Origin: Opitutaceae bacterium EW11
GTDB lineage: Bacteria > Verrucomicrobiota > Verrucomicrobiia > Opitutales > Opitutaceae
Length of the DNA stretch: 64,000 bases
Assembly: GCA_003054665.1 (NCBI GenBank)
Contig: QAYY01000012.1
Span: 217,679 to 281,678 of the forward strand
Direction: 5' to 3'
Shown: one piece after another, positions 1 to 64,000 of the stretch
Layout: each line of letters opens with the position of its first letter
How positions within the stretch are numbered: position 1 is the first letter of the stretch
The notes under the pieces: generated by a model
Database searches by the model: none
Seen by the model: only the letters and a program-made list of their open reading frames with translations
What the model was told of the DNA's origin: nothing
Made by a program: the position numbers and the translations under genes

Positions 1-1
1 G

Positions 2-529
2 GGGGCCCAGTTCCTCGCTCGCACGAAGCGTGATCTCATGGCCGATTTCCAGGTGCACGACCGCGTGCCGTTCCCCGAGGTGAAGGTTGCGATCGAGTTC
101 ATGGTGAAACAGTACCTCGAGGGCGTGATCGACACGGTCGAGGTGATCTATGCCCGCTTCAAGAACACCCTCGTCCAGGAACCGTCCGTTCGCCCCATCC
201 TCCCGCTGACAAGCGTTGCGGAGTTCATCGCGCACGCCTCGACCGAAGCCGGAGCGACCGCGAAGCCCGACGCGCGCGAGATGCTCTTCGAACCGAGCGC
301 CCAGCAGGTGCTCGAGTCCCTTCTGCCGTTCTACGTCAATCGCACCATCTATCAGCACGTGCTGAGCGGCAAGGCCTCCGAACACAGCGCCCGGATGGTC
401 GCGATGAAGACCGCCAAGGACAACGCGAGCAAACTGCTCGGCGATCTCACCCTCGAGTACAACAAGGCCCGCCAGGCCGGCATCACCCAGGAAATCCTGG
501 AAATCGCCGCCGCCCAGTACGCGTCCTCA

Positions 530-532
<3 letters not shown>
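2..532 (+). CDS. atpG: F-type ATP synthase gamma subunit, C-terminal part (5' truncated by window edge)
   Basis: This is the central-stalk rotor subunit of the F1Fo ATP synthase. The frame is open from the first bases of the window, so the start lies upstream; an internal Met at 38 is not the start. The visible part holds the conserved gamma C-terminus: VIYARFKN, then SEHSARMVAMKTAKDNA and a final EYNKARQAGITQEILEIAA helix, which is the family signature that forms the coiled coil in the alpha3beta3 ring. The stop is followed directly by the octamer repeat array and then atpD, in the usual atp operon order. Confidence 0.95.
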
Positions 533-2146
<1,614 letters not shown>

Positions 2147-2151
2147 CTCCC

Positions 2152-2559
2152 ATGGCTCTCACTCTCGAAATCGTCACTCCCGAGGCCCGCGTCTATAGCG
2201 ACACGATCGACACGGTCGTGATTCCCACGGTGGAAGGTGAGATTGGTATCCTCCCGGGGCACATCCCGCTCCTGACCCAGGTGGAGAGTGGGGAGCTGCG
2301 CGTGACGAAGGGCGGGGCCGTCCACCACCTCGCGGTGGGCAAAGGTTTCGCCGAAGTACAGGGCGACAAGGTTTCCGTTTTGGCCGAAAGCGCCATCGAG
2401 GAGGAAAAGATCGACGAGAGCGCGGTCGAAAAAGCGATGGAACGCGCGGAGGAAGCGCTGCGAGGCAAAGAATCTCTCGATCCCGCGGAAATCGAGAGAC
2501 TCGAAGGCGTCGTGCGGTTCGCCGTCGCTCAGCTGGGTGTGAAGCGGCGTCGCCGCTGA
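2152..2559 (+). CDS. atpC: F-type ATP synthase epsilon subunit
   Basis: Small stalk subunit that regulates rotation and ATPase activity. It is 135 residues, normal for the family. The N-terminal beta-sandwich is clear (LTLEIVTPEARVYSD, then VVIPTVEGEIGILPGHIPLLT), followed by a Glu-rich helical C-terminus with ERAEEALRGKES. It is the last atp gene; no further atp gene and no convincing terminator follows before the chemoreceptor gene. Confidence 0.96.
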   Translation: MALTLEIVTPEARVYSDTIDTVVIPTVEGEIGILPGHIPLLTQVESGELRVTKGGAVHHLAVGKGFAEVQGDKVSVLAESAIEEEKIDESAVEKAMERAEEALRGKESLDPAEIERLEGVVRFAVAQLGVKRRRR

Positions 2560-2668
2560 CGCTATTGTTGACCGGGTGCACGGCCAGCGGCGTTGAAATC
2601 CGGTCACGCGGCTAGCTTGGCCGTGAGATTCTGCCACCAGCTCGCATGCCGCCTGCTTTGGGAGGGGC

Positions 2669-3853
2669 ATGATCAAGTTCATCCGCCGACTAGTGGATCT
2701 GGACGACGGCACGCCCGTTCCGGAAACACCGCCTGCCGCCACCGAGAGTTGGGCTGAGCGCGAGCCCAACCCGGTCTCATCCGCTCCGGAGCAGCTGGCG
2801 ACGATTGCCCGCGCCTCCGTGCACTTGGCCCAACTCGGCCCGAGATTGGCGGAGTTTGCGGCCGAGCTCGAAAAGCAGGCCCAGGCACAGGCCGCCAACG
2901 CCGCCAACATGGCGCAGACGATGGAACGCCTGACGGCGAAACTCGGCGATGCAGTAGGCGAGCTGCGGGAGACAGCGATCCAGGTCGGTTCGGCGCTCGA
3001 GAGCGTGGAGCAGATCGCCGACCAAACACGCGTGCTGGCGTTGAACGCCGGAATCGAGGCTGCGCGAGCCGGCACGCACGGCCGGGCCTTTGCTGTCATC
3101 GTCGAAGAGGTCCAGCGGCTCGCCGGTCGAACCCGTGAGTCCACGACCGCAATCGATGGCCGCATTCACCAGATGAATACCAGCATCGGCCAGGTGGAGG
3201 AGGGAATCGTTGGCGGCGGGGCAAGCGTCGCCTGCATTGCGGCGGCGAACCGGGATGTCCAGGGAATCGCCTCCGGAGCCGAACTCCAGTTCAACAGCTC
3301 CAGAGCGCTCCACGCGATGAGTGACCGGATGAACGATCTCGCCGAGACGCTCCTCCTGGGCGTGGGGAGATTCCGTTTTGGCGTCCACTACCGCGCCGAG
3401 CGCCAGCTCGCCGAGCTCATGCCCGATGTCGCCGACGCGTGCACCAGCCGCAACAAACTGGAATCGCTGCTGGAGCAATGGCTGAACGAAAATCCGTGTT
3501 TTCAACTCGTGTACGTGACGGATCCGGCTGGCTGTCAGATCATCGACAACATCGGTTGGAAAGACGGGCGGACGTTTCGCGACCCCGCTGGTTTCGGGCG
3601 CGATTGGTCGGACCGCCCCTGGTACTGCGAGACCATGCATCAGACGGGGGTCATCTCGACGGATATTTACCGCGGCGCCGGCTCGGACGAGTTCTGCTTC
3701 ACGGTCTCGACGCCGGTTTTCGACCAAAACGATGCCTGGCTTGGTGTGCTAGCTGCCGACGTCCGTTTCGAACGGCTGATGGCAGGCACCTCCGATGCAT
3801 TCCCTACAACGGCAGACGGCGTGCGACTCTACCCGGAGGGGAACGTCTGCTAG
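2669..3853 (+). CDS. Soluble methyl-accepting chemotaxis-type protein with C-terminal Cache-like sensor
   Basis: Predicted cytoplasmic chemoreceptor of 394 residues. There is no membrane segment. Residues about 45-115 are a heptad-rich helix, and the receptor hairpin tip that contacts CheA/CheW is at about 113-158 (QTRVLALNAGIEAARAG, then GRAFAVIVEEVQRLA). After a second helix the C-terminal 150 residues look like a single Cache/PAS-type sensor (LVYVTDPAG, then DWSDRPWY, then STPVFDQNDAWLGVLAADV). This inverts the common order of sensor first and signalling domain last. GGAGGGG lies only 1 bp before the ATG, an unusually short spacing. No che genes are nearby, so its signalling partners must be elsewhere. 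Confidence 0.8.
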   Translation: MIKFIRRLVDLDDGTPVPETPPAATESWAEREPNPVSSAPEQLATIARASVHLAQLGPRLAEFAAELEKQAQAQAANAANMAQTMERLTAKLGDAVGELRETAIQVGSALESVEQIADQTRVLALNAGIEAARAGTHGRAFAVIVEEVQRLAGRTRESTTAIDGRIHQMNTSIGQVEEGIVGGGASVACIAAANRDVQGIASGAELQFNSSRALHAMSDRMNDLAETLLLGVGRFRFGVHYRAERQLAELMPDVADACTSRNKLESLLEQWLNENPCFQLVYVTDPAGCQIIDNIGWKDGRTFRDPAGFGRDWSDRPWYCETMHQTGVISTDIYRGAGSDEFCFTVSTPVFDQNDAWLGVLAADVRFERLMAGTSDAFPTTADGVRLYPEGNVC

Positions 3854-4446
3854 CGTAACTGACTCATGCTAGGCGAATAGCCGGCTTCCGGTGGACCGGA
3901 CTGATCGACGCTGAGGCGCCGTCGAGCCCCGGCGGGCGGGCTTCGTTGCCCGGAGCAAGGCGGTCAGACGGCCCGAACGGCTCTCCACACGCCGCGCCAA
4001 TGGAAGGGGAGCTTGTGGAAGTCGCCGTTCACCATGTCCAGGATCAGCGCCCGGGCATTGAGCCGGAGCTGGACTGAACGGGAGAGGGGCGGGGAAGCGA
4101 TCATCACTTAGGGAATACGACCCAGAGTCCGACTGTTTAAGGCAGGCCGGAGATATAAGGCGCTGTCATTCGAGCCGGCCGGCAGCCGTAATCGGCTGTC
4201 CTGCAGATGCATGAGAGGCTTTAATGCACCAGAAGCCGCGGCGGTGTTTCACGCATGTTTTGCGAGAGAAAGCCTCCAGATTCGCCTCGGTTTGGGACCG
4301 TCAGTTTCCACGAACCCTTGTGCCTTCCCGACTTCAGGAACTCGCCGGGTGTCCGATTGACATTGAAACCCAATCTCATCTTTTTAGGTGCCTCAGTGAA
4401 TCCAAACCCGTTGTTCAGGCCAGAGACCGTTTCCCGTGCGTCGCGC
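3854..4446. other. Gap before feo genes, mostly without recognisable content
   Basis: About 590 bp separates the chemoreceptor from the first feoA. It contains one short reverse frame with some protein-like character (3964-4104, listed separately) and a TTGACA at 4357-4362 that could be a -35 element for feo, with only a weak T-rich -10 around 4381. I see no tRNA, repeat, terminator or Fur-type palindrome. Confidence 0.5.
3964..4104 (-). CDS. Possible small protein of 46 residues, or a gene remnant
   Basis: A reverse-strand frame starting ATG ATC GCT at 4104 and ending at TGA (3964-3966). The peptide contains RLNARALILDMVNGDFHKL followed by a Trp/Arg-rich tail (HWRGVWRAVRAV). The mixed hydrophobic and charged composition is more protein-like than the usual antisense frames here, but there is no ribosome-binding site and no recognised family. 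It could be a real small gene, a degraded gene end or chance. Confidence 0.25.
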   Translation of the reverse strand: MIASPPLSRSVQLRLNARALILDMVNGDFHKLPFHWRGVWRAVRAV

Positions 4447-4674
4447 ATGCGACTCACCGAGCTGCCCAACGGAGCGTCGGGGCGCGTTTGCGAACTCTCC
4501 GGCAAAGCCGAAGTGTGTCAGCGCCTGCGTGAAATGGGTTTCTGCGAGTCGGCCGTTATCGAACGAGTCTCGGGGGAACGCACGTTGCTCTGCCAGCTTT
4601 GCGGCACCCGGATCGCGCTGAGCGACCGCGCGGCCGAGCACATCGTCGTGGAGCTGATTCGCGGGGGGCTTTGA
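4447..4674 (+). CDS. feoA: FeoA-family protein (first copy)
   Basis: Small SH3-like protein associated with the FeoB ferrous iron transporter. The 75-residue product from ATG 4447 has the FeoA pattern: MRLTELPNGASGRV, QRLREMGFCESAVIE, and a C-terminal ALSDRAAEHIVVEL strand. The open frame extends about 64 codons upstream, but those residues do not resemble FeoA, so the internal ATG is preferred although no Shine-Dalgarno is evident. It has three or four Cys residues (VCEL, VCQR, GFCES, LCQLCG), more than a typical FeoA. It lies 16 bp upstream of a second feoA. Confidence 0.85.
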   Translation: MRLTELPNGASGRVCELSGKAEVCQRLREMGFCESAVIERVSGERTLLCQLCGTRIALSDRAAEHIVVELIRGGL

Positions 4675-4690
4675 GCCGCAGGCTGCATCC

Positions 4691-4936
4691 ATGGCCGATA
4701 CTCAAAAACTTTCCCAACTGACGATCGGAGCCTCGGCTGTCGTCCGCGAAATGCCGAAGCAAGGACCTGCTTTCCTCCGACTCCGCGAAATGGGCCTTCT
4801 CGCGGGGACCAGTCTGCGTCTTGTCCGCACCGCTCCGCTTGGGGACCCGATCGAAATCAAGGTCCGCGGCTATCATCTGACTCTCCGCAAGAGCGAAGCG
4901 GATCAAATCGTTGTCGAGCCGAGCTCGGCGAACTGA
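4691..4936 (+). CDS. feoA: FeoA-family protein (second copy)
   Basis: Second FeoA-like SH3 protein of 81 residues (LSQLTIGASAVVREM, FLRLREMGLLAGTSLRLV, GDPIEIKVRGYHLTLRKSEA). The GDPIEI/RGYHLTLR region matches classical FeoA better than the first copy does, and it has no cysteines. It sits between the first feoA and feoB in one transcription unit; paired FeoA proteins probably dock on the FeoB cytoplasmic domain. The two copies differ enough to suggest specialised roles rather than recent duplication. Confidence 0.9.
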   Translation: MADTQKLSQLTIGASAVVREMPKQGPAFLRLREMGLLAGTSLRLVRTAPLGDPIEIKVRGYHLTLRKSEADQIVVEPSSAN

Positions 4937-5027
4937 ATGCGGCCCCGAAGAGCGGCCCACGAGCAATGACGAGCGACGCACGTTCAGGCGCAGGCGCCCC
5001 GGTTCGTGGATACAACGGAGGGTTGCC

Positions 5028-7136
5028 ATGAGCTCGGACCAGAAAGCTTCCACGCCCGCCCGAACGCCGGTTTACGCCCTCTGCGGCAACCCGAACTGCG
5101 GCAAGAGCACGCTTTTCAACGCGCTGACCGGCCTGAAGCAGAAGGTGGGAAACTATCCCGGTGTCACCGTGGAGAAGAAGATCGGCGAAACCTATTCCCA
5201 GCACGGTCAGCCGATTAAGATCATCGATCTTCCCGGTGCCTATTCACTCGCCGCCCGCTCGCCGGACGAGGCGGTTCTTCGCGATGTCTTGCTCGGCCGC
5301 CGTGCCGACACTCCGCAGCCGGATCGGGTGGTCTGCATCGCTGACGCAAGCAACCTGGAGCGGAATCTCTATCTCATCCACCAGATCCTCGATCTCGGTC
5401 GCCCCGTGATCCTCGTGCTGAACATGATGGATCTGGCGGCGAAGTCAGGGATCGGCATCCGCGTCGCTCGCCTCGAAAAAGAACTGGGGATCCCGGTGAT
5501 TCCCTGTGAGGCGGTCAACGGCAAGGGACTGATCGAGCTGCGCCTCGCGATGAGCCGGTCCGATCTGCCGCTCCCCCGCCACCGCTGGGATATTCCGGCT
5601 CCGATCGCTCCGGCGGTTTCCGAGTTGGCGGCGAGCTTGGCCCAGAACGACCGCAAGCCGCCGCTGATCGCGCGGGCGGAAGCGCTGCTCCTCCTCACGG
5701 ACCAGGATACGGTGCGCGTCGCAGGTTCGGCCGCTCTCACGCCCCAAACCGCGTCGATCCTCCAGCAGTGGCAGAAGCGCTGGGAGGCGGAAGGGACGGA
5801 CTGGGCCGGTACGCTGGTGAACAGTCGTTACGACGCGATCTCCGTGATCTGCAACGAGGTCGTGCAGCGGCAGGCGGTATCGGTCGCGAGCGTCAGCGAC
5901 CGTATCGACGCGGTGGTGACACATCCGGTCTTCGGATGGCTGGTGCTCGGTGCCGTGATGACGGCGCTGTTTTTGTCGATCTTCACCCTCGCCGAGTACC
6001 CCATGAACTGGATCGACGGCCACATGGCCGGACTGAGCGATTGGGTGAAATCCGCCATGGCGCCCGGAGACCTGCGGGACCTGATCACCGACGGAGCGAT
6101 CGGCGGAGTGGGCGGGGTGATCGTCTTCCTTCCGCAGATCCTGATCCTCTACTTTTTCATCAGCCTGTTGGAGAATACCGGATACATGGCTCGGGCCGCG
6201 TTCATCATGGACCGCCTGATGAGCCGCGTGGGCCTCAACGGGAAGAGCTTCATTCCTCTGCTCAGTTCGTACGCCTGCGCCATTCCCGGAATCATGGCCA
6301 CGCGCACGATCGAGGATCCGAAGGACCGTCTGGTGACGATCCTGGTGGCGCCGCTGATGAGCTGCTCGGCCCGGCTTCCGGTCTATCTGCTGATGATCGC
6401 GGCGCTGGTTCCAGGCGACCGCGTGCCGGTCGCCAGCAAGGTCGGAATCATGCTTCTCATGTACGCGCTGGGCACGCTTGGGGCTTTCGGGTTCGCCTGG
6501 TTGTTCAAACGCACGCTGCTCAAGGGTGAGCCCCCCATGATGATCATGGAGCTGCCTCCCTATCGCCTGCCGAGGCTCCGCGATGTCGCCCTGCAAATGG
6601 TGGAGCGGGCCTGGCTCTTTCTGCGGCGCGCCGGAACGGTGATTCTCGGCATCTCCATCGTCCTTTGGTTTCTGTCCGCGTACCCGAAGGCTCCCCAGGG
6701 AGCGACACCCACGCAGCAGCTGGAACAGAGCTTTGCCGGGCAGGCGGGCAAGGTGCTCGAGCCCGTGATCAAGCCCATCGGCTTTGACTGGCACATCGGC
6801 ATCGGACTGATCACGTCGTTCGCGGCGCGTGAGGTCTTCGTCAGCACGATGGGCGTCGTCTTCAATGCGGAGACGAACGATCAGGACACGACACCACTCC
6901 GGCAGGCTCTGCTTCAGGCGCGCTGGCCGGACGGCCGCGCACTTTTCAGCCCTCTCGTTTGTTTCACGCTGATGGTCTACTACGTTTTCGCCATGCAGTG
7001 CATGAGCACCGTGGCCGTGGTTCGGCGCGAGACCAACTCGTACCGTTGGCCGGCGTTCCAGATTGCCTACATGACAGGCACCGCGTGGGTGCTGTCGTTT
7101 ATCGTCTACCAGGGAGGCCGAGCTCTCGGATTCTGA
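5028..7136 (+). CDS. feoB: Ferrous iron transporter FeoB
   Basis: Inner-membrane Fe(II) transporter of 702 residues with an N-terminal G-protein domain. G1 is GNPNCGKST (about 20-28), G3 is DLPG (about 67-70) and G4 is NMMD (about 132-135). A helical insertion leads to the membrane half with the two gate motifs (YMARAAFIMDRLM and the later FAAREVFVSTMG). The start at 5028 is chosen because GGAGGG (5017-5022) lies 5 bp upstream and the protein begins just before the G domain; an upstream in-frame start at 4911 overlaps feoA and adds unrelated residues. It is followed after 2 bp by the small Cys-rich protein. Confidence 0.97.
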   Translation: MSSDQKASTPARTPVYALCGNPNCGKSTLFNALTGLKQKVGNYPGVTVEKKIGETYSQHGQPIKIIDLPGAYSLAARSPDEAVLRDVLLGRRADTPQPDRVVCIADASNLERNLYLIHQILDLGRPVILVLNMMDLAAKSGIGIRVARLEKELGIPVIPCEAVNGKGLIELRLAMSRSDLPLPRHRWDIPAPIAPAVSELAASLAQNDRKPPLIARAEALLLLTDQDTVRVAGSAALTPQTASILQQWQKRWEAEGTDWAGTLVNSRYDAISVICNEVVQRQAVSVASVSDRIDAVVTHPVFGWLVLGAVMTALFLSIFTLAEYPMNWIDGHMAGLSDWVKSAMAPGDLRDLITDGAIGGVGGVIVFLPQILILYFFISLLENTGYMARAAFIMDRLMSRVGLNGKSFIPLLSSYACAIPGIMATRTIEDPKDRLVTILVAPLMSCSARLPVYLLMIAALVPGDRVPVASKVGIMLLMYALGTLGAFGFAWLFKRTLLKGEPPMMIMELPPYRLPRLRDVALQMVERAWLFLRRAGTVILGISIVLWFLSAYPKAPQGATPTQQLEQSFAGQAGKVLEPVIKPIGFDWHIGIGLITSFAAREVFVSTMGVVFNAETNDQDTTPLRQALLQARWPDGRALFSPLVCFTLMVYYVFAMQCMSTVAVVRRETNSYRWPAFQIAYMTGTAWVLSFIVYQGGRALGF

Positions 7137-7138
7137 TC

Positions 7139-7291
7139 GTGTCCACAGATTGGCAAACCTGGGCGGCTTTGGTGGTGGTGGCGGTCGCAGCTGCGTTGCT
7201 GCTGCGTTCATACCTCCACAAGCGCAAGACCCCCGGCTGCAGCGGAGGTTGTTGCCCCACGGATACGTTCAAAAAGCGGCTGAAGCGGTAG
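7139..7291 (+). CDS. FeoB-associated Cys-rich small membrane protein
   Basis: A 50-residue protein starting at GTG 7139, two bases after the feoB stop. It has one membrane helix (TWAALVVVAVAAALLL) followed by a basic stretch and a cysteine cluster (CSGGCC) near the C-terminus. This matches the small FeoB-associated Cys-rich membrane proteins often found after feoB in bacteria without classical FeoC. The cysteines could bind iron or a Fe-S cluster; that is an inference. There is no ATG alternative, and the tight coupling supports the GTG. Confidence 0.8.
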   Translation: MSTDWQTWAALVVVAVAAALLLRSYLHKRKTPGCSGGCCPTDTFKKRLKR

Positions 7292-7360
7292 CTCGCCGCT
7301 TGCGGGGTCCTGGGGCAGCGCTGTCGCACTCAGATGAGAGCGGAAGAGCTGAGACTGAGA

Positions 7361-10300
7361 TCAAGCGCTGGGCAGCGGCTGGACGCCGAGCGTGCCTTCG
7401 AGCTGCTTGCGGTATTCGGAAGATTCATACCGCTTCAGAAGATCGCGAGCGTGGGCCAGCCTGGCCTTTAGGTTGAGGCGGATCACGGCGTCGGCGAAGC
7501 CCGGGCGGTCGAGATACTCTTCGAGGTGCGCCACGTGCCGGTGCCAGAGCGCCATGTCGAAGCGCTGTTTCGCGTCCAGGCGCGCCGCATACCAATCGCT
7601 GGAGAGCAGGGCTTCGCGGGTGAAGAGTGAGCGAACCTCCGGCGACGCCAGGGTTTTGCCCTCGTACGTTCCCCTTGCCATGATGTGAAGCAACGCGCGC
7701 AGGGGAGGGCAGGCCATATCCACGCCGCCGTCGGCGAAGTAGCTTTCGGCGACGCGCCGGTGGGTGGTGACGATGTTGTCCATGCCGTCGACGAAGACGT
7801 CCATGTCCTGCAGCTCGGGCCGCAGCATTTCGTCGGAGAACACGACGTGCGGGTGGTTGAACACGCGCCCGAAATATACACGGACGAAACGCGTGGTGAT
7901 GCGATAGCCGAGGCGGCTGGCCAGGATGGTTTTACCCTCGTGGACGAAGTCTTCGCACTTTTCGAGGCAGCCGTGAGCGATCAGAGCGCGGGCGTCCCGT
8001 TCCGCCGGCGTCATGCGCGAGAATACCTCGGGCACGAGCATGCTCACGTCGTGATCCACACGCACCTTGGGGCCGACATATCCGGCCGCAGAGAGAAAGC
8101 CGTCGTGCCCCGTCAGGATCAGCGAGATCAACGCCGCATTGAGGTCGATGACCGGCGGCAGGGCGTTGAACGGACCTTTAGTCAGGGCGCCTTCCGAGCC
8201 GGCGCCCGTCGTCGAGGGCGACTTGCCCGTCATGCTGCTGATAAACTCCATGAAGAGCTCGGGCAGCTCGAGATAGTGCAGTGGGCTGAAGACGGCCAGG
8301 GGGCGAATGCCTTTCTCGGGCGGATTGTTGCGCCGGCCGGGGGCGACGACGTTCACGGGCGTGAGCAGCGGCGCGTCCGGCCCGAGCTTGCGGCTGAGAC
8401 GCGCCGAGAGTTCGGCGACGTACGTGCCGACCTTGTCGGTGAAATCCGGCCGCAGCTGCAGGTAGCGTGGATTTTTCGTCGGTTTGCCGTCGACGATCCT
8501 CGGATGGGCGGAGGAGACGAAAAAGCGCGGAGACGTGTCGCCGGCGTCGGCCGCAGCGCGGATGAGGGCGCGCATGGGCTCGGTGTAGGCGGTGTAGCCG
8601 ATCGCGTCCTCGATCAATTCGCGGGCGTCGGCTGCCGTCAGCGGTTCGTAGTTGGAGAGGAAGGTGCCGGGAGAGGCGATGTCCGCCTCGGCCTGATGGT
8701 CGTAGCCGCGGTGAATCGCGTCGTCCGGACGCTGGAAAAGCCGGGCTTCGCAATTCTGGACAAACTTATGGGAAGAACCGCGCGCGGGCGCCGTCCCGTC
8801 TTCCGTCGTGCGGTCCGACCGCTCGGGGAGAAGCTCTTTCCCGAGTTGAGAGGACGGGGCCACGACGGAGGCCGTGATGTCGTCTTCCATCTGGACCTTG
8901 ATTGCCGGATGGAAATCGCTGCGGAGGCCGAACACGCGCCAGGAGCCGTCGGACTCGAAGCCGACACGGAGGCAGTTGGTGACGAGCTTCCGGCCGTCGA
9001 GCTTCAGCTCGTTGCCGGGCCGGCCGTTGATCGTATCCACCGAGAAGTGACAACGCCAATCGTTGCCCCATTCGGCCTTGTAGAAGCGCTTGAGGACGAA
9101 AACCAGTTCCTTGATGTGCTGCGGGATGGAGCGGAGCCAGACGTTGTATTCCTCGCAGTAGTCGCGGCGGGAAGGCGTGAGCAGCTTGATCACGCTGCCC
9201 AGCGAGCGCTGCTCGCTGAGGATGGGCCGCTTGTCTTTGCCGTTGAGCGAAGGGTCCTTGAAGCGGTTTGTCGTGTCGCGCTCGAGGACCGCCGCGACTT
9301 GGTCGAAGTCCTTGTCGAAATCCGCGACAAAGACGTGGCCGGGAAGAATTGCGTACGAAATGGCTTTGGAAATCTCGGATTTTCCGCCACCGGAAACGGT
9401 GCTCGGCTTGTGGCAAACGGTGCCTTCCGCAACCGTGCCGACGAGGCGCCAGACGGTGGGCTGGCCCGGCACCGGTTCCATGTGCACACGGTAGCCGCTC
9501 GGACGGATGTAGGTCTTGTTGGCGAGAAGCTTGATTGACCGCTCCTGTCCTGATGCGTCCTTCCAGGAAATCGTCTGGGTGCGAAGGTTGAAGCGGGACT
9601 CCTCTGGAACGAGGATGATTTCCGGATGCTCCCGATGGATGGCGTGGCCTTCGGGGCGCCGAATGAAATGGCTGTTCCAATTCGCGAGCACCGAATCCAC
9701 GGAATATTTCTGCGGTTCGGCGTAGCCGGAGAACTCGGAGCCCAGCTCATAACTCGGGAACACCAGTGCGCCGCCGGCGTGCTCCTCTTCCGCCTGGCCG
9801 AAGAGGTTGGCCGAATAGCTGATCTGGGTCTTCACCTCCTTCTTGCAGTAGCCGTAGTAGTTGTCGGCGATGATCGTGACCATGACGCCGCGCGCATCGC
9901 GAGCGGTCACCTTGAAGGCCGAGCCGTTGTTGTAGAACTCCTTCTCGTCCTTCCAGCACATGCCGTCGCGGCGTTGGCGCGGGGTGGCTAGGTCCCAATG
10001 CGGCAGACCGAGGAGGTGCTTCGGGACACTGGTCAGATGTGGTGCGAGAATGATGCAGCCCGTGTGGCCGGTCCAATGATCGATATCGAGGCCGGCGTCG
10101 TTTTCCGGCAGATACGGATCGCCGGCGTTTCCGAAGATCGCCTCGACGAAATCGAGGTTGCTCACCAGCGAGCCGGGAGCGATGAACCGCACTTCCATGC
10201 GCTTTTCGTCGCAGACGTTGGGCACGGCGGGGCAAACCAGCGGACGCAACAGCAGGGAAACGAAGCACTCGGCCTGATCCTTGCGTCCCGACGTGAACGG

Positions 10301-10825
10301 CAGCCGGAGGATCTCGCGCGGAGGCCGGAGGGCGAGATCGAGCAACTTCGAGAACGTCCGCTTCGGCACCTCGAGTTTGTCATCCGGGACGGGTAGCCCG
10401 CCGGCCGCGATGTGGAAAACACCCTGCGTGGTGCGGCGGTCGTTGGCCGGATTGTGCAGCACTCCCTGGCGCACTCGGTAGCTCTTGAGCAGCGAAGAGG
10501 AGAACTCGTCTCCATCGGCCGGCAACGACAGCGCACGGGCGAGTCCGGTCTGATCCAGAATGAAGGTCTTCACCGGCAAACGAGGCGCGGGGCCGACGTC
10601 GGCCAGGTAGCCATCCAGCCACGCCTGGATGCGGTGGTCGGCGGGGCAAAGCGGATCGATCACCTGCCGGGTGGTCTCGCGATAGCGGGCAAAAATCGGC
10701 GTCGCCAAGTCCGTCCAGGCAGCGTCTTCCGGGCGGTCCATCGTCGGGCAACCCAGCAGCGCCAAGCGGAGGTTGATGGCATGAGCTAGCTTATCAGGCG
10801 AACGTGGAGAGAGCGGCGTTGGCAT
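7361..10825 (-). CDS. PPi-type phosphoenolpyruvate carboxykinase
   Basis: Large cytosolic enzyme (1154 residues) interconverting oxaloacetate plus PPi with PEP, CO2 and phosphate. The sequence fits the PPi-PEPCK family described from propionibacteria and Entamoeba: INLRLALLG near the N-terminus, GDEFSSSLLKSYRV, GVLHNPANDRRTT, LDFVEAIFGNAGDPYLPEND, GHTGCIILAPH, NYYGYCKKEVKTQISYSANL, TVSGGGKSEISKAI, SLGSVIKLLTPS, and ELPELFMEFISSMTGKSPST with TGAGSEGALTKGPFNALP. Length and motif order match the family end to end. The start at 10825 (PTPLSPRSPDK) is preferred to the upstream in-frame Met at 10915. It is a single-gene unit, divergent from terC. The identification rests on remembered family motifs, not a search. 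Confidence 0.88.
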   Translation of the reverse strand: MPTPLSPRSPDKLAHAINLRLALLGCPTMDRPEDAAWTDLATPIFARYRETTRQVIDPLCPADHRIQAWLDGYLADVGPAPRLPVKTFILDQTGLARALSLPADGDEFSSSLLKSYRVRQGVLHNPANDRRTTQGVFHIAAGGLPVPDDKLEVPKRTFSKLLDLALRPPREILRLPFTSGRKDQAECFVSLLLRPLVCPAVPNVCDEKRMEVRFIAPGSLVSNLDFVEAIFGNAGDPYLPENDAGLDIDHWTGHTGCIILAPHLTSVPKHLLGLPHWDLATPRQRRDGMCWKDEKEFYNNGSAFKVTARDARGVMVTIIADNYYGYCKKEVKTQISYSANLFGQAEEEHAGGALVFPSYELGSEFSGYAEPQKYSVDSVLANWNSHFIRRPEGHAIHREHPEIILVPEESRFNLRTQTISWKDASGQERSIKLLANKTYIRPSGYRVHMEPVPGQPTVWRLVGTVAEGTVCHKPSTVSGGGKSEISKAISYAILPGHVFVADFDKDFDQVAAVLERDTTNRFKDPSLNGKDKRPILSEQRSLGSVIKLLTPSRRDYCEEYNVWLRSIPQHIKELVFVLKRFYKAEWGNDWRCHFSVDTINGRPGNELKLDGRKLVTNCLRVGFESDGSWRVFGLRSDFHPAIKVQMEDDITASVVAPSSQLGKELLPERSDRTTEDGTAPARGSSHKFVQNCEARLFQRPDDAIHRGYDHQAEADIASPGTFLSNYEPLTAADARELIEDAIGYTAYTEPMRALIRAAADAGDTSPRFFVSSAHPRIVDGKPTKNPRYLQLRPDFTDKVGTYVAELSARLSRKLGPDAPLLTPVNVVAPGRRNNPPEKGIRPLAVFSPLHYLELPELFMEFISSMTGKSPSTTGAGSEGALTKGPFNALPPVIDLNAALISLILTGHDGFLSAAGYVGPKVRVDHDVSMLVPEVFSRMTPAERDARALIAHGCLEKCEDFVHEGKTILASRLGYRITTRFVRVYFGRVFNHPHVVFSDEMLRPELQDMDVFVDGMDNIVTTHRRVAESYFADGGVDMACPPLRALLHIMARGTYEGKTLASPEVRSLFTREALLSSDWYAARLDAKQRFDMALWHRHVAHLEEYLDRPGFADAVIRLNLKARLAHARDLLKRYESSEYRKQLEGTLGVQPLPSA

Positions 10826-11025
10826 GGCGGGTGGAGTTGAGTGTGCGAGGGCTGAGTTTAACCCAGGGGGTCGGTGGCCGCGCAACGCAAGGATTGGAAA
10901 AAACAGCGCAGCCACAAACCTGCCACAACGCCCGCCTGCCAGTTGGCGGAGCCTGGAAACTGCTCGGAGCCGTGTAATCCGGTTAGCGTTGAGAGCGAGA
11001 GATTCCCGGTTTGGTTGCGCGGCGC

Positions 11026-11955
11026 ATGACTGATACGCCGCTGCTGTTCTGGATTCTCTTCAACGTGTTCGTGCTGGGGATGCTGGCCCTCGATCTCGGC
11101 ATCTTCCATCGCCAAGCCCACGAGGTGAAAGTCAAGGAGGCGCTGCTCTGGAGCGCCGTCTGGGTCGGTCTGGCACTGCTTTTCAACGCCGGTTTGTTCT
11201 TCTGGCGGGGATCGACGCCGGCGCTCGAGTTCCTGACGGGTTACCTCATCGAGAAGTCCCTGAGCGTGGACAACATCTTCGTCTTTGTCCTGCTGTTCAG
11301 CTACTTCAAAATTCCGGCGTTGTATCAGCACCGGGTGCTTTTCTGGGGCATTCTCGGGGCGCTGGTCATGCGCGCGGCTTTCATCGCGGCAGGCGTCACG
11401 CTGATCGAACGGTTCCACGCCGTGATTTATGTGTTCGGGGCCTTCCTGGTCTTTACCGGGGTGAAGATGTGGTTTTCGAAGGGGCAGGAGGTCCATCCGG
11501 AGAAAAACCCGGTGCTCCGAATCTTCCGGCGGTTTATGCCGGTGACGAACGAACTCCACGGACCGCGTTTTCTGATCCGCCAGAACGGCGTGCGCCACGC
11601 GACGCCATTGCTCGTCGTGCTGCTCCTCGTCGAAACGAGCGACATCATCTTCGCCGTGGACTCGATTCCGGCGATTCTGGCCGTAACTCGGGATCCTTTC
11701 CTCGTCTACACCTCGAATGTCTTCGCGATCCTTGGTCTGCGATCGCTGTATTTCGCGCTCGCGGGGATCGTGCAGAAGTTCGAGTACCTGCACTACGGTC
11801 TGGCCTTCATCCTGGGCTTCGTCGGGCTGAAGATGCTTCTGGTGGACATCTACAAAGTCCCGATCGCGGCCTCTCTCGGCGTGATCGGAGCGGCGTTGGC
11901 GATCTCGGTCCTGCTCTCTATGCGCAAGCTCCGAGCCGAAGAAGCGCGGGCCTGA
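11026..11955 (+). CDS. TerC/Alx-family integral membrane protein
   Basis: Polytopic membrane protein of 309 residues in the TerC family, whose members are linked to tellurite resistance, pH response and Mn(II) efflux. The acidic membrane motifs are intact: ALDLGIF in the first helix, EKSLSVDNIFVFVLLF in the third, and ETSDIIFAVDSIPAI in the sixth, with YTSNVFAILGLRSLYF following. ATG 11026 is preferred to the in-frame TTG at 11011. It is divergent from the PEPCK gene and convergent with exoD. Metal specificity cannot be read from sequence. Confidence 0.92.
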   Translation: MTDTPLLFWILFNVFVLGMLALDLGIFHRQAHEVKVKEALLWSAVWVGLALLFNAGLFFWRGSTPALEFLTGYLIEKSLSVDNIFVFVLLFSYFKIPALYQHRVLFWGILGALVMRAAFIAAGVTLIERFHAVIYVFGAFLVFTGVKMWFSKGQEVHPEKNPVLRIFRRFMPVTNELHGPRFLIRQNGVRHATPLLVVLLLVETSDIIFAVDSIPAILAVTRDPFLVYTSNVFAILGLRSLYFALAGIVQKFEYLHYGLAFILGFVGLKMLLVDIYKVPIAASLGVIGAALAISVLLSMRKLRAEEARA

Positions 11956-12009
11956 GGCGTGTCTGCAAAATGGGCACGCTCTGCTTCCGATTCTGCAGTC
12001 ACGCCCTTG

Positions 12010-12702
12010 TTACTGGGTGATCCAGTGCCATGCCATGTCGATCAGCTTGGTCCCATAGAAGCCGAACGCCCCGAAAAAAACGATGTTCAGCGCGAAGGCC
12101 AGGTACCCCGCGACGATGAAGAAGCCGTCGCGCTCGATCAATCCGCCGGCCATGATGACAATCACCAAGGCGGGCGGAAAATTGGTCCCGGGCGGAAGCG
12201 GCAAGAGCAGGACAAACGCGGCGATAAAGATGACGAACGCGTGAAGCTGCGTGAGCAGCGGCGTCGTGAGCCAGAGCAGGCGGGGCTTCAGGAGGTATTC
12301 GAGGGCACGGACGACGCGCCGTGCGCTGCCGAGGAGGAGAGGGAAAAACCGCGGAGGCAGACTCGTATCCAAAAGACGGCGCGGCAGCCAAGGTTTCTGA
12401 CCGAGCATGAGACGCGCGGCGATGATCGCGATCACCATTCCCAGAGCCATCGAAAGGCCCGGCAAGGGAATGGGGACGAGGAACGGCAGCGCCAGGAGCA
12501 ACATCAGCAGGTCGTACGCGCGGGTCTGAAAAACGGCGATCAACTCTCGGAGCGTGACGCTGCGCGACTGGAACTCGTGGATCAGGCGCTCCATTTCCTC
12601 GGAGAGCTTGCGGGGACGCGTCAGCGCGACCAACGCCAGGGCCGTTTTCGCTGCTTCTTCGCGCGAAAGCGGGGGATAATCAGGTTCCGCGCCGGTTGCC
12701 AT
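12010..12702 (-). CDS. ExoD-family membrane protein
   Basis: A 230-residue inner-membrane protein of the ExoD family, associated with exopolysaccharide synthesis and stress tolerance in rhizobia. An N-terminal soluble helix region (LSEEMERLIHEFQSRSVTLREL) precedes hydrophobic segments with the family pattern LLALPFLVPIPLPGLSM, then MLGQKPWLPRRLLD. The gene begins 23 bp inside the 3' end of queE, so the two are likely co-transcribed, though no functional link is evident. Confidence 0.85.
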   Translation of the reverse strand: MATGAEPDYPPLSREEAAKTALALVALTRPRKLSEEMERLIHEFQSRSVTLRELIAVFQTRAYDLLMLLLALPFLVPIPLPGLSMALGMVIAIIAARLMLGQKPWLPRRLLDTSLPPRFFPLLLGSARRVVRALEYLLKPRLLWLTTPLLTQLHAFVIFIAAFVLLLPLPPGTNFPPALVIVIMAGGLIERDGFFIVAGYLAFALNIVFFGAFGFYGTKLIDMAWHWITQ

Positions 12703-13372
12703 AGAGTTCGAGATGCAGGCGATGGGCGTACCGAAAGCCGCCCGCCTTGCATTGTTCCGAAAGCCATCCGGCTTGCTCGCGCAGTCGTTCCGGGGTGCGA
12801 GCTTCCGGCATCAAAAGGATCTTGTCCCGCGGTACCTGCCGTTCCAGGGCCGCGATAAGTCGCTGGATTTCGTCGAGATCGGCCGGCGAACTCACCACGA
12901 ACTTCAGCTGATAGGCGCCGCGATCGATCCAGGCGCGTAGGACGTCGGGCTGGAAACGTGTCGCCTCGTGACGCTCCTTCCAGGCCGAGGGCAGGCGGTC
13001 GTCCGGGGTGGAGTTGCTGAGTTTTGGGCTGACCGAGGCGAGGTCGCAGGCGATGCCGTCGGGCCGGATGGTCCCCGCAGTTTCGATCGTGATGTGATAA
13101 CCGCGCCGACGAAGCTCCTCCGCGAGTTCATGAATGCCCTTCGCGATCATCGGTTCCCCGCCGGTGAGCACGACGTGCTTTGCCGGATACCGCGCCACCA
13201 CCGCGAGGATGTCCTCGAGCGAGCGGTTTTCGCCTTCCGGATTCCACGAGGCATAGGGCGTGTCGCACCAGTTGCAGCGGAGATTGCAGCCCGAGGTCCG
13301 CACGAAAACCGAAGGGACTCCGATGAGCTCCCCTTCGCCCTGCAACGAGTGAAATATCTCCGAGATCAGCAT
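12680..13372 (-). CDS. queE: 7-carboxy-7-deazaguanine synthase (radical SAM)
   Basis: Radical SAM enzyme forming the deazaguanine ring in the queuosine/preQ0 pathway. It is 230 residues. The cluster-binding cysteines are in SGCNLRCNWCDT (Cys 29, 33 and 36, the C-x3-C-x2-C spacing), preceded by SLQGEGELIGVPSVFVR. The SAM-binding LTGGEPM motif and an ETAGT strand follow. It lies downstream of queC on the same strand with about 60 bp between, so both probably belong to one deazaguanine operon. Confidence 0.94.
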   Translation of the reverse strand: MLISEIFHSLQGEGELIGVPSVFVRTSGCNLRCNWCDTPYASWNPEGENRSLEDILAVVARYPAKHVVLTGGEPMIAKGIHELAEELRRRGYHITIETAGTIRPDGIACDLASVSPKLSNSTPDDRLPSAWKERHEATRFQPDVLRAWIDRGAYQLKFVVSSPADLDEIQRLIAALERQVPRDKILLMPEARTPERLREQAGWLSEQCKAGGFRYAHRLHLELYGNRRGT

Positions 13373-13432
13373 CCTGGGATCCGTGCCGCGGCTTGTCTCG
13401 CCTGCGGCGCGACGAGCGGAGGCCGGCGCGAG

Positions 13433-14125
13433 TCAGCCGTTGCCTTGCGGTCTCCGCGGTAGTGGCGGCGTGGATTCATACACGGTGGGATCGGGAATGC
13501 CGGCCTCGATGAAGGCCTCGCGTCGCTCGACGCAGGTGCCGCACTTTCCGCAATGGACCACACCGCCCTTGTAGCACGACCATGTTTTTGAGAAATCGAC
13601 GCCGAGGCGGGCCCCTTCCGCCGCGATCTGACCCTTGCTCAGCGAGATGAAGGGCCGCAGCAACTGGATGCCGGCGTACGTTCCGAGCCGCATGGTTTCG
13701 CCCATGGCCCGCATGAATTCCTCGCGGCAATCGGGATAGATCGCGTGGTCGCCTCCGTGAGCCGCGATCACCAGGCCCTCCGCACCGATGCTCTCGGCAA
13801 AGCCGGTCGCGACCGAAAGCAGGATCGCGTTCCGGAACGGCACGACGGTCTGCTTCATGTTCTCCGCGGCGTAGTGGCCCTCGGGAATCTCGCCTCCCGA
13901 GGAGAGGAGGGCCGATGCGAACAGCTGGTCCATGAAGCGCAGCGGCACCACTTCGTGCCGCACACCCAGCCGCGAGGCCTGTTCGGCGGCGAACGGAAGC
14001 TCCCGATGGTTGTGCTTCGACCCGTAGTCGAAGCTGATCGCCGCCTGGACGGCATGATTCCGCGCCGCCCAATGCAGGGCGGTCACCGAGTCCATGCCAC
14101 CGCTGCAGAGGACGACGACCTTCAT
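13433..14125 (-). CDS. queC: 7-cyano-7-deazaguanine (preQ0) synthase
   Basis: ATP-dependent enzyme converting 7-carboxy-7-deazaguanine to preQ0. The product is 230 residues from the Met at 14125 (KVVVLCSGGMDSVTALHWA), placing the PP-loop SGGMDS at residues 8-13. The C-terminal zinc-binding cysteines are present (SCYKGG, then HCGKCGTCVERREAF). A Met four codons upstream (14137) is an alternative start; the longer frame to 14248 adds a low-quality extension. It is divergent from the deacetylase-like gene and followed by queE. Confidence 0.95.
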   Translation of the reverse strand: MKVVVLCSGGMDSVTALHWAARNHAVQAAISFDYGSKHNHRELPFAAEQASRLGVRHEVVPLRFMDQLFASALLSSGGEIPEGHYAAENMKQTVVPFRNAILLSVATGFAESIGAEGLVIAAHGGDHAIYPDCREEFMRAMGETMRLGTYAGIQLLRPFISLSKGQIAAEGARLGVDFSKTWSCYKGGVVHCGKCGTCVERREAFIEAGIPDPTVYESTPPLPRRPQGNG

Positions 14126-14271
14126 TTCCGGGCACATTGATCGGCAGGGGAGGGAGCGCAAAGCGGAATCGCGAACGTCGGAGGCGCGGATTTTGCGCCG
14201 CGTTCCCAAAACGCATTTGCTTGGCCAAGCATCGTGGCAAAACTTCACGCGTGAGCGGCTCCGAGCGAACG

Positions 14272-15144
14272 ATGCTGATTTTCCACGATCCCGAGTGCAC
14301 GACGTACACGCCGTCGAGCGGTCCCGAACAGCCGGCGCGTACGATCAAATCCGTCGAGCGGCTGAAAGCGCGGCATCCCGGCTGGGAGTGGCGATTGCCC
14401 GTTCCGGTGGACGACGCGGTGCTCCGGCTGGCTCATACCGAGGGCCATCTCGAGCGCCTGGCCCAGCCGGTCGATTTCGACGAAGACACGCCGTACATTG
14501 CCGGCATTCTCGACCATGCGCGGCGTTCGGTGTGGGGCGCGATTGCCGCGGCGGATGCGGCACGGGTTGAGCGCCGCCCGGCATTTTCGCTGATGCGTCC
14601 GCCGGGGCATCACGCCACCCGACACGAGGCGATGGGTTTTTGTTATCTGAACCAGGTTGCCATCGCGGCGTTGTACCTTCGGCGGCAGGGGGTGGGCCGA
14701 GTCGCCGTGTGGGACTTCGATGCGCACCACGGCAACGGCACGGAGGCGATCCTCAACAACAAGGATGGCATCATTTTTGTCTCCGTGCACCAATCCCCGG
14801 GCTATCCGGGCACGGGAACGGAGGATTTCGACAATTGCCGGAATTACACCATCGCTCCGCGAACCACGCGCGACGATCACATGCGCCTGCTCGAGCTCAG
14901 TTGGCAGCACGTGCTCGCCTATCAGCCCGAGGTAGTGCTGGTTTCGGCCGGTTTCGACGCTTATGTCCGCGACCCCATCACGGCCATGAGTCTCGAGGCC
15001 GAGGATTTCGCACAGCTGGGGCGGTGGATCGGAGAAGCGCCATTTCCCTGCGCCGCCGTTCTGGAGGGCGGATACAGCGAGGACCTTCCGTTGCTCATCG
15101 ATTCGTTTTTGACCGCGTGGGACGGGCGCGTTTCAGTCGGGTAG
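14272..15144 (+). CDS. Histone deacetylase/acetoin-utilisation (AcuC) family hydrolase
   Basis: Zinc-dependent deacetylase-fold protein of 290 residues. Active-site elements are all visible: the tandem His in RPPGHHA (about 113-114), zinc ligands Asp and His in WDFDAHHGNGT (about 150 and 152), Asp in VSAGFDAY (about 229), and the C-terminal EGGYS. The natural substrate in bacteria may be acetylated protein, polyamine or a small amide and cannot be told here. ATG 14272 is chosen because the family begins MLIFHD; the upstream extension is non-homologous. It is followed after 9 bp by RNase D. Confidence 0.9.
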   Translation: MLIFHDPECTTYTPSSGPEQPARTIKSVERLKARHPGWEWRLPVPVDDAVLRLAHTEGHLERLAQPVDFDEDTPYIAGILDHARRSVWGAIAAADAARVERRPAFSLMRPPGHHATRHEAMGFCYLNQVAIAALYLRRQGVGRVAVWDFDAHHGNGTEAILNNKDGIIFVSVHQSPGYPGTGTEDFDNCRNYTIAPRTTRDDHMRLLELSWQHVLAYQPEVVLVSAGFDAYVRDPITAMSLEAEDFAQLGRWIGEAPFPCAAVLEGGYSEDLPLLIDSFLTAWDGRVSVG

Positions 15145-15153
15145 CGCTTTTCG

Positions 15154-16317
15154 GTGCCGAACGGCGCTTTCAAGACCTTGAACGCTACGCCCGTTTACCA
15201 ACTCATCGACACACCCGCTCAGTTGGAGCCGTTTCTCGCTGCGCTTGATCGCGTCGAAGAGGTCTCGCTCGATACCGAAGCGGACAACCTTTATCACTAC
15301 CGCACTCGCGTCTGCCTGCTGCAGTTTCTCGTCGGAGAGGAGATTTCCCTCATCGACGTGCTGGCCGGCCTCGACCTGGCGCCCCTTTGGCAGCGCCTTG
15401 CGACGAAGCATCTCGTGATGCACGGCAGCGATTTTGACCTTCGCCTGCTCTACGATCTGTGCGGTTTTCAGGCCCGGAGCATCTTCGACACGATGCTCGC
15501 CGCGCAGCTGCTGAATCGTTCGCGCATCGGCCTCGCGGCTTTGCTCGAGGAGCATTTCGGAGCGGCCTTGGACAAGGACTCCCAGAAGGCGAACTGGTCC
15601 AAACGACCACTGACCCCTCGTCTGCTGGATTACGCAGCCCTCGACGTTCACTACCTGCCTCAACTGCGCGACCTGCTTACCCAGGAGCTGGCGAAGCTGA
15701 ACCGCCTCGACTGGCTCGACCAGCAGTGCCGTCGGCAGATCGAATCCGCGTTGGCGGGCTTCCCTCGCGACGACGAGAATGCCTGGCGCATCGGTCGTTC
15801 CGAGCGCCTCCGCCCGCCGGGACTCGCGGTGTTGCATGCCGTTTGGCACTGGCGCGAAGAGTGGGCGCGCCGTCTCGACGTCCCGCCGTTCAAGGTCACC
15901 GGCAACGACAACCTCCTCAAGCTCTCCGAGGGCGCGGACCATGGGCTGTCGGCGCGGGCCCTGCTCGAAACGGTTCACCTCGGCAAACGACACGACCGCC
16001 TCGCGCCCACCCTGCGCGCCGCGATCGAGTCCGGGCTCGCCCGGGATCCGCACACCCTGCCGCGGCGCCGTGGACGCGACCCTTCCCACCAACCGCTCGA
16101 TGCCGCGGAGCTCGCGCTTCAGGATCGCCTCAAGATCGACCGCGACCGGGTGGCGGCGCAGCTCCAGCTCGACCCCACTTTAATCGCGAACCGTTCCCAG
16201 CTGGCTCAGATCGCCCGTTTTCCCGATAAGCTCGATGAGATCTTGCTTCCCTGGCAGGCAGACCTGCTGAGGAACGAGCCCGCCTTGAAAGAAGCGGGTG
16301 CGCCCCGGTCTTCCTGA
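15154..16317 (+). CDS. rnd: Ribonuclease D (DEDDy 3'-5' exonuclease with HRDC region)
   Basis: 3'-5' exoribonuclease for tRNA and stable RNA maturation, 387 residues. The DEDDy acids are visible: VSLDTEAD (Asp 40, Glu 42), HGSDFDLRLL, and YAALDVHYL with its Tyr and Asp. The C-terminal half contains a helical HRDC-type region (RLRPPGLAVLHAVWHWREEWARRLD). The start is GTG 15154, since no ATG fits the N-terminus. The last bases overlap a possible GTG for the next gene, oleC, so the pair may be translationally coupled. Confidence 0.92.
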   Translation: MPNGAFKTLNATPVYQLIDTPAQLEPFLAALDRVEEVSLDTEADNLYHYRTRVCLLQFLVGEEISLIDVLAGLDLAPLWQRLATKHLVMHGSDFDLRLLYDLCGFQARSIFDTMLAAQLLNRSRIGLAALLEEHFGAALDKDSQKANWSKRPLTPRLLDYAALDVHYLPQLRDLLTQELAKLNRLDWLDQQCRRQIESALAGFPRDDENAWRIGRSERLRPPGLAVLHAVWHWREEWARRLDVPPFKVTGNDNLLKLSEGADHGLSARALLETVHLGKRHDRLAPTLRAAIESGLARDPHTLPRRRGRDPSHQPLDAAELALQDRLKIDRDRVAAQLQLDPTLIANRSQLAQIARFPDKLDEILLPWQADLLRNEPALKEAGAPRSS

Positions 16318-16360
16318 CGGGACGTTTTCGTCGACGGGTTTAATCCGGCTGTCCTGCTTC

Positions 16361-18046
16361 GTGCCCGAATCCGCCAACATTGCCCGGCATCTTCCCGCCA
16401 TGGCCGCGCGCCAGCCAGGCACTCCGGCGCTCAAAATCCCTCGGGGCCGTACGCCTTCGGGCGAAATCGATTACCTGACGCTCACGTTTTCGGAGCTGGA
16501 TGCGGAGGTCGCAGCCTGGGTCGACGAGTTCGAGCGGCGCGGCGTGCAACCCGGCGATCGCGTGCTCGTGATGGTGCGTCAGGGGCTGCCGCTCATCGCC
16601 GCCGCGTTTGCGCTTTTCGCCCACGGCGCCGTGCCGGTCGTGATCGACCCGGGCATGGGCCTGAAGAACTTCCTTTCCTGCGTCCAGCGCACCCGGCCGC
16701 GTGGGTTGCTCGGCATCCCCGCCGCTCGATGGATCAGCCGTCTGTTCTGGCGCCGTTTTCGCAGCGTGAGACTGCGCGTGCCGGCGAGCAACGACCCGCT
16801 CGCGCGGAAGCTCGACCTCGGGAGTGCAGCGGTTGCCGGCCGCGGTCTCGGCGAACGCGTGCGCCCCGCCGCAGCGAACGATCTGGCGGCTATCCTGTTT
16901 ACGTCGGGTTCCACCGGCTCGCCGAAGGGCGTCTGCTACGAGCATGGCATGTTCGAAGCGCAGGTGCGTTTGATCCGGGACGCGTACGACATCCGTCCCG
17001 GAGAAGTCGACCTGCCGATGCTGCCGATCTTCGCGCTTTTCAACCCGGCGCTTGGCATGACCACCATTGTGCCGGAGATCGACCCGCGTCGTCCGGCCAC
17101 GGTCGATCCGGCCAAGATCGTTCAGGCCATCCGGCAGGAAAACGTGACCAACTCCTTCGGTTCTCCGACGCTCTGGAACCGGATTGGCGACCACTGTATT
17201 CGCCACGCCATCACGCTCCCAACCATGAAGCGGGTGTTGTGCGCCGGCGCACCAGTGCCGGCGGCGCTTTGGGAGAAGTCGCGGCGTTTTCTGCCCAACG
17301 GTGAGCTGCACAGCCCCTACGGCGCAACCGAGTCATTGCCGATAAGCAGCGTTTCCGCGCGGGAGGTCCTCGCCTTCCGCGAGTTGCTCGGTCCACAGCA
17401 TCCGTTTCCCGGCGCCTGCGTCGGCAAGCCGGTGCCGGAGGTCCAGGTCAAAGTCATTGCTCTCACCGACGGCCCGATCGCCTCGTGGAAATCGGTCCGC
17501 GAGCTGCCGGAAGGCGAGACGGGGGAGATCGTCGTCGCGGGTCCGGTGGTGACGAAATGCTACGACGGCTTGGCTGAAGCCACCGCTGCTGCAAAAATCC
17601 CCTTCGAGGGTGCCGGGACCTCGGGCGCGGTGTGGCACCGGATGGGCGATTGCGGGTTCTTCGACGCCGACGGGCGGCTCTGGTTTTGCGGGCGCAAGGC
17701 GGAGATCGTCGAGACGGACGAAGGCCGGCTGTTCACCGAACCCTGCGAGCAGGTTTTCCGGTCGGAGCACGGTGTCGCACGCTGCGCGCTCGTCGGGATC
17801 GGAGCGAAACCGAGCCAGGTCCCGGCGCTGATCGTTCAGCCCGAGGGCGGTGAACTCACTCCCGATCAGGAACGCGCACTGGCCGAGCGTCTGCGGGAAA
17901 GAGGGAAGGCGCACGCCGCGACTCGCTCCGTGCGGCGTTTTTATTTTCACCCGAGTTTTCCGGTCGATGTTCGCCACAACGCGAAGATCCACCGGTTGAC
18001 GCTGGCGAAATGGGCGGCGGACCAAACCGGCCTCGAGCTTCCCTGA
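16361..18046 (+). CDS. oleC: OleC-like beta-lactone synthetase (AMP-dependent ligase family)
   Basis: AMP-binding enzyme closely resembling OleC, which converts 2-alkyl-3-hydroxy fatty acids to beta-lactones in long-chain olefin synthesis. The P-loop-like motif AAILFTSGSTGSPKGVCYEH is clear, as are FALFNPALGMTTIVPEIDPRRPA, which is typical of OleC rather than acyl-CoA ligases, and the GEIVVAGP, MGDCGFFDADGRLWFCGRKAE core. I place the start at GTG 16361 (PESANIARHLPAMAARQPG); an earlier GTG at 16298 would overlap rnd. It is immediately followed by oleD (7 bp). No oleA (thiolase) or oleB (hydrolase) is in the window. Confidence 0.87.
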   Translation: MPESANIARHLPAMAARQPGTPALKIPRGRTPSGEIDYLTLTFSELDAEVAAWVDEFERRGVQPGDRVLVMVRQGLPLIAAAFALFAHGAVPVVIDPGMGLKNFLSCVQRTRPRGLLGIPAARWISRLFWRRFRSVRLRVPASNDPLARKLDLGSAAVAGRGLGERVRPAAANDLAAILFTSGSTGSPKGVCYEHGMFEAQVRLIRDAYDIRPGEVDLPMLPIFALFNPALGMTTIVPEIDPRRPATVDPAKIVQAIRQENVTNSFGSPTLWNRIGDHCIRHAITLPTMKRVLCAGAPVPAALWEKSRRFLPNGELHSPYGATESLPISSVSAREVLAFRELLGPQHPFPGACVGKPVPEVQVKVIALTDGPIASWKSVRELPEGETGEIVVAGPVVTKCYDGLAEATAAAKIPFEGAGTSGAVWHRMGDCGFFDADGRLWFCGRKAEIVETDEGRLFTEPCEQVFRSEHGVARCALVGIGAKPSQVPALIVQPEGGELTPDQERALAERLRERGKAHAATRSVRRFYFHPSFPVDVRHNAKIHRLTLAKWAADQTGLELP

Positions 18047-18053
18047 AAAGTAC

Positions 18054-19067
18054 ATGGACGCACCCACACTGGTCACCGGAGGCACGGGTTTTCTCGGAAG
18101 GCGTTTGGTGGAGCGCCTGCTCGCGGAGGGGCGCACGGTCGTCGTGCTGGCGCGTCGAAGTTCGCCGGAGCTGGTTGGCCGCGGGGTCCGTTTTGTCACC
18201 GCCTCTCTCGACGATTCCGAAGCCGTACGGAGCGCCTGCAGGGGCATGGAGTCTGTTTTCCACGTCGCGGCGCGGGTTGGCGTTTGGGGCCGGTACGACG
18301 AGTATTACCGCGCCAACGTGCTTGGAACGCGCGCTCTGCTCGACGGATGTCGCGCGCACGGCGTGGCGACCTTTGTTTACACCAGCACCCCGAGTGTCGT
18401 TTACAACGGGCGAGATCTCGCGGGCGCCGACGAGTCTCTGCCGCTCACGACCCGGTGTCCGGCGGCGTATCCACTCACCAAAGCCATCGCGGAGCGCGAG
18501 GTGCTCGCAGGAAACTGCCCCGAACTGCGCACCATCGCGCTCCGGCCGCACCTGATCTGGGGCGTGGGCGATCCGCATCTCGTTCCCCGCATCCTGGCTC
18601 GAGCCCGGGCTGGCAAGCTGAGGATTGTCGGTACCGGTGCGAACCGGGTCGACATGGTTCACGTAGAGAATGCCGTGGACGCGCACCTCCTCGCCGAGAA
18701 GGCCCTCCGTGAGGGCCGGCCTGCGGCTGGGAAGGCGTTTTTTGTTACGAACGGCGAACCCGTCGTGCTCTGGGATTGGGTCAACGCCCTGCTTAGGTCG
18801 GTTGGCGACAAGCCGATCGAGAGGAAGATATCCCTTCGGGCGGCTGTTTCTGTTGGAGCAGCCTGCGAACTCCTCTGGCGCGGATTTCGGTTGAAGGGCG
18901 AGCCGCCGATGACGCGCTTCGTAGCCGCCGAACTCGCGAAGGATCACTGGTTCAATATCGACGCTGCGCGCCGCGATCTCGGCTATGCAGCGCGCATCAC
19001 GATGGAGACGGGGACGCGCGAACTGGTGGACTGGCTGAAGTCGCAGCCTCTCGCTTCCGGCGGCTGA
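18054..19067 (+). CDS. oleD: OleD-like 2-alkyl-3-ketoalkanoate reductase (extended SDR)
   Basis: NAD(P)-dependent reductase of the extended short-chain dehydrogenase family, 337 residues. It has an N-terminal dinucleotide motif TGGTGFLG (about 8-15), HVAARVGVWG, a YTSTPSVVYNG strand carrying the catalytic Ser/Thr, and the catalytic Tyr and Lys in AAYPLTKA (Tyr 139, Lys 143). The PSVVYNG and CPAAYPLTKA blocks and its position directly after oleC support OleD, which reduces the OleA condensation product before OleC acts. A general 3-beta-hydroxysteroid-dehydrogenase-like role remains possible. Confidence 0.85.
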   Translation: MDAPTLVTGGTGFLGRRLVERLLAEGRTVVVLARRSSPELVGRGVRFVTASLDDSEAVRSACRGMESVFHVAARVGVWGRYDEYYRANVLGTRALLDGCRAHGVATFVYTSTPSVVYNGRDLAGADESLPLTTRCPAAYPLTKAIAEREVLAGNCPELRTIALRPHLIWGVGDPHLVPRILARARAGKLRIVGTGANRVDMVHVENAVDAHLLAEKALREGRPAAGKAFFVTNGEPVVLWDWVNALLRSVGDKPIERKISLRAAVSVGAACELLWRGFRLKGEPPMTRFVAAELAKDHWFNIDAARRDLGYAARITMETGTRELVDWLKSQPLASGG

Positions 19068-19106
19068 ACGGAGTTCGGGACTCCTTGGCGGGCGTCGCGC
19101 TTCGGG

Positions 19107-22100
19107 TCACCACGCCACCACGTTGTTCATCCGCGTGATTTCCTCGAATCGCGCGTCGGGGTTGAGTGTGACGGTACCGTGCTCGTGCGCTGTGCCTTCC
19201 GGCAGCCGGATCTCGATTTCGCGAACGCGCGGCTGAAGGTCGGACGGGGCTTCCAAGGCGGGTATGTCGGCAGTGCCAACCAGCTTGCCGTCGGACGTGG
19301 CAGCCACGACCCGAGAGGCCGGCGTCGGCTTCGCCCCGAGACTGTGCACGCGAAGGTGTAGTGCGCCATCGGTTACCGTGACGTCGTCTTTCGAGATCCC
19401 CAGATCGGGTCTGCTTTCGGTGGGCGCGCCGGCGCCGATGCGTTTGAAGACGAGCACGGTGGTGGCTCGTGGCGGGAACGTCAGGGTCACGGAACGGGAC
19501 CGCTCGAACAACGCGGTGCGGGTGACGATGTCCTTGTCTGCGGTGTCCTTTCCGGTGGTATCCACGCCCTGGGTATACTCCCAGGTGCCCGCTTCAACGC
19601 CCCAGCCGGTCATGTCCGCACTGACGGGTTCGGTATCGAGGTTGAAGGCGATCACCTTGAATTCCTCGGGAGTCGCAACCGGGATGAGGATCCCGAGGCT
19701 CTGCTCGGTTGCTGGCGCGTGAAAACGCCAGCTGACGACATGGCCGGGTATCAGGGCGTTGCGTACAAGGGCGATTCCGCCCAGCCGCGCTCGCTGGATC
19801 TCCGCGGTGGGCACCGAGACCCGGTCGATCCAAAGACTGCCCTCGGTGTTGATATAGTCGGTCAGGGCGATTCGCTCCAACTGACGGCCGTAGAGGTCTT
19901 CGAGGTACTTTTTGTCCCCCGAGAGCTGCCACTCGAAGTGCGAGGCATCCGTGTCGCGGCCGTCGTTGCCGCGGCTGCGCGGCCCACGGACATCGCCGCG
20001 CGCCCGGCTTTCGAGAGGACGCGTGTCGTTGCGGAGGTTGTCGCGCGACGCCCACTCCTTTCGGAGTTGCAGCTGATCGATCGCGTCCGCGTTGATCGCC
20101 GCGATCGCCTGCGGCCCTTGGTCGAAGAAGGGATCGAGGTACTTTCTGTCACCAGTCCATCGATACGCCTCCCAGAATACGTGCCAGGGAAAATAGAACC
20201 GGCCCGAATCGACATCCTGATCGTCGGAAAAATGAATCGCCTTCGGCAAACCCACGCGCCCGTCGCTTCGGACCTTTCGGTGGGCGATCAGTCCATCCGC
20301 GAGTTCCAGGCTCGCCTTCCGGAAGACCGGCGCGCCGTTGTAGTCGGCCAGCAGCATTCCTGGCTGCAGCACCAGGTAGGAGTATCCCTTCGCGTAGCCC
20401 CACACGCTGTCTTCGGCGATGCGGCTTCCGCTGTAGTAGGAGGATCGAATATGCCGGTGTCCGGCTCGGTTGATTCCGGTGATGCCGATGACACCGCGTG
20501 CGGTTGCCATCGCCCGCTCCAGCTGGAGCGGATTGCCGTAGTCGAGGATCAGATTCTGGCTGAGAGCATTGATGCCTTCCTCGTAGCTGTGAAGCTCGTC
20601 GGTCTGGATCGTGGGGAGCCCGTTCGTGAACATCCCGTTCGCGAATGCCGCCTCGAGCAGGCGGTGGAGCGAGGATTGGATCTTCTCCGGCTCCGCACCC
20701 ATCAGCGCGAGACCGGGCCACAGGTTGAGCAGGTCCGTGTCGTCGGAAATGCCGCCCCCGAATTCGCCGTTCTCGATCTGGCGGTGGTCGATGTACCACA
20801 GGACGAATCGTTTCGCGGCCTCGAGAACCTGGACCTGTCGATAAGCCCAGGTCGGCACGCCTTCGGGCGTCGACGGTGGTGTGTAGGGCGGTCTCGGATA
20901 CCCTCGGACCGCCGCAGCGGCGGCGTATTTGACGCCCAGCGGATGCTCGGGGTTCACCCGAAGCAGGTCCTTGATGTCGGCCTCGAAACGATTCCAGAGA
21001 TTGAAGCGGGCGTCGTGCGGATGCTCCTCGACGAGCATGGCATAGCTGTCGCGCGCCTGGGTGAAACGGTCGATTTCATGTTCGGCGCGGGCAGCTTCCT
21101 TCGGCTTGAAAACGAGCTGAAGCGATGCGCCCTCGAGCGAATGGCGCGAGAAATCCTGGCCGGCGCCGGCGACCGTGAGGTAGAGCGGCTTTCCTGGCGG
21201 AAGAATCCGGTCGCGCGTGTCGAGCCAGAGCGACACCGGCTGGCCTGGTTTGACCGAAAACGTCACGTCCAGCATGTCGCGGAGCGGCCACAACGGATCC
21301 TTCACCCGCACATTGAGGGGAAACAGCTGACCGTGCGTGGGCCTCACCTCCAGTCCCGGAAGGTGGAGGACGATTCCATCGAGGCCTCCGTCGACGCGTT
21401 CCAGATTATGGCTGTCAGAGCCACCGCCGGTCGGGATGAGGATGTGAACGATGGGGAGCGATCGCCCCGGCCCGTTCACCACATTCATGTTTCGGGGCGC
21501 GGGAGTTTCCGGTTCGGTCGGCTGCGCCACGAGAATCTGGCGTTCCTCGGGAGGGTAGCGGCCCTCGATGAACGTGAGGAGTGGGTCGATCGAGTCGTCT
21601 TCGGGATTTCCCGCCGCCAGCGTGTAGCTGAGCGTCGGCGGACCGGACGGCGGCTCGCCGGGATGAATATAGTAGGCGCCGAACTCCGCGATCGGCTCTT
21701 CCTGCGCGGCGTTTTCGAACGTCACCCTGCCTCCGGAAATGGGTGCCGAGAGTTGGTGAAACGTGATCTCCTGACCTTTGGGCCGCGTCAGTTCTGTCGT
21801 GGGTATGGCACTACCGCTGCTCCCGGCGGGCGGAGTGACGATGAGTTTTCCCCATGCCGAGCCGACGATCTCGAGATGGTTCCACGGCTCGTCGGGCAGG
21901 GTGAACGTCACCGTTTTCCCGGACAGCGAATAACAATCCCAATCGGGAAGCTGAAAGTAGTCGTTCCGACCTGGGAGTCGGGAGCGGTTGTAGACGCCGG
22001 GCCAGGTTGTCTCCCGAATGCCGTCGTTGGCTTTCCACCACCAACGCTTCAGGTCGTAGGCGTCGTGAATTTCCACTTTTCGGACGGTCACGTTTGGCGC

Positions 22101-22973
22101 CGTCAGTGGCAGGGGGGGGTTGTCAGGCCGATTCCATCCGAAGCGAAGCCACCATTCGTCGCGCCAGCGCGGCTCGCGAAGGTTTCGAGTCGGCGGCGCG
22201 GAGATTCGGGCCAAGCCCAGACCCTTGGCCAGCGTACCGATCTCCGCTGATTGAAGGGCGTGGTCGTAGATCATGACCTCGTCGATGTCGCCGCCGCGAA
22301 CGAAGTTGTAGTCACTCTGGACCTGGTGCGGAGAAATGATGCGCGAATGGGGGCCGAACTGATCGAGCGCGGCATCGTAAACGGCCGCCGTTTTGTTCTC
22401 CGCCGCGAGTTTTCCGTTGATGAAAAACTGGATCCCGGAGGTTTCGTCCCAGGCGAGTGCAAGGTGAGTCCACTCGGACGGCTTGGGGAATTCGGGTAAC
22501 GCGCAGGAGACGCGAGTACGGGCGAGATTGGCGTCGGTGACGAAGGCGTCGAATCCGTGCCCGTTGTAGTCGATGCGAAGCCACACCATGTCCCAGCTGG
22601 AGTGATCGGCGTACGCCACCCGAAAGATCGGAAAGGCAGTCGGTCCGACCGGATCGCGCGATCGCCAGAAGAACGACAGCGTGCCGCGTTGGGCATAGAT
22701 GTTGCCGGGAGCCCAATAGGAGAGGAGCTGCACGTCCGCGCAGCGGAGTCCCGGTCCCTTTGCGCCGTCGTGAATGATGCTGACCTCGGAAACGACGTTG
22801 GGCTTCGCGGTGCCGCCGGCCGAAAAATCGGCGGTGGTGCCCTGGTCGCCCGAGAGGCGAAAGAGAAGCCCGGGCTCCGGCGGCTCTGCTCCTGCGAACA
22901 AGCCTGCAGTGAGGGTGAGAAAGGCGAGGGCGAGACAATGCCCGCGTGGCGGCGCGACGAGGGGCGATACCAT
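19107..22973 (-). CDS. Very large secreted protein with N-terminal LamG-like domain, unrecognised core
   Basis: Predicted exported protein of 1288 residues. A signal peptide (LALAFLTLTAGLFAGAE) follows the Met at 22973; the frame runs upstream to 23078 without signal-like sequence. Residues about 40-260 form a concanavalin/LamG-type fold (GTLSFFWRSRDP, WTHLALAWDETSGIQFFINGKLAAEN, GDIDEVMIYDHAL). The centre (about 750-1050) is rich in Trp, Tyr and Asp with helical repeats reminiscent of alpha/alpha-toroid glycosidases or lyases (SYEEGINALSQNLILDYG, SVWGYAKGYSYL). The C-terminal 100 residues resemble a CARDB-type beta-sandwich. A polysaccharide-acting role is plausible, but I cannot name the family. 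It stands alone, convergent with oleD and downstream of the recA terminator. Confidence 0.7.
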   Translation of the reverse strand: MVSPLVAPPRGHCLALAFLTLTAGLFAGAEPPEPGLLFRLSGDQGTTADFSAGGTAKPNVVSEVSIIHDGAKGPGLRCADVQLLSYWAPGNIYAQRGTLSFFWRSRDPVGPTAFPIFRVAYADHSSWDMVWLRIDYNGHGFDAFVTDANLARTRVSCALPEFPKPSEWTHLALAWDETSGIQFFINGKLAAENKTAAVYDAALDQFGPHSRIISPHQVQSDYNFVRGGDIDEVMIYDHALQSAEIGTLAKGLGLARISAPPTRNLREPRWRDEWWLRFGWNRPDNPPLPLTAPNVTVRKVEIHDAYDLKRWWWKANDGIRETTWPGVYNRSRLPGRNDYFQLPDWDCYSLSGKTVTFTLPDEPWNHLEIVGSAWGKLIVTPPAGSSGSAIPTTELTRPKGQEITFHQLSAPISGGRVTFENAAQEEPIAEFGAYYIHPGEPPSGPPTLSYTLAAGNPEDDSIDPLLTFIEGRYPPEERQILVAQPTEPETPAPRNMNVVNGPGRSLPIVHILIPTGGGSDSHNLERVDGGLDGIVLHLPGLEVRPTHGQLFPLNVRVKDPLWPLRDMLDVTFSVKPGQPVSLWLDTRDRILPPGKPLYLTVAGAGQDFSRHSLEGASLQLVFKPKEAARAEHEIDRFTQARDSYAMLVEEHPHDARFNLWNRFEADIKDLLRVNPEHPLGVKYAAAAAVRGYPRPPYTPPSTPEGVPTWAYRQVQVLEAAKRFVLWYIDHRQIENGEFGGGISDDTDLLNLWPGLALMGAEPEKIQSSLHRLLEAAFANGMFTNGLPTIQTDELHSYEEGINALSQNLILDYGNPLQLERAMATARGVIGITGINRAGHRHIRSSYYSGSRIAEDSVWGYAKGYSYLVLQPGMLLADYNGAPVFRKASLELADGLIAHRKVRSDGRVGLPKAIHFSDDQDVDSGRFYFPWHVFWEAYRWTGDRKYLDPFFDQGPQAIAAINADAIDQLQLRKEWASRDNLRNDTRPLESRARGDVRGPRSRGNDGRDTDASHFEWQLSGDKKYLEDLYGRQLERIALTDYINTEGSLWIDRVSVPTAEIQRARLGGIALVRNALIPGHVVSWRFHAPATEQSLGILIPVATPEEFKVIAFNLDTEPVSADMTGWGVEAGTWEYTQGVDTTGKDTADKDIVTRTALFERSRSVTLTFPPRATTVLVFKRIGAGAPTESRPDLGISKDDVTVTDGALHLRVHSLGAKPTPASRVVAATSDGKLVGTADIPALEAPSDLQPRVREIEIRLPEGTAHEHGTVTLNPDARFEEITRMNNVVAW

Positions 22974-23076
22974 GGCGCAGAAGGGGTAAACGACGCGGAA
23001 ATTTAGGACAGCTGTCCGCGAGTCACCCTCTGCCGGGAACGGGCTTTCGTCAATGCGGGCCCTCGTGCGAGGGCGC

Positions 23077-23106
23077 AAAAAAAGCCGGCCCGAAAGCAGG
23101 GCCGGC
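23077..23106 (-). terminator. Rho-independent terminator after recA
   Basis: On the reverse strand a perfect 8-bp stem, GCCGGCCC (23106-23099 complement) paired with GGGCCGGC, encloses a 7-base loop and is followed by seven consecutive T (complement of 23077-23083). It begins 26 bp after the recA stop codon and separates recA from the large secreted protein gene. Confidence 0.93.
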
Positions 23107-23131
23107 TTGTGTGTTCAGAAAGCGGGTACGA

Positions 23132-24208
23132 TTATTCGGCCGGCTCTCCGCCGGTGACCGTGGCGCCGCCGGTGACGGTGACTTTTTCGAGGACAGCCTT
23201 CGTGATCTTCTCCGCGAGTTCAGGCTTTTCCTTGAACGTCTGCTTGGCTGCGTCACGCCCCTGGCCGATCAACTCGCCCTGGTACGCGATCCAGGCGCCC
23301 TTCTTTTCGAGGATCTTGTGTTCGAGCCCGAGATCGAGGACGGAGCCCGTCCGCGAAATGCCCTCGTCGTACATGATGTCGAACTCGCACTCGGTGAACG
23401 GGGGCGCGACCTTGTTTTTAACGACTTTGATCTTGGTGCGGTTGCCCACCACTTTGCCGTCTGGGGTCTTGATCTGATCCTTGCGGCGAATGTCGATGCG
23501 GACCGAGGCGAAGAACTTGAGCGCTCGGCCGCCGGGAGTCGTCTCCGGATTGCCGAACATCACGCCGATCTTTTCGCGGATCTGGTTTGTGAAGACGCAA
23601 ATGCACTTGGTCTTGCTCACGACCGCGGTGAGGCGACGCATCGCCTGGCTCATCAACCGGGCCTGTGAGCCGACGGTCGCATCCCCCATCTGACCGTCGA
23701 GCTCGGCCTTCGAGACGAGGGCCGCAACCGAGTCGATGATGATGACATCAATAGCGTTCGAGCGGATGAGCGTTTCCGCGATGTTGAGAGCGTCTTCACC
23801 TGAATCCGGCTGCGAAACCAGAAGATCGTCGAGGTTCACGCCGACCACACGGGCGTATTTCGGGTCGAGCGCGTGTTCGACGTCGATGAATGCGGCGAGG
23901 CCTCCCTGACGCTGGGCTTCCGCGATGAGGCTCAAGCAGAAAGTTGTTTTTCCGGACGACTCCGGTCCGTAGATCTCCACGATGCGGCCCTTCGGCAAGC
24001 CGCCGACTCCGAGGGCGAGATCGATCGCGAGGGAGCCGGTCGAGAGCGTCTCGACCTTCATTTTGTGCGCGTCGCCGAGACGCATGATGGAGCCTTCGCC
24101 GAACTGCTTCGTGATGGAAGAGAGGGCGAGGTCGATATTCTTGTCGCGCGGCGCTTCTTTCACGGCAGGCGCGGCGGTTGCGGTTTTAGCAGGTGCAGCT
24201 TTGGACAT
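23132..24208 (-). CDS. recA: Recombinase A
   Basis: DNA strand-exchange and SOS co-protease, 358 residues. Walker A is GPESSGKT (about 81-88), preceded by [17 protein letters not shown]; the [10 protein letters not shown] Walker B and the L1/L2 loop region ([43 protein letters not shown]) are intact. There is a short Ala/Lys-rich N-terminal extension before [15 protein letters not shown] and a Thr/Val/Gly-rich C-terminus ([15 protein letters not shown]) instead of the acidic tail of E. coli RecA. A clear terminator follows. No recX is adjacent. Confidence 0.98.
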
Positions 24209-24354
24209 GATTTTGAGAGTGAATCAACGAATGAAAAAGAGGCGCGCCACTCTGGCGCCGGGGGTCCTTCGAACCTGAACGGCGCGATTGCCGGGAAGCA
24301 AGCGCGGAGGTGTCGTGCCGAGCGACAAATCGTGAACGGGCGCGAAGGGCCGTG

Positions 24355-24720
24355 TCACGGGTGAGGCGTCGCTGCCGGCTTGAACGCTGTGGCGAAATAG
24401 ACGGCGAGAAGGATCAGCGCAAAACTCACGGCGTAGTTCCAGGTGAGCTTCTCCTTGAGCACCGCCCAGGCAAAGCCGACGAAGACCGTCAACGTGATCG
24501 CCTCTTGGATGATCTTCAGCTGGTAGCCGGTGAACGTGCCCGACATGTAACCTGCTCGGTTGGCCGGCACCATCAGGCAGTACTCGAAAAAGGCGATGCA
24601 CCAGGAGACGAGAATCACCACCGACATGGGCTTCCCTTCCAGGAACGGAAATTTCAGGTGTCCGTACCAAGCGAAGGTCATGAACACGTTGGAGGCGAAG
24701 AGGAGAAGGATCGTTTTCAT
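24355..24720 (-). CDS. DMT-superfamily small membrane protein (DUF486)
   Basis: A 121-residue membrane protein with four hydrophobic helices, of the DUF486/DMT family. The family signature is present: MTFAWYGHLK in helix 1, SWCIAFFEYCLMVPANR in helix 2, and QLKIIQEAITLTVFVGFA in helix 3. The start at 24720 (KTILLLFASNVFMTFAWYG) fits the family; the upstream in-frame extension to 24906 is not membrane-like. Function is unknown; a small-molecule exporter role is only suggested by the superfamily. Confidence 0.9.
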   Translation of the reverse strand: MKTILLLFASNVFMTFAWYGHLKFPFLEGKPMSVVILVSWCIAFFEYCLMVPANRAGYMSGTFTGYQLKIIQEAITLTVFVGFAWAVLKEKLTWNYAVSFALILLAVYFATAFKPAATPHP

Positions 24721-24906
24721 GCTGAAACCGCTGCGGGCGGGCTGCGGCAAGGCATCGATCATTCGGGGTGCTGGAATTGAAGATCGAGAGAAAACGAGCC
24801 AACCCGCCTTCGGGACTTGGTGAGAGAACAACGAATGATGGCCCGCAGTCCCTTCCCTATACTGAGTGCGTTCTCTCGTCACACGTCCTTCGGCTGTCTC
24901 TCCCAC

Positions 24907-25443
24907 CTAGCGGGTGCCGCTTGTGCGCGACTGATTCACGAGCGTCGCTTCTGCGTGCTCGAACGGCTCCACGTGGAGCTCCCATTGCTCCGTATCGTGC
25001 AGTAGCATGTGCCCGGGCTCGCGATCGTTCACGCCCTCGAAGGGAGCGAACGGACGAGTGGCAAAGCAGGAGTCCTTGACCTCTCGAAAGAGCGTGCGGG
25101 GGAAATCCTGATTGGGAAGGATCACCTTCACGACACCGTCGCTCGCCCAGGCCACGCCTTGGGCGGCCCAGTAGCCGATCCAGCGCGGCGGTTCGTAGCT
25201 CTCGGCTCCAGGCTGATAGCGCGTCCAATCGATCCGGGGCGCTATTTGCTGGAAGATTCTCAGGAGCTCCGGATCCGACGGTTTCTGCACGGCGAGTCGA
25301 ACGGTTCGAGTGAAGCCGACTTCGTCGAGAAATGCGCGCGGGAGAAAACGTGGTATTTTCAAACGACGGGTGGCGGGCTCCGACCATCGTTGCCCGCCCT
25401 CGTCTCCAATGCCTCGTTCAGCGGGCGCGTCAACTAGAAACAT
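24907..25443 (-). CDS. Hypothetical protein
   Basis: Predicted soluble protein of 178 residues from the Met at 25443. I do not recognise a family. It contains FLPRAFLDEVGFTRTVRLAV, a Trp/Tyr-rich centre (IDWTRYQPGA, PPRWIGYWAAQGVAWASDG) and a C-terminal block with HMLLHDTEQWELHVEPFEHA. There is no signal peptide or membrane segment. The HDTEQWELHVEPF region could be a small fold with paired acidic and His residues, but no catalytic motif is clear. The start is uncertain (the frame continues to 25563). Confidence 0.6.
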   Translation of the reverse strand: MFLVDAPAERGIGDEGGQRWSEPATRRLKIPRFLPRAFLDEVGFTRTVRLAVQKPSDPELLRIFQQIAPRIDWTRYQPGAESYEPPRWIGYWAAQGVAWASDGVVKVILPNQDFPRTLFREVKDSCFATRPFAPFEGVNDREPGHMLLHDTEQWELHVEPFEHAEATLVNQSRTSGTR

Positions 25444-25496
25444 TGACAAACGCCAACTGCTGCAACCGGCTGGCCAAGCCAGCCGATGCGCCGCCG

Positions 25497-26048
25497 CTAT
25501 TCGGATTTCTCCTGAACGCTGACCACGATTTTGCCCGAGCGAGGCAGTTTGGTCACCAGGCACTCACGATCGGCGCGCTTCTTGCGCGGAGTATAAAGCA
25601 TCCACGCACGCCGCGCTTTGTTAGCCTCGTCCGGATCCGTGAAGGAAAGCTGTGAGCCCTGCTCGAGTTGGACGGCGTAGTATTTGTAGCGGCCGTGCTC
25701 GCGCCAATCGCCTTCGAGGACGACGTCCGGCTTGTCTTCGTTTTCCTTTCGCGGAATGAGCAGCCACACGTCCGGCAGGGTCTGCCGCACGTGAAGACGC
25801 ATCTTGAGCCGGTGACGATCGCAGTAGCGTCGGAAAAGTTTGAAGAACGTCGGATACTCTTTGAGCGAATGAATCCCGATCGTCTGCCCCTTCGCGAGCG
25901 CCTCCACGTAATACTGCTTGTTGGGCTTGATGGGTGCGTTCCGGTCGACAACCGGGAAATCCAGGTACTCGTGCGAGGAAGACTGGCTGACTTTCGGAAG
26001 CGAGAGGGTTGACGAGTTCTTTTTCGAGGCGCGCGAGGTGGAGGGCAT
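25497..26048 (-). CDS. Hypothetical basic protein
   Basis: A 183-residue protein with a Ser/Lys-rich disordered N-terminus (about 1-30) and a strongly basic folded remainder (SLKEYPTFFKLFRRYCDRHRLKMRLHVRQTLPDVWLLIPRKENEDK). It has no membrane segment or recognised motif. The charge suggests nucleic acid or ribosome contact, which is speculation. It is separated from the previous gene by about 50 bp on the same strand, and an inverted repeat with a TTGACA lies 27-65 bp upstream of its start. Confidence 0.6.
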   Translation of the reverse strand: MPSTSRASKKNSSTLSLPKVSQSSSHEYLDFPVVDRNAPIKPNKQYYVEALAKGQTIGIHSLKEYPTFFKLFRRYCDRHRLKMRLHVRQTLPDVWLLIPRKENEDKPDVVLEGDWREHGRYKYYAVQLEQGSQLSFTDPDEANKARRAWMLYTPRKKRADRECLVTKLPRSGKIVVSVQEKSE

Positions 26049-26432
26049 GGCTCAACGGTTGATCAAGGATTCTCGTTTTCGCAAACCCATGGCGGGTGCG
26101 AAAACATTGTCAAGGTGCAGTTGCGATAAAGTGCTCTATTGCCGCGGTCTTCCGCCATGCACCGAACCAGGAGCTTTCAGAAAACAGCGTTCCATGCATC
26201 GGCTGCCGTGCTTGTTAGTCGAGCGTGGAGCCAGCCCTCCGAAATCCTGAGGCGCGGCGGAAAATTGCAGACGTCCTTCTTTGCCGTCGAATGTCGGCTG
26301 CGCAAGCACAAGCATGCAACCAAGTACACTTTTCTCGGAGTCGGAATAAAGTGACAGTCAAGTCCACAGCCCAGATAATGTGGGTAGTCTGACGGACACT
26401 ACGCGCTGCGGAAGCCTTTCCTCCAGAGGGAC
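26049..26432. other. Non-coding gap of about 380 bp
   Basis: Apart from the inverted repeat and possible -35 element near 26075-26113 I see no gene, RNA or mobile element here. The base composition is slightly more AT-rich near 26260-26380 than in the flanking genes, consistent with promoter-containing intergenic DNA, but I cannot assign a precise start site. Confidence 0.5.
26075..26113 (-). promoter_or_regulatory. Inverted repeat overlapping a possible promoter
   Basis: GTTTTCGCA at 26075-26083 and its perfect complement TGCGAAAAC at 26097-26105 are separated by 13 bp. On the reverse strand a TTGACA (26113-26108) lies 2 bp before the repeat, so a -35 box followed by an operator is a reasonable reading for the hypothetical gene starting at 26048. 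No good -10 is seen, and a hairpin role in the RNA is also possible. Confidence 0.4.
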
Positions 26433-27332
26433 TCAGCCTTTTAGTGCTCCGGCGGTGACGCCTTTGACCAGGTGCTTCTGCAGGACGAGATAGATGAGGA
26501 GTATCGGTATCGTGACTACCACCACGCCCGCGAAGAGGATCCCGTAGTCGGAGCGGTACTGCGCCGTGAGGGATAGATTAGCCAGGCCCAGTGGGAGTGT
26601 TCGCACGCTCTCAGTGGGCGATCCAGAGGTGAACATGAAGGCGAAGAAGTATTCCTTCCAGATGCCGATGAATTGGAAAATCGCTACGGTGATGAGTCCG
26701 GGTTTGGCTAGAGGCAGCATGACGCGCCAGAAAGCACTGGCCTCGGTGCAACCGTCGACGACGGCCGCCTCGTAGAGCGATTTTGGCAGAGCCCTGAAGA
26801 AATTGGCCAAGATGAAGACCGCGAACGGTAGGCCGTTGGCCACATAGACCAGGATGAGCCCGGCCCGTGAGTTGAGTAGTCCCAAGCCACGCAGTTCGAA
26901 AAACAGCGGTACGATGCTGAGTTGCACGGGGATCATGAGGCCGGCGAGGAACAGCCAATAGAGGAGCTTTCCGAGGGGATGATAGAATCGACTCAGCGCG
27001 TAAGCCGCCATGGATCCCAGGGCGAGGATGCCTGCAACCGAGACGGTGGTGACAAGAACGCTGTTGAAGAAGTAGGAGCCGAAATGCGCTTCGCGCCACG
27101 CCCGTACATAGTTGTCCCAGGCGAGATGGTCCAACGATGGCAGCGCGAACGCGTCGCGGAAAATCGCTTCGTCCGGCTTCAGCGAACTGTACGCCACCCA
27201 CAGCATCGGAAACACGACCCAGGCTAGATAACCGGAGAGGGCGAGGAAGATGAGCGCGCCGGAGATCCGCGATCCGGGGCGAATTGCGTGGCTGACGGGG
27301 CGGAGCTGCGAAAACGGTGCGTCTGTTGCCAT
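26433..27332 (-). CDS. Carbohydrate ABC transporter permease (MalG/UgpE type)
   Basis: Inner-membrane permease of 299 residues with about six membrane helices, of the second-permease type in sugar uptake systems. The cytoplasmic coupling EAA loop is visible (YEAAVVDGCTEASAFWRVMLPLAKPG). The N-terminal pattern PMLWVAYSSLKPDEAIF and the C-terminal LQKHLVKGVTAGALKG are typical of MalG-like proteins. It lies 20 bp downstream of the fused binding-protein/permease gene. No ATPase gene is nearby, so the system probably uses a shared ATPase encoded elsewhere. Confidence 0.93.
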   Translation of the reverse strand: MATDAPFSQLRPVSHAIRPGSRISGALIFLALSGYLAWVVFPMLWVAYSSLKPDEAIFRDAFALPSLDHLAWDNYVRAWREAHFGSYFFNSVLVTTVSVAGILALGSMAAYALSRFYHPLGKLLYWLFLAGLMIPVQLSIVPLFFELRGLGLLNSRAGLILVYVANGLPFAVFILANFFRALPKSLYEAAVVDGCTEASAFWRVMLPLAKPGLITVAIFQFIGIWKEYFFAFMFTSGSPTESVRTLPLGLANLSLTAQYRSDYGILFAGVVVVTIPILLIYLVLQKHLVKGVTAGALKG

Positions 27333-27352
27333 CGGGAGAAGAGTTTCGGCAA

Positions 27353-29716
27353 TCAGTCGGCTCGGGTGTCTCGGCGCATTCCGCGTAGCACGACGACAGA
27401 CCCCATGAGAACGAGCAGGAACATCACCACTGCGATCGCCGTCGCCCGCCCGACCTGAAACTCCCGGAACATCGTTGAAACCATCAGCGTGCTGAGCACG
27501 TGCGATCCGCTCACGGGATCCTGGGAGGTGAGCAGCCAGATCATCTCAAACGTATTCAGGCCGGCGATGACGATGAATACTGCCGAAGTTACCAACACGT
27601 CCCAGATCAGCGGGACCGTGATGGTGAAGAACTGCCGAAGCGGCGAGGCTCCATCGATCTCGGCGGCTTCGTAGAGCTCCGGGTTGATGCCCTCCATCGC
27701 CGCGAGGTACAGAATCAGGTTAAAGCCGCATGCCATCCAGAGGTAGATGGGGATCAGCGCGTGATAGAGATTCGCCTGGGAAAGCCAGGCGAAGTTACGG
27801 AACGATTGCAGCCATCCGATGCCGGTCCAGTTCCCGAGCTGCACGAGGGTTGTATTCACCAGGCCACCATGCGGATCGTAGGCGTTCATCCAGAGCAGCG
27901 TCGCCGCGATTCCTCCGAGCAGATTCGGGAACAGAAACACGGCACGAAAGAATCGTGCCCCCCAGATTCCACGATGGATCAAGGTCGCCAGAAAGAGCGA
28001 CAACGGCACGACGGCAAGCGTCGGCACGATCATCACGTAGAGGTTGTTTTTGAGCGCGAACCAGAAGGCGTCGCTTTCGAGCAGCAACCACTTGAAGTTG
28101 AACCAACCCGCCCACGCCCGGGGCGTAAAACCATCCCAATGATAGAAGGCCCAAACGAAGGCGGTCAGCGAGGGTAGGATCACGAACGCGCCGAAGAGGA
28201 CGAACGCCGGACCGACGAAGCCCGCAGCAAGCCCGAAGCGGAGCCGCGGATCCGCTCCACTCGCCGCTTGAGCCCCTCGTCGTGGGGGACCCTCTCCGGA
28301 GTCCGGCCGTCTCAGCCGTTTCGTCAAGGAGCGGACAAGAAGTCCGCCGAAAGCGGACAGCAGAACTGCGGCGAAGAGAGTGGCTTTGCCTCGGTGCTTT
28401 GTCGCGACGCGGTTTGGATCCTTGGCACGCGCCACTTCGTTCGCCGCCGCTCGCTCGAGCTCATCGCCAAACTGCTGAGCCGTGATCCGACCCGTGAAGA
28501 GGCGATACCGAGCGTCGGTCATTCCCTGATTGAACAGCGCCATGAAGGGAGCGGACGCTGGCGGGGCAGAGTCGAAAGTAGCGGGAGCGCGCTGCATCAT
28601 CACCGCGATGTCTTTCATCGCCGGCGAGGCGTAGTCGCCCGGGCCCACAGCGCGCAGTGCCACAGGCGCCTGTAGATGCCGGGCGAATGCCTTGGCGCGT
28701 TCACGCGAGGTGAGAAACCGGAAGAAATCGATCGTGGCCCGCTCGCGTGCGGGGTCACCGGTTTCGAACAAGAAATAGTAGCCGGCCTGTGCCTGAATCG
28801 TCGCGGGATCGGTGACTCCGTCCGAAAACACGGGCAGGTTGAAGGCGCCAAGCGCGAAGTCCTTGGGAATCATGTCGCGCATTTCGCTCACGAGCCACGC
28901 GCTGGCCGTCATGGCCGCTCGATGCTCGAGGAACGCCTGCTGGGCCGCCGTGTGTGTCATGCCTTCCCATCCGCTGAGCAAATAGCGCGTCGTGATTCGC
29001 TGCGTGACTTCCGCTGCGCGCACAAAGCGCGGATCGGACCGCGTGCCAGGCTGGAGTTCGTTGTAGGCTCGGAAGCCTTCCGGTCCGACGAGATTGTAGT
29101 GGGCGGCGCGCAGAAAGGCGTCCCCGTACCGCATATACACGCCGGGAAAACTGAGGGGCGGAATCCCCGCCGCGCGCATCGCTTCGCAGAGGGCAAAGAA
29201 TTGGTCCCAGGTGCGCGGCGGTTCCCATCCGTGTTTCGCGAAAAGGGCCCGATCGTAGAAAATCGTCCAGACACCGTACGCGAACGGAACGCCGTAAACA
29301 TGACCACCTTCGCGTTTCCAGCGATCGAGAACGCCCGGCAGGAAGCTGTCTCCCCAGCGTCCATCGCCTTCCCAGTTGGGCCCGTCGAGATAGGGACCGA
29401 GATCCCGGATTTTTCCCGAGGCGATCAGGGTGTCGTAGAGCAGCACCGCGTCGGTGGCGTCTGGATACTGACCGGCGATGACGCGGATGCGCACTTTTTC
29501 GTGGATACGCGGATCTCCGGCGATCGCGACGCGCACCCCCGGGCGCAGTTGCTCGAACTGTCGCGCGGTGTCCTCGAAAAAACCGGCGCCGAAGCCGGCG
29601 GTGAGAATCGGGACGTCGATCTGAATCGGCGTCGTCTCGGAACGGAGCGCGGGCCACGAAATGCACAGCAGGCCTGCCAACGCGAACAGGCAAGAGAGTC
29701 GACGCGTTCCGTGCAT
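27353..29716 (-). CDS. Fused extracellular solute-binding protein and ABC transporter permease (MalF type)
   Basis: A 787-residue fusion. After a signal peptide (LSCLFALAGLLCISWPALRSE) residues about 27-440 are a family-1 sugar-binding protein (VPFAYGVWTIFYDRALFAKHGW, PPRTWDQFFALCEAMRAAGIPPL). A membrane anchor follows at about 446-462, then a basic cytoplasmic linker, then a complete MalF-type permease (about 490-787) with its EAA loop (YEAAEIDGASPLRQFFTITVPL). The start at 29716 has AGGAG a few bases upstream; the longer frame to 29890 is not signal-like. Together with the downstream MalG-type gene it makes a full importer except for the ATPase. The substrate is probably a sugar or oligosaccharide. 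Confidence 0.9.
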   Translation of the reverse strand: MHGTRRLSCLFALAGLLCISWPALRSETTPIQIDVPILTAGFGAGFFEDTARQFEQLRPGVRVAIAGDPRIHEKVRIRVIAGQYPDATDAVLLYDTLIASGKIRDLGPYLDGPNWEGDGRWGDSFLPGVLDRWKREGGHVYGVPFAYGVWTIFYDRALFAKHGWEPPRTWDQFFALCEAMRAAGIPPLSFPGVYMRYGDAFLRAAHYNLVGPEGFRAYNELQPGTRSDPRFVRAAEVTQRITTRYLLSGWEGMTHTAAQQAFLEHRAAMTASAWLVSEMRDMIPKDFALGAFNLPVFSDGVTDPATIQAQAGYYFLFETGDPARERATIDFFRFLTSRERAKAFARHLQAPVALRAVGPGDYASPAMKDIAVMMQRAPATFDSAPPASAPFMALFNQGMTDARYRLFTGRITAQQFGDELERAAANEVARAKDPNRVATKHRGKATLFAAVLLSAFGGLLVRSLTKRLRRPDSGEGPPRRGAQAASGADPRLRFGLAAGFVGPAFVLFGAFVILPSLTAFVWAFYHWDGFTPRAWAGWFNFKWLLLESDAFWFALKNNLYVMIVPTLAVVPLSLFLATLIHRGIWGARFFRAVFLFPNLLGGIAATLLWMNAYDPHGGLVNTTLVQLGNWTGIGWLQSFRNFAWLSQANLYHALIPIYLWMACGFNLILYLAAMEGINPELYEAAEIDGASPLRQFFTITVPLIWDVLVTSAVFIVIAGLNTFEMIWLLTSQDPVSGSHVLSTLMVSTMFREFQVGRATAIAVVMFLLVLMGSVVVLRGMRRDTRAD

Positions 29717-29897
29717 GGCTTCTCCTGCGGCGCGATCGCGGCGATGGCAAGCGCTGGCGTTCGGCGGCCGTCCGCGGTTGGCCGAGATGCCACAGGAACG
29801 TGACGCCAGCGTCTTTGGGGCGTCACGAAAGCCGGGTCTCATGGCGCCCAGCGCCGAACGCATCACGCCGGCGCGAATTCCACACAACACCTATCCC

Positions 29898-31523
29898 ATG
29901 ATCCACACGACCCACACGCGGCGTGCGGCGCGGTTCTTCTGCGCTGCATTCGTCCCCTTCGGCGCGGCAGGCGTTCTCTCCGCGGCTTCCGTTCAAGGAC
30001 CCTCCTCCTCGGCGACGCCGTATGTCAGCCTCTCCTCCGTGTTCTCCGGGCAAAGCACCCTCACTTCGATTCTGACGGTCGGCGACAGCGCCGGAACGAA
30101 GCCAAACGGTTCGCCCTACCGCATGGTGGGCGTGCCCGATGGCCTCGGCGCCTTCGACAACGGCAATGGCACGTTTACGCTGCTCATGAACCACGAGCTT
30201 GGCGCGAACTCGGGCATAGCGCGCGACCACGGGGCAACCGGTTCGTTCGTCTCCGAGTGGGTGATCAACAAATCGGATTTCTCCGTCGTCGGAGGCAAGG
30301 ACCTCATTCAGCAGGTCGCGCTTTGGAACGGCTCAGGCTTCTCGGCCCCGGCGCAGGGAGTTGCGTTCAACCGTTTCTGTTCGGCCGATCTTCCGGCACC
30401 CAGTGCTTTCTACGACGCCTCCACGGGCCTCGGCACGCAGGCCAGGATCTTCATGAACGGCGAAGAATCCGGCGACGAAGGTCGTGCTTTTGCCCACGTC
30501 GTGACCGGGTCGGACGCCGGCACATCCTACGAGCTGGCTGCGCTTGGAAAGTTTTCCCACGAGAACTCCGTCGCGAACGCATACTCCGGTGCGAAGACGA
30601 TCGTGATCGGTACGGACGACAGCACCGGCGGCCAGCTCTACGTCTACGCGGGAACCAAGACGAATACCGGAAACGACGTCGAGAAGGCGGGCCTCACCAA
30701 CGGCAGCCTTTACGGTATCAAGCTCCCTGGCGTGCCGACCGAAAATCGCATGACAGGCGTGGACGGCGTTGCGGGCAATCGGGACGGCGCCAGTTTCGTC
30801 GCCCAGAACCTCGGGAACGCAAGCAACCTGACGGGGGCGGCTCTCGGCAGCCTGAGTTCGTCGGCGGGCGTGACAGGATTTCTGCGACCCGAAGACGGTG
30901 CCTGGAATCCCTCAAACCCCAACGAGTTTTTCTTCGTGACCACCGACCGCTTCAGCAACCTGAAGGAGTCCGGCACCGGTCAAGACGGTCGTTCGAGACT
31001 CTGGAAGCTCACGTTCTCCGACCTGAACGATGTTTCGAGCGGCGGAACGCTCTCCATGCTGCTGGAGGGAGGCACCGGCGCTTTCGGCAACGCGGGACAG
31101 ATGTTCGACAACATCACCGTCGACACCTTCGGAAACATTCTCATCCAGGAAGACCCGGGCAATAACCCGTACCTGTCCAAGATCTGGCAATACAACCTGG
31201 CGAGCGGGAGCCTGACTCAGGTGGCCGGATTTCGGCCGGACCTGTTTCTCAACGGTCCCGGGTTTCTCACCACAGACGAAGAATCGAGCGGGATTCTCGA
31301 CATCACCTCGATCATGGGCAGCGACCCGCTCCTGAACGATCGTTGGTACCTGTTCGATGTGCAGGCGCACTACAGCATCCCCAGCGAACTCGCCGAGGGC
31401 GGCCAGCTCCTGGCCCTGCACATTGTTCCCGTGCCGGAGCCTTCGACCTACGGTCTCCTCGCTGCCGGTGCTCTGGCGGGTTTGATCGGCTTGCGCCGAT
31501 TCCGAGCGAAACGTCGGAGCTGA
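29898..31523 (+). CDS. PEP-CTERM sorted extracellular protein, PhoX/DUF839-like
   Basis: Exported protein of 541 residues with an N-terminal signal (FFCAAFVPFGAAGVLSAAS) and a C-terminal PEP-CTERM sorting tail (VPVPEPSTYGLLAAGALAGLIGLRRFRAKRR: motif, helix, basic end). The body resembles PhoX-like beta-propeller proteins (FTLLMNHELGANSG, MNGEESGDEGRAFAHV, FLRPEDGAWNP, FFFVTTDR, QMFDNITVDTFGNILIQEDPG); the acidic clusters are typical of Ca-binding propeller sites. A phosphatase activity is possible but unproven. ATG 29898 is chosen from the signal peptide. It is divergent from the ABC operon and followed by a terminator. Confidence 0.85.
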   Translation: MIHTTHTRRAARFFCAAFVPFGAAGVLSAASVQGPSSSATPYVSLSSVFSGQSTLTSILTVGDSAGTKPNGSPYRMVGVPDGLGAFDNGNGTFTLLMNHELGANSGIARDHGATGSFVSEWVINKSDFSVVGGKDLIQQVALWNGSGFSAPAQGVAFNRFCSADLPAPSAFYDASTGLGTQARIFMNGEESGDEGRAFAHVVTGSDAGTSYELAALGKFSHENSVANAYSGAKTIVIGTDDSTGGQLYVYAGTKTNTGNDVEKAGLTNGSLYGIKLPGVPTENRMTGVDGVAGNRDGASFVAQNLGNASNLTGAALGSLSSSAGVTGFLRPEDGAWNPSNPNEFFFVTTDRFSNLKESGTGQDGRSRLWKLTFSDLNDVSSGGTLSMLLEGGTGAFGNAGQMFDNITVDTFGNILIQEDPGNNPYLSKIWQYNLASGSLTQVAGFRPDLFLNGPGFLTTDEESSGILDITSIMGSDPLLNDRWYLFDVQAHYSIPSELAEGGQLLALHIVPVPEPSTYGLLAAGALAGLIGLRRFRAKRRS

Positions 31524-31549
31524 TCTGGCACGACGTTCTTTTCCTCTCG

Positions 31550-31578
31550 CGCCGCGGTTTCCGGATCGCGGCGTTTTT
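31550..31578 (+). terminator. Rho-independent terminator after the PEP-CTERM gene
   Basis: Stem CGCCGCG (31550-31556) pairs with CGCGGCG (31567-31573) around a 10-base loop and is followed by TTTTT (31574-31578). It lies 27 bp after the PEP-CTERM gene stop, between convergent genes. Confidence 0.8.
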
Positions 31579-31626
31579 CTATCCTCGCGCGGCGGCCGGA
31601 CCCGAGAAAACCAGGTTCGCTTGGCG

Positions 31627-32583
31627 TTAGATTCCGGCCGCGGAGGCGCGGATTTGATCTGCGCTCACGCAGGGGCGTGGCGGTCGCGCCGGTGAGCGGC
31701 ACGAGCGCTCCTCTTTTTCGAGCGACTCCAGGGCAGCTCGAGCGCGCACATGACGATCGAGGTCCAGAGCAGCCACCGCTGCTCTCACTTCCGCCTCTGC
31801 AGCGAGCAAACGTTGGGATGGTTCCGCGCGTGCGGGAATCGCCTGGCCCGCCCGCAGTTGTTCGCCAGCGCAGGCGTCTTCCAACAGATCCAGCGCGCGG
31901 TCGGGATTCTTGCGCGCTCCTGGAGTGGAAAACGAAAGCTCCACGGCCGCATGGATGGCGTCGTCGGCGATCTCGAGTTGATGATGCGCTTCGAGGCGAA
32001 CGCGTGCGGCCCGGAGGATCGCTGTCACCGCGGCCCTGTCCGGCTCGGCCACGTGAACAGCCTGAAACCGACGCTGCAGCGCCGGGTCGACGCGGAACAT
32101 CTCCACCGCTTCGGCCGGCGTCGTGGCGCCGATGCACGGCACGTCGCCCCGGGAAAGGACGGGTTTCAGCAGGTTCGCTGCGTCCATCCCGCTTCCGCGC
32201 CCGGCCAAGACGAGGAGATGTATTTCATCGATAAATACGATGGATCGTTCGAGCCGGGCTCGTTCGAGAAATTCCTGAACGCGTTTCTCCAGATCTCCGC
32301 GGTACTGCGTGCCTGCGAGAAGAGCTCCGAGTTGAAGCTCGAAGAGTCTGCGGCCGCGCAGCGCGAGTGGAACCGAACCCGAGACGATGCGTTGGGCCAG
32401 ACCCTCTACCAAAGCGGTTTTCCCCACGCCTGGATCTCCGAGAAGAAGCGGATTGGCCTTTGTCCGCCGGCAGAGGACACGAAGCATGAGATCCACCTCC
32501 GCATCGCGTCCGACCATCGGGTCGAGCTTACCCGACGTCGCCCACGCGGTGAGATCGCGGCCGAGGGTCATGGAATCCGGCAT
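31627..32583 (-). CDS. Stand-alone ClpB-like AAA+ module 1 (D1) protein
   Basis: A 318-residue AAA+ ATPase matching only the first nucleotide-binding domain of ClpB/ClpA/ClpV. It begins at the D1 boundary ([21 protein letters not shown]), with no Clp N-domain. Walker A is GDPGVGKT, the aromatic pore loop is kept (GTQYRG), Walker B is SIVFIDEIH, and the Arg finger region reads [14 protein letters not shown] short coiled segment ([15 protein letters not shown]) replaces the long ClpB middle domain, and the end [15 protein letters not shown] resembles the D1-D2 linker where a ClpB would continue. The missing second module is encoded two genes upstream in the same operon. Confidence 0.85.
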
Positions 32584-32613
32584 GATGGGAGTGGGTCGGA
32601 CCCCACGGAGGTT

Positions 32614-33171
32614 CTATTCTGAACGTTGCACAGCAGCCGTAGCCTTCGACTGCTTGGCGTTCTTCAACTCGCTGTAACGCGACTTCGCCACAAGGAGCAG
32701 CGCCTGCCATTCTTCGAAGGCTTTGGCGCACTCCGGAACCGTTTTGCGGATGAACTCTTCGAGCTGGACCAAACCCTGGGCCCGCAGCCGGCGGCACCCC
32801 TGCTCGTCGAACTGCACCTGGCAGAACGGCGCTTTCTCGAGGTAACCATCGTTTGCACCCGGTGCGGAGGGCCGGAGTTCGGCGTAGAATTTGACCGAGA
32901 CAACCGTGTCGTTCGACAGAGGCTCGCGAGGTCCATCGCCGAACTCGGACAGCATGTATACTCGGTCCCCCACGGGAACGCGGCCCCATTTGCACTCGGT
33001 GCGGATCGCCAATCGCTGCCTTTTCTCGGCAGTCCACGACGCACGCTCTGGAACGAGCGTACAGTAGTAGTCAGTCGTCTCCTTGAGGAGCAGGGGCTCC
33101 TTCGAGAAGTCGAGGATTTCGACGTGAATGAAGGGGTGTGGCGAGGAGGGAGCAGTCATGTGCTGGATCAA
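32614..33171 (-). CDS. Hypothetical protein between the two split AAA+ genes
   Basis: A 185-residue protein I cannot assign. It has no signal peptide or membrane helix. Visible features are a beta-rich N-terminal half ([29 protein letters not shown], then [26 protein letters not shown]), a loop with Cys ([18 protein letters not shown]) and a helical Lys/Ala-rich C-terminus. An internal Met at codon 5 is an alternative start. It is 22 bp after the D2 gene and 30 bp before the D1 gene, so the three are almost certainly co-transcribed; an adaptor or substrate-recruiting role for the AAA+ pair is an inference. Confidence 0.65.
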
Positions 33172-33193
33172 AAGAGTTGAGGTTCCTGTTTTT

Positions 33194-34210
33194 TCATGCG
33201 GCGGCGGAGCAGGCGGACTGAGGAGCTCCGGCTAGAGCGTCTCGAAAAGGTGCGGAGCGATGCTCGTCGGCGATGCGTACCGCCACGAGTTGCCGGTTGA
33301 GGCGATCTTCCCGAAGGTGAAGGGTGCGGCTGAAACGATCAGACGCCTCCTGATCGTCGTCGCGTGCTGACCAGGGTAGTAGTGCCCGGCCTACTTGTTT
33401 TTCGACGGTGGATCGCAGGTTTCGGGCGCCGAGATCGTGCGTGAAGCCCTCCCGCACCAGAAAGTTCAAGACATTGGCCGCGGCGGCAATCGGCCGGACG
33501 AGGTACTGGCTCTGAACTTCGATCTCCTTCTCGAGAAGCCGGCGCGTGATCTCGCGTTGCACGTCGTAACTCAGCCGATTCATCACGATGCGGGCGTCGA
33601 AACGTGCCAGCGTTTCTTTCCGAAATCGTTTTGCCGCCTGAGCGAGCACCTCGTCACGCAGAGCGGTGTAGGGGGCGTGCTGAAGATCAGCGGCCCTCGC
33701 CGCGCCGACGTTTGTCGTGATCACGACAAACAGCCGGGTGAGGTCCCGAGTGACCCCGTCGGTGGTGGTGGTGCGAGCGGCGTCGAACGAAAGCAGGATG
33801 GTGACTAGGTCCGCGTACGCTTTCTCGATTTCGTCGAAGAGGAGAAATGCCGTGCCTTGAGGCCCTGCGGCCTCGTTGAGGCGATCGATGGCTTCGCCCA
33901 ACAACGCGGGCTGGCCCGGAGCGCCGAGGAGCCGATGCACCGAATCGGCATGCTGATACTCTGCCATGTCGAAACGATGCAGATGGCGTTCGGCTTCATT
34001 GCCGTACAAATGCCGGGCGGCGAGCCGGACCATCTCCGTCTTGCCGGTGCCCGTCGGCCCAGCGAGCAGGATCATGCCCTTCGTGCGTTCAGGGCGCGGG
34101 CGACCTTCGAGGGCCAGCGCGACGGCGGTGGCGAACTCCCGGACAGCTTCTTCCTGCCCCAATAGTGACTCATCCAACCAACGGGAGAGCCTCTCTAGCA
34201 AACTGGCCAT
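33194..34210 (-). CDS. Stand-alone ClpB-like AAA+ module 2 (D2) protein
   Basis: A 338-residue AAA+ ATPase corresponding to the second domain of ClpB-type proteins. It starts at the D2 boundary (LLGQEEAVREFATAV). Walker A is GPTGTGKT, Walker B is AFLLFDEIEKAYAD, sensor 1 Asn is in VVITTNVGAA, the Arg finger is in ETLARFDARIVMNRL and the sensor 2 block is LGARNLRSTVEKQVGRAL. The usual tyrosine pore loop (GYVGY after the GAP motif) is absent: the sequence reads LLGAPGQPALLGEAI. No IGL/IGF loop for ClpP docking is seen. A C-terminal tail of about 50 residues follows the AAA+ core. It is the first gene of the operon. Confidence 0.85.
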   Translation of the reverse strand: MASLLERLSRWLDESLLGQEEAVREFATAVALALEGRPRPERTKGMILLAGPTGTGKTEMVRLAARHLYGNEAERHLHRFDMAEYQHADSVHRLLGAPGQPALLGEAIDRLNEAAGPQGTAFLLFDEIEKAYADLVTILLSFDAARTTTTDGVTRDLTRLFVVITTNVGAARAADLQHAPYTALRDEVLAQAAKRFRKETLARFDARIVMNRLSYDVQREITRRLLEKEIEVQSQYLVRPIAAAANVLNFLVREGFTHDLGARNLRSTVEKQVGRALLPWSARDDDQEASDRFSRTLHLREDRLNRQLVAVRIADEHRSAPFRDALAGAPQSACSAAA

Positions 34211-34751
34211 GCCGCGGAGTGCCCCGCCCGGATGGCGGTGTCAATGTCTTCAGACCAAGTTCCGTTTTGACCCTACAAATCCTGTCGGGCGGCGTGTGTT
34301 CGTGTTTTTGTGAGATGCTGTGAAAGAAGTGCTAACGTTGTGTCTCAGCCCCTCTTTCGGAGGTCGGTTTGGTACGCAGATCACCCTGAAACCGCCCACC
34401 GAGCGGGTTGTTCGCAGCAACGGCTCGTTGGCGGGACTGGCGAGCAACTAAGGTATACCCTGGTTGGGGCTTGGGCTGAGTAATCCGCGTGGCGCGCACG
34501 GCGCAGGAGGGGGCGGGTTCGGGTTTGTTGACGCGCCCGGCGAGCATGGACCGGTGCCGTTCCCTGAGCTGTGAATGCTCGAACTACGGAGCGCGTAGCG
34601 TAGCGGTTGCTGCCGGATGATTCACCCAGCCACAGGTGATCTCCGCGCTGCCCGATCGGTTGAGGACGCCGAGAGCTATACCGCGGCGGCATAAGCGCGC
34701 GCCCGAACAGGTATTTCTGGTTCCGAATTCATCCCGGTATGATTGGCGCCG
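34211..34751. other. Gap of about 540 bp between the Clp-like operon and marR
   Basis: Divergent intergenic DNA. No protein family, tRNA or repeat can be seen; the frames on both strands here are short and low in recognisable content. It must carry the promoters of the AAA+ operon (reverse) and the MarR-RND operon (forward). A TTGACA on the reverse strand (34244-34239) lies only 29 bp before the D2 start, too close to be a convincing -35. Confidence 0.5.
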
Positions 34752-35297
34752 ATGGACTCCAGCGATAGTGGATCGGTTGTTCAGTTGTCCCCCGAGCCTT
34801 TGCCGACTCGCACGTTGCGGCAGATCGGGCGGCACCTCCAGGGAGACGACAGCACCTGTGAGTTCATTCTTGCCCTCTGGGGAGCGGGTCGGGGACTCCG
34901 GCTGGATCTCCAGCGCGTAATGCGACCGCTGGGGCTGTCGGACGTGAAATTCGGAACCCTCTTGAGCCTGTATGCATTGGCACCGACGCCTTCGAACCCA
35001 GTGGACTTGGCCTATCATGCGGGGGTCACGCGTTCGAGCATGACGGACGTGTTGGACCAGCTTGAAGGCTGCGGCTGGATCCAGCGCCAGCGTTTCTTGG
35101 AGGACCGGCGTGTGGTTCACGTCACATTGAGCGGTGATGGGCGGGCCCAGGTGGAAAAGGCGATCGGGGTGTTTTTCCACGAGGTCGAAGCCCTCACGGC
35201 CGGGATCACCGCCGAACAACGCAGCATCGTGAGCGCCGTGTGTTCTGCACTGAACCGAGTGCTCCTCTCGCGTGCGCCCCATCAGGCCGCGAGCTGA
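34752..35297 (+). CDS. MarR-family transcriptional regulator
   Basis: Winged-helix regulator of 181 residues, probably a dimeric repressor of the following efflux genes. The MarR core is present: GLSDVKFGTLLSLY, VDLAYHAGVTRSSMTDVLDQLEGCGWIQRQR (recognition helix region), then FLEDRRVVHVTLSGDGRAQVEKA (wing). ATG 34752 is preferred to the in-frame TTG at 34743. The gene lies 42 bp upstream of the RND adaptor in the same direction, a common MarR-efflux arrangement suggesting autoregulation by an efflux substrate. Confidence 0.9.
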   Translation: MDSSDSGSVVQLSPEPLPTRTLRQIGRHLQGDDSTCEFILALWGAGRGLRLDLQRVMRPLGLSDVKFGTLLSLYALAPTPSNPVDLAYHAGVTRSSMTDVLDQLEGCGWIQRQRFLEDRRVVHVTLSGDGRAQVEKAIGVFFHEVEALTAGITAEQRSIVSAVCSALNRVLLSRAPHQAAS

Positions 35298-35339
35298 CGC
35301 CAGCCCCTTTTCATTTCTGCAACTTCACCTTCTTCGCCG

Positions 35340-36455
35340 ATGAAAACTCGTACGGTTCTGATCGTGGTAGCCGCGCTGGCTGTGCTGGCTGCGCTGGTGG
35401 GCATCAAAATCATGCTCGTGAAAAAGGCCATGGCCGGGATGGCTGCGGCGCGTCCGCCTGCGCCCGCCGTGTCCACCACGAAGGCTAAGCGGGAAACGTG
35501 GAACGAATCGCTGCAGTCCGTCGCCACGCTCAGGAGCTTTCAGGGCATCACGGTGAGCACCGAGGTGACTGGAACGGTAAGCCAAGTGGCTTTCGCCTCG
35601 GGAGCGGAGGTAAAGGCCGGCGATCTCTTGGTTGAACTCGACGCGAGCACGGAGCAGGCCCAACTCGAAAGTCTCGAGGCCGCCGCGGCCCTCGCCGACA
35701 TCAATCTCGGCCGCGCTCGCGAGCTGCGCGAGAAGAGCACGAATACGCAGGCCGACCTGGATCAGGCAATCGCCGTCCAGAAGCAGAACGGGGCGGCGGT
35801 GAAACAGATTCGTGCGGTGATAGCGAAAAAACGAATCACAGCGCCCTTCTCGGGACGCCTTGGCATCAAGCAGGTCGACGTCGGCCAGTACGTCAGCCCG
35901 GGAACGGCGATCGTGATGCTGGAGGCCGTGGACCCGATCTATGCCGACTTCGGCGTCCCCCAGCAGGAACTCGGCAGCATCGCCCCCGGAATGAAAGCGA
36001 CGTTGCGGGTGGATGCGTTCCGCGAGCGGGATTTCAACGGCGAGGTCGAGGCGATCAACCCGCGCGTGAGCGACCAGACCCGCAACGTCCGCCTTCGTGC
36101 GCAGTTCGGCAATTCCGACGCCGCGTTGCGACCGGGCATGTTCGGCACCGTGGTCCTGAATCTGGCCACGAAGTCGGAGGCATTGGTGCTTCCGCTCACC
36201 GCGGTCGTGTACAGCACGTATGGAGATTTTGTCTACGTCGTGTCCAAAGGCGAAGGCGGTGAGCCGATGGTGCACCAGCAATTCGTCACGCTGGGGACAA
36301 AACGCGGCGACTTCATCCAGATCCTCAAGGGGCTGAACGACGGCGACGAGGTCGTCACAAGCGGTCAAATCAAGCTCCGCAACAACATCCCGATCCGGGT
36401 GAACAACTCCGTCCAACCGGCGGCGAGCGAGAGCCCGAAACCGGTGGAGACATGA
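35340..36455 (+). CDS. RND efflux periplasmic adaptor (membrane fusion protein)
   Basis: Periplasmic adaptor of 371 residues anchored by an N-terminal helix (LIVVAALAVLAALVGIKIMLV). The lipoyl/barrel-sandwich halves flank a short coiled hairpin: GTVSQVAFASGAEVKAGDLLVELDAS, then ITAPFSGRLGIKQVDVGQYVSPGTAI. Later strands carry GMKATLRVDAFRERDFNGEVEAI and LRPGMFGTVVL. It bridges the RND pump and an outer-membrane channel. It is directly followed (3 bp) by the pump gene. No TolC-like channel gene is adjacent. Confidence 0.95.
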   Translation: MKTRTVLIVVAALAVLAALVGIKIMLVKKAMAGMAAARPPAPAVSTTKAKRETWNESLQSVATLRSFQGITVSTEVTGTVSQVAFASGAEVKAGDLLVELDASTEQAQLESLEAAAALADINLGRARELREKSTNTQADLDQAIAVQKQNGAAVKQIRAVIAKKRITAPFSGRLGIKQVDVGQYVSPGTAIVMLEAVDPIYADFGVPQQELGSIAPGMKATLRVDAFRERDFNGEVEAINPRVSDQTRNVRLRAQFGNSDAALRPGMFGTVVLNLATKSEALVLPLTAVVYSTYGDFVYVVSKGEGGEPMVHQQFVTLGTKRGDFIQILKGLNDGDEVVTSGQIKLRNNIPIRVNNSVQPAASESPKPVET

Positions 36456-36458
36456 GCC

Positions 36459-39400
36459 ATGAATATCACTGAGGTTTTCATCCGCCGGCCCGTCCTCGCG
36501 ACGGTGGTCAACGTGTTCATCCTGCTCGCCGGCTGGCAGGCGTTGAAGGCGCTGAACGTCCGCCAGTATCCAAAGACCAATAACGCAGTGGTCACCGTGA
36601 CGACGAGCTATCCGGGCGCCAGCGCGGATCTCGTCCGCGGGTTCATCACCACGCCGCTCGAACGCGAAATCGCATCGGCCGACGGCATCGACTACGTCGA
36701 CTCCACGAGCGCCGCGAACGTCTCGATCATCAAGGCGAAGTTGCGCCTCAACTACGATCCGAACGATGCGCTGACGCAGATCACGTCCAAGGTGAACAAG
36801 GTCCGGAGCGAACTTCCTTCCGGCTCCGAGGATCCGGTCTTCGACGTGGCGGTGGGCGAGTCCACCGCGGCGATGTACATCAGCTTCAACAGCGACGTGC
36901 TGCAGGCCAACCAGATCACGGACTATCTCGTGCGCGTCGTGCAGCCGAAGATCGTCACGGCGGAGGGCGTGCAGAAGGCCGACGTGCTCGGCGCGCGCAC
37001 CTTCGCGATGCGCATCTGGCTCGATCCTGAACGTTTGGCGGCATTCAACCTCAGCCCCGCGCAGGTCCGGGATGCGATCGGACGGCAGAGCTTTCTTTCC
37101 GCGATCGGAAAAACGAAGGGCGCGTTGATCACGGTGAATCTGACCGCCGACACCGATCTCCGCACGCCGGAGGAATTCCGCAACATGATCATCCGCGAGA
37201 ACGACGGCGAGCAGGTGCGCCTGCGCGACGTCGCCGATGTCGCGCTCGGGGCCGAAGATTACGACATCGCGGTGAAGTTCAGCGGACGTCCTGCGATCTT
37301 CATGGCGGTGTATCCGCTGCCGACGGCGAATTCGCTCGATGTGGTGAAGAACGTCCGCGCGCTGTTCCCGGAAATCCAGAGCCAGCTTCCGAAGGGCATA
37401 AACATGGTCGTCCCGTACGACTCGACGGAGTTCATCAACGACTCGATCAACGAGGTCATTCATACCCTGCTCGAGGCGACGATCATCGTCGTGCTGGTGG
37501 TGTACCTGTTTCTGGGGACGTTCCGATCCATCATCATCCCGATCGTCGCGATTCCCCTTTCGATCGTCGGCGTTTGCGTGCTGATGCTTGCCCTCGGGTT
37601 CTCCATCAACCTGCTGACGCTCCTCGCGATGGTGCTTGCGATCGGCCTGGTGGTCGACGACGCGATTGTCGTCGTCGAGAACATCCACCGACACATCGAG
37701 GAAGGACTGGCGCCGTTTCAGGCGGCCATCAAAGGTGCGCACGAACTCGTCGGCCCGGTGATCGCGATGACAATCACGCTCGCGGCGGTTTACGCGCCGA
37801 TCGGTTTCCAGAGCGGCCTTACCGGCGCGCTTTTCCGCGAGTTTGCTTTTACCCTCGCGGGCGCGGTCGTGGTCTCCGGCTTCGTCGCGCTGACGCTTTC
37901 GCCGATGCTTTCCTCGAAGCTCCTCCGGCATACGGCGAACCCGAAGGGATTCGCCGCGCTGCTCGACCGGGCTTTCAACAAACTGCAATCCACCTATGAG
38001 CGTCTCCTCGACCACGCATTGAACTACCGTTTCGCCGTCTACGGCGTCGCGGGCGTGCTGGTGCTGGCGATGGTGGTGTTCTTCAAGGGAACGCGGAGCG
38101 AATTGGCTCCGCCGGAAGATCGCGGGTTCATCATGGGCCTCATGACCTCGTCGCCCAACGCGTCGTTGGAGCAGGCTTCGGTCTACGTCGACCAGATCTA
38201 CGATCGCATCTCGAAGATGCCGGAATCGAAGGACGTATTCCACGTGGTGGGTATCGATCCGATGGTTGGCATGCCTTCTTCGGGCAGCGCCTTCATCGGC
38301 TGGGCGCTGAAACCGTGGAGTCAGCGCGAACGCGCCGCGCCGCAGATGGTCACGGCGTTCCAGGGCGCGACCTCGGACGTGGCGGGCGCGAATGTCGTGG
38401 CGTTTCAACCGCCTTCGCTCCCCGGCGCGGGCGGAGGCATGTCCTGCCAGTTTGTCATCAGCTCCACCGAGAGCCATGAGCGCGTGGTCGAAGTCGCGAA
38501 CGAACTCTTGAGCCGGGCTCTAAAGAGCGGGCTCTTCATGTTTGGCGACACGGACCTGCGCTTCGATCAGCCGCAGGTGGACATCAAGATCGACCGCCTG
38601 AAAGCGGCGGACCTCGGCATCTCGATGCAGCAAGTCGCGGCAGATCTCGGCTCGATGCTCGGCGGCGGTTACGTCAGCCGCTACTCGATGGACGGTCGTG
38701 CGTACAAGGTTACGCCCCAAGTCCTGCGAACCTTCCGCCTGAACCCGGAACAGCTGAAGGACTACTACATCTCCACCGGAAAGGGTGAGCTCGTTCCGCT
38801 TTCGACCATCGCGACGCTCGAACCTACCGTACAGCCGCGCATGTTGAAGCGGTTCCAGCAGCTGAACGCCGCGACGCTCTCCTTGCTCCCTCGCCCGGGG
38901 GTTACCCTGGGACAGGCGCTCGATTGGCTGAACAACGAAGCGAAAGAGGTCTTCCCGCAGGGTTACTCAAAGGACTACAACGGCGAACTCCGGCAATTCG
39001 TGCAGGAAGGTAGTTCCCTAATGGTGACGTTCATCCTCGCGATCGTCGTGATCTACCTCGTGCTCTGCGCGCAGTACGAGAGCTTCCGCGATCCCTTCAT
39101 CATCATGATGTCGGTCCCTCTCTCCATTGCAGGCGCGATGGTGTTTCTGTTCTTCGGCTTCGCCACGCTGAACATCTTCACCCAGGTCGGACTGATCACG
39201 CTCGTCGGGCTCATCACCAAACACGGCATTCTCATCGTGGAGTTCGCCAACAAGCTCCAGGAGGAGAAGGGCTATGGCATTCGCCAAGCCGTGGAGCATG
39301 CGGCAGGCGTCCGACTGCGCCCGATCCTGATGACAACCTGCGCGATGGTGCTAGGCGCGTTGCCGCTCGTGACCGCCTCAGGAGCAGGCGCGGAAAGCCG

Positions 39401-39572
39401 ATTCAGCATCGGACTGGTCATCGTCGCCGGAATGTCGATCGGCACATTCTTCACGCTCTTCGTGGTCCCGGCGTTTTATGTCCTCCTAGCGAAGGATCGC
39501 CGTCCGGCCTCCCCCCCGGTGCACGCGGCCGCCCATGCGAAGGCGGCGCCGGTGGCGACTTTGGTCAACTGA
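36459..39572 (+). CDS. RND-family multidrug efflux pump (AcrB/MexI-like)
   Basis: Inner-membrane proton-driven exporter of 1037 residues with the 12-helix RND layout. It begins NITEVFIRRPVLATVVNVFILL; the first large periplasmic loop has TSYPGASADLVRGFITTPLE; the proton-relay helix 4 has the paired Asp in GLVVDDAIVVVENIHR; a second repeat closes with GLITKHGILIVEFANKLQ. It is closest in pattern to MexI/MdtB-type hydrophobic-drug pumps, and substrates are unknown. It overlaps no gene and forms the end of the marR-adaptor-pump operon. Confidence 0.95.
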   Translation: MNITEVFIRRPVLATVVNVFILLAGWQALKALNVRQYPKTNNAVVTVTTSYPGASADLVRGFITTPLEREIASADGIDYVDSTSAANVSIIKAKLRLNYDPNDALTQITSKVNKVRSELPSGSEDPVFDVAVGESTAAMYISFNSDVLQANQITDYLVRVVQPKIVTAEGVQKADVLGARTFAMRIWLDPERLAAFNLSPAQVRDAIGRQSFLSAIGKTKGALITVNLTADTDLRTPEEFRNMIIRENDGEQVRLRDVADVALGAEDYDIAVKFSGRPAIFMAVYPLPTANSLDVVKNVRALFPEIQSQLPKGINMVVPYDSTEFINDSINEVIHTLLEATIIVVLVVYLFLGTFRSIIIPIVAIPLSIVGVCVLMLALGFSINLLTLLAMVLAIGLVVDDAIVVVENIHRHIEEGLAPFQAAIKGAHELVGPVIAMTITLAAVYAPIGFQSGLTGALFREFAFTLAGAVVVSGFVALTLSPMLSSKLLRHTANPKGFAALLDRAFNKLQSTYERLLDHALNYRFAVYGVAGVLVLAMVVFFKGTRSELAPPEDRGFIMGLMTSSPNASLEQASVYVDQIYDRISKMPESKDVFHVVGIDPMVGMPSSGSAFIGWALKPWSQRERAAPQMVTAFQGATSDVAGANVVAFQPPSLPGAGGGMSCQFVISSTESHERVVEVANELLSRALKSGLFMFGDTDLRFDQPQVDIKIDRLKAADLGISMQQVAADLGSMLGGGYVSRYSMDGRAYKVTPQVLRTFRLNPEQLKDYYISTGKGELVPLSTIATLEPTVQPRMLKRFQQLNAATLSLLPRPGVTLGQALDWLNNEAKEVFPQGYSKDYNGELRQFVQEGSSLMVTFILAIVVIYLVLCAQYESFRDPFIIMMSVPLSIAGAMVFLFFGFATLNIFTQVGLITLVGLITKHGILIVEFANKLQEEKGYGIRQAVEHAAGVRLRPILMTTCAMVLGALPLVTASGAGAESRFSIGLVIVAGMSIGTFFTLFVVPAFYVLLAKDRRPASPPVHAAAHAKAAPVATLVN

Positions 39573-39773
39573 GCCTCGAGTCACCGTATAGTTTTCCACT
39601 CGAACACCGCTCCGACGATCCGAGTCGGGCGGTGCAGCGAGGCCCACGTCAATCGAGGTTGGCCGGGCTGGCGGATGGGCGCCGCGAAGCGTCCGGCAGG
39701 AAGACGTTCGCTCGATAGAACGAATCAATTCGACCTTCTCTGTTGCGCCCCGGCGGTGCAGGCTTCGAAGCGA

Positions 39774-40685
39774 ATGGAAATACGCCAACTCCGCTATTTT
39801 CAGGCCGTGGCTGAAACGCTCAATTTCAGCCGCGCCGCGGAGCGCCTGCATGTCGCTCAGCCGGCGTTGAGCCGCCAGATTCGGAGCCTTGAGGAGGAAT
39901 TGGGGGTGCAGCTGTTGGTCCGGTCCACGGTCCGGGTGCGGCTGACCGACGCGGGGAGGAATTTCTACGAACGGCTCGACAAGCTGCAGCACGCTTTCGA
40001 GGAGGCGGTCAATTCGACTCAGGCGATCGCGAGGGGCACGGGAGGGCATTTCAACGTCGGCAGCGACTGGCGCCTGCCGATGCCCGAACTGCTGAAGGCG
40101 CTTCTGAGTTTTCGAGCGAGCCATCCCGACGTGGTCGTCAATCTGGTCGACCTTCCGCTCCACGAGCACGTCGGCGCCCTGCGCGACGGTCGTATCCATC
40201 TCGGCGTCACCCTTCCCGAATACCTCGGCACGCACGACGACCTCGACCTGATGCGGTTGAGCACGGCGGAGACCCGGGTGGCGCTTGCGGCTCGGCATCC
40301 GCTGGCTGAGGAGCCGCTGGTGAGGGTTCGCCAGCTGCGAGAAGAAACGTGGCTGCTTCTCGACGAACGCACCACGCCGGGCTACCGATCGCAGATCGTC
40401 CAGCTGTGCCGGCTCGCTCAGTTCACGCCCCGGTTCGGACTGGTGGCGCAGTCCATCGACGCACTGTTGGGGCACGTGGCGGCCGGCGACGGCATTTGCC
40501 TGATCCCCGATACGTTGGTTCCGCGGTCGAACAACGACCTCCTGCGTTTTCCGCCCACGGATTGCGCGCCGCTCGAGCTTTACGCGGCCTGGCTTCGGGA
40601 AGGTTCGTGTCCGCTGGTGCCCGCGTTTCTCGCCAGTGTGCGGGAGGAGTTGTTCGAGAAGAAGACGCCGATGGCCAAAGCCTGA
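39774..40685 (+). CDS. LysR-family transcriptional regulator
   Basis: A 303-residue LTTR with the N-terminal winged helix (MEIRQLRYFQAVAETLNFSRAAERLHVAQPALSRQIRSLEEELG) and an effector-binding domain (VVNLVDLPLHEHVGALRDGRIHLGVTLPEY, then HPLAEEPLVRVRQL). ATG 39774 gives the standard N-terminus; the frame extends upstream without homology. No divergent target gene is adjacent, so its regulon is not evident. Confidence 0.93.
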   Translation: MEIRQLRYFQAVAETLNFSRAAERLHVAQPALSRQIRSLEEELGVQLLVRSTVRVRLTDAGRNFYERLDKLQHAFEEAVNSTQAIARGTGGHFNVGSDWRLPMPELLKALLSFRASHPDVVVNLVDLPLHEHVGALRDGRIHLGVTLPEYLGTHDDLDLMRLSTAETRVALAARHPLAEEPLVRVRQLREETWLLLDERTTPGYRSQIVQLCRLAQFTPRFGLVAQSIDALLGHVAAGDGICLIPDTLVPRSNNDLLRFPPTDCAPLELYAAWLREGSCPLVPAFLASVREELFEKKTPMAKA

Positions 40686-41053
40686 GCGGCGTCCTTTCCG
40701 CACCTGAGCAGCGACCGTAGCTGCTATTTGGCTACTGCGGCCCTGCGTCGGCCGAGTCCCAGAAGACGAACGCGACAAACGCCAGAATGACGAGGGCGAC
40801 CGCGATCATGGAGCATCCTCCCCGAGGTTTTTCCCTCCTGAGGGCCCGTTCGCCGCAGCGCGGTGACTGGTCGTTGAGTTGTTCACGTGGGCAGAAGTTT
40901 AGCGCAAACCCACGACACGCAGAAATACCTTCGGGATCCGTCTGTTATGCTGCCCTGGCATGAATCGCCCAGATCCGGACGCCCGCTTCCGGCGATACTC
41001 CTGATGGCGTGCCGCTCTCGACAAGCGTTCGGCCGAAATTTACGGCGGCTCGT
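40686..41053. other. Gap of about 370 bp between lysR and the response regulator
   Basis: Contains the possible 25-residue reverse peptide at 40732-40809. I see no tRNA, no terminator with a T-tract and no repeat in the remainder. Confidence 0.5.
40732..40809 (-). CDS. Possible 25-residue single-helix membrane peptide
   Basis: A reverse frame from ATG 40809 to TAG 40732 encodes a peptide of about 17 hydrophobic residues (IAVALVILAFVAFVFW) followed by a short acidic tail (DSADAGPQ). A strong GGGGAGGA lies about 6 bp before the ATG, better than most sites in this window. The composition and ribosome-binding site argue for a translated small membrane protein; its length is below usual annotation limits. 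No family is recognised. Confidence 0.5.
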   Translation of the reverse strand: MIAVALVILAFVAFVFWDSADAGPQ

Positions 41054-42415
41054 TCAGGCCATGCCGAATTTTTTCCGCTTCCTGTACAAGGTCGCCTGGT
41101 CGATTCCAAGCGTCTGGGCGGCTTCGATCAGGCTGGGGGCATGGGCCAGCACGCCCTTGATGTGAGCTTCTTCGATTTCGTCCAAAGAAAGCGGCGAACC
41201 GATTCGCGGTCCCTCGTCGCCGTGGAGCGACGCTCCGTCTCCGCCGCGGACCTGTGACGGAAGGTCGGCTGCGGCGATGCGGTCTTTCCCTGCGAGAATG
41301 ACCGCGCGTTCGATGGCGTTGCGGAGTTCGCGGAGGTTCCCCGGCCAGGAGTACCGGAGCATGGCCGACGCTGCGTCATCCGTGAACCCTTGCAGGCTGC
41401 GGCCGCACTGGCTGGCGAAGTGTCGCATGTAGTGCTCGGCGAACTTCAGCAGATCGTTGGGACGCGCCCGGAGCGGAGGCATCTCGACCGTGATGACGTT
41501 GAGGCGGTAAAACAGATCCTCGCGAAACGCTCCCTCGGCGACGCGCTGTTTCAAATCGCGGTTCGTCGCGGCGACGATTCGCACCTCGGCCTTTCGGGTG
41601 ACGGTTTCGCCGACACGCTCGTACTCTCGCTCCTGGAGGAGCCGCAGGAGCTTCGGCTGGATCTCCAGCGGGAGGTCGCCGATTTCGTCGAGGAAAAGCG
41701 TGCCGCCAGCCGCTGCTTTCACTTTGCCCCAATGGTCTTTCAGGGCGCCCGTGAAGGCGCCGCGCACATGGCCGAAGAGCTGGCTCTCGAGGAGCTCCTT
41801 CGAGAGCGAGGGGCAGCTCACCGTGACGAAAGGTTTGTCGGCCAAGGCGCTGTGCTCGTGCAGAGCTCGCGCGGCGACGCTCTTGCCGGTCCCGCTCTCG
41901 CCGAGGATCAGCACGGAGGCGGGCGATTTCGCGGCGCGTATCAGAACGTCCATGACGCGTTTCATCGCCGGCGTGTCGAAATCGAACATCGGCTCCGGCG
42001 TCTGTGCCTGGCTCTCCTGCACTTCCTGCTTCAGCCGCTCGATCTGCTGGTCCATCTGCGTGAAGCGCTGCAGACGGGCCAGCACGGTGTGAAACTGCTC
42101 CCGCGTGAACGGCTTTTCGAGAAAGTCCACGGCTCCGAGGTGCAGCGCCTGGACGGCGGTCTTCACGCTCCCTTGCGCGGAGAACATCACCACGGGCAGA
42201 TTGGGGCGCAGCTTGAGGATCTGCGAAAGAAGGGTGAGCCCGCTTTCACGGCCCAGATTCAGATCCAGCAGCACCGCATCGAAGTTGTCCTCGCGCAGGC
42301 ACGAAAGCGCCACCTCGGCGTTGGCCGCGCTCTCGGCGTAGTGCCCTTCGTCCTCGATCAGCAGGCAGGTCGCCTCCCGGAAGACCTTGTCGTCGTCGAT
42401 GACCAGGAAATTCAT
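41054..42415 (-). CDS. NtrC-type sigma-54 response regulator
   Basis: A 453-residue activator. The receiver domain spans about 1-120 with phospho-acceptor Asp 51 (LLDLNLGRESG) and the KPF motif. The AAA+ domain (about 145-370) has Walker A GESGTGKS, the sigma-54 contact loop GAFTGA intact, and Walker B GGTLFLDEIGDLPL. The C-terminal HTH is of the Fis type (IEAAQTLGIDQATLYRKRKKFG). It overlaps the stop of the preceding kinase gene by 4 bp (ATGA), so the three signalling genes are one unit. Its targets are sigma-54 promoters not visible here. Confidence 0.95.
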   Translation of the reverse strand: MNFLVIDDDKVFREATCLLIEDEGHYAESAANAEVALSCLREDNFDAVLLDLNLGRESGLTLLSQILKLRPNLPVVMFSAQGSVKTAVQALHLGAVDFLEKPFTREQFHTVLARLQRFTQMDQQIERLKQEVQESQAQTPEPMFDFDTPAMKRVMDVLIRAAKSPASVLILGESGTGKSVAARALHEHSALADKPFVTVSCPSLSKELLESQLFGHVRGAFTGALKDHWGKVKAAAGGTLFLDEIGDLPLEIQPKLLRLLQEREYERVGETVTRKAEVRIVAATNRDLKQRVAEGAFREDLFYRLNVITVEMPPLRARPNDLLKFAEHYMRHFASQCGRSLQGFTDDAASAMLRYSWPGNLRELRNAIERAVILAGKDRIAAADLPSQVRGGDGASLHGDEGPRIGSPLSLDEIEEAHIKGVLAHAPSLIEAAQTLGIDQATLYRKRKKFGMA

Positions 42416-43527
42416 GACGCCTCATCGCGGATTGCTGGAGGCAACTCGACGGTGAACGTCGCTCCCTGGCCCGGCACGCTTTCGCATTCGATCCGCCCGT
42501 CCAGCGCATCCATCAGCTTCTTCACAATGCTGAGCCCGAGGCCCGTCGAGGGCTCTCCCGCCGTGGGCGTCGCGCTGAGTCGCCGGTATCGGCGAAACAT
42601 CATCGACCTGTCCTCCGGCGTGAATCCCGGGCCTTCGTCGCGGATGATGCAACGGCCGGAGTCCGGGGTCGCCTCCACGCGAATCCATACGCTCTTCCCT
42701 GGGGCGGAGAATTTCACGGCGTTCGAGATGAGATTCTCGAGAACTTGTTCCAAGGCCGACTGATCTGCCAGAACGTGGACGCCGGTTTCCGGGAGATCCT
42801 GGTGCAGCTGGATTCCCTTGCGCTCGGCCGCATCCGTGTAGTGGCGATGGACCTTGAGCGCCGCGGTGCGCAGGCACACCGGCTCGATCTTCATCGTAAG
42901 CCCGCGATCCGCGGAGGCGTTGGCGAGAAACTGTTTCACAAAGGCCAGCATCTGACCGGTGCTCGTCAGGATGTTCCCGGCCATTCGCTTCAAAGCTTGG
43001 TCGCCCGCACCGGAGGCGCGATCGGAGAGCAGCTGGGCCGTCATCTGCATGCCGCCGAGATGGTTTTTGAGATCGTGGGCAAGAATGCCCAGCAACTCGT
43101 CCTTGTCCTCCGCGAGCTGGCGCAGGCTGTCCCGCGCCGCTTTCAGGGCGAGATGCGTCCGGACGCGCGAAATCAGTTCGGCCGGATTGAAGGGCTTCGT
43201 CACATAGTCGACGCCGCCACCCTCGAGGGCGCGCACGATCAGGCCTTTGTCGTCGGCCGCGGAGAGAAAGATGATGGGAATCTCCGCCTCGGGAGTGCTT
43301 TCCCGGATACGTCGACAGACTTCGAAACCGTCCATGCCGGGCATGAGGACGTCGAGAAGCACGAGATCCGGCTGCTTCGCCGCAAGCCGCCGAAGGGCCT
43401 GCTCTCCGCTGGTCGCGGGCACGATCGTAAAGCCGAGTTCGCCGAGGATATTTCCGACGACGCGAACGTTGGATTCCTGGTCATCGACCACGAGAATGCG
43501 GTGAGGAGGGGGCGACGAACTCATCAT
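42412..43527 (-). CDS. Receiver-linked histidine kinase (REC-HisKA-HATPase)
   Basis: A soluble 371-residue kinase with an N-terminal receiver (Asp 59 in LVLLDVLMPGMDGFEV, Lys in VTKPFNPAE), a short linker helix and a histidine-kinase core: H-box GILAHDLKNHLGGM (His 151), N-box LENLISNAVKFS, G boxes RDEGPGFTPED and GLGLSIVKKLMD. The start is at 43527 (a second Met follows at once); the extension to 43650 is not homologous. With no sensor domain of its own it likely receives phosphate through the receiver from the upstream hybrid kinase and passes it to the NtrC-type regulator it overlaps. Confidence 0.93.
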   Translation of the reverse strand: MMSSSPPPHRILVVDDQESNVRVVGNILGELGFTIVPATSGEQALRRLAAKQPDLVLLDVLMPGMDGFEVCRRIRESTPEAEIPIIFLSAADDKGLIVRALEGGGVDYVTKPFNPAELISRVRTHLALKAARDSLRQLAEDKDELLGILAHDLKNHLGGMQMTAQLLSDRASGAGDQALKRMAGNILTSTGQMLAFVKQFLANASADRGLTMKIEPVCLRTAALKVHRHYTDAAERKGIQLHQDLPETGVHVLADQSALEQVLENLISNAVKFSAPGKSVWIRVEATPDSGRCIIRDEGPGFTPEDRSMMFRRYRRLSATPTAGEPSTGLGLSIVKKLMDALDGRIECESVPGQGATFTVELPPAIRDEAS

Positions 43528-43659
43528 GCTGTGTCTGTTCTTCGGATACGTGAATGGGTTGGCCGGGGTGGGGGCGCGGCTGCGAAACCGGGTTCTTTCT
43601 GCTCGAGGCGGACAGCCTGCCAGGAGCGTCCCGCGAGGCGGAGTTCCCAATTTGCCGTG

Positions 43660-45834
43660 CTACGCCGTTGCCGCCGGCTGCGCTCCCACGAGGCGCTCGA
43701 TCTCCTGAATGAGGGCCGGAAATTTCGACAGGCGCTCCTCCAGCCGGTGGACGGAATAACTTTCCGCATCGGCCAGCAGAGTCAGCGCATACTCGCTGAG
43801 GGGCGGGCAATCCCGAGATTCTCCGAGTTCGGCCAACCTCTCCGCGAATTCCTTCACTTCGGGAATGGCGCCGCTCTCGTTCACTCCCGGCCACTGGGTG
43901 CGCTCGATCTTGCGCAACACCGGGAGGAGCGCAGGCCAGCGTTCCGGTCTGCCCTTCGCCGGTTTGTCGTTCGCCATGGTCCGCCCGGATGCGGCGGGGG
44001 CCGCCGCCGAACCACGGCGCGGCAGGAAGGCGGCCATCTCGCGGAAAAGCATCGCCCGGGTAAACGGTTTCCGGAGATAGCCGGCGAAGGTTCCGCGGAG
44101 GCGGTGCTCGTCGTCCACGATGCTCGAGGCGGTCACGGCGATGACCGGCAGCAGTTCGGCGCCGGGGAGCTTGCGGATTTCCGTCAGAGCCGTCTGTCCG
44201 TCCATTTCCGGCATGCGGATGTCCATCAGCACAATATCCGGCCGGCCGCCGCGCACGCTTTCCACGGCCTCGCGTCCGTTGGTGGCGAAGCGCACCCCGT
44301 GCCGGGTGCCTTCGAAGGTGCTGGCAAGCAGGTTTCGGTTCACTGCGTTGTCGTCGACCACAAGAATCTCCGCCGGCGCGAGGTCGTCGAAGTCGACGAC
44401 CTCGTCCGCCGAAGGATGCGTGCTGGCCGGCAGTCGGGCGGAAATGGATACGTCGGGCAGGGCGACGGTGAACGTGGAGCCCATTCCCACTTCGCTTTCC
44501 ACGCGAACAGTCCCGCCCATTCGCTCGATGAGGCGAAGCACGATGCTCAGACCGAGGCCCGTTCCCTGCTGTTCGAAGGGCCGGCGGGTGTCGACCTGCA
44601 CGAACGGCTCGAAAATCTGCACCTGTTTTTCCGCAGGGATCCCGACGCCGGTGTCGGTCACCTGGAACTTCAGAGTCCCGGAATTCCGCGTTTCGGGGTT
44701 CAGCTCCCAGAGAATGCGCACCGCCACCCCGCCCTTTTGCGTGAACTTGATGGCATTCCCGACGAGGTTGACGAGCACCTGCCGCAGGCGCGAGCGGTCG
44801 ACCAGGAGGGCATGAGGCAGATTGGGGTCGACGAAGAACTCGAGCTTGAGGCTCTTGCGGGCGGCTTGCTGCGCAAAGACCGTCTGGAGAAAGCTGGTGA
44901 CTTCCCGCACGTCGGAAGGATCGAGGTGCAGTTCGAGCATGCTCGCCTCGATTTTCGAGAGATCGAGAATGTCGTTGATCAGCTGGAGGAGCGATTGGGC
45001 GGAGTCATAAATCGAGCGGGCGTGCTGGCGACTGCGGCTGCCGGCGGGCAATTCCGAAACCAACAACTCGCCGAAGCCGAGAATCGCGTTCATCGGCGTC
45101 CGGATCTCGTGGCTCATGTTTGCGAGGAACGTGCTTTTGTCCTGCGCGGCGCGCTCGGCCCGGAGCGCGTGCTCGGAAAGTTCGCGCTGCTGTTTCTCCT
45201 GCCGCAGCGCCACGCGTGAGAGATAAAACGCAAGCACACCGGCGCCCAGACCGAAAAGCCCCGCAGCCAGCGTGGTGGAGAGGGCGCGTTGCAGTTCGAA
45301 GCGGGCGGCGGTCGAGTGGGTCGCGAGCAGGTCCTGCGGATTCTGCTCCAGGCGGGCGACGATACTACGCAGCCGATTTGCCAGGTCTTTGGCGTCCGCC
45401 AGTCCCTGCGATTTTTCCGGCAGCAACGCGTCGCGGCCGCTTTTCCCACGGAGCGCGACGTTGTCGTCGAGAACTTTGAGATAAAGGTCCGCGGTCGAGC
45501 GAAGCTCCATCAGGTCGCGCTGCAGTTCCGGGTGCGTTCCCGCGAGATCCGCAAGGTCGTCGAAACGTCCAGGGAACTGGCTCTGCGCGGCGTGAAAAGC
45601 GTCGAGCTCGGCGCTGTCTCCGTCGAGGTAATACGCGCGAGCGGCCGATTCGGCGTCCGTGAGCGAACGGTAGGCACCCTGCAGGGCGATGCGGAACGAG
45701 GCCCCCCGCAGCGAAGCGTCGAGGCTCTGATTGAGACGCTGCCAGACCACGATACCGAGCACGATCCCGCCCAGCGACAGAGCGAGCCAGAGCGTGACCA
45801 GATGGGTGTAAATCCGCGGGTGAAGGGGACGCAT
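43660..45834 (-). CDS. CHASE3-type hybrid sensor histidine kinase
   Basis: A 724-residue membrane kinase. Membrane helices at about 11-31 and 185-207 enclose a periplasmic helical CHASE3-like sensor (ESAARAYYLDGDSAELDAF). The kinase core follows: H-box FLANMSHEIRTPMNAILGF (His 242), N-box VNLVGNAIKFTQKG, G1 DTGVGIPAEK, G2 GTGLGLSIVLRL. A receiver (about 488-610) has Asp 538 (LMDIRMPEMDG). The last 85 residues are helical and could be a degenerate phosphotransfer domain, but no clear HPt His motif is seen. It heads the three-gene signalling operon. The start at 45834 fits the first helix; upstream codons to 45870 are not needed. Confidence 0.92.
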   Translation of the reverse strand: MRPLHPRIYTHLVTLWLALSLGGIVLGIVVWQRLNQSLDASLRGASFRIALQGAYRSLTDAESAARAYYLDGDSAELDAFHAAQSQFPGRFDDLADLAGTHPELQRDLMELRSTADLYLKVLDDNVALRGKSGRDALLPEKSQGLADAKDLANRLRSIVARLEQNPQDLLATHSTAARFELQRALSTTLAAGLFGLGAGVLAFYLSRVALRQEKQQRELSEHALRAERAAQDKSTFLANMSHEIRTPMNAILGFGELLVSELPAGSRSRQHARSIYDSAQSLLQLINDILDLSKIEASMLELHLDPSDVREVTSFLQTVFAQQAARKSLKLEFFVDPNLPHALLVDRSRLRQVLVNLVGNAIKFTQKGGVAVRILWELNPETRNSGTLKFQVTDTGVGIPAEKQVQIFEPFVQVDTRRPFEQQGTGLGLSIVLRLIERMGGTVRVESEVGMGSTFTVALPDVSISARLPASTHPSADEVVDFDDLAPAEILVVDDNAVNRNLLASTFEGTRHGVRFATNGREAVESVRGGRPDIVLMDIRMPEMDGQTALTEIRKLPGAELLPVIAVTASSIVDDEHRLRGTFAGYLRKPFTRAMLFREMAAFLPRRGSAAAPAASGRTMANDKPAKGRPERWPALLPVLRKIERTQWPGVNESGAIPEVKEFAERLAELGESRDCPPLSEYALTLLADAESYSVHRLEERLSKFPALIQEIERLVGAQPAATA

Positions 45835-45958
45835 TGGGTGCACATCGCCCGCACGGCGGGCGGAAAGCACCGGGTTCCGAATGACGACGAAGTCAAACGG
45901 TCCGGGGCGTAAGGTCGCGGTCGCCAGGTGCGCCGCAAATCCCTCCAGGAAAAGTTGA

Positions 45959-46108
45959 CTAGATACCGCGCCGCCGCCGGTTCCAGCGGAAGGCCGCGAG
46001 AACCAGCGCGACGATGAGCAGGCCGTGGATGGCTCCGCCGAGCGTGTACGACGAGAGCAGGCCGAGGACCCACACGGTCAGAAGAATCGTGACCAGGATT
46101 TCGGACAT
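45959..46108 (-). CDS. lmo0937-type small membrane protein (DUF5670)
   Basis: A 49-residue protein with two membrane helices and a basic tail (EILVTILLTVWVLGLLSSYTLGG, IHGLLIVALVLAAFRWNRRRR). The LGLLSSYTLGGAIH block matches the small lmo0937/DUF5670 family, which is widespread and often stress-linked. The start at 46108 is the conserved family position; the upstream in-frame extension to 46183 is not conserved. It lies 20 bp after the following entry's gene and could be co-transcribed with it. Confidence 0.88.
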   Translation of the reverse strand: MSEILVTILLTVWVLGLLSSYTLGGAIHGLLIVALVLAAFRWNRRRRGI

Positions 46109-46128
46109 GCTCGGTCGCATCCGGACGC

Positions 46129-46626
46129 TCAGAACGCGGGACTCCACTGCAGAACTGCGCCCGCTTCGCTGCGCGCCGACCAATCCTCACGGCTTACAGG
46201 CGAGCCGGCGTTGCCCACAGCGATTGCCTCCGCTTTCAGTTCGTCGAACGTGTGCAGGGCGATGGAGATCTCGGCGTCGTTGGATGATTGCGCGCAGATC
46301 AGAATCTCGTCACGGCCGAGGCGCTCCGCTAACACGCAGGCGTGCTGCAGATCGACCCCGAGCTTTTGGAAGCTCCGGATCAGGAGCGTCTCGGTTTCGA
46401 TGCGCACATGTTTGTGGAGCGGCCCTGCGACGGTGATCCGTTCTCCCCCGGCGTCGATGCCGGTGGAGTGACCATCCGTCCATCCCAAGGTGGAATTCGG
46501 CTGCAACCGCTCGGGGAAAATGGCCGAGACTTTATCGGAGCTGATTCCACCATGTTGCAGGCGGACCAGGATGAGGTCGGCGTGAAGTCGCGAAAGCGCT
46601 GCGGCGAAGACCGAGGTGGGTTGCAT
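46129..46626 (-). CDS. Hypothetical protein, possible general-stress (YflT-like) fold
   Basis: A 165-residue soluble protein from the Met at 46626. Its N-terminus (AAALSRLHADLILVRLQHGGISSDKVSAIFPE) recalls the alpha/beta repeat of YflT/DUF1269-type stress proteins (avoid-clash helix, strand, then ISVLMPD-like end). The rest includes ETETLLIRSFQKLGVDLQHACVLAERLG and ILICAQSSNDAEISIALHTFDELKAEAI. The neighbour is another small stress-linked membrane protein. Assignment is tentative. The upstream extension to 46803 is low quality. Confidence 0.55.
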   Translation of the reverse strand: MQPTSVFAAALSRLHADLILVRLQHGGISSDKVSAIFPERLQPNSTLGWTDGHSTGIDAGGERITVAGPLHKHVRIETETLLIRSFQKLGVDLQHACVLAERLGRDEILICAQSSNDAEISIALHTFDELKAEAIAVGNAGSPVSREDWSARSEAGAVLQWSPAF

Positions 46627-46810
46627 GATTGAGGACGTTGGAGGTTGCGTGTGATTGGACGCCAAGCCGTGTAGCCAATACCGTTCCACTTCGCCGCTTT
46701 TCACGCTAAGCCGCACGTTTGCAGGAGAATCCCGCCGCTCCCTCGCACGCTCCGCACGAGCAGTCCCATGCAAAACGCATCTCAGCCGCCCGCATGGTTG
46801 CACGGTGCAA

Positions 46811-46886
46811 TCCGGAAGACGGAGTACAGAGGTCGGAAGGCAGAGACACTGTCCTCTGGCTTCTGCCTCCCGTCCTCAGCCTTCCG
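46811..46886. repeat. Inverted octamer-type repeat at the 3' end of the DUF2959 gene
   Basis: Left arm about 46813-46848 (CGGAAGAC, GGAGTACA, GAGGTCGG, AAGGCAGA) and right arm about 46851-46886, whose complement reads CGGAAGGC, TGAGGACG, GGAGGCAG, AAGCCAGA. The arms match imperfectly but stay in an 8-bp phase, and the right arm supplies the TGA stop of the DUF2959 gene within GGCTGA. This is the same design as the two arrays in the atp operon with a different core word. Confidence 0.65.
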
Positions 46887-47523
46887 TTTTCATCGAGCGA
46901 ATGAACGCATCGGCCTCACGAATCGAACGCTCCATATCTTCGATGAGTCGGGCGATGTCGTCCTGCAGGCCGCGCGACGTCGCGCTCAGCCCTGCGATAG
47001 CCTGGGCGTTGAGATTGTGCTTCAGGAAAAGCACCTGATCGCGAAATTTCGCGATGATCGGGTCCATGCGGCTCGCGGCCGTTTTCATCGTGGACATCAA
47101 GTCTTCGTACCGGCGTCGCGTTTGATCGTACTGGCGCTCGCTCTGGCGGCGTAGCTCCGGATCGGAGTATTCCTTCAGCTCTTTCTTCCATTCTCCGAAC
47201 AGGGCATCGGAGACGTCGGCGACGGCGGCGATTCGGTCGCGGACCTCCTTGGCGCGTTCTTCGCTGCGCTCGTACTCGCGGTTGAGCTGGTCGTATTTGT
47301 TCTTCAACTCGCCGGTCTCGACGCGAGTGACCGAAATGAACTTCTCCAACGCGCTGGAGAACTGCTCCTTCGCCTGCTCTTGCGCTTTCCGCGCGTCGCC
47401 AACGCGGTCCACCAGGATGTCGCGTTTTGCCACGCCGAATTTCTCCATCGTGTTGTAGTAGACGTTCGAACAGCCCATCAGGAGCAGCGCGGCGAGAAGG
47501 AGGAGCAACGTGGCGCGGTTCAT
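46876..47523 (-). CDS. DUF2959-family lipoprotein
   Basis: A 215-residue lipoprotein: signal peptide with lipobox LLMGC at the N-terminus, then a long charged helical region (RKAQEQAKEQFSSALEKFISVTRVETGELKNKYDQLNREYERSEERA). The NVYYNTMEKFGVAKRDILVDRV and EFSSALE-type blocks match DUF2959. Likely a coiled-coil periplasmic lipoprotein of unknown role. The start at 47523 gives the lipoprotein signal; the frame to 47694 would overlap the divergent ndh start. The stop lies within a palindromic repeat. Confidence 0.88.
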   Translation of the reverse strand: MNRATLLLLLAALLLMGCSNVYYNTMEKFGVAKRDILVDRVGDARKAQEQAKEQFSSALEKFISVTRVETGELKNKYDQLNREYERSEERAKEVRDRIAAVADVSDALFGEWKKELKEYSDPELRRQSERQYDQTRRRYEDLMSTMKTAASRMDPIIAKFRDQVLFLKHNLNAQAIAGLSATSRGLQDDIARLIEDMERSIREADAFIRSMKTEG

Positions 47524-47692
47524 GGCCGCAGAATGTGTCTGTTCGGACGTTTCTGCAACGCGGCCGGATGGCGGGTGCCTGCCCGAGGGGAGGAATCTGA
47601 AACGTGCTCCGAGGCGGGGTGAGCTCGGAGAACGTTCCCGATCCTTCCCCGTGAAGCCCTTGCACGCTGGCGACCTCTGAGCATCGTGCCGC

Positions 47693-49294
47693 ATGAAGTT
47701 CGACGTCGTGATTGCTGGTGGTGGTTTTACGGGCGCCTACTGCGCGCGTGCCCTGGGGAAGATGCTCGGGCATGCGGGCGAAAAACGGGTCGCGATCATC
47801 TCCGAGCGCAACGTGCTCGTATTCCAGCCCATGCTGGCGGAGGTCGCCGGCTCCTCGCTGTCGGTGCTCGATGTCGTCAATCCGCTGCGCCAGTTCTGCC
47901 GGCATGTGAACGTGCTGCAGGGCAGCGTCCAGCGAATCGACTGGGAGCGCCGGGCGCTTGTGCTCGATGGCGGTCGATTCACCCGCAATCACCTCGTCGG
48001 TTTCGAACACCTGGTGCTCGCGCTCGGCAGCGTCACGGACCTCAGCCGGGTTCCCGGGATGGCGGACTATAGCTGGCCGATGAAGACGGTGGCCGACGCC
48101 ATCCGCCTGCGCGCCGCGGTGATCAACCGGCTCGAGGAAGCCAATCTGATCGAGGACCTGGATACACGCCGCAGACTGCTGACGTTCGTGATCGTCGGCG
48201 GCGGGTACACGGGCGTCGAGACGGCAGGCCAGCTCCTCGACCTGCTGCTCGAGTCGAAGATGCTCTACGCAAATCTGCGCGAGGTTCCCCTCCGGGTCGT
48301 GCTCGTCCACAGCCGCGCGCATCTCCTGGAGGAGATCGGCGAACGTTTGGGGGACTACGCGCAGTGCGTGCTCGAAAAGCGCGGGATGGAAGTGCGCCTC
48401 GGCACGCGCGTGACCGAGGTCACGGCCGGAAAAGTCATCCTCGATGACGGCTCGGCCATCGAAGCCCACACGGTTGTCTCCACCGTCGGCAACGCGCCAA
48501 ACCCGATCACGATGGATCTGTGCCAGAAGCTGGGAATTCCAACGGACAAAGGGCGTATCCGCGTGGAGGCGACCATGCGGGTGGTGGGGCAGACGAACCT
48601 CTGGGCTGCGGGGGATGGCGCGTCGGTCCCCTGGGACGATCGAGGGCAGTTGAAGAATTCGCCGCCCACGGCGCAGTTCGCGCTCCGCCAGGGACGCCAA
48701 CTCGCGGAAAACCTCGTTCGTGCGATGCGAGGCGAGCCGCTGCGTCCGTTCAAGTATCGCTACATGGGCCAACTCGCGACGGTGGGACAGCGCGCTGCGG
48801 TGGCGGAGCTGTTTGGATTTCGTTTCAGCGGCTTTATCGCCTGGTGGATGTGGCGCTCGATTTACCTCGCGAAGCTCCCTGGCACGCTTCGAAAGCTCCG
48901 CGTGATGATGGATTGGACGTTCGAGCTGTTCTTCCGCCGCGACATCAGCGTGGTTCAGCCGCCTCCGGAGGACATTCTTCGCTCGATCCACCTCGAGAAG
49001 GGCGAGCTGTTGATTTCGGAAGGCGATCGCTGCCGCGGGATCTTTTTTGTCCGGCGCGGGGCACTGACCCGTGAGCGCAGCGGCGAAGAACCGACGACGC
49101 TCGGACCCGACACCATCGTCGACCAGGAGTGGTCGGACGAGCGCGGTCGCTGGACGATCACACTCACGGCGGCGGAGAGCACCGACATCACGGTGTTCCG
49201 CGGCCGCGCTTTCGAGCTTCTGAAAACACGGCTGCGGCTCGGGCTGCGTGACGAACCCGAAAGCAAGCAGATCCCGACTCTGATCTCGGGGTGA
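47693..49294 (+). CDS. ndh: Type II NADH dehydrogenase with C-terminal cyclic-nucleotide-binding-like domain
   Basis: Single-subunit NADH:quinone oxidoreductase, non-proton-pumping, on the inner membrane face. It has two Rossmann motifs: FAD GGGFTG (about 9-14) and NAD VIVGGGYTGVETAGQ (about 168-182). Quinone/FAD-side motifs include VFQPMLAEVAGSSLS and LWAAGDGASVPW with PPTAQFALRQG. After an amphipathic anchor (FIAWWMWRSIYLAKLPG) the chain runs on about 100 residues longer than usual, into a beta-roll of cyclic-nucleotide-binding type (LEKGELLISEGDRCRGIFFVRRGALTRE, then LGPDTIVDQ). The added domain may sense a ligand. ATG 47693 is divergent from the DUF2959 gene. Confidence 0.9.
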   Translation: MKFDVVIAGGGFTGAYCARALGKMLGHAGEKRVAIISERNVLVFQPMLAEVAGSSLSVLDVVNPLRQFCRHVNVLQGSVQRIDWERRALVLDGGRFTRNHLVGFEHLVLALGSVTDLSRVPGMADYSWPMKTVADAIRLRAAVINRLEEANLIEDLDTRRRLLTFVIVGGGYTGVETAGQLLDLLLESKMLYANLREVPLRVVLVHSRAHLLEEIGERLGDYAQCVLEKRGMEVRLGTRVTEVTAGKVILDDGSAIEAHTVVSTVGNAPNPITMDLCQKLGIPTDKGRIRVEATMRVVGQTNLWAAGDGASVPWDDRGQLKNSPPTAQFALRQGRQLAENLVRAMRGEPLRPFKYRYMGQLATVGQRAAVAELFGFRFSGFIAWWMWRSIYLAKLPGTLRKLRVMMDWTFELFFRRDISVVQPPPEDILRSIHLEKGELLISEGDRCRGIFFVRRGALTRERSGEEPTTLGPDTIVDQEWSDERGRWTITLTAAESTDITVFRGRAFELLKTRLRLGLRDEPESKQIPTLISG

Positions 49295-49363
49295 GAACGT
49301 CCCGCCGCGACGTGCGGCGTCCTCCGTTGACGAGCGAGCGGCGGCTCAGCACTTTCGGCGCCG

Positions 49364-50749
49364 ATGAACCTAGATCGAGCGTGGAAGGTGGGACTTGGCG
49401 CAATCTGGATGGCGGGGATGACGATGGCGCAGCCGGCAGCACCCGCGGCCGCGGGCGAGAAGCTGCTGGTCGACGGCGACCCGATTCCGAAAACGTGGGA
49501 GGCGCCCGAGTACCCGAAGGCACTTCGTGAAGCGAAGACTCAGGGCACGGCCACGGCTTGGTTCGTGGTGGACGAAAACGGGGCAGTGCAAAACCTGCGC
49601 CTGCACGAAGCGACCGACGCCGGTTTCGGCCCGCCCTTGCTCGACGCGATCAAGAAGGCGGCGTTCGAGCCGGCGGTTTCGGCCGGGAAACCTCTTTCGA
49701 TGGACGTGTCGCTGACCTGGAGTTTTCACCTGCCGTACAAGTCGCCGCACCTACCGGATCTGAAACCCCTGCCGAAAACTCCGGCGGTGGCCGAGGTCAC
49801 GCCGAGTCCCACGTATCCAGAACAGCTCAACGTGCGCCGCCTCGATGGAGAAGTGCTGACGGAGATTGTTGTCGGGACCGACGGCTCCGTACGGGAAGCC
49901 AAGGTGCTCAACGCCAGCACATCGGATTTCGTCCGACCAGCTCTGGAAGCGGTGAAGCACTGGAAGTTCCGTCCGGCACGACAGGGCGATCTCGCGATCG
50001 AAGAGCGAAAGATCGCGCCGCTCACGTTCGAATACCAAGCCGGTGTGGACGAAATGAATACCTCGCCGCTCGAGGCGAATGGGCTCGTTCTCCAGCTTCC
50101 GGAAGGTGCGACGGAAAAGTCGCTCTGCGATTCGCCGCCGGCCATCGTCGTTTGGGTCGACCCCGTTTTCCCGCCGGAGCTTTTGAAGTCCGGTGAGCCG
50201 GCGGAGGCCGAGGTGGCCTTTACGGTTAATGCGCAAGGGGTGCCTGAAAACGTTTCCGTACGCAGCGCGTCGCAACCTGACGCGGGGCTTGCGTTGCGCG
50301 CAGCGGTTGATGCCAGCCTTTTCCGGCCCGCCATGCTGCAGGGAAAGACCGTCGAGGTGACACTGGTGCGGAAACACCGTTTCCAGGCGCCGCCCTCCTC
50401 TGCCGAGGGAAACGAGACGGACGAGCAGCGCCTTCTCCGCGCGATGCGTGCGGGCGAAACGGTTGCCTCGGGCAAAGGACTCGACGCGAGAATCCGTCCA
50501 GTCTGGCGGACCATGCCCATCCTGCCTGCGGCGCTGAAGGAGGCCAAAGTCACCGGAAACGCCGAGGTCGAATTCGTCATCGATCGCACGGGACGCGCAA
50601 GGGTCCCGCGGGTGCTTTCCGCCACCCAGCCCGAATTCGGCTGGGCTGCCGCAACCGCTGTTTCCCAATGGGTATTCGATCCGCCGACCCGAGGCGGTCA
50701 ACCCGTCGACGTGCGCATTCGGGTGCCGATGGAATTCAAGCCCGAGTGA
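49364..50749 (+). CDS. Periplasmic protein with four tandem TonB C-terminal-like domains
   Basis: A 461-residue exported protein (signal peptide ending near MAQPAAPA). Four copies of the TonB_C fold are visible, each with a PxYP-like opening, G.....V..V.. strand, SA..P.FG...A..A...W.F.PA block: near residues 48-127, 145-225, 258-335 and 372-461. The third lacks the W.F (reads SLFRPA). No Pro-rich linker and no membrane anchor beyond the signal is seen, so it is unlike a standard TonB that energises receptors; no exbB/exbD is adjacent. A structural or envelope-binding role is inferred. A similar five-copy protein lies at 56.9-58.6 kb. Confidence 0.75.
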   Translation: MNLDRAWKVGLGAIWMAGMTMAQPAAPAAAGEKLLVDGDPIPKTWEAPEYPKALREAKTQGTATAWFVVDENGAVQNLRLHEATDAGFGPPLLDAIKKAAFEPAVSAGKPLSMDVSLTWSFHLPYKSPHLPDLKPLPKTPAVAEVTPSPTYPEQLNVRRLDGEVLTEIVVGTDGSVREAKVLNASTSDFVRPALEAVKHWKFRPARQGDLAIEERKIAPLTFEYQAGVDEMNTSPLEANGLVLQLPEGATEKSLCDSPPAIVVWVDPVFPPELLKSGEPAEAEVAFTVNAQGVPENVSVRSASQPDAGLALRAAVDASLFRPAMLQGKTVEVTLVRKHRFQAPPSSAEGNETDEQRLLRAMRAGETVASGKGLDARIRPVWRTMPILPAALKEAKVTGNAEVEFVIDRTGRARVPRVLSATQPEFGWAAATAVSQWVFDPPTRGGQPVDVRIRVPMEFKPE

Positions 50750-50761
50750 GGCCGTTGCGGG

Positions 50762-52186
50762 TCACTTCCCCAACGGCTCCGGCAGCGAAACGACGATGAA
50801 TTCGTTATCGTCGGGTTCGCCGGAGCCCACGTGCCTGCCGACGCTGAACGGATAGTTGTTGTCGTTGATCACTCCCACCGTCGTCGCGTCAAAGACGACC
50901 AGGCTTTCGATCGTGACGAAGGGCATGCCGAAGGCTCTGCCGACCGCGACGTCTCCGGGCACTCCCGGTCCGGAGATTTCTGCCGGATCGTCGAGGGCAA
51001 GAAGGTCGGCGACGAGCCGCTTCTTCACCTGCGAACCAGGAGCGCCGAGCGCGATTTCATAGATCGCCTTGAAGCCTTTTGGGTCTCCATGGCTGCTGTC
51101 TCGTTCCAGGACGAGGCCGTGGCCTGGCGCGAAGACGACGAAGTCCGGGACGGATATCCCGCGCGCATCGCAGGTGTAGGTGCGAAGGTTCGCGGTGTAC
51201 CGACGTTTCTCGATGTCGAACTCGAAAATCCAGCGAAGGCCGCGTGGATCGCCCGTCAGGGCTTTTTCGAGGATCGGGTACAGAATCCTGCCGTCACACG
51301 AGATGGCCATGCCCTCGAATCCTCCGCTGCCGGGCACGCGGTAAGGGTTTGCCGGCGCGCGCAAATGGCGTTGGCGCCCCGCTTGGAGAAGCCACGGAAT
51401 CGATTCGCTGACCGGCGGAAACGCGCCTCGGCCAACATCGGATGGGGCGAGACGCAACAGGGTGTTCGTCGCCACAGTTTCCGGGTGCACCAGCGTCAGA
51501 AACGCGTTTGTCGCGCGGAACGCACAGGCCTTTTTCCGTGCCGGGTTTTGTGGGGACTGGAGCTCAAAGCCGGGATGGACGGGATCGGGAAGTCCGATGG
51601 GAGCTTCGAGCAGCTTTCCCGTGCTGTCGGTATGGAGCAGATACGGCCCAAACTCGTCTCCAAACCAGAAAGTGCCATCGGCGGCGCGCTGCATCGATTC
51701 CGGATCGAAATCCGCACCGGTCAGCACCCGTTCGCGCGTGAACTGCCCGACGATCGGGAAGGGCACGTGACCGTCGGGATCGCGCAGCTCGAAGTACCCG
51801 AGAACCTGGATCGTGCCGTTCCCCCCGTCGGCGGTTTTCCACCATGGCCGGATACGATAGACGCGAAGACGGAAATCGGCCGAGTTGTCCTGCGCGCCGT
51901 ACCCGTTGTCGCACATCGCGAGGAATGTACCGTCGTGGTCGTCGATCAGCGCCGAAAACCCCTGCACGGGCTGATGCGCGAAAGGCACGGTTTGGTGGTT
52001 TATCGGCCCGGCTCCGACATATTGCCCAGAAATGGGGCCGTCGGAAAATGTGGCGGCCGGCAGGACGGCCCGCGCGATCAGGGTGGAGTGGCCGACGTCG
52101 GATTCGGCGACGAGAGGTGCGACGGCGGATGCTGCGGCAAACGCGCCAAGACCCAGAAGACCGAAGACGGACAACCGCGCGGGCAT
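50762..52186 (-). CDS. Exported esterase-like/phytase-like beta-propeller protein
   Basis: A 474-residue secreted protein with signal peptide (VFGLLGLGAFAAASAVAPLVAE). It matches the esterase-like phytase-associated family: FSALIDDHDGTFLAMCDNGYGAQDNSADF, ADFDPESMQRAADGTFWFGDEFGPYLLHTD, PGSGGFEGMAISCDGRILYPILEKAL, LVLERDSSHGDPKGFKAIYEI, VGVINDNNYPFS. The conserved acidic DNG/GDE and FEGMA motifs are those of the family. Natural substrate is unknown (phosphate esters such as phytate are possible). It converges with the TonB-domain gene, 12 bp apart. Confidence 0.85.
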   Translation of the reverse strand: MPARLSVFGLLGLGAFAAASAVAPLVAESDVGHSTLIARAVLPAATFSDGPISGQYVGAGPINHQTVPFAHQPVQGFSALIDDHDGTFLAMCDNGYGAQDNSADFRLRVYRIRPWWKTADGGNGTIQVLGYFELRDPDGHVPFPIVGQFTRERVLTGADFDPESMQRAADGTFWFGDEFGPYLLHTDSTGKLLEAPIGLPDPVHPGFELQSPQNPARKKACAFRATNAFLTLVHPETVATNTLLRLAPSDVGRGAFPPVSESIPWLLQAGRQRHLRAPANPYRVPGSGGFEGMAISCDGRILYPILEKALTGDPRGLRWIFEFDIEKRRYTANLRTYTCDARGISVPDFVVFAPGHGLVLERDSSHGDPKGFKAIYEIALGAPGSQVKKRLVADLLALDDPAEISGPGVPGDVAVGRAFGMPFVTIESLVVFDATTVGVINDNNYPFSVGRHVGSGEPDDNEFIVVSLPEPLGK

Positions 52187-52381
52187 AACGGATAGACGCT
52201 GCGATGCCGGCCGAGACTTCGCAACCGCGACGTGGCTTTCCGCGTTGGCCGTGGCGACGAGTGAGGAAGGACGGCTTACCTGGCCGAACCGGTAGGGCTA
52301 TCGCGGATAGATGCCGCGCGACGCTGATTCGCAGGTCCGCCCGGTCCGTTTACGCGACGACTGCGCGTAGTTGCGTACTCC

Positions 52382-52960
52382 TTACGGGAACAACCACTGC
52401 TCGTCCCAGGTACCGCCTTCGGCACGTGTGAAGACGATCCGTTCGTGCTGGCGGAACGGCTTCTGCCGCCAGAATTCGATCTTCTCGGGTTTGACCCGGA
52501 ATCCGGACCAGAACGGCGGCCGCGGAACCGACCCGATGGGATAGCGTAGTGCCACACCGGCGACGGCGCGCTCCAGCTCCCAATAGCCCTCCATCGGGCG
52601 GGACTGCTTGGATGCCCATGCGCCGAGCTGACTGAGACGCGGACGGGTGGCGAAATAGGCGTCGGCTTCCTCGTCGCTGACCGGCTTCACGTGACCTTCG
52701 ACACGGACCTGGCGCTCCAGGACGGGCCAGTGAAAGCAGAGCGCGGCGAAAGGATGCGCCTTGAGATCGTTGGCCTTGTGGCTCTCGAGGTTGGTGTAGA
52801 AGACAAAACCGCGGGCATCCACCGCCTTGAGGAGAAGGATGCGGACCGACGGCCTGTTCTCCGCGTCGACGGTCGCGACCGACATCGCGGTGGGCTCGGG
52901 GGCCCCGGCGCGAGTTGCTTCAGCCAGCCACGTTTGGAACTGCGCAATCGGATCCGTCAT
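52382..52960 (-). CDS. pdxH: Pyridoxamine 5'-phosphate oxidase
   Basis: FMN-dependent oxidase forming pyridoxal 5'-phosphate, 192 residues. Family blocks are clear: [78 protein letters not shown], and the C-terminal [18 protein letters not shown] with [13 protein letters not shown] 52960 gives the normal length; the extension to 53005 is not conserved. It follows nifJ on the same strand across a gap with a hairpin. Confidence 0.95.
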
Positions 52961-52983
52961 GGGGTGTGGGGCAAAAATGAAGC

Positions 52984-53023
52984 GGGTGCCGGACGACCGT
53001 GGCAAGCACGACGCCCGGCACCC
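52984..53023 (-). terminator. Hairpin between nifJ and pdxH, possible terminator
   Basis: GGGTGCCGG (52984-52992) and CCGGCACCC (53015-53023) are perfect 9-bp complements around a 22-base loop, 15 bp after the nifJ stop on the reverse strand. A TTTTT run lies about 5-10 bases beyond the stem. The long loop and the gap before the T-run make it a weaker candidate than the recA terminator; a processing or attenuation hairpin is possible. Confidence 0.5.
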
Positions 53024-53037
53024 AATGCTGACAGTTG

Positions 53038-56000
53038 TTATTTGGTTTTGCCGTTCGTGCCGGCGGGCGCCGCCGCAGCAGGAGCCGCGGGCTTCTCAGC
53101 GCCTTCCGCGGGGGCCGCATACGACTGGGCCGCGAGCTGCTGGTAGAGCGCGAAGCGGTGGTGAACCGCTTGCTGGGCCTGCTTCTCGAATCCGGCCGCT
53201 TTCTCCGGATCCTTGCGGGCGATCTGCTTGTAGCGGTTTTCCAGACGGGTGAGCTGAGTCAGCTCGCCCTTCGGTGCGGCAGAGTCGAGGACCAGAGGGT
53301 TCTGGTTCTTGTCCGCGCGGCGCGGGTCGTAGCGGAAGAGCGGCCAGTAGCCGGTTTCCACCGCGAGGCGCTGGTGCTCGACGCCATCCTGCAGGTTATA
53401 GCCGTGCGAGATGCAGTGAGCGTAAGCGATGATGAGCGAGGGGCCGGGATAGGCCTCGGCTTCGCGCAGGGCATTGAGCGTCTGGGCGTCTTTGGCGCCG
53501 AGGGCGATGCGCGCGACGTAGACGTTGCCGTAGGTCATGGCGAGGAGACCGAGGTCTTTCTTGCCCGTGGCCTTGCCGGCCATCGTGAACCGCGCAGCGG
53601 CGCCGAGCGGTGTGGCTTTGGAGCACTGGCCGCCGGTGTTGGAGTAAACCTCGGTATCCAGGACCATGATATTCACCTTGCGACCGGAAGCGATCACGTG
53701 GTCGAGGCCGCCGTAGCCGATGTCATAGGCCCAACCGTCGCCGCCGATGATCCAGACGGATTTCTTCACCAGATAGTCGACGGTCTGCTCGAGCTCGCGG
53801 GCATCGGAGCCCTCGATCGAACTGAGCTTGCCGCGGAGTTCGATCAGGCGGGCCCGCTGCGCGACGATCGCGGCGTCGTTGGACTGGTCGGCCGTGAGGA
53901 TCGCTTTTGCGAGGTCCTCGCCGATGCGGGGAGCGAGGCGCTCCAGCAGCTTGTGGGCGCGGGCCTCGCGGCGATCGACGCCCAGACGGACGCCAAGGCC
54001 GAATTCCGCGTTGTCTTCGAAGAGCGAGTTGGCCCAGGCCGGACCACGACCCTCGCGATCTTTCGTGTACGGGGTGGTCGGCAGGTTGCCGCCGAAGATC
54101 GAGGAGCAGCCCGTGGCGTTGGCGATGACGGCGCGGTCGCCGAACAGCTGGGTGAGGAGTTTGATGTACGGAGTCTCACCGCAACCGGCGCAGGCGCCGG
54201 AGAACTCGAACAGCGGATCGAAGAATTGGACCGCTTTGGGCGTGTCGGCCTTGAACTTGGAGCGATCCACCGGGGGCAGCTTGAGGAAGAAATCGAAGTT
54301 CTTCTTCTCCTCGGCGCGCAGCGGAAGCTGCGGCTCCATGTTGATGGCCTTGTGGTTCGCGTCGGTCTTGGACTTTGCCGGGCAAACGTGGACGCAGAGC
54401 TCGCAGCCCGTGCAGTCTTCGGGTGCAACCTGAAGCGTGTAGTTGTTGCCCTTCTGTTCGGAAGAGCGGAACGGCACGGACTTGAACGTCGCGGGCGCGT
54501 TTGTCAGCTCGCGCGGCTCGTAGAACTTGGCGCGGATGGCGGCGTGCGGGCAAACCTCCACGCACTTGTTGCACTGGATGCAGAGCGTGGCGTCCCAAAC
54601 CGGAATCTGGGCGGCGAGGTTGCGTTTCTCGAAGCGAGCCGTGCCAGTCGGCCACGTGCCGTCGATCGGGAAAGCGGAAACAGGCAGAAGGTCGCCGCGG
54701 CCGGAGAGCATCATGCCGGTGACGTTCTTCACGAAATCCGGAGAATCGTCCGGAACTGGAGCCGGACGCCGGTGGCTGGCCGACGCGTGTGCCGGGACCT
54801 GGAGTTCCTTGAGGGCGGCGAGCGCGCGTTCCACGCCAGCGAGATTCTTCTTCACCGTCTCCTCACCCTGCTTGCCGTAGCTCTTCTTGATCGCGGCCTG
54901 GATGCTCTGGAGAGCCTGTTCCAGCGGGAGCACCTTGCTCAGCGCGAAGAAGCAGACCTGCATGATCGTGTTGATACGACCACCGAGCCCGGCTTCGCGG
55001 GCGACTGCGCCGGCGTCGATCGCATAGACGCGGAGCTTCTTGGCGATGATCTCCGACTGCGTTTCCGCGCTGAGGAGATCCCAGGCCCGTTCTGTCGGGA
55101 CTGGAACGTTGAGGAGGAGGGTGCCGCCGGGCTTGCAGAAGTCCAAGACCGGCTGGTTGTCGAGGATGTGGAACTGATGGCAGGCCACAAACTCGGCCTG
55201 GCTGATCAGGTACGGGGCGTAGATGGGCTGAGAACCGAAGCGAAGATGCGACGTCGTGATGCCGCCCGATTTCTTCGAGTCGTAGACGAAATATCCCTGC
55301 GCGTACTGGCCGGCCTCTTCGCCGATGATCTTGATCGTGTTCTTGTTGGCGCCGACGGTTCCGTCGGAACCCAGGCCGAAGAAGACCGCGCGGGTCCGAT
55401 TGGCCGGCTCGATGTCGATCGCCGCATCATAATCGAGCGACGTGCCGGTGACATCGTCGACGATGCCAATGGTGAAACTGTGCTTCGGGCGGGATTTGGA
55501 GAGTTCGTTAAACACTCCCGTGACCATCGCCGGAGTGAACTCCTTCGAGGCCAGACCGTACCGTCCGCCGATCACTTTGAGGCGAGCGCCGTCGAATTTG
55601 CCACCGTTTTCCGAGTCACGCAGAGCGGCAACCACGTCGAGGTAAAGGGGTTCGCCCTGCGCGCCTGGTTCTTTCGTGCGGTCGAGCACCGCGATGGATT
55701 TGACCGATGTGGGCAGTGCGGCGATGAGGTCGGCGACCGGGAACGGGCGGTAGAGCCGGATCTTCACGACGCCGGTCTTTTGACCCTTGCTGTTCAGCCA
55801 AGCAGCGGTCTCGGCGGCGGTTTCGGCGCCGGATCCCATCGCAATGATTACGCGGTCAGCCTGCGGGTGACCGGCGTATTCGACCAGTCCGTAGGAGCGA
55901 CCGGTGAGTTTCGCGAACTGGGCAAAGGTGTCTTTCAGAATGCCGGGAACCGCCTCGTAGTACTTGTTGGCGGCTTCGCGGGCCTGGAAGAACACGTCCG

Positions 56001-56676
56001 GATTCTGAGCCGTGCCGCGAAGAACCGGAGCGTCGGGTGTGAGGCCCCGCTTGCGGAAGGCCTGGATCGCTTCCTGGTCCATCATGCTGGCCAAGGTGGC
56101 GTCATCGAGGCGGACCACGCTGTTGATTTCGTGCGATGTGCGGAAGCCGTCGAAGAAGTGGAGGATCGGCAGACGGGCTTTCAGGGTCGCGGCATGTGCC
56201 ACGGCGGCAAAGTCTTGCGCCTCTTGCGGGGAATTGGAGGCCAGCATGACCCAGCCGGTCTGACGGCAGGCCATCACGTCGCCGTGGTCGCCGAAGATCG
56301 AGAGCGCGTGGGTCGCGAGCGTGCGGGCGGTGACATGGAGAACGCAGGGCGTGAGCTCGCCAGCGATCTTGTACATGTTCGGGATCATCAACAGGAGGCC
56401 CTGCGATGCGGTGAACGTGCTGGCCAACGCGCCTCCCTGGAGGGCGCCGTGAACCGCACCGGCAACGCCGGCCTCGGATTGCATCTCAACGATTTCCGGG
56501 ATTTGGCCCCAGAGATTCGTCTTTTTGGCGACCGCCCACTCATCGATGTGCTCGGCCATCGGCGACGAGGGCGTGATGGGGTAAATGGCGAATACCTCGT
56601 TCAGCCTATATGCTACGGACGCGACCGCCTCGTTTGCATCGAGCGTGGAAGCGCGTGGAGTTTTGGAAGTGTTCAT
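53038..56676 (-). CDS. nifJ: Pyruvate:ferredoxin (flavodoxin) oxidoreductase
   Basis: Single-chain PFOR of 1212 residues, oxidising pyruvate plus CoA to acetyl-CoA and CO2 with reduced ferredoxin. Domain signs in order: [30 protein letters not shown] (N-terminal TPP pyrimidine domain), two 4Fe-4S ferredoxin motifs ([12 protein letters not shown] and [12 protein letters not shown]), a third cluster/TPP region ([43 protein letters not shown]) and [21 protein letters not shown] near the C-terminus. The start at 56676 fits the family. The enzyme is oxygen-sensitive in most organisms and indicates at least facultative anaerobic metabolism or a ferredoxin-dependent pathway. Confidence 0.97.
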
Positions 56677-56807
56677 GGGCGACCTAAAAAATTCGGAGTG
56701 TCGCCACCTTACGCCTCGCTCCTCAACGGGGCTGCGCATCTTTTGCTCATCAATGCGCGGTCGTTGGGAGAGGGGCCAACCAGTAAGATAAGTCGGTCTT
56801 CTGCTGC

Positions 56808-56835
56808 GCAGTTACGGCAGTGAACTGCCTACTGC
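56808..56835. promoter_or_regulatory. Double dyad (GCAGT/ACTGC) upstream of nifJ
   Basis: Two GCAGT words (56808-56812 and 56817-56821) are followed by two ACTGC words (56824-56828 and 56831-56835), giving nested symmetry, with GGCAGT-GA-ACTGCC at the core. It lies in the 217-bp gap between nifJ and the TonB-domain gene, about 130-160 bp upstream of the nifJ start. It could be an operator or an RNA hairpin after the TonB gene (59 bp after its stop in the reverse direction); it has no T-tract. Confidence 0.35.
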
Positions 56836-56893
56836 AGAGCCCGTTGGCGGCTGGAGTCTGCCGTGGGGAACCACGCGCGGTGGTCGAATAAAC

Positions 56894-58564
56894 TCAGAGC
56901 GCTTCGAGCGAGAATTTGAATGGTATCCGAACCCTGACCACCACGTTCCGCTTCTTCGCCTGTGGAGGTTCAAATGACCAATCTCGCGCGGCCTGCACGG
57001 CCGCGTAGCCGAAATCAGGTTCTGATGCGCTGACGATTCTGGGTAACCGTGCTTTCCCATCGCGATCCACCAAGATCTCCACGACGGCTCGGCCCTCGGT
57101 GACAGCCTTGTTGACGGTACATGGAAAAATCGGGCTTCGCCGGGAGATGGGCGTCAATGGAGAGTCGAGGTCCTTGGGGCTCAGGATTCTGTCGGGATGA
57201 CCGATTTCCTGACCCAACAAGTGGGCATCGCCACGCGGGAGGATGTTCTCGTCCTCGCTGAACGAGAACACCTGTTTTACCGTCAGGATCGTGCTGATGG
57301 GTTCGCCTTTCTTTGAGGCGGGGTAGAACTCGTACGAACTCACTGCTGCGACAAGGGCGAGCCCGAACTCCGGATGCGACGCCTCCACCACGCGGGCAGC
57401 GATCACCTTTCCGCCGGCATCGATGCAATAAACGACTTTGGCGTGCCCCCGCGTCTTCGCCCGGAGAAGCTCATAGGGGTAAACGGGAAAAACGATGCTG
57501 CGCGGTTTAGGTGGAACATCGAACCGATACTGCTCGGGGATCTTCGAGAGATTCTCCGCGCTGGGCAGGTCGACGGTCGCGAGATCGTTTCCTCCGTGGG
57601 GAATGTTGAATTCGAAGACGAAGTCCTGTAGCAACGCCGTGTTCACAGGCTGGCCGTTGCGAAGTCCCGGTTCGTACTTCCATTGTCTTGCGGCCTCGAC
57701 CGCCGGTTCGTCGAAAGCAGGGTTACTTGAACGCACGACGATCGGTTCGCGCACCACGCCTTGGGTATCGACGACCAAGGCGATCTGCACCTCGCCTTTG
57801 TACCCTGCTTCCTGTGCAGCGTAGGGAAACTCCGGTCGTACCTTCCGAATCGCCTTCGGTGGATTCGTCTTTCCCGGCTGTGCTGCTGTCCAAGGGGGCG
57901 TGATGATCACCGGGAGCGAGAGTTGGCCCGCGACAGGGTTCCCGTCGCGCCGCGCGGGAGCGAATTTCCAGGATTTCAGCCCTGTCTGAATGTCCTGTCG
58001 GTACGCGATTGCGTCGGGTGAATCCGTGAGGACGTCGGTCACGGCACCCTCGGCGTTGATCTCGACCACGATCTTTGCAACGAGACTGCCCCGGGGATCG
58101 GATGAGGCGCCGGCGGCAAAAATAGGTGTCACCTTCAGAACGCGCGGCTTGGCGTTGGATGCCTGCGCCGAGGCCGCTTTGGGGTTCAGAATGATGGCGT
58201 ACCAGATCTCGGATTCGACTGGATTCCCGTCGAGCACCGCAGGTCGAAACCAGGTTGCCCTATGCTGGTACACGCTCGCTTCAATGTACGGGCTCGTCGC
58301 CTGGAAGCTAAACGTGGAGCGCTTCCCGTCGGTTTGAACGTACTCTTCGACGAGTGCGTAGCCTCCCGTCTCGGAGGATTTCATCTCCTGCGGGTACTCG
58401 ATGCTCGGCGTTTTCCGAAATGTCGGAATCTGCAGCCTTTGGTCCTCAGGAGGCGTGATCCACGACGGATCGGTGACTGTCACGTCCTGGGCCTTCAAGA
58501 CCAGAGACGAAACGAATAGCGAAAGCCCAAAACCCGCCGCGCGCATTGCGTATCCAAGATCCAT
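56894..58564 (-). CDS. Periplasmic protein with about five tandem TonB C-terminal-like domains
   Basis: An exported protein of 556 residues with a signal peptide (AAGFGLSLFVSSLVLKAQ). TonB_C-type repeats are recognisable at intervals, each with G...V...V...G.V and W.F.PA or equivalent (TGLKSWKFAPARRDGNPVAG, AARQWKYEPGLRNGQPV, AVSSYEFYPASKKGEPI, AARDWSFEPPQAKKRNV). The first repeat is divergent. No membrane anchor or Pro-rich linker. It resembles the four-domain protein at 49.4-50.7 kb, suggesting an expanded local family. Other starts at 58582 or 58546 are possible. Confidence 0.72.
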   Translation of the reverse strand: MDLGYAMRAAGFGLSLFVSSLVLKAQDVTVTDPSWITPPEDQRLQIPTFRKTPSIEYPQEMKSSETGGYALVEEYVQTDGKRSTFSFQATSPYIEASVYQHRATWFRPAVLDGNPVESEIWYAIILNPKAASAQASNAKPRVLKVTPIFAAGASSDPRGSLVAKIVVEINAEGAVTDVLTDSPDAIAYRQDIQTGLKSWKFAPARRDGNPVAGQLSLPVIITPPWTAAQPGKTNPPKAIRKVRPEFPYAAQEAGYKGEVQIALVVDTQGVVREPIVVRSSNPAFDEPAVEAARQWKYEPGLRNGQPVNTALLQDFVFEFNIPHGGNDLATVDLPSAENLSKIPEQYRFDVPPKPRSIVFPVYPYELLRAKTRGHAKVVYCIDAGGKVIAARVVEASHPEFGLALVAAVSSYEFYPASKKGEPISTILTVKQVFSFSEDENILPRGDAHLLGQEIGHPDRILSPKDLDSPLTPISRRSPIFPCTVNKAVTEGRAVVEILVDRDGKARLPRIVSASEPDFGYAAVQAARDWSFEPPQAKKRNVVVRVRIPFKFSLEAL

Positions 58565-58770
58565 GGAAGTCTCGTTTGCCATGGCGGGTTGCGCGGATGG
58601 CGGCAATAGCGAACAGACGTGTTGGTTGCCCTTTCTGAACGGGTTTATTGCGGAGGAGGCGCGCGCTGCGGCTATGTGCGCTGCGATGCGTCTACGACGG
58701 GGCGCCCGGGTCTGTAGCCTGCGTTGCGGCGTTGACCCCGCCGCGGCGCTTTGACTAGTTCTCGCGCCTT

Positions 58771-60297
58771 ATGTCCTCGAACTCCGCCGGATCCGACAAC
58801 CTCATGGAAGCCATCGTTTCGCTCGCGAAGCGCCGGGGCTTCGTTTTCCAGTCTTCCGAGATCTACGGCGGTTTGAACGGCTTTTTCGACTACGGCCCGC
58901 TCGGCGTGGAGTTGAAGAAGAACATCCGCGACTGCTGGTGGAACGACATGGTGCGGCGCCGCGATGACGTCGTCGGCTTGGAAAGCTCGATCATCATGCA
59001 CCCGAAAGTTTGGGAAGCCTCGGGCCACGTCGCCGGCTTCACCGACCCGCTCGTCGATTGTAAAGTCTCCAAGCAGCGCTACCGCGCAGACCAGCTTTTC
59101 TTCGCTGCCGTGATTGTCGACGGAAAGACCGTGGGGCACGTCTCCGCGCTCGAGAGTGAACGCACTCAGGAAGAGCTTCAGGAGGCGGCCGAGACGTTCA
59201 AGCGCAAGAAGGCCATCCAGGGGCAGCTCGCTCCGGTCGTGATCAAGGACATGACCGAAGCGAAACCCGAAGAGGTTCCGCTCATCCCGTCGCCGGCGAC
59301 AGGCGAGGCGGGCAGCCTCACTCCGCCGCGTGCGTTCAACATGATGTTCGAGACGTACGTCGGTCCGATGCGTGATTCGTCCGCGGTTGCCTACCTCCGG
59401 CCCGAGACGGCCCAGGGCATGTTCGTCGATTTCAAGAACGTTGTGGATACGGGCCGCGTGAAGCTGCCGTTCGGCATTGCTCAAGTCGGCAAATCGTTCC
59501 GCAACGAGATCACACCGCGCAACTTCATCTTCCGCTCCCGGGAGTTCGAGCAGATGGAAATGGAGTATTTCATTCACGAAGACGCGGATTGGAAGAAGTG
59601 CCACGACGACTGGATCGAGTGGTGCCGCTCCTGGTTGGTCTCGATCGGCCTGCCGGAGTCCCACCTCAGCCTTTACGCGCATCCGAAGGAAAAGCTGGCA
59701 TTCTACTCGAAGGGCACCGTGGACATCATGTTCAAGTATCCCTTCGGCGTGCAGGAGCTCTGGGGCATCGCTGCCCGCGGCAACTACGACCTGACGCAGC
59801 ACGCCAACACCTCGGGTGTACCGCAGATGATCTTCGACGAGGCGACGAAGAAGAAATTCACGCCGCACGTGATCGAGCCGGCCGTGGGCGTCGACCGCAT
59901 CTTCCTCGCGGTGCTCTGCTCGGGCTACGCCGAGGAGGACGTCAAGGATGAGAAGGGCAACGTGGAGAAGCGCACCGTGCTGCGGCTGAGCCCGCGCGTC
60001 GCGCCGATCAAGGTCGCGATCCTGCCGCTGGTGAAAAACAAGCCCAACCTCGTCGCCCGTGCGGAGGAGCTCTATCGCAAGCTGAAGCGCAAGTATTCGG
60101 TTTTCTACGACGAATCCGGCGCGATTGGCCGCCGTTATCGCCGCCAGGACGAGATCGGCACCCCCTGGTGCGTCACGATCGACTTCCAGACGATCGAACA
60201 AGACGGCACATTCACGCTGCGCGATCGCGATTCCATGCAGCAGACGCGCATCGACGAGGCGCAGCTTTTTGCTCTCTTGGAAGAAAAAGTGTATTGA
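58771..60297 (+). CDS. glyS: Glycyl-tRNA synthetase (dimeric, alpha2 type)
   Basis: Class II aminoacyl-tRNA synthetase of 508 residues, of the homodimeric bacterial/archaeal/eukaryotic-type GlyRS rather than the GlyQ/GlyS tetramer. Motifs: RRGFVFQSSEIYGGLNGFFDYGPLGVELKKNI, SGHVAGFTDPLVDCK, motif 2 GKSFRNEITPRNFIFRSREFEQMEMEYF, and motif 3 GVDRIFLAVL. The C-terminal anticodon domain has ILPLVKNKPNL and YRRQDEIGTPWCVTIDF. A strong terminator follows, so it is a single-gene unit separate from the downstream secretion-like operon. Confidence 0.97.
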   Translation: MSSNSAGSDNLMEAIVSLAKRRGFVFQSSEIYGGLNGFFDYGPLGVELKKNIRDCWWNDMVRRRDDVVGLESSIIMHPKVWEASGHVAGFTDPLVDCKVSKQRYRADQLFFAAVIVDGKTVGHVSALESERTQEELQEAAETFKRKKAIQGQLAPVVIKDMTEAKPEEVPLIPSPATGEAGSLTPPRAFNMMFETYVGPMRDSSAVAYLRPETAQGMFVDFKNVVDTGRVKLPFGIAQVGKSFRNEITPRNFIFRSREFEQMEMEYFIHEDADWKKCHDDWIEWCRSWLVSIGLPESHLSLYAHPKEKLAFYSKGTVDIMFKYPFGVQELWGIAARGNYDLTQHANTSGVPQMIFDEATKKKFTPHVIEPAVGVDRIFLAVLCSGYAEEDVKDEKGNVEKRTVLRLSPRVAPIKVAILPLVKNKPNLVARAEELYRKLKRKYSVFYDESGAIGRRYRRQDEIGTPWCVTIDFQTIEQDGTFTLRDRDSMQQTRIDEAQLFALLEEKVY

Positions 60298-60347
60298 GCG
60301 AGCCGCGACATCCAGTCGCGTTCCGCCGGGAGATTCGAGTGATTCGG

Positions 60348-60377
60348 CCCGCCCCGCCAGGGGCGGGTTTCTTGTTT
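60348..60377 (+). terminator. Rho-independent terminator after glyS
   Basis: Stem CCCGCCCC (60348-60355) pairs with GGGGCGGG (60360-60367) around a GCCA loop, followed by TTTCTTGTTTT. It lies 51 bp after the glyS stop and isolates glyS from the next operon. Confidence 0.9.
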
Positions 60378-60470
60378 TCTGGGGTGCGCATTTGCGCGAG
60401 GGCGGAGATCAAGCTGGATTATTAGTAAGAAAACATTGACACACAGACAAACGTCGTTTCCGTTGGCGGC

Positions 60471-61184
60471 ATGGCAGAGGAGTCGAAGGGAGCGGAGGGA
60501 GTAACTCGGCAGACGCCGCGCGAGGGAGACAGTCCCCGTGGGCGTCCGCCGTTTACCCCTTCCAGGATATTGCTGAGTGGGCACGAGAAAACGCTGAGAG
60601 ACCGGACCATCACGTTGGGAATCCTGACCATCGGTTTGTTCGCGATACTCTGGACGATCGTCGCGGTGCGCGGGGCGCAGCGGGTCTTCGTCATCGATCC
60701 TTTGGGCGGCGTTGTGCAGGGCCCGCTCGAACCGCTGTCGTCGAGTAGGGGCTATTTCACCATCACCAGCATCAACGCTGTGCAGGCCGCGTTTCAGCGG
60801 TCGGCTGCCGGCTTCGATCTGCCGGAGATGGTGCCGCTCTACTATTCGGCCAAAGCCCGACGCACGCTCGACGATGACACTTCGCGAAGGACGGAAGATT
60901 TTCGACGTCGGCATCTCACGACGAAACCGGTGATCGAGAGCATCACGCCGCCGGAACCGGCTGGAAACGGTCGCATCGTCCGCGTCACCGGTCGCCTGCA
61001 ATGCACCGGCGCTGTCAATGGCCGCGTGTTCTATGAGGAGCCGGGCTACGAGATGCTTCTCGTCTTCCGTCCCAATTCCGATCTCGGCAACAAGGCAGCT
61101 CTCCCGTGGGTGGTGGACGAGGTCGACTTGGCGCTCGGAGATCAGGAAATCGAAGGCCTCCGCGCCAAGAACCGGCTCAAATGA
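60471..61184 (+). CDS. VirB8/TraE-like membrane protein (putative type IV secretion component)
   Basis: A 237-residue protein with a charged cytoplasmic N-terminus (about 1-46), one membrane helix (ITLGILTIGLFAILWTIVAV, about 47-66) and a periplasmic domain (VFVIDPLGGVVQGPLEPL, then RGYFTITSINAVQAAFQRSAAGFDLPE). This topology, length and position before VirB9- and VirB10-like genes fit VirB8/TraE. Sequence similarity is not directly recognisable, so the call leans on context. Its stop overlaps the next start (ATGA). Confidence 0.6.
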   Translation: MAEESKGAEGVTRQTPREGDSPRGRPPFTPSRILLSGHEKTLRDRTITLGILTIGLFAILWTIVAVRGAQRVFVIDPLGGVVQGPLEPLSSSRGYFTITSINAVQAAFQRSAAGFDLPEMVPLYYSAKARRTLDDDTSRRTEDFRRRHLTTKPVIESITPPEPAGNGRIVRVTGRLQCTGAVNGRVFYEEPGYEMLLVFRPNSDLGNKAALPWVVDEVDLALGDQEIEGLRAKNRLK

Positions 61185-62278
61185 AGGTGTACCGTGCTTG
61201 GTTTGCTCTGGCCTTGAGCTGGATGTCCGCCGGTCTGGCGATCGATTTGTGGGGAGCCGAAAAACCGGTTGGCGCCGACGTTGTGAGACGTGTCGAAATC
61301 GATCCGGCGACGCCGGTCTTCATTCCCGTTCACCCGCGGATCGCGACAACCGTCAGCTTTCCCCGGCCGATCGGCGAACCGATGGGCACGGGCTTTGTTG
61401 AGGCGGAGGCGTTTCAGAAGGCGATGTCGGAAGGGAAAACCGTCGGTGGGCGTGGCGAGTACCTGATTACGTTTTCGCAGGGGGATGCGTTTTTCACGGT
61501 GCAGCCGATGCAGCAGAGCGAGCTGCTCAACCTGAATGTACCCTTCGAAGGCGAAACAGTAGTCTTGTTCTTTTATCTGGTCGAACAGCCCCTGGCGGCC
61601 GTCGCCAGTTTGAACTTCATCGATAAACCGGTTTCCCGCGTCGGGAAGAACGGCCCGGCGGGCACACTCAAAAACCCCGGTGCGAGCGGGGAGCGCGGAG
61701 GAGATGTTTCTCGGCCCGTCGTGACCGGCATTCTCCGGAGCGAAACGGCTCCGGCGCCCTCATCGCTACCCGCCTCTCCCGCACGGCTGGAAGGGCTGCT
61801 TCGAAAACTGAAACTCGTGCATGCTGCGCATGCCGGCTCCGAGCTGGACGATCTGGCATCCGCGTTGAAGCTGAATGTCGCGATCTCCGCGGCCGAAGAT
61901 CCTCAATCGCTCGAAATTCCGCATCCCGTCAATCGATCGGCGCTTTTCGAGTTGGTGATCCTCCGTGCGGCCCGGGACTCGGCGTTGGATAGCGTGGGTT
62001 TCGTCACGCTGTTTCGAAACACCTCCGAGAAAGAAATCGTATTCGATCTGCGGACACTCTCGGTTCGATGCGGCGCGGCGTTGTACACCGCGCGCGTGAT
62101 CGATGCGCCGGCCTCGCTCAGGCCTGGCGAGGTGCTGCCCGGCTACTTCGTCATCGTCGGTGCGGACGATGGGCGTCCGGCTCATTTGCTGCCGGGGAAC
62201 GACTGGCGCGTTTCTGTCGATCTGGTGAGTCCTGGCAGTTCACCTGACTTGTGGAGTGGCGAGGAGGAGGAAGAATGA
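61181..62278 (+). CDS. VirB9/TraK-like exported protein (putative type IV secretion component)
   Basis: A 365-residue protein with a signal peptide (WFALALSWMSAGLAIDLWGAE). The N-terminal half looks like a VirB9/TraK beta-domain (VVRRVEIDPATPVFIPVHPRIATTVSFPRPIGEPMG, then EYLITFSQGDAFFTVQPM), and the C-terminal half has a second beta-sandwich (VTLFRNTSEKEIVFDLRTLSVR, then DWRVSVDLVSPG). The central part (about 150-230) is Ala/Pro/Gly-rich. ATG 61181 overlaps the stop of the VirB8-like gene, and its stop overlaps the start of the VirB10-like gene. The identification is by fold impression and gene order. Confidence 0.55.
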   Translation: MKVYRAWFALALSWMSAGLAIDLWGAEKPVGADVVRRVEIDPATPVFIPVHPRIATTVSFPRPIGEPMGTGFVEAEAFQKAMSEGKTVGGRGEYLITFSQGDAFFTVQPMQQSELLNLNVPFEGETVVLFFYLVEQPLAAVASLNFIDKPVSRVGKNGPAGTLKNPGASGERGGDVSRPVVTGILRSETAPAPSSLPASPARLEGLLRKLKLVHAAHAGSELDDLASALKLNVAISAAEDPQSLEIPHPVNRSALFELVILRAARDSALDSVGFVTLFRNTSEKEIVFDLRTLSVRCGAALYTARVIDAPASLRPGEVLPGYFVIVGADDGRPAHLLPGNDWRVSVDLVSPGSSPDLWSGEEEEE

Positions 62279-63492
62279 TTTCCGGTTTTCTCAGGACAAA
62301 GATCGGTTTCGTGCTCCTGGTCCTGCTGGTCGTCGGTGTCTTTGCGGCCCTGTCGACGCTGAAGAAACGCCGCGCGGCACATGCCCCCGGCGCGGCATCG
62401 GTGACGACGGTTGCCGGGCAATCGGGTGCGGAAGATGCGGCGATGCTCAAGCGCGCCCAGGAGAGTTCACGTGCTCGGGCTGAGGATGTTCGCACCGAAC
62501 AGGAGGTGAGGCGCAACGTGACGTCGACCTCGGATCAATATGGCACGCTCTATCGCCGGCGCGCGGTGACTTCTCCGGTCGAGGGCCAATACGTGCCGCC
62601 CGATCGCGCACGAACCGAAGACGGTGCAACCGACGCCGGTTCGGTCCAGCCGTCGCTGCGTATTCACGGTCGGAAGTCCGCGAGCGACGACGCTCGCGGC
62701 CCCGTCGCTCGGGCGGTCGGCTCGATCATGCCGAACCTGCCGGGGCTCCAGAATCTGCCGAAGAATCCGTTCGAGTCGCCGTTCCCCGTGGAGGGGATCT
62801 CGGGAGCGAAATCGCGCCGGCACCGCGTGCCGCCGGAGCGCTTTGTCCCTTTCGGGCGGTTGATCAAAGCCGAACTCGTAATGACGTTGGAGTCGTCTTC
62901 GGAGGCGATGCCGCTTGTCGGCCTTATCACCGAGCCGGTGTACAACAACGGCAGACTTGTGATTCCGGCCGGTACGGAGATTCACAGCACCGCCCGACCG
63001 AACAGCATGCGCGACCGCATCGTGTCCGGGGAAGAGTGGCACATGGTTTTCCCTCGGGAGGGCGCGAAACCGAATGGCCGGCAGCTGCAATTCTCCGCGG
63101 TGGCGCTCGACCGCGAGGATCAAGAGGCGAACGGACTTGCTTGGCCCGTCACGGATGGCTCCTACGGATTGCGCGGACGGGTCCTTCGAAATGGTCAGAC
63201 ACAGGAGGAGATCATGGTTTTTGCCGCCGAGGCTCTGAAAGCCGCCAGTGCCACCATGATGGAGCGCGAGACGACGGTCGCCGGCACTCGACTCCAGGCG
63301 AATGCCACGAACGCGGCGCTGGCCGGAGGGCAGGCGGTGCTCGCGCGTGTTGCCGAACGGCTCATGCGGGAAATCGAGATGAACGGCGCCTATGTGCAGG
63401 TGCCCGCCGGAAAACAGTTTTACCTCTATCCCAAGCAAGTGATCGACCCCGATAGCGCCGACATTCCGACGCGCGAGGTGGTTGAGCAGTAA
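62275..63492 (+). CDS. VirB10/TraB/TrbI-like protein (putative type IV secretion scaffold)
   Basis: A 405-residue protein with one N-terminal membrane helix (GFVLLVLLVVGVFAALS, about 11-27), a long charged and Pro/Arg-rich linker (about 28-175) and a C-terminal beta-barrel domain resembling VirB10 (GRLIKAELVMTLESSSEAMPLVGLITEPVYNNGRLVIPAGTEIHS, then VPAGKQFYLYPKQVID). In VirB10 this domain spans the outer-membrane core complex. The GAGGAGGAGG just before ATG 62275 is a strong ribosome-binding site. The gene overlaps the VirB9-like stop by 4 bp. Confidence 0.75.
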   Translation: MISGFLRTKIGFVLLVLLVVGVFAALSTLKKRRAAHAPGAASVTTVAGQSGAEDAAMLKRAQESSRARAEDVRTEQEVRRNVTSTSDQYGTLYRRRAVTSPVEGQYVPPDRARTEDGATDAGSVQPSLRIHGRKSASDDARGPVARAVGSIMPNLPGLQNLPKNPFESPFPVEGISGAKSRRHRVPPERFVPFGRLIKAELVMTLESSSEAMPLVGLITEPVYNNGRLVIPAGTEIHSTARPNSMRDRIVSGEEWHMVFPREGAKPNGRQLQFSAVALDREDQEANGLAWPVTDGSYGLRGRVLRNGQTQEEIMVFAAEALKAASATMMERETTVAGTRLQANATNAALAGGQAVLARVAERLMREIEMNGAYVQVPAGKQFYLYPKQVIDPDSADIPTREVVEQ

Positions 63493-63499
63493 GGATCTG

Positions 63500-64000
63500 A
63501 TGAATACAAGATGGTTCGTGTTGGCTTTTTCGCTGGGCCTCGCCGGCTGCGCCTCCAATCCGCCGCTTGGCTGGCGGCCAGGACCCTATGTTCGACCTGA
63601 GCTGGTGATGGTCCCTGCGGACCAGGCGCACTATTACGGTATCGGCCGGCCCCGTGGGGAGGTTGCATCGCCACGTCGGACTGCGTCGGCTCCGACAAGC
63701 GTTCGAAGCGTGCAGACAGACTCGGAAGTCACCGCGCTTCAATACAACCGATACCCCGATCCCGCGCGTCCTGACGAGTTGATGCACGAGGCTCACATTG
63801 TTTACCGACGAGAGAGCTTGCCGCGTTGGCGGCTGCAGCCGCCCCCAGGGGAGCAGCAAATACTCGTTGGCCCCCGGATTTCCGACGGGCGTGGGGAAAT
63901 CAAGCCGCTTGTCTCCCAAGAACTGGAGTCGTTCATGCGCCAGCAACGGGACCAACAGCGCGAACAACAGGATCTGCTTGGGAAAGTCGCTGGTGGAATG
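63500..64000 (+). CDS. VirB7/TraV-like lipoprotein, 3' truncated by window edge
   Basis: Open from ATG 63500 to the last base with no stop (167 codons). A lipoprotein signal with lipobox LAGC (Cys 17) precedes a Pro/Arg-rich, low-complexity body (PPLGWRPGPYVRPELVMVPADQAHYYG, then YRRESLPRWRLQPPPGEQQ) and a Gln/Arg-rich coiled end (FMRQQRDQQREQQDLLGK). Position directly after the VirB10-like gene (7 bp) and the lipobox fit the TraV/VirB7 slot, although it is longer than most VirB7. The rest of the operon lies beyond the window. Confidence 0.6.
   Translation, partial: MNTRWFVLAFSLGLAGCASNPPLGWRPGPYVRPELVMVPADQAHYYGIGRPRGEVASPRRTASAPTSVRSVQTDSEVTALQYNRYPDPARPDELMHEAHIVYRRESLPRWRLQPPPGEQQILVGPRISDGRGEIKPLVSQELESFMRQQRDQQREQQDLLGKVAGGM

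What the first reader, a model, noticed from the sequence alone, without database searches (positions are those of the whole stretch)
31627..34210. Split and reordered ClpB-like ATPase: D2 gene, unknown gene, D1 gene
Two adjacent AAA+ genes correspond separately to the two nucleotide-binding modules normally fused in ClpB/ClpA/ClpV. The cut is at the D1-D2 linker: the D1 protein ends in a linker-like [13 protein letters not shown] and the D2 protein begins at the D2 boundary GQEEAVREF. The genes are transcribed D2 first, so this is a rearrangement and not a simple stop-codon split. Both Clp N-domain and the long middle domain are missing, and an unrecognised 185-residue gene sits between the two. 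Both ATP sites look intact. The two modules could assemble a hetero-ring, two separate rings, or act with the middle protein on a dedicated substrate.
Basis: partly seen in the sequence, partly recalled or inferred. Interest (0 to 1): 0.78.

Follow-up and report, generated by a model that had tools for sequence, protein, structure and literature searches.

The report
Stand-alone ClpB D2 motor in conjugation loci
Two halves of the ClpB protein-remodelling motor are encoded as separate genes here; one half belongs to a family of lone motors that sits in bacterial DNA-transfer (conjugation) loci and could be a dedicated motor of that machinery.

Summary
In detail: minus-strand D2 (33194-34210), a 185-aa orphan (32614-33171) and D1 (31627-32583) are adjacent, with intact ATP sites. 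"Split, reordered ClpB" is only partly right. The D2 protein belongs to a clade of stand-alone ClpB-D2 AAA+ proteins. Of 67 other such loci that I examined in its family, 66 carry conjugation/T4SS genes nearby; in 22 the coupling protein is directly upstream. The clade lost the GY[VI]G pore loop but keeps the ATPase motifs. Stand-alone D1 was seen in the same four genomes that hold the orphan (capped list). In the other three it ends a GspE-GspF-secretin cluster; the same three gene types follow VirB10 in eight D2-bearing T4SS loci, chosen for a nearby T2SSE gene. Best reading: D2, with D1 and orphan in one sub-clade, is an ATPase module of a hybrid T4SS/type IV pilus conjugation machine. Mechanism is inferred; the window genome's own set looks incomplete. 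Which unfoldase prepares T4SS substrates is stated as unclear (PMC5826034).

The parts
33194..34210 (-). Stand-alone ClpB-D2-type AAA+ ATPase (338 aa); first gene of the trio
   Evidence: AAA_2 E 6e-22, ClpB_D2-small E 4e-5; ClpB 558-825 E 4e-40; orthologs 51-52% in 3 genomes; grouped with stand-alone D2 proteins
32614..33171 (-). Orphan gene (185 aa) between D2 and D1
   Evidence: No significant library hit; orthologs 38-42% identical directly after D2 in G006, G057, G014; 4 of 150 family genomes, 2 of 387 phylum genomes
31627..32583 (-). Stand-alone Clp D1-type AAA+ ATPase (318 aa)
   Evidence: AAA E 6e-16, AAA_lid_9 E 2e-12; ClpB 160-442 E 1e-82; orthologs 44-49% over the alignment in G006, G057, G014, on other contigs
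25497..26048 (-). fam12: 183-aa gene whose homologs lie directly upstream of D2 in the three other genomes
   Evidence: 29.8-32.9% local identity to genes next to D2 in L036, L037, L038; alignment A3; weak Alba/SpoVS-like fold match, Z up to 5.6, no claim made
60471..61184 (+). VirB8-like gene (label inferred from order and homology to relatives; no Pfam hit)
   Evidence: 41% to the gene following the orphan in G006; Pfam none; profile made here 2e-72
61106..62278 (+). VirB9-like gene (label inferred; no Pfam hit)
   Evidence: 38.5% to the G006 counterpart; Pfam none; profile made here 1e-79
62251..63492 (+). VirB10/TrbI-like gene
   Evidence: PF03743 TrbI E 6e-12, above cut-off; 54-56% over 210-226 residues to the G006 counterpart

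Best explanation
The window trio is an ATPase module of a conjugation-type machine that combines a type IV secretion system (coupling protein, VirB4-10) with a type IV pilus/type II secretion-like module (GspE, GspF, secretin). The D2 protein is a stand-alone ClpB-D2 AAA+ motor that recurs with this machine in the family. It most likely forms a hexamer at the cytoplasmic entrance, beside the coupling protein and VirB4, and remodels or unfolds a protein substrate (the MobF relaxase is the obvious candidate) or a machine subunit. In one sub-clade a separate D1 ring with a normal tyrosine pore loop and the orphan protein were added; D1 could supply the substrate grip that the D2 pore loop has lost, with the orphan as adaptor. 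Shown here: the families, the intact motifs, the linkage of D2 to conjugation genes, the co-occurrence of D1, D2 and orphan. Inferred: hexamer formation, D1-D2 contact, substrate, and the role of the orphan.
For: 66 of 67 stand-alone D2 loci have relaxase, T4CP or VirB-type genes in the fetched stretch (one of them, L250, only a relaxase fragment); in 22 the T4CP is directly upstream on the same strand. Among the best 80 loci of a viral-contig scan the only stand-alone D2 (L154) lies with VirB6/8/9/10-like genes, and none of the 79 others, fused or contig-cut Clp, has a T4SS gene. Eight D2-bearing T4SS loci, chosen because one search showed a T2SSE gene nearby, all hold GspF and secretin as well beyond VirB10 (Pfam confirms the three for L129). 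D1 of G006, G057 and G014 ends a GspE-GspF-secretin cluster. Orphan (4 of 150) and the secretin of that cluster (5 of 150, the fifth, G124, at 31%) share the same four genomes, where stand-alone D1 was also seen. In the window genome that secretin stands near a coupling protein, one small frame between, on the window's contig. D2 and orphan directly precede VirB8-10-like genes in G006. The complete plasmid CP007054.1 of Opitutaceae bacterium TAV5 carries D2, VirB4/6/8/9/10, T4CP, GspE, GspF and secretin, by my profiles, all annotated hypothetical. Relaxases must be unfolded to pass a T4SS and the unfoldase is called unclear (PMC5826034, passages).
Against: In the window genome the only VirB4 found is on the separate conjugative contig C20 (37%), and matches to the D1-cluster GspE are partial, 40% or less, so its set may be incomplete or a relic. 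The T4SS genes in the window lie 26 kb from the trio on the other strand. None of the 67 stretches around D2 holds a GspE, GspF or secretin match; these appear only further out, and C20 (32.9 kb) has none. The secretins of the T4SS loci match the D1-cluster secretin only at E 2e-16 to 4e-23, so 'same module' is by gene type, not proven orthology. G124 has secretin and GspE relatives without the orphan. No D1 was found in the other D2 loci. The loss of GY[VI]G argues against classic threading by D2. D1-D2 contact was not tested. VirB5/8/9 labels rest on order and homology.
Confidence: 0.6

Rival explanations
1. D1 and D2 work separately: D2 serves the coupling protein/T4SS part and D1 serves the pilus/secretin part; they sit in one operon in this genome only because parts of one machine were brought together.
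For: In three of four genomes D1 and D2 are on different contigs, each beside a different module. No D1 was found in the other D2 loci.
Against: Seen in the same four genomes and in one tight operon in the window genome.
Confidence: 0.3
2. One reading: one ClpB-type gene was cut at the D1-D2 linker and reordered; the two proteins rebuild a ClpB-like machine for a dedicated substrate.
For: Both halves are Clp modules cut near the D1-D2 boundary, with intact ATP sites.
Against: D2 groups with stand-alone D2 proteins, not with full-length Clp; the trio order is not conserved; the place of D1 among ClpB/ClpC is unresolved (support 0.44 and 0.89).
Confidence: 0.1
3. D2 replaces VirB11, the third T4SS ATPase.
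For: None of the seven T2SSE matches of the window genome lies on contigs C4 or C20; the F plasmid T4SS works without VirB11 (PMC12857230, passage).
Against: For 11 D2 loci in the 14 genomes searched a T2SSE gene lies about 13-18 kb from D2; in the eight of these that I followed it is in the same gene cluster.
Confidence: 0.1
4. In the window genome the trio and the scattered T4SS genes are remnants of an old integrated element, kept for another purpose or decaying.
For: No dedicated VirB4 or GspE ortholog found; genes scattered over about 100 kb of contig C4.
Against: D1, D2 and the orphan are intact open frames with motifs kept, 38-52% identical to orthologs.
Confidence: 0.3

Closest known systems
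ClpB/Hsp104, ClpA, ClpC (double-ring Hsp100)
   Same: D1 and D2 modules, Walker A/B, sensors and arginine fingers
   Different: Two proteins instead of one, no N-domain, most of the middle domain not covered, D2 pore loop GY[VI]G lost, linked to conjugation genes
Stand-alone D2-type AAA+ proteins (human CLPB/SKD3, Torsin)
   Same: A single D2-type AAA+ module; both were hit by the window D2
   Different: Those are eukaryotic; SKD3 has ankyrin repeats (start of the abstract of PMC9934407); the Torsin need for a cofactor is recalled, not tested
VirB/D4-type conjugative T4SS (R388, pKM101)
   Same: MobF relaxase (TrwC), TrwB/TraG coupling protein, VirB10/TrbI by Pfam in examples
   Different: A Clp-D2 ATPase is added; the review PMC12857230 names three ATPases (VirD4, VirB4, VirB11) and holds no word beginning with 'Clp' (term search)
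IncI plasmids (R64, TP114) with T4SS plus type IV pilus
   Same: Conjugation locus with a pilus module (start of the abstract of PMC9045228)
   Different: As recalled, no Clp-type ATPase is part of those systems; not tested here
ClpV of the type VI secretion system
   Same: A Clp-family ATPase serving a secretion machine (recalled); D1 matches the ClpV model (E 2e-79)
   Different: Full-length double ring; T6SS genes were not searched for here

Membership tests
ClpB chaperone (TIGR03346) | N-domain, D1, middle domain and D2 in one chain | tested here: not met
   D1 covers profile 160-442 and D2 558-825 in separate genes; 279 and 138 bits against a cut-off of 1232
ClpB chaperone (TIGR03346) | D2 pore loop with aromatic GY[VI]G | tested here: not met
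   Absent in 41 of 41 stand-alone D2, present in 6 of 6 Clp controls; in the wider set of 70 domains only the two ClpB fragments L261 and L262 have it, L250 and L252 not judged
AAA+ Clp/Hsp100 superfamily | Walker A, Walker B, sensor 1, arginine finger, sensor 2 | tested here: met
   Motif table for D2; invariant columns of the D1 alignment. Motif names are recalled
Component of a conjugative T4SS locus | Genetic linkage to relaxase, T4CP or VirB-type genes | tested here: met
   66 of 67 stand-alone D2 loci; the window trio itself is 26 kb from VirB8-10-like genes
Component of a conjugative T4SS locus | Needed for DNA or protein transfer | not testable with these tools
   Needs a mating experiment
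VirB11/GspE (PF00437) | T2SSE domain | tested here: not met
   D2 gives only E 0.007 and 15.5 bits to T2SSE, cut-off 24.9
Two-ring D1-D2 hetero-complex | Physical D1-D2 interaction | not testable with these tools
   Only single chains can be predicted here; no D1 or D2 model was made

The most novel reading that the evidence does not exclude
A Clp machine divided into separate D1 and D2 rings, bridged by the orphan protein, works as the dedicated unfoldase that unfolds the relaxase (or other substrates) for a hybrid T4SS/type IV pilus conjugation machine, which would add a fourth ATPase class to conjugation.
Probability: 0.2. Interest if true: 0.88.

Novelty: new variant of a known kind. Interest (0 to 1): 0.72.

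Why it matters
Gram-negative conjugative T4SS are described with three ATPases, VirD4, VirB4 and VirB11 (PMC12857230, passages). Relaxases must be unfolded to pass, and PMC5826034 states that the responsible unfoldase is unclear (passages). A Clp-family motor encoded in dozens of conjugation loci of one Verrucomicrobiota family, often right after the coupling protein, is a concrete, testable candidate for substrate unfolding or machine remodelling. The loss of the canonical pore loop, the optional separate D1 ring and the apparently permuted version on the TAV5 plasmid are natural experiments on how a two-ring Clp machine can be taken apart.

Tried and rejected
Simple split ClpB: rejected as the main reading because D2 groups with stand-alone D2 proteins of conjugation loci. 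D2 as VirB11 substitute: mostly rejected because T2SSE genes lie in the same loci. Anti-phage defence system: PADLOC gave only weak generic AAA matches for D1 and D2 (best E about 2e-8) and none for the orphan.

Structure of the orphan: AlphaFold model poor (mean pLDDT 54), fold search without a match (best E 0.46). fam12: pLDDT 74, pTM 0.41; Foldseek best I-DmoI at E 8e-4 with TM 0.26, VIA-align best Z 5.6 to SpoVS/Alba-like chains; the tool's note says Z under 8 may be only a common arrangement, so I make no claim.

Named relatives of the orphan: one genome-contig scan gave two records, JAJXVO010000048.1 and JAHFTI010000036.1, with the contig lengths of the G057 and G014 contigs. The plasmid search with the C20 D2 gave 2086 records, of which only 40 were listed; of these the Termitidicoccus record alone looked like a stand-alone D2, most others are annotated as ClpB/Clp or without a feature. 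Linker-like D1 tail: the script printed no control lines, so not tested. Literature: seven answered searches showed in their listings nothing on a Clp D2 ATPase in conjugation; one search was for the TAV5 plasmid. This absence holds for those searches and that library only. PMC10359608 was seen in passages, which name no unfoldase of the T4SS.

Limits: the list was cut, so weaker stand-alone D2 genes are unseen; I picked the matches with open frames under 550 aa by eye (70 with the window). Two of the 69 fetched (L261, L262) proved to be ClpB fragments and were dropped before the count of 67. The list was cut too; 19 genomes (13 with more than two D1 matches, 6 chosen for their D2 loci) were listed in full and showed otherwise full-length Clp frames and partial matches that I take for contig-edge or broken genes, not each checked. 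The other genomes were not listed in full; G109 shows that short D1 frames can hide there (a broken ClpB). In drafts such as G057 and G014, different contigs do not prove distance. Outside the family, stand-alone D2 genes were looked for only in plasmids (40 of 2086 rows seen) and viral contigs (best 80 of 584 relatives, the pattern list itself capped).
Full report
OBSERVATION. The D1 protein matches the D1 part of ClpB/ClpA/ClpV models (ClpB positions 160-442, E 1e-82) and the D2 protein the D2 part (558-825, E 4e-40); the PDB sequence search gives the same split. The orphan has no significant match in Pfam, NCBIfam, PADLOC or PHROGs. The N-domain and most of the middle domain are not covered.

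THE D2 PROTEIN BELONGS TO A STAND-ALONE FAMILY. A search of 150 genomes of the same family (named relatives are Opitutaceae) showed, besides full-length Clp, many D2 genes in short open frames, some genomes with several copies (list cut). By eye I counted 70 listed matches with frames under 550 aa, the window included; the 69 others were fetched. Two, L261 and L262, proved to be ClpB fragments with the GYVG loop and were dropped, leaving 67. One of the 66, L250, has only a relaxase fragment; the exception, L111, is a 7-kb contig. In 22 loci the coupling protein is the direct upstream neighbour on the same strand, and 19 loci show only relaxase/coupling protein in the stretch. Pfam supports key labels in examples: TrwC relaxase, TrwB/TraG coupling protein, TrbI (VirB10), weakly VirB4 and VirB6; VirB5, VirB8 and VirB9 are named by gene order and homology.

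CONTROLS. The best 80 D2 relatives of a viral-contig scan, not chosen by me for context, include one stand-alone D2 (L154, 313 aa), which lies beside VirB6/8/9/10-like genes; the other 79 loci encode Clp proteins fused to a D1, or pieces at a contig end, and none has a T4SS gene in its stretch. Two further short frames, in L181 and L229, match the D2 profile only weakly (E 8e-6 and 1e-6) and I do not count them as D2 proteins. In a tree of 56 D2 domains the 41 stand-alone ones, the window's included, are separated from the 15 ClpB/ClpC-type controls with support 1.000; the window group is sister to D2 proteins of G113, G147, G130 and G071 that lie beside VirB8-10-like genes (support 0.978).

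MOTIFS. Walker A, Walker B, sensor 1, arginine finger and sensor 2 are kept, but the pore loop GY[VI]G is gone in 41 of 41 stand-alone D2 proteins and present in 6 of 6 Clp controls; the loop is shorter, often with a GLLG core (sub-clade of the window: QP[AP]LLG). In the wider set of 70 domains only the two ClpB fragments show GYVG; L250 and L252 could not be judged, and the TAV5 plasmid protein has GFLG. The D1 proteins keep the tyrosine (GT[QSP]YRG) in 4 of 4. So the D2 ring probably burns ATP but does not grip polypeptide in the usual way (inference).

D1, ORPHAN AND fam12. The orphan is in 4 of 150 family genomes (G000, G006, G014, G057) and in 2 of 387 phylum genomes (G000 and G006). A stand-alone D1 was seen in the same four (G006 52%, G057 54%, G014 52% local identity, list cut); a full listing of 19 other genomes showed otherwise full-length Clp frames and partial matches that look like contig-edge or broken genes. 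In those three genomes D1 is not beside D2 but is the last gene of a cluster GspE (T2SSE), GspF (T2SSF), secretin, D1. That secretin is found in 5 of 150 genomes: the same four, and G124 at 31%. D2, orphan and fam12 (window 25497-26048) stand together in G006, G057 and G014, and in G006 directly upstream of the VirB8-10-like genes. G006 and G057 also have a relaxase near a coupling-protein-like gene at yet another place; no TrwC relaxase was found in G014.

THE MODULES BELONG TOGETHER. I followed eight D2-bearing T4SS loci downstream, chosen because one search had shown a T2SSE gene nearby: all eight also hold GspF and secretin beyond VirB10, confirmed by Pfam for L129. The secretins match the D1-cluster profile only at E 2e-16 to 4e-23, so the correspondence is by gene type. 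None of the 67 stretches around D2 reaches such a gene, and contig C20 of the window genome (32.9 kb) has D2 and VirB genes but none of the three. In the window genome the secretin ortholog stands near a coupling protein at C4:187013-190653, on the window's own contig, about 59 kb from D1, and VirB8/9/10-like genes lie in the window at 60471-63492. A complete named plasmid, CP007054.1 of Opitutaceae bacterium TAV5 (99,831 bp, MOBF), carries the stand-alone D2, VirB4, 6, 8, 9, 10, T4CP, two GspE-like genes, GspF and secretin by these profiles, all hypothetical in its annotation. It has the length of contig C2 of G005, whose C1 length equals the TAV5 chromosome in PMC4358385 (start of abstract).

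HOW IT MOST LIKELY WORKS. Shown: a Clp-D2 ATPase family linked to conjugation loci, ATPase motifs intact, D1 and orphan seen in one sub-clade. Inferred: a hexamer near the coupling protein/VirB4 that remodels or unfolds a protein. The relaxase must be unfolded to pass a T4SS, and which unfoldase does so is called unclear (PMC5826034, passages); the D2 gene often follows relaxase and coupling protein. The D1 ring, with a normal pore loop, may supply grip in the sub-clade that has it.

AGAINST. In the window genome no VirB4 other than that of C20 and no GspE ortholog was found, so its own machine may be incomplete, may share parts with C20, or may be a relic. T2SSE genes in the same loci speak against D2 being a VirB11 substitute. 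G124 has the secretin/GspE relatives without the orphan. A D1-D2 contact was not tested. The D1 tree does not resolve whether D1 came from ClpB or ClpC.

NOVELTY. Two recent T4SS reviews, searched by term, hold no word beginning with 'Clp' (PMC12857230, PMC12624023), and the literature listings showed no report of a Clp D2 ATPase in conjugation. A T4SS with a type IV pilus is known from IncI plasmids (PMC9045228, start of abstract). I therefore call this a new variant of a known kind.

Noticed in passing
L153:1049-2101 (CP007054.1, OPIT5_00010): The stand-alone D2 protein of the TAV5 plasmid looks circularly permuted: the small domain (ClpB_D2-small, residues 23-75) precedes the large AAA_2 domain (157-312); profile positions 226-287 come before 8-231.
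   Followed up: partly
window 27353-29890: An 845-aa frame joins an extracellular solute-binding protein (SBP_bac_1) to a transport permease (BPD_transp_1), an apparent natural fusion in a sugar-type ABC operon.
   Followed up: partly
L104 (NZ_CP109797.1, Termitidicoccus mucosus plasmid): The D2, VirB4, coupling protein and relaxase genes are broken into several frames, apparently a decaying version of the same conjugation set; PilT and T2SSF genes are annotated there.
   Followed up: partly
L262:7083-9663: G109 has a ClpB broken between D1 and D2 in the normal order with the aromatic loop kept: a simple split, useful as a contrast.
   Followed up: partly
G000:C20 (L035, L072): The window genome also carries a separate conjugative set with MobF relaxase, coupling protein, another stand-alone D2 and VirB4-10-like genes on a 32.9-kb contig.
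   Followed up: yes
G045: One genome shows at least eight stand-alone D2 genes; six of the eight loci fetched have relaxase and/or coupling-protein genes but no VirB genes in the stretch, suggesting many mobilizable elements.
   Followed up: partly
L070:828-2033 and 2180-3730: Just beyond the window end, after VirB10: a 401-aa AAA_16-like ATPase and a 516-aa protein with a Secretin_N domain; the second has a 35-44% local match in the G006 cluster.
   Followed up: partly
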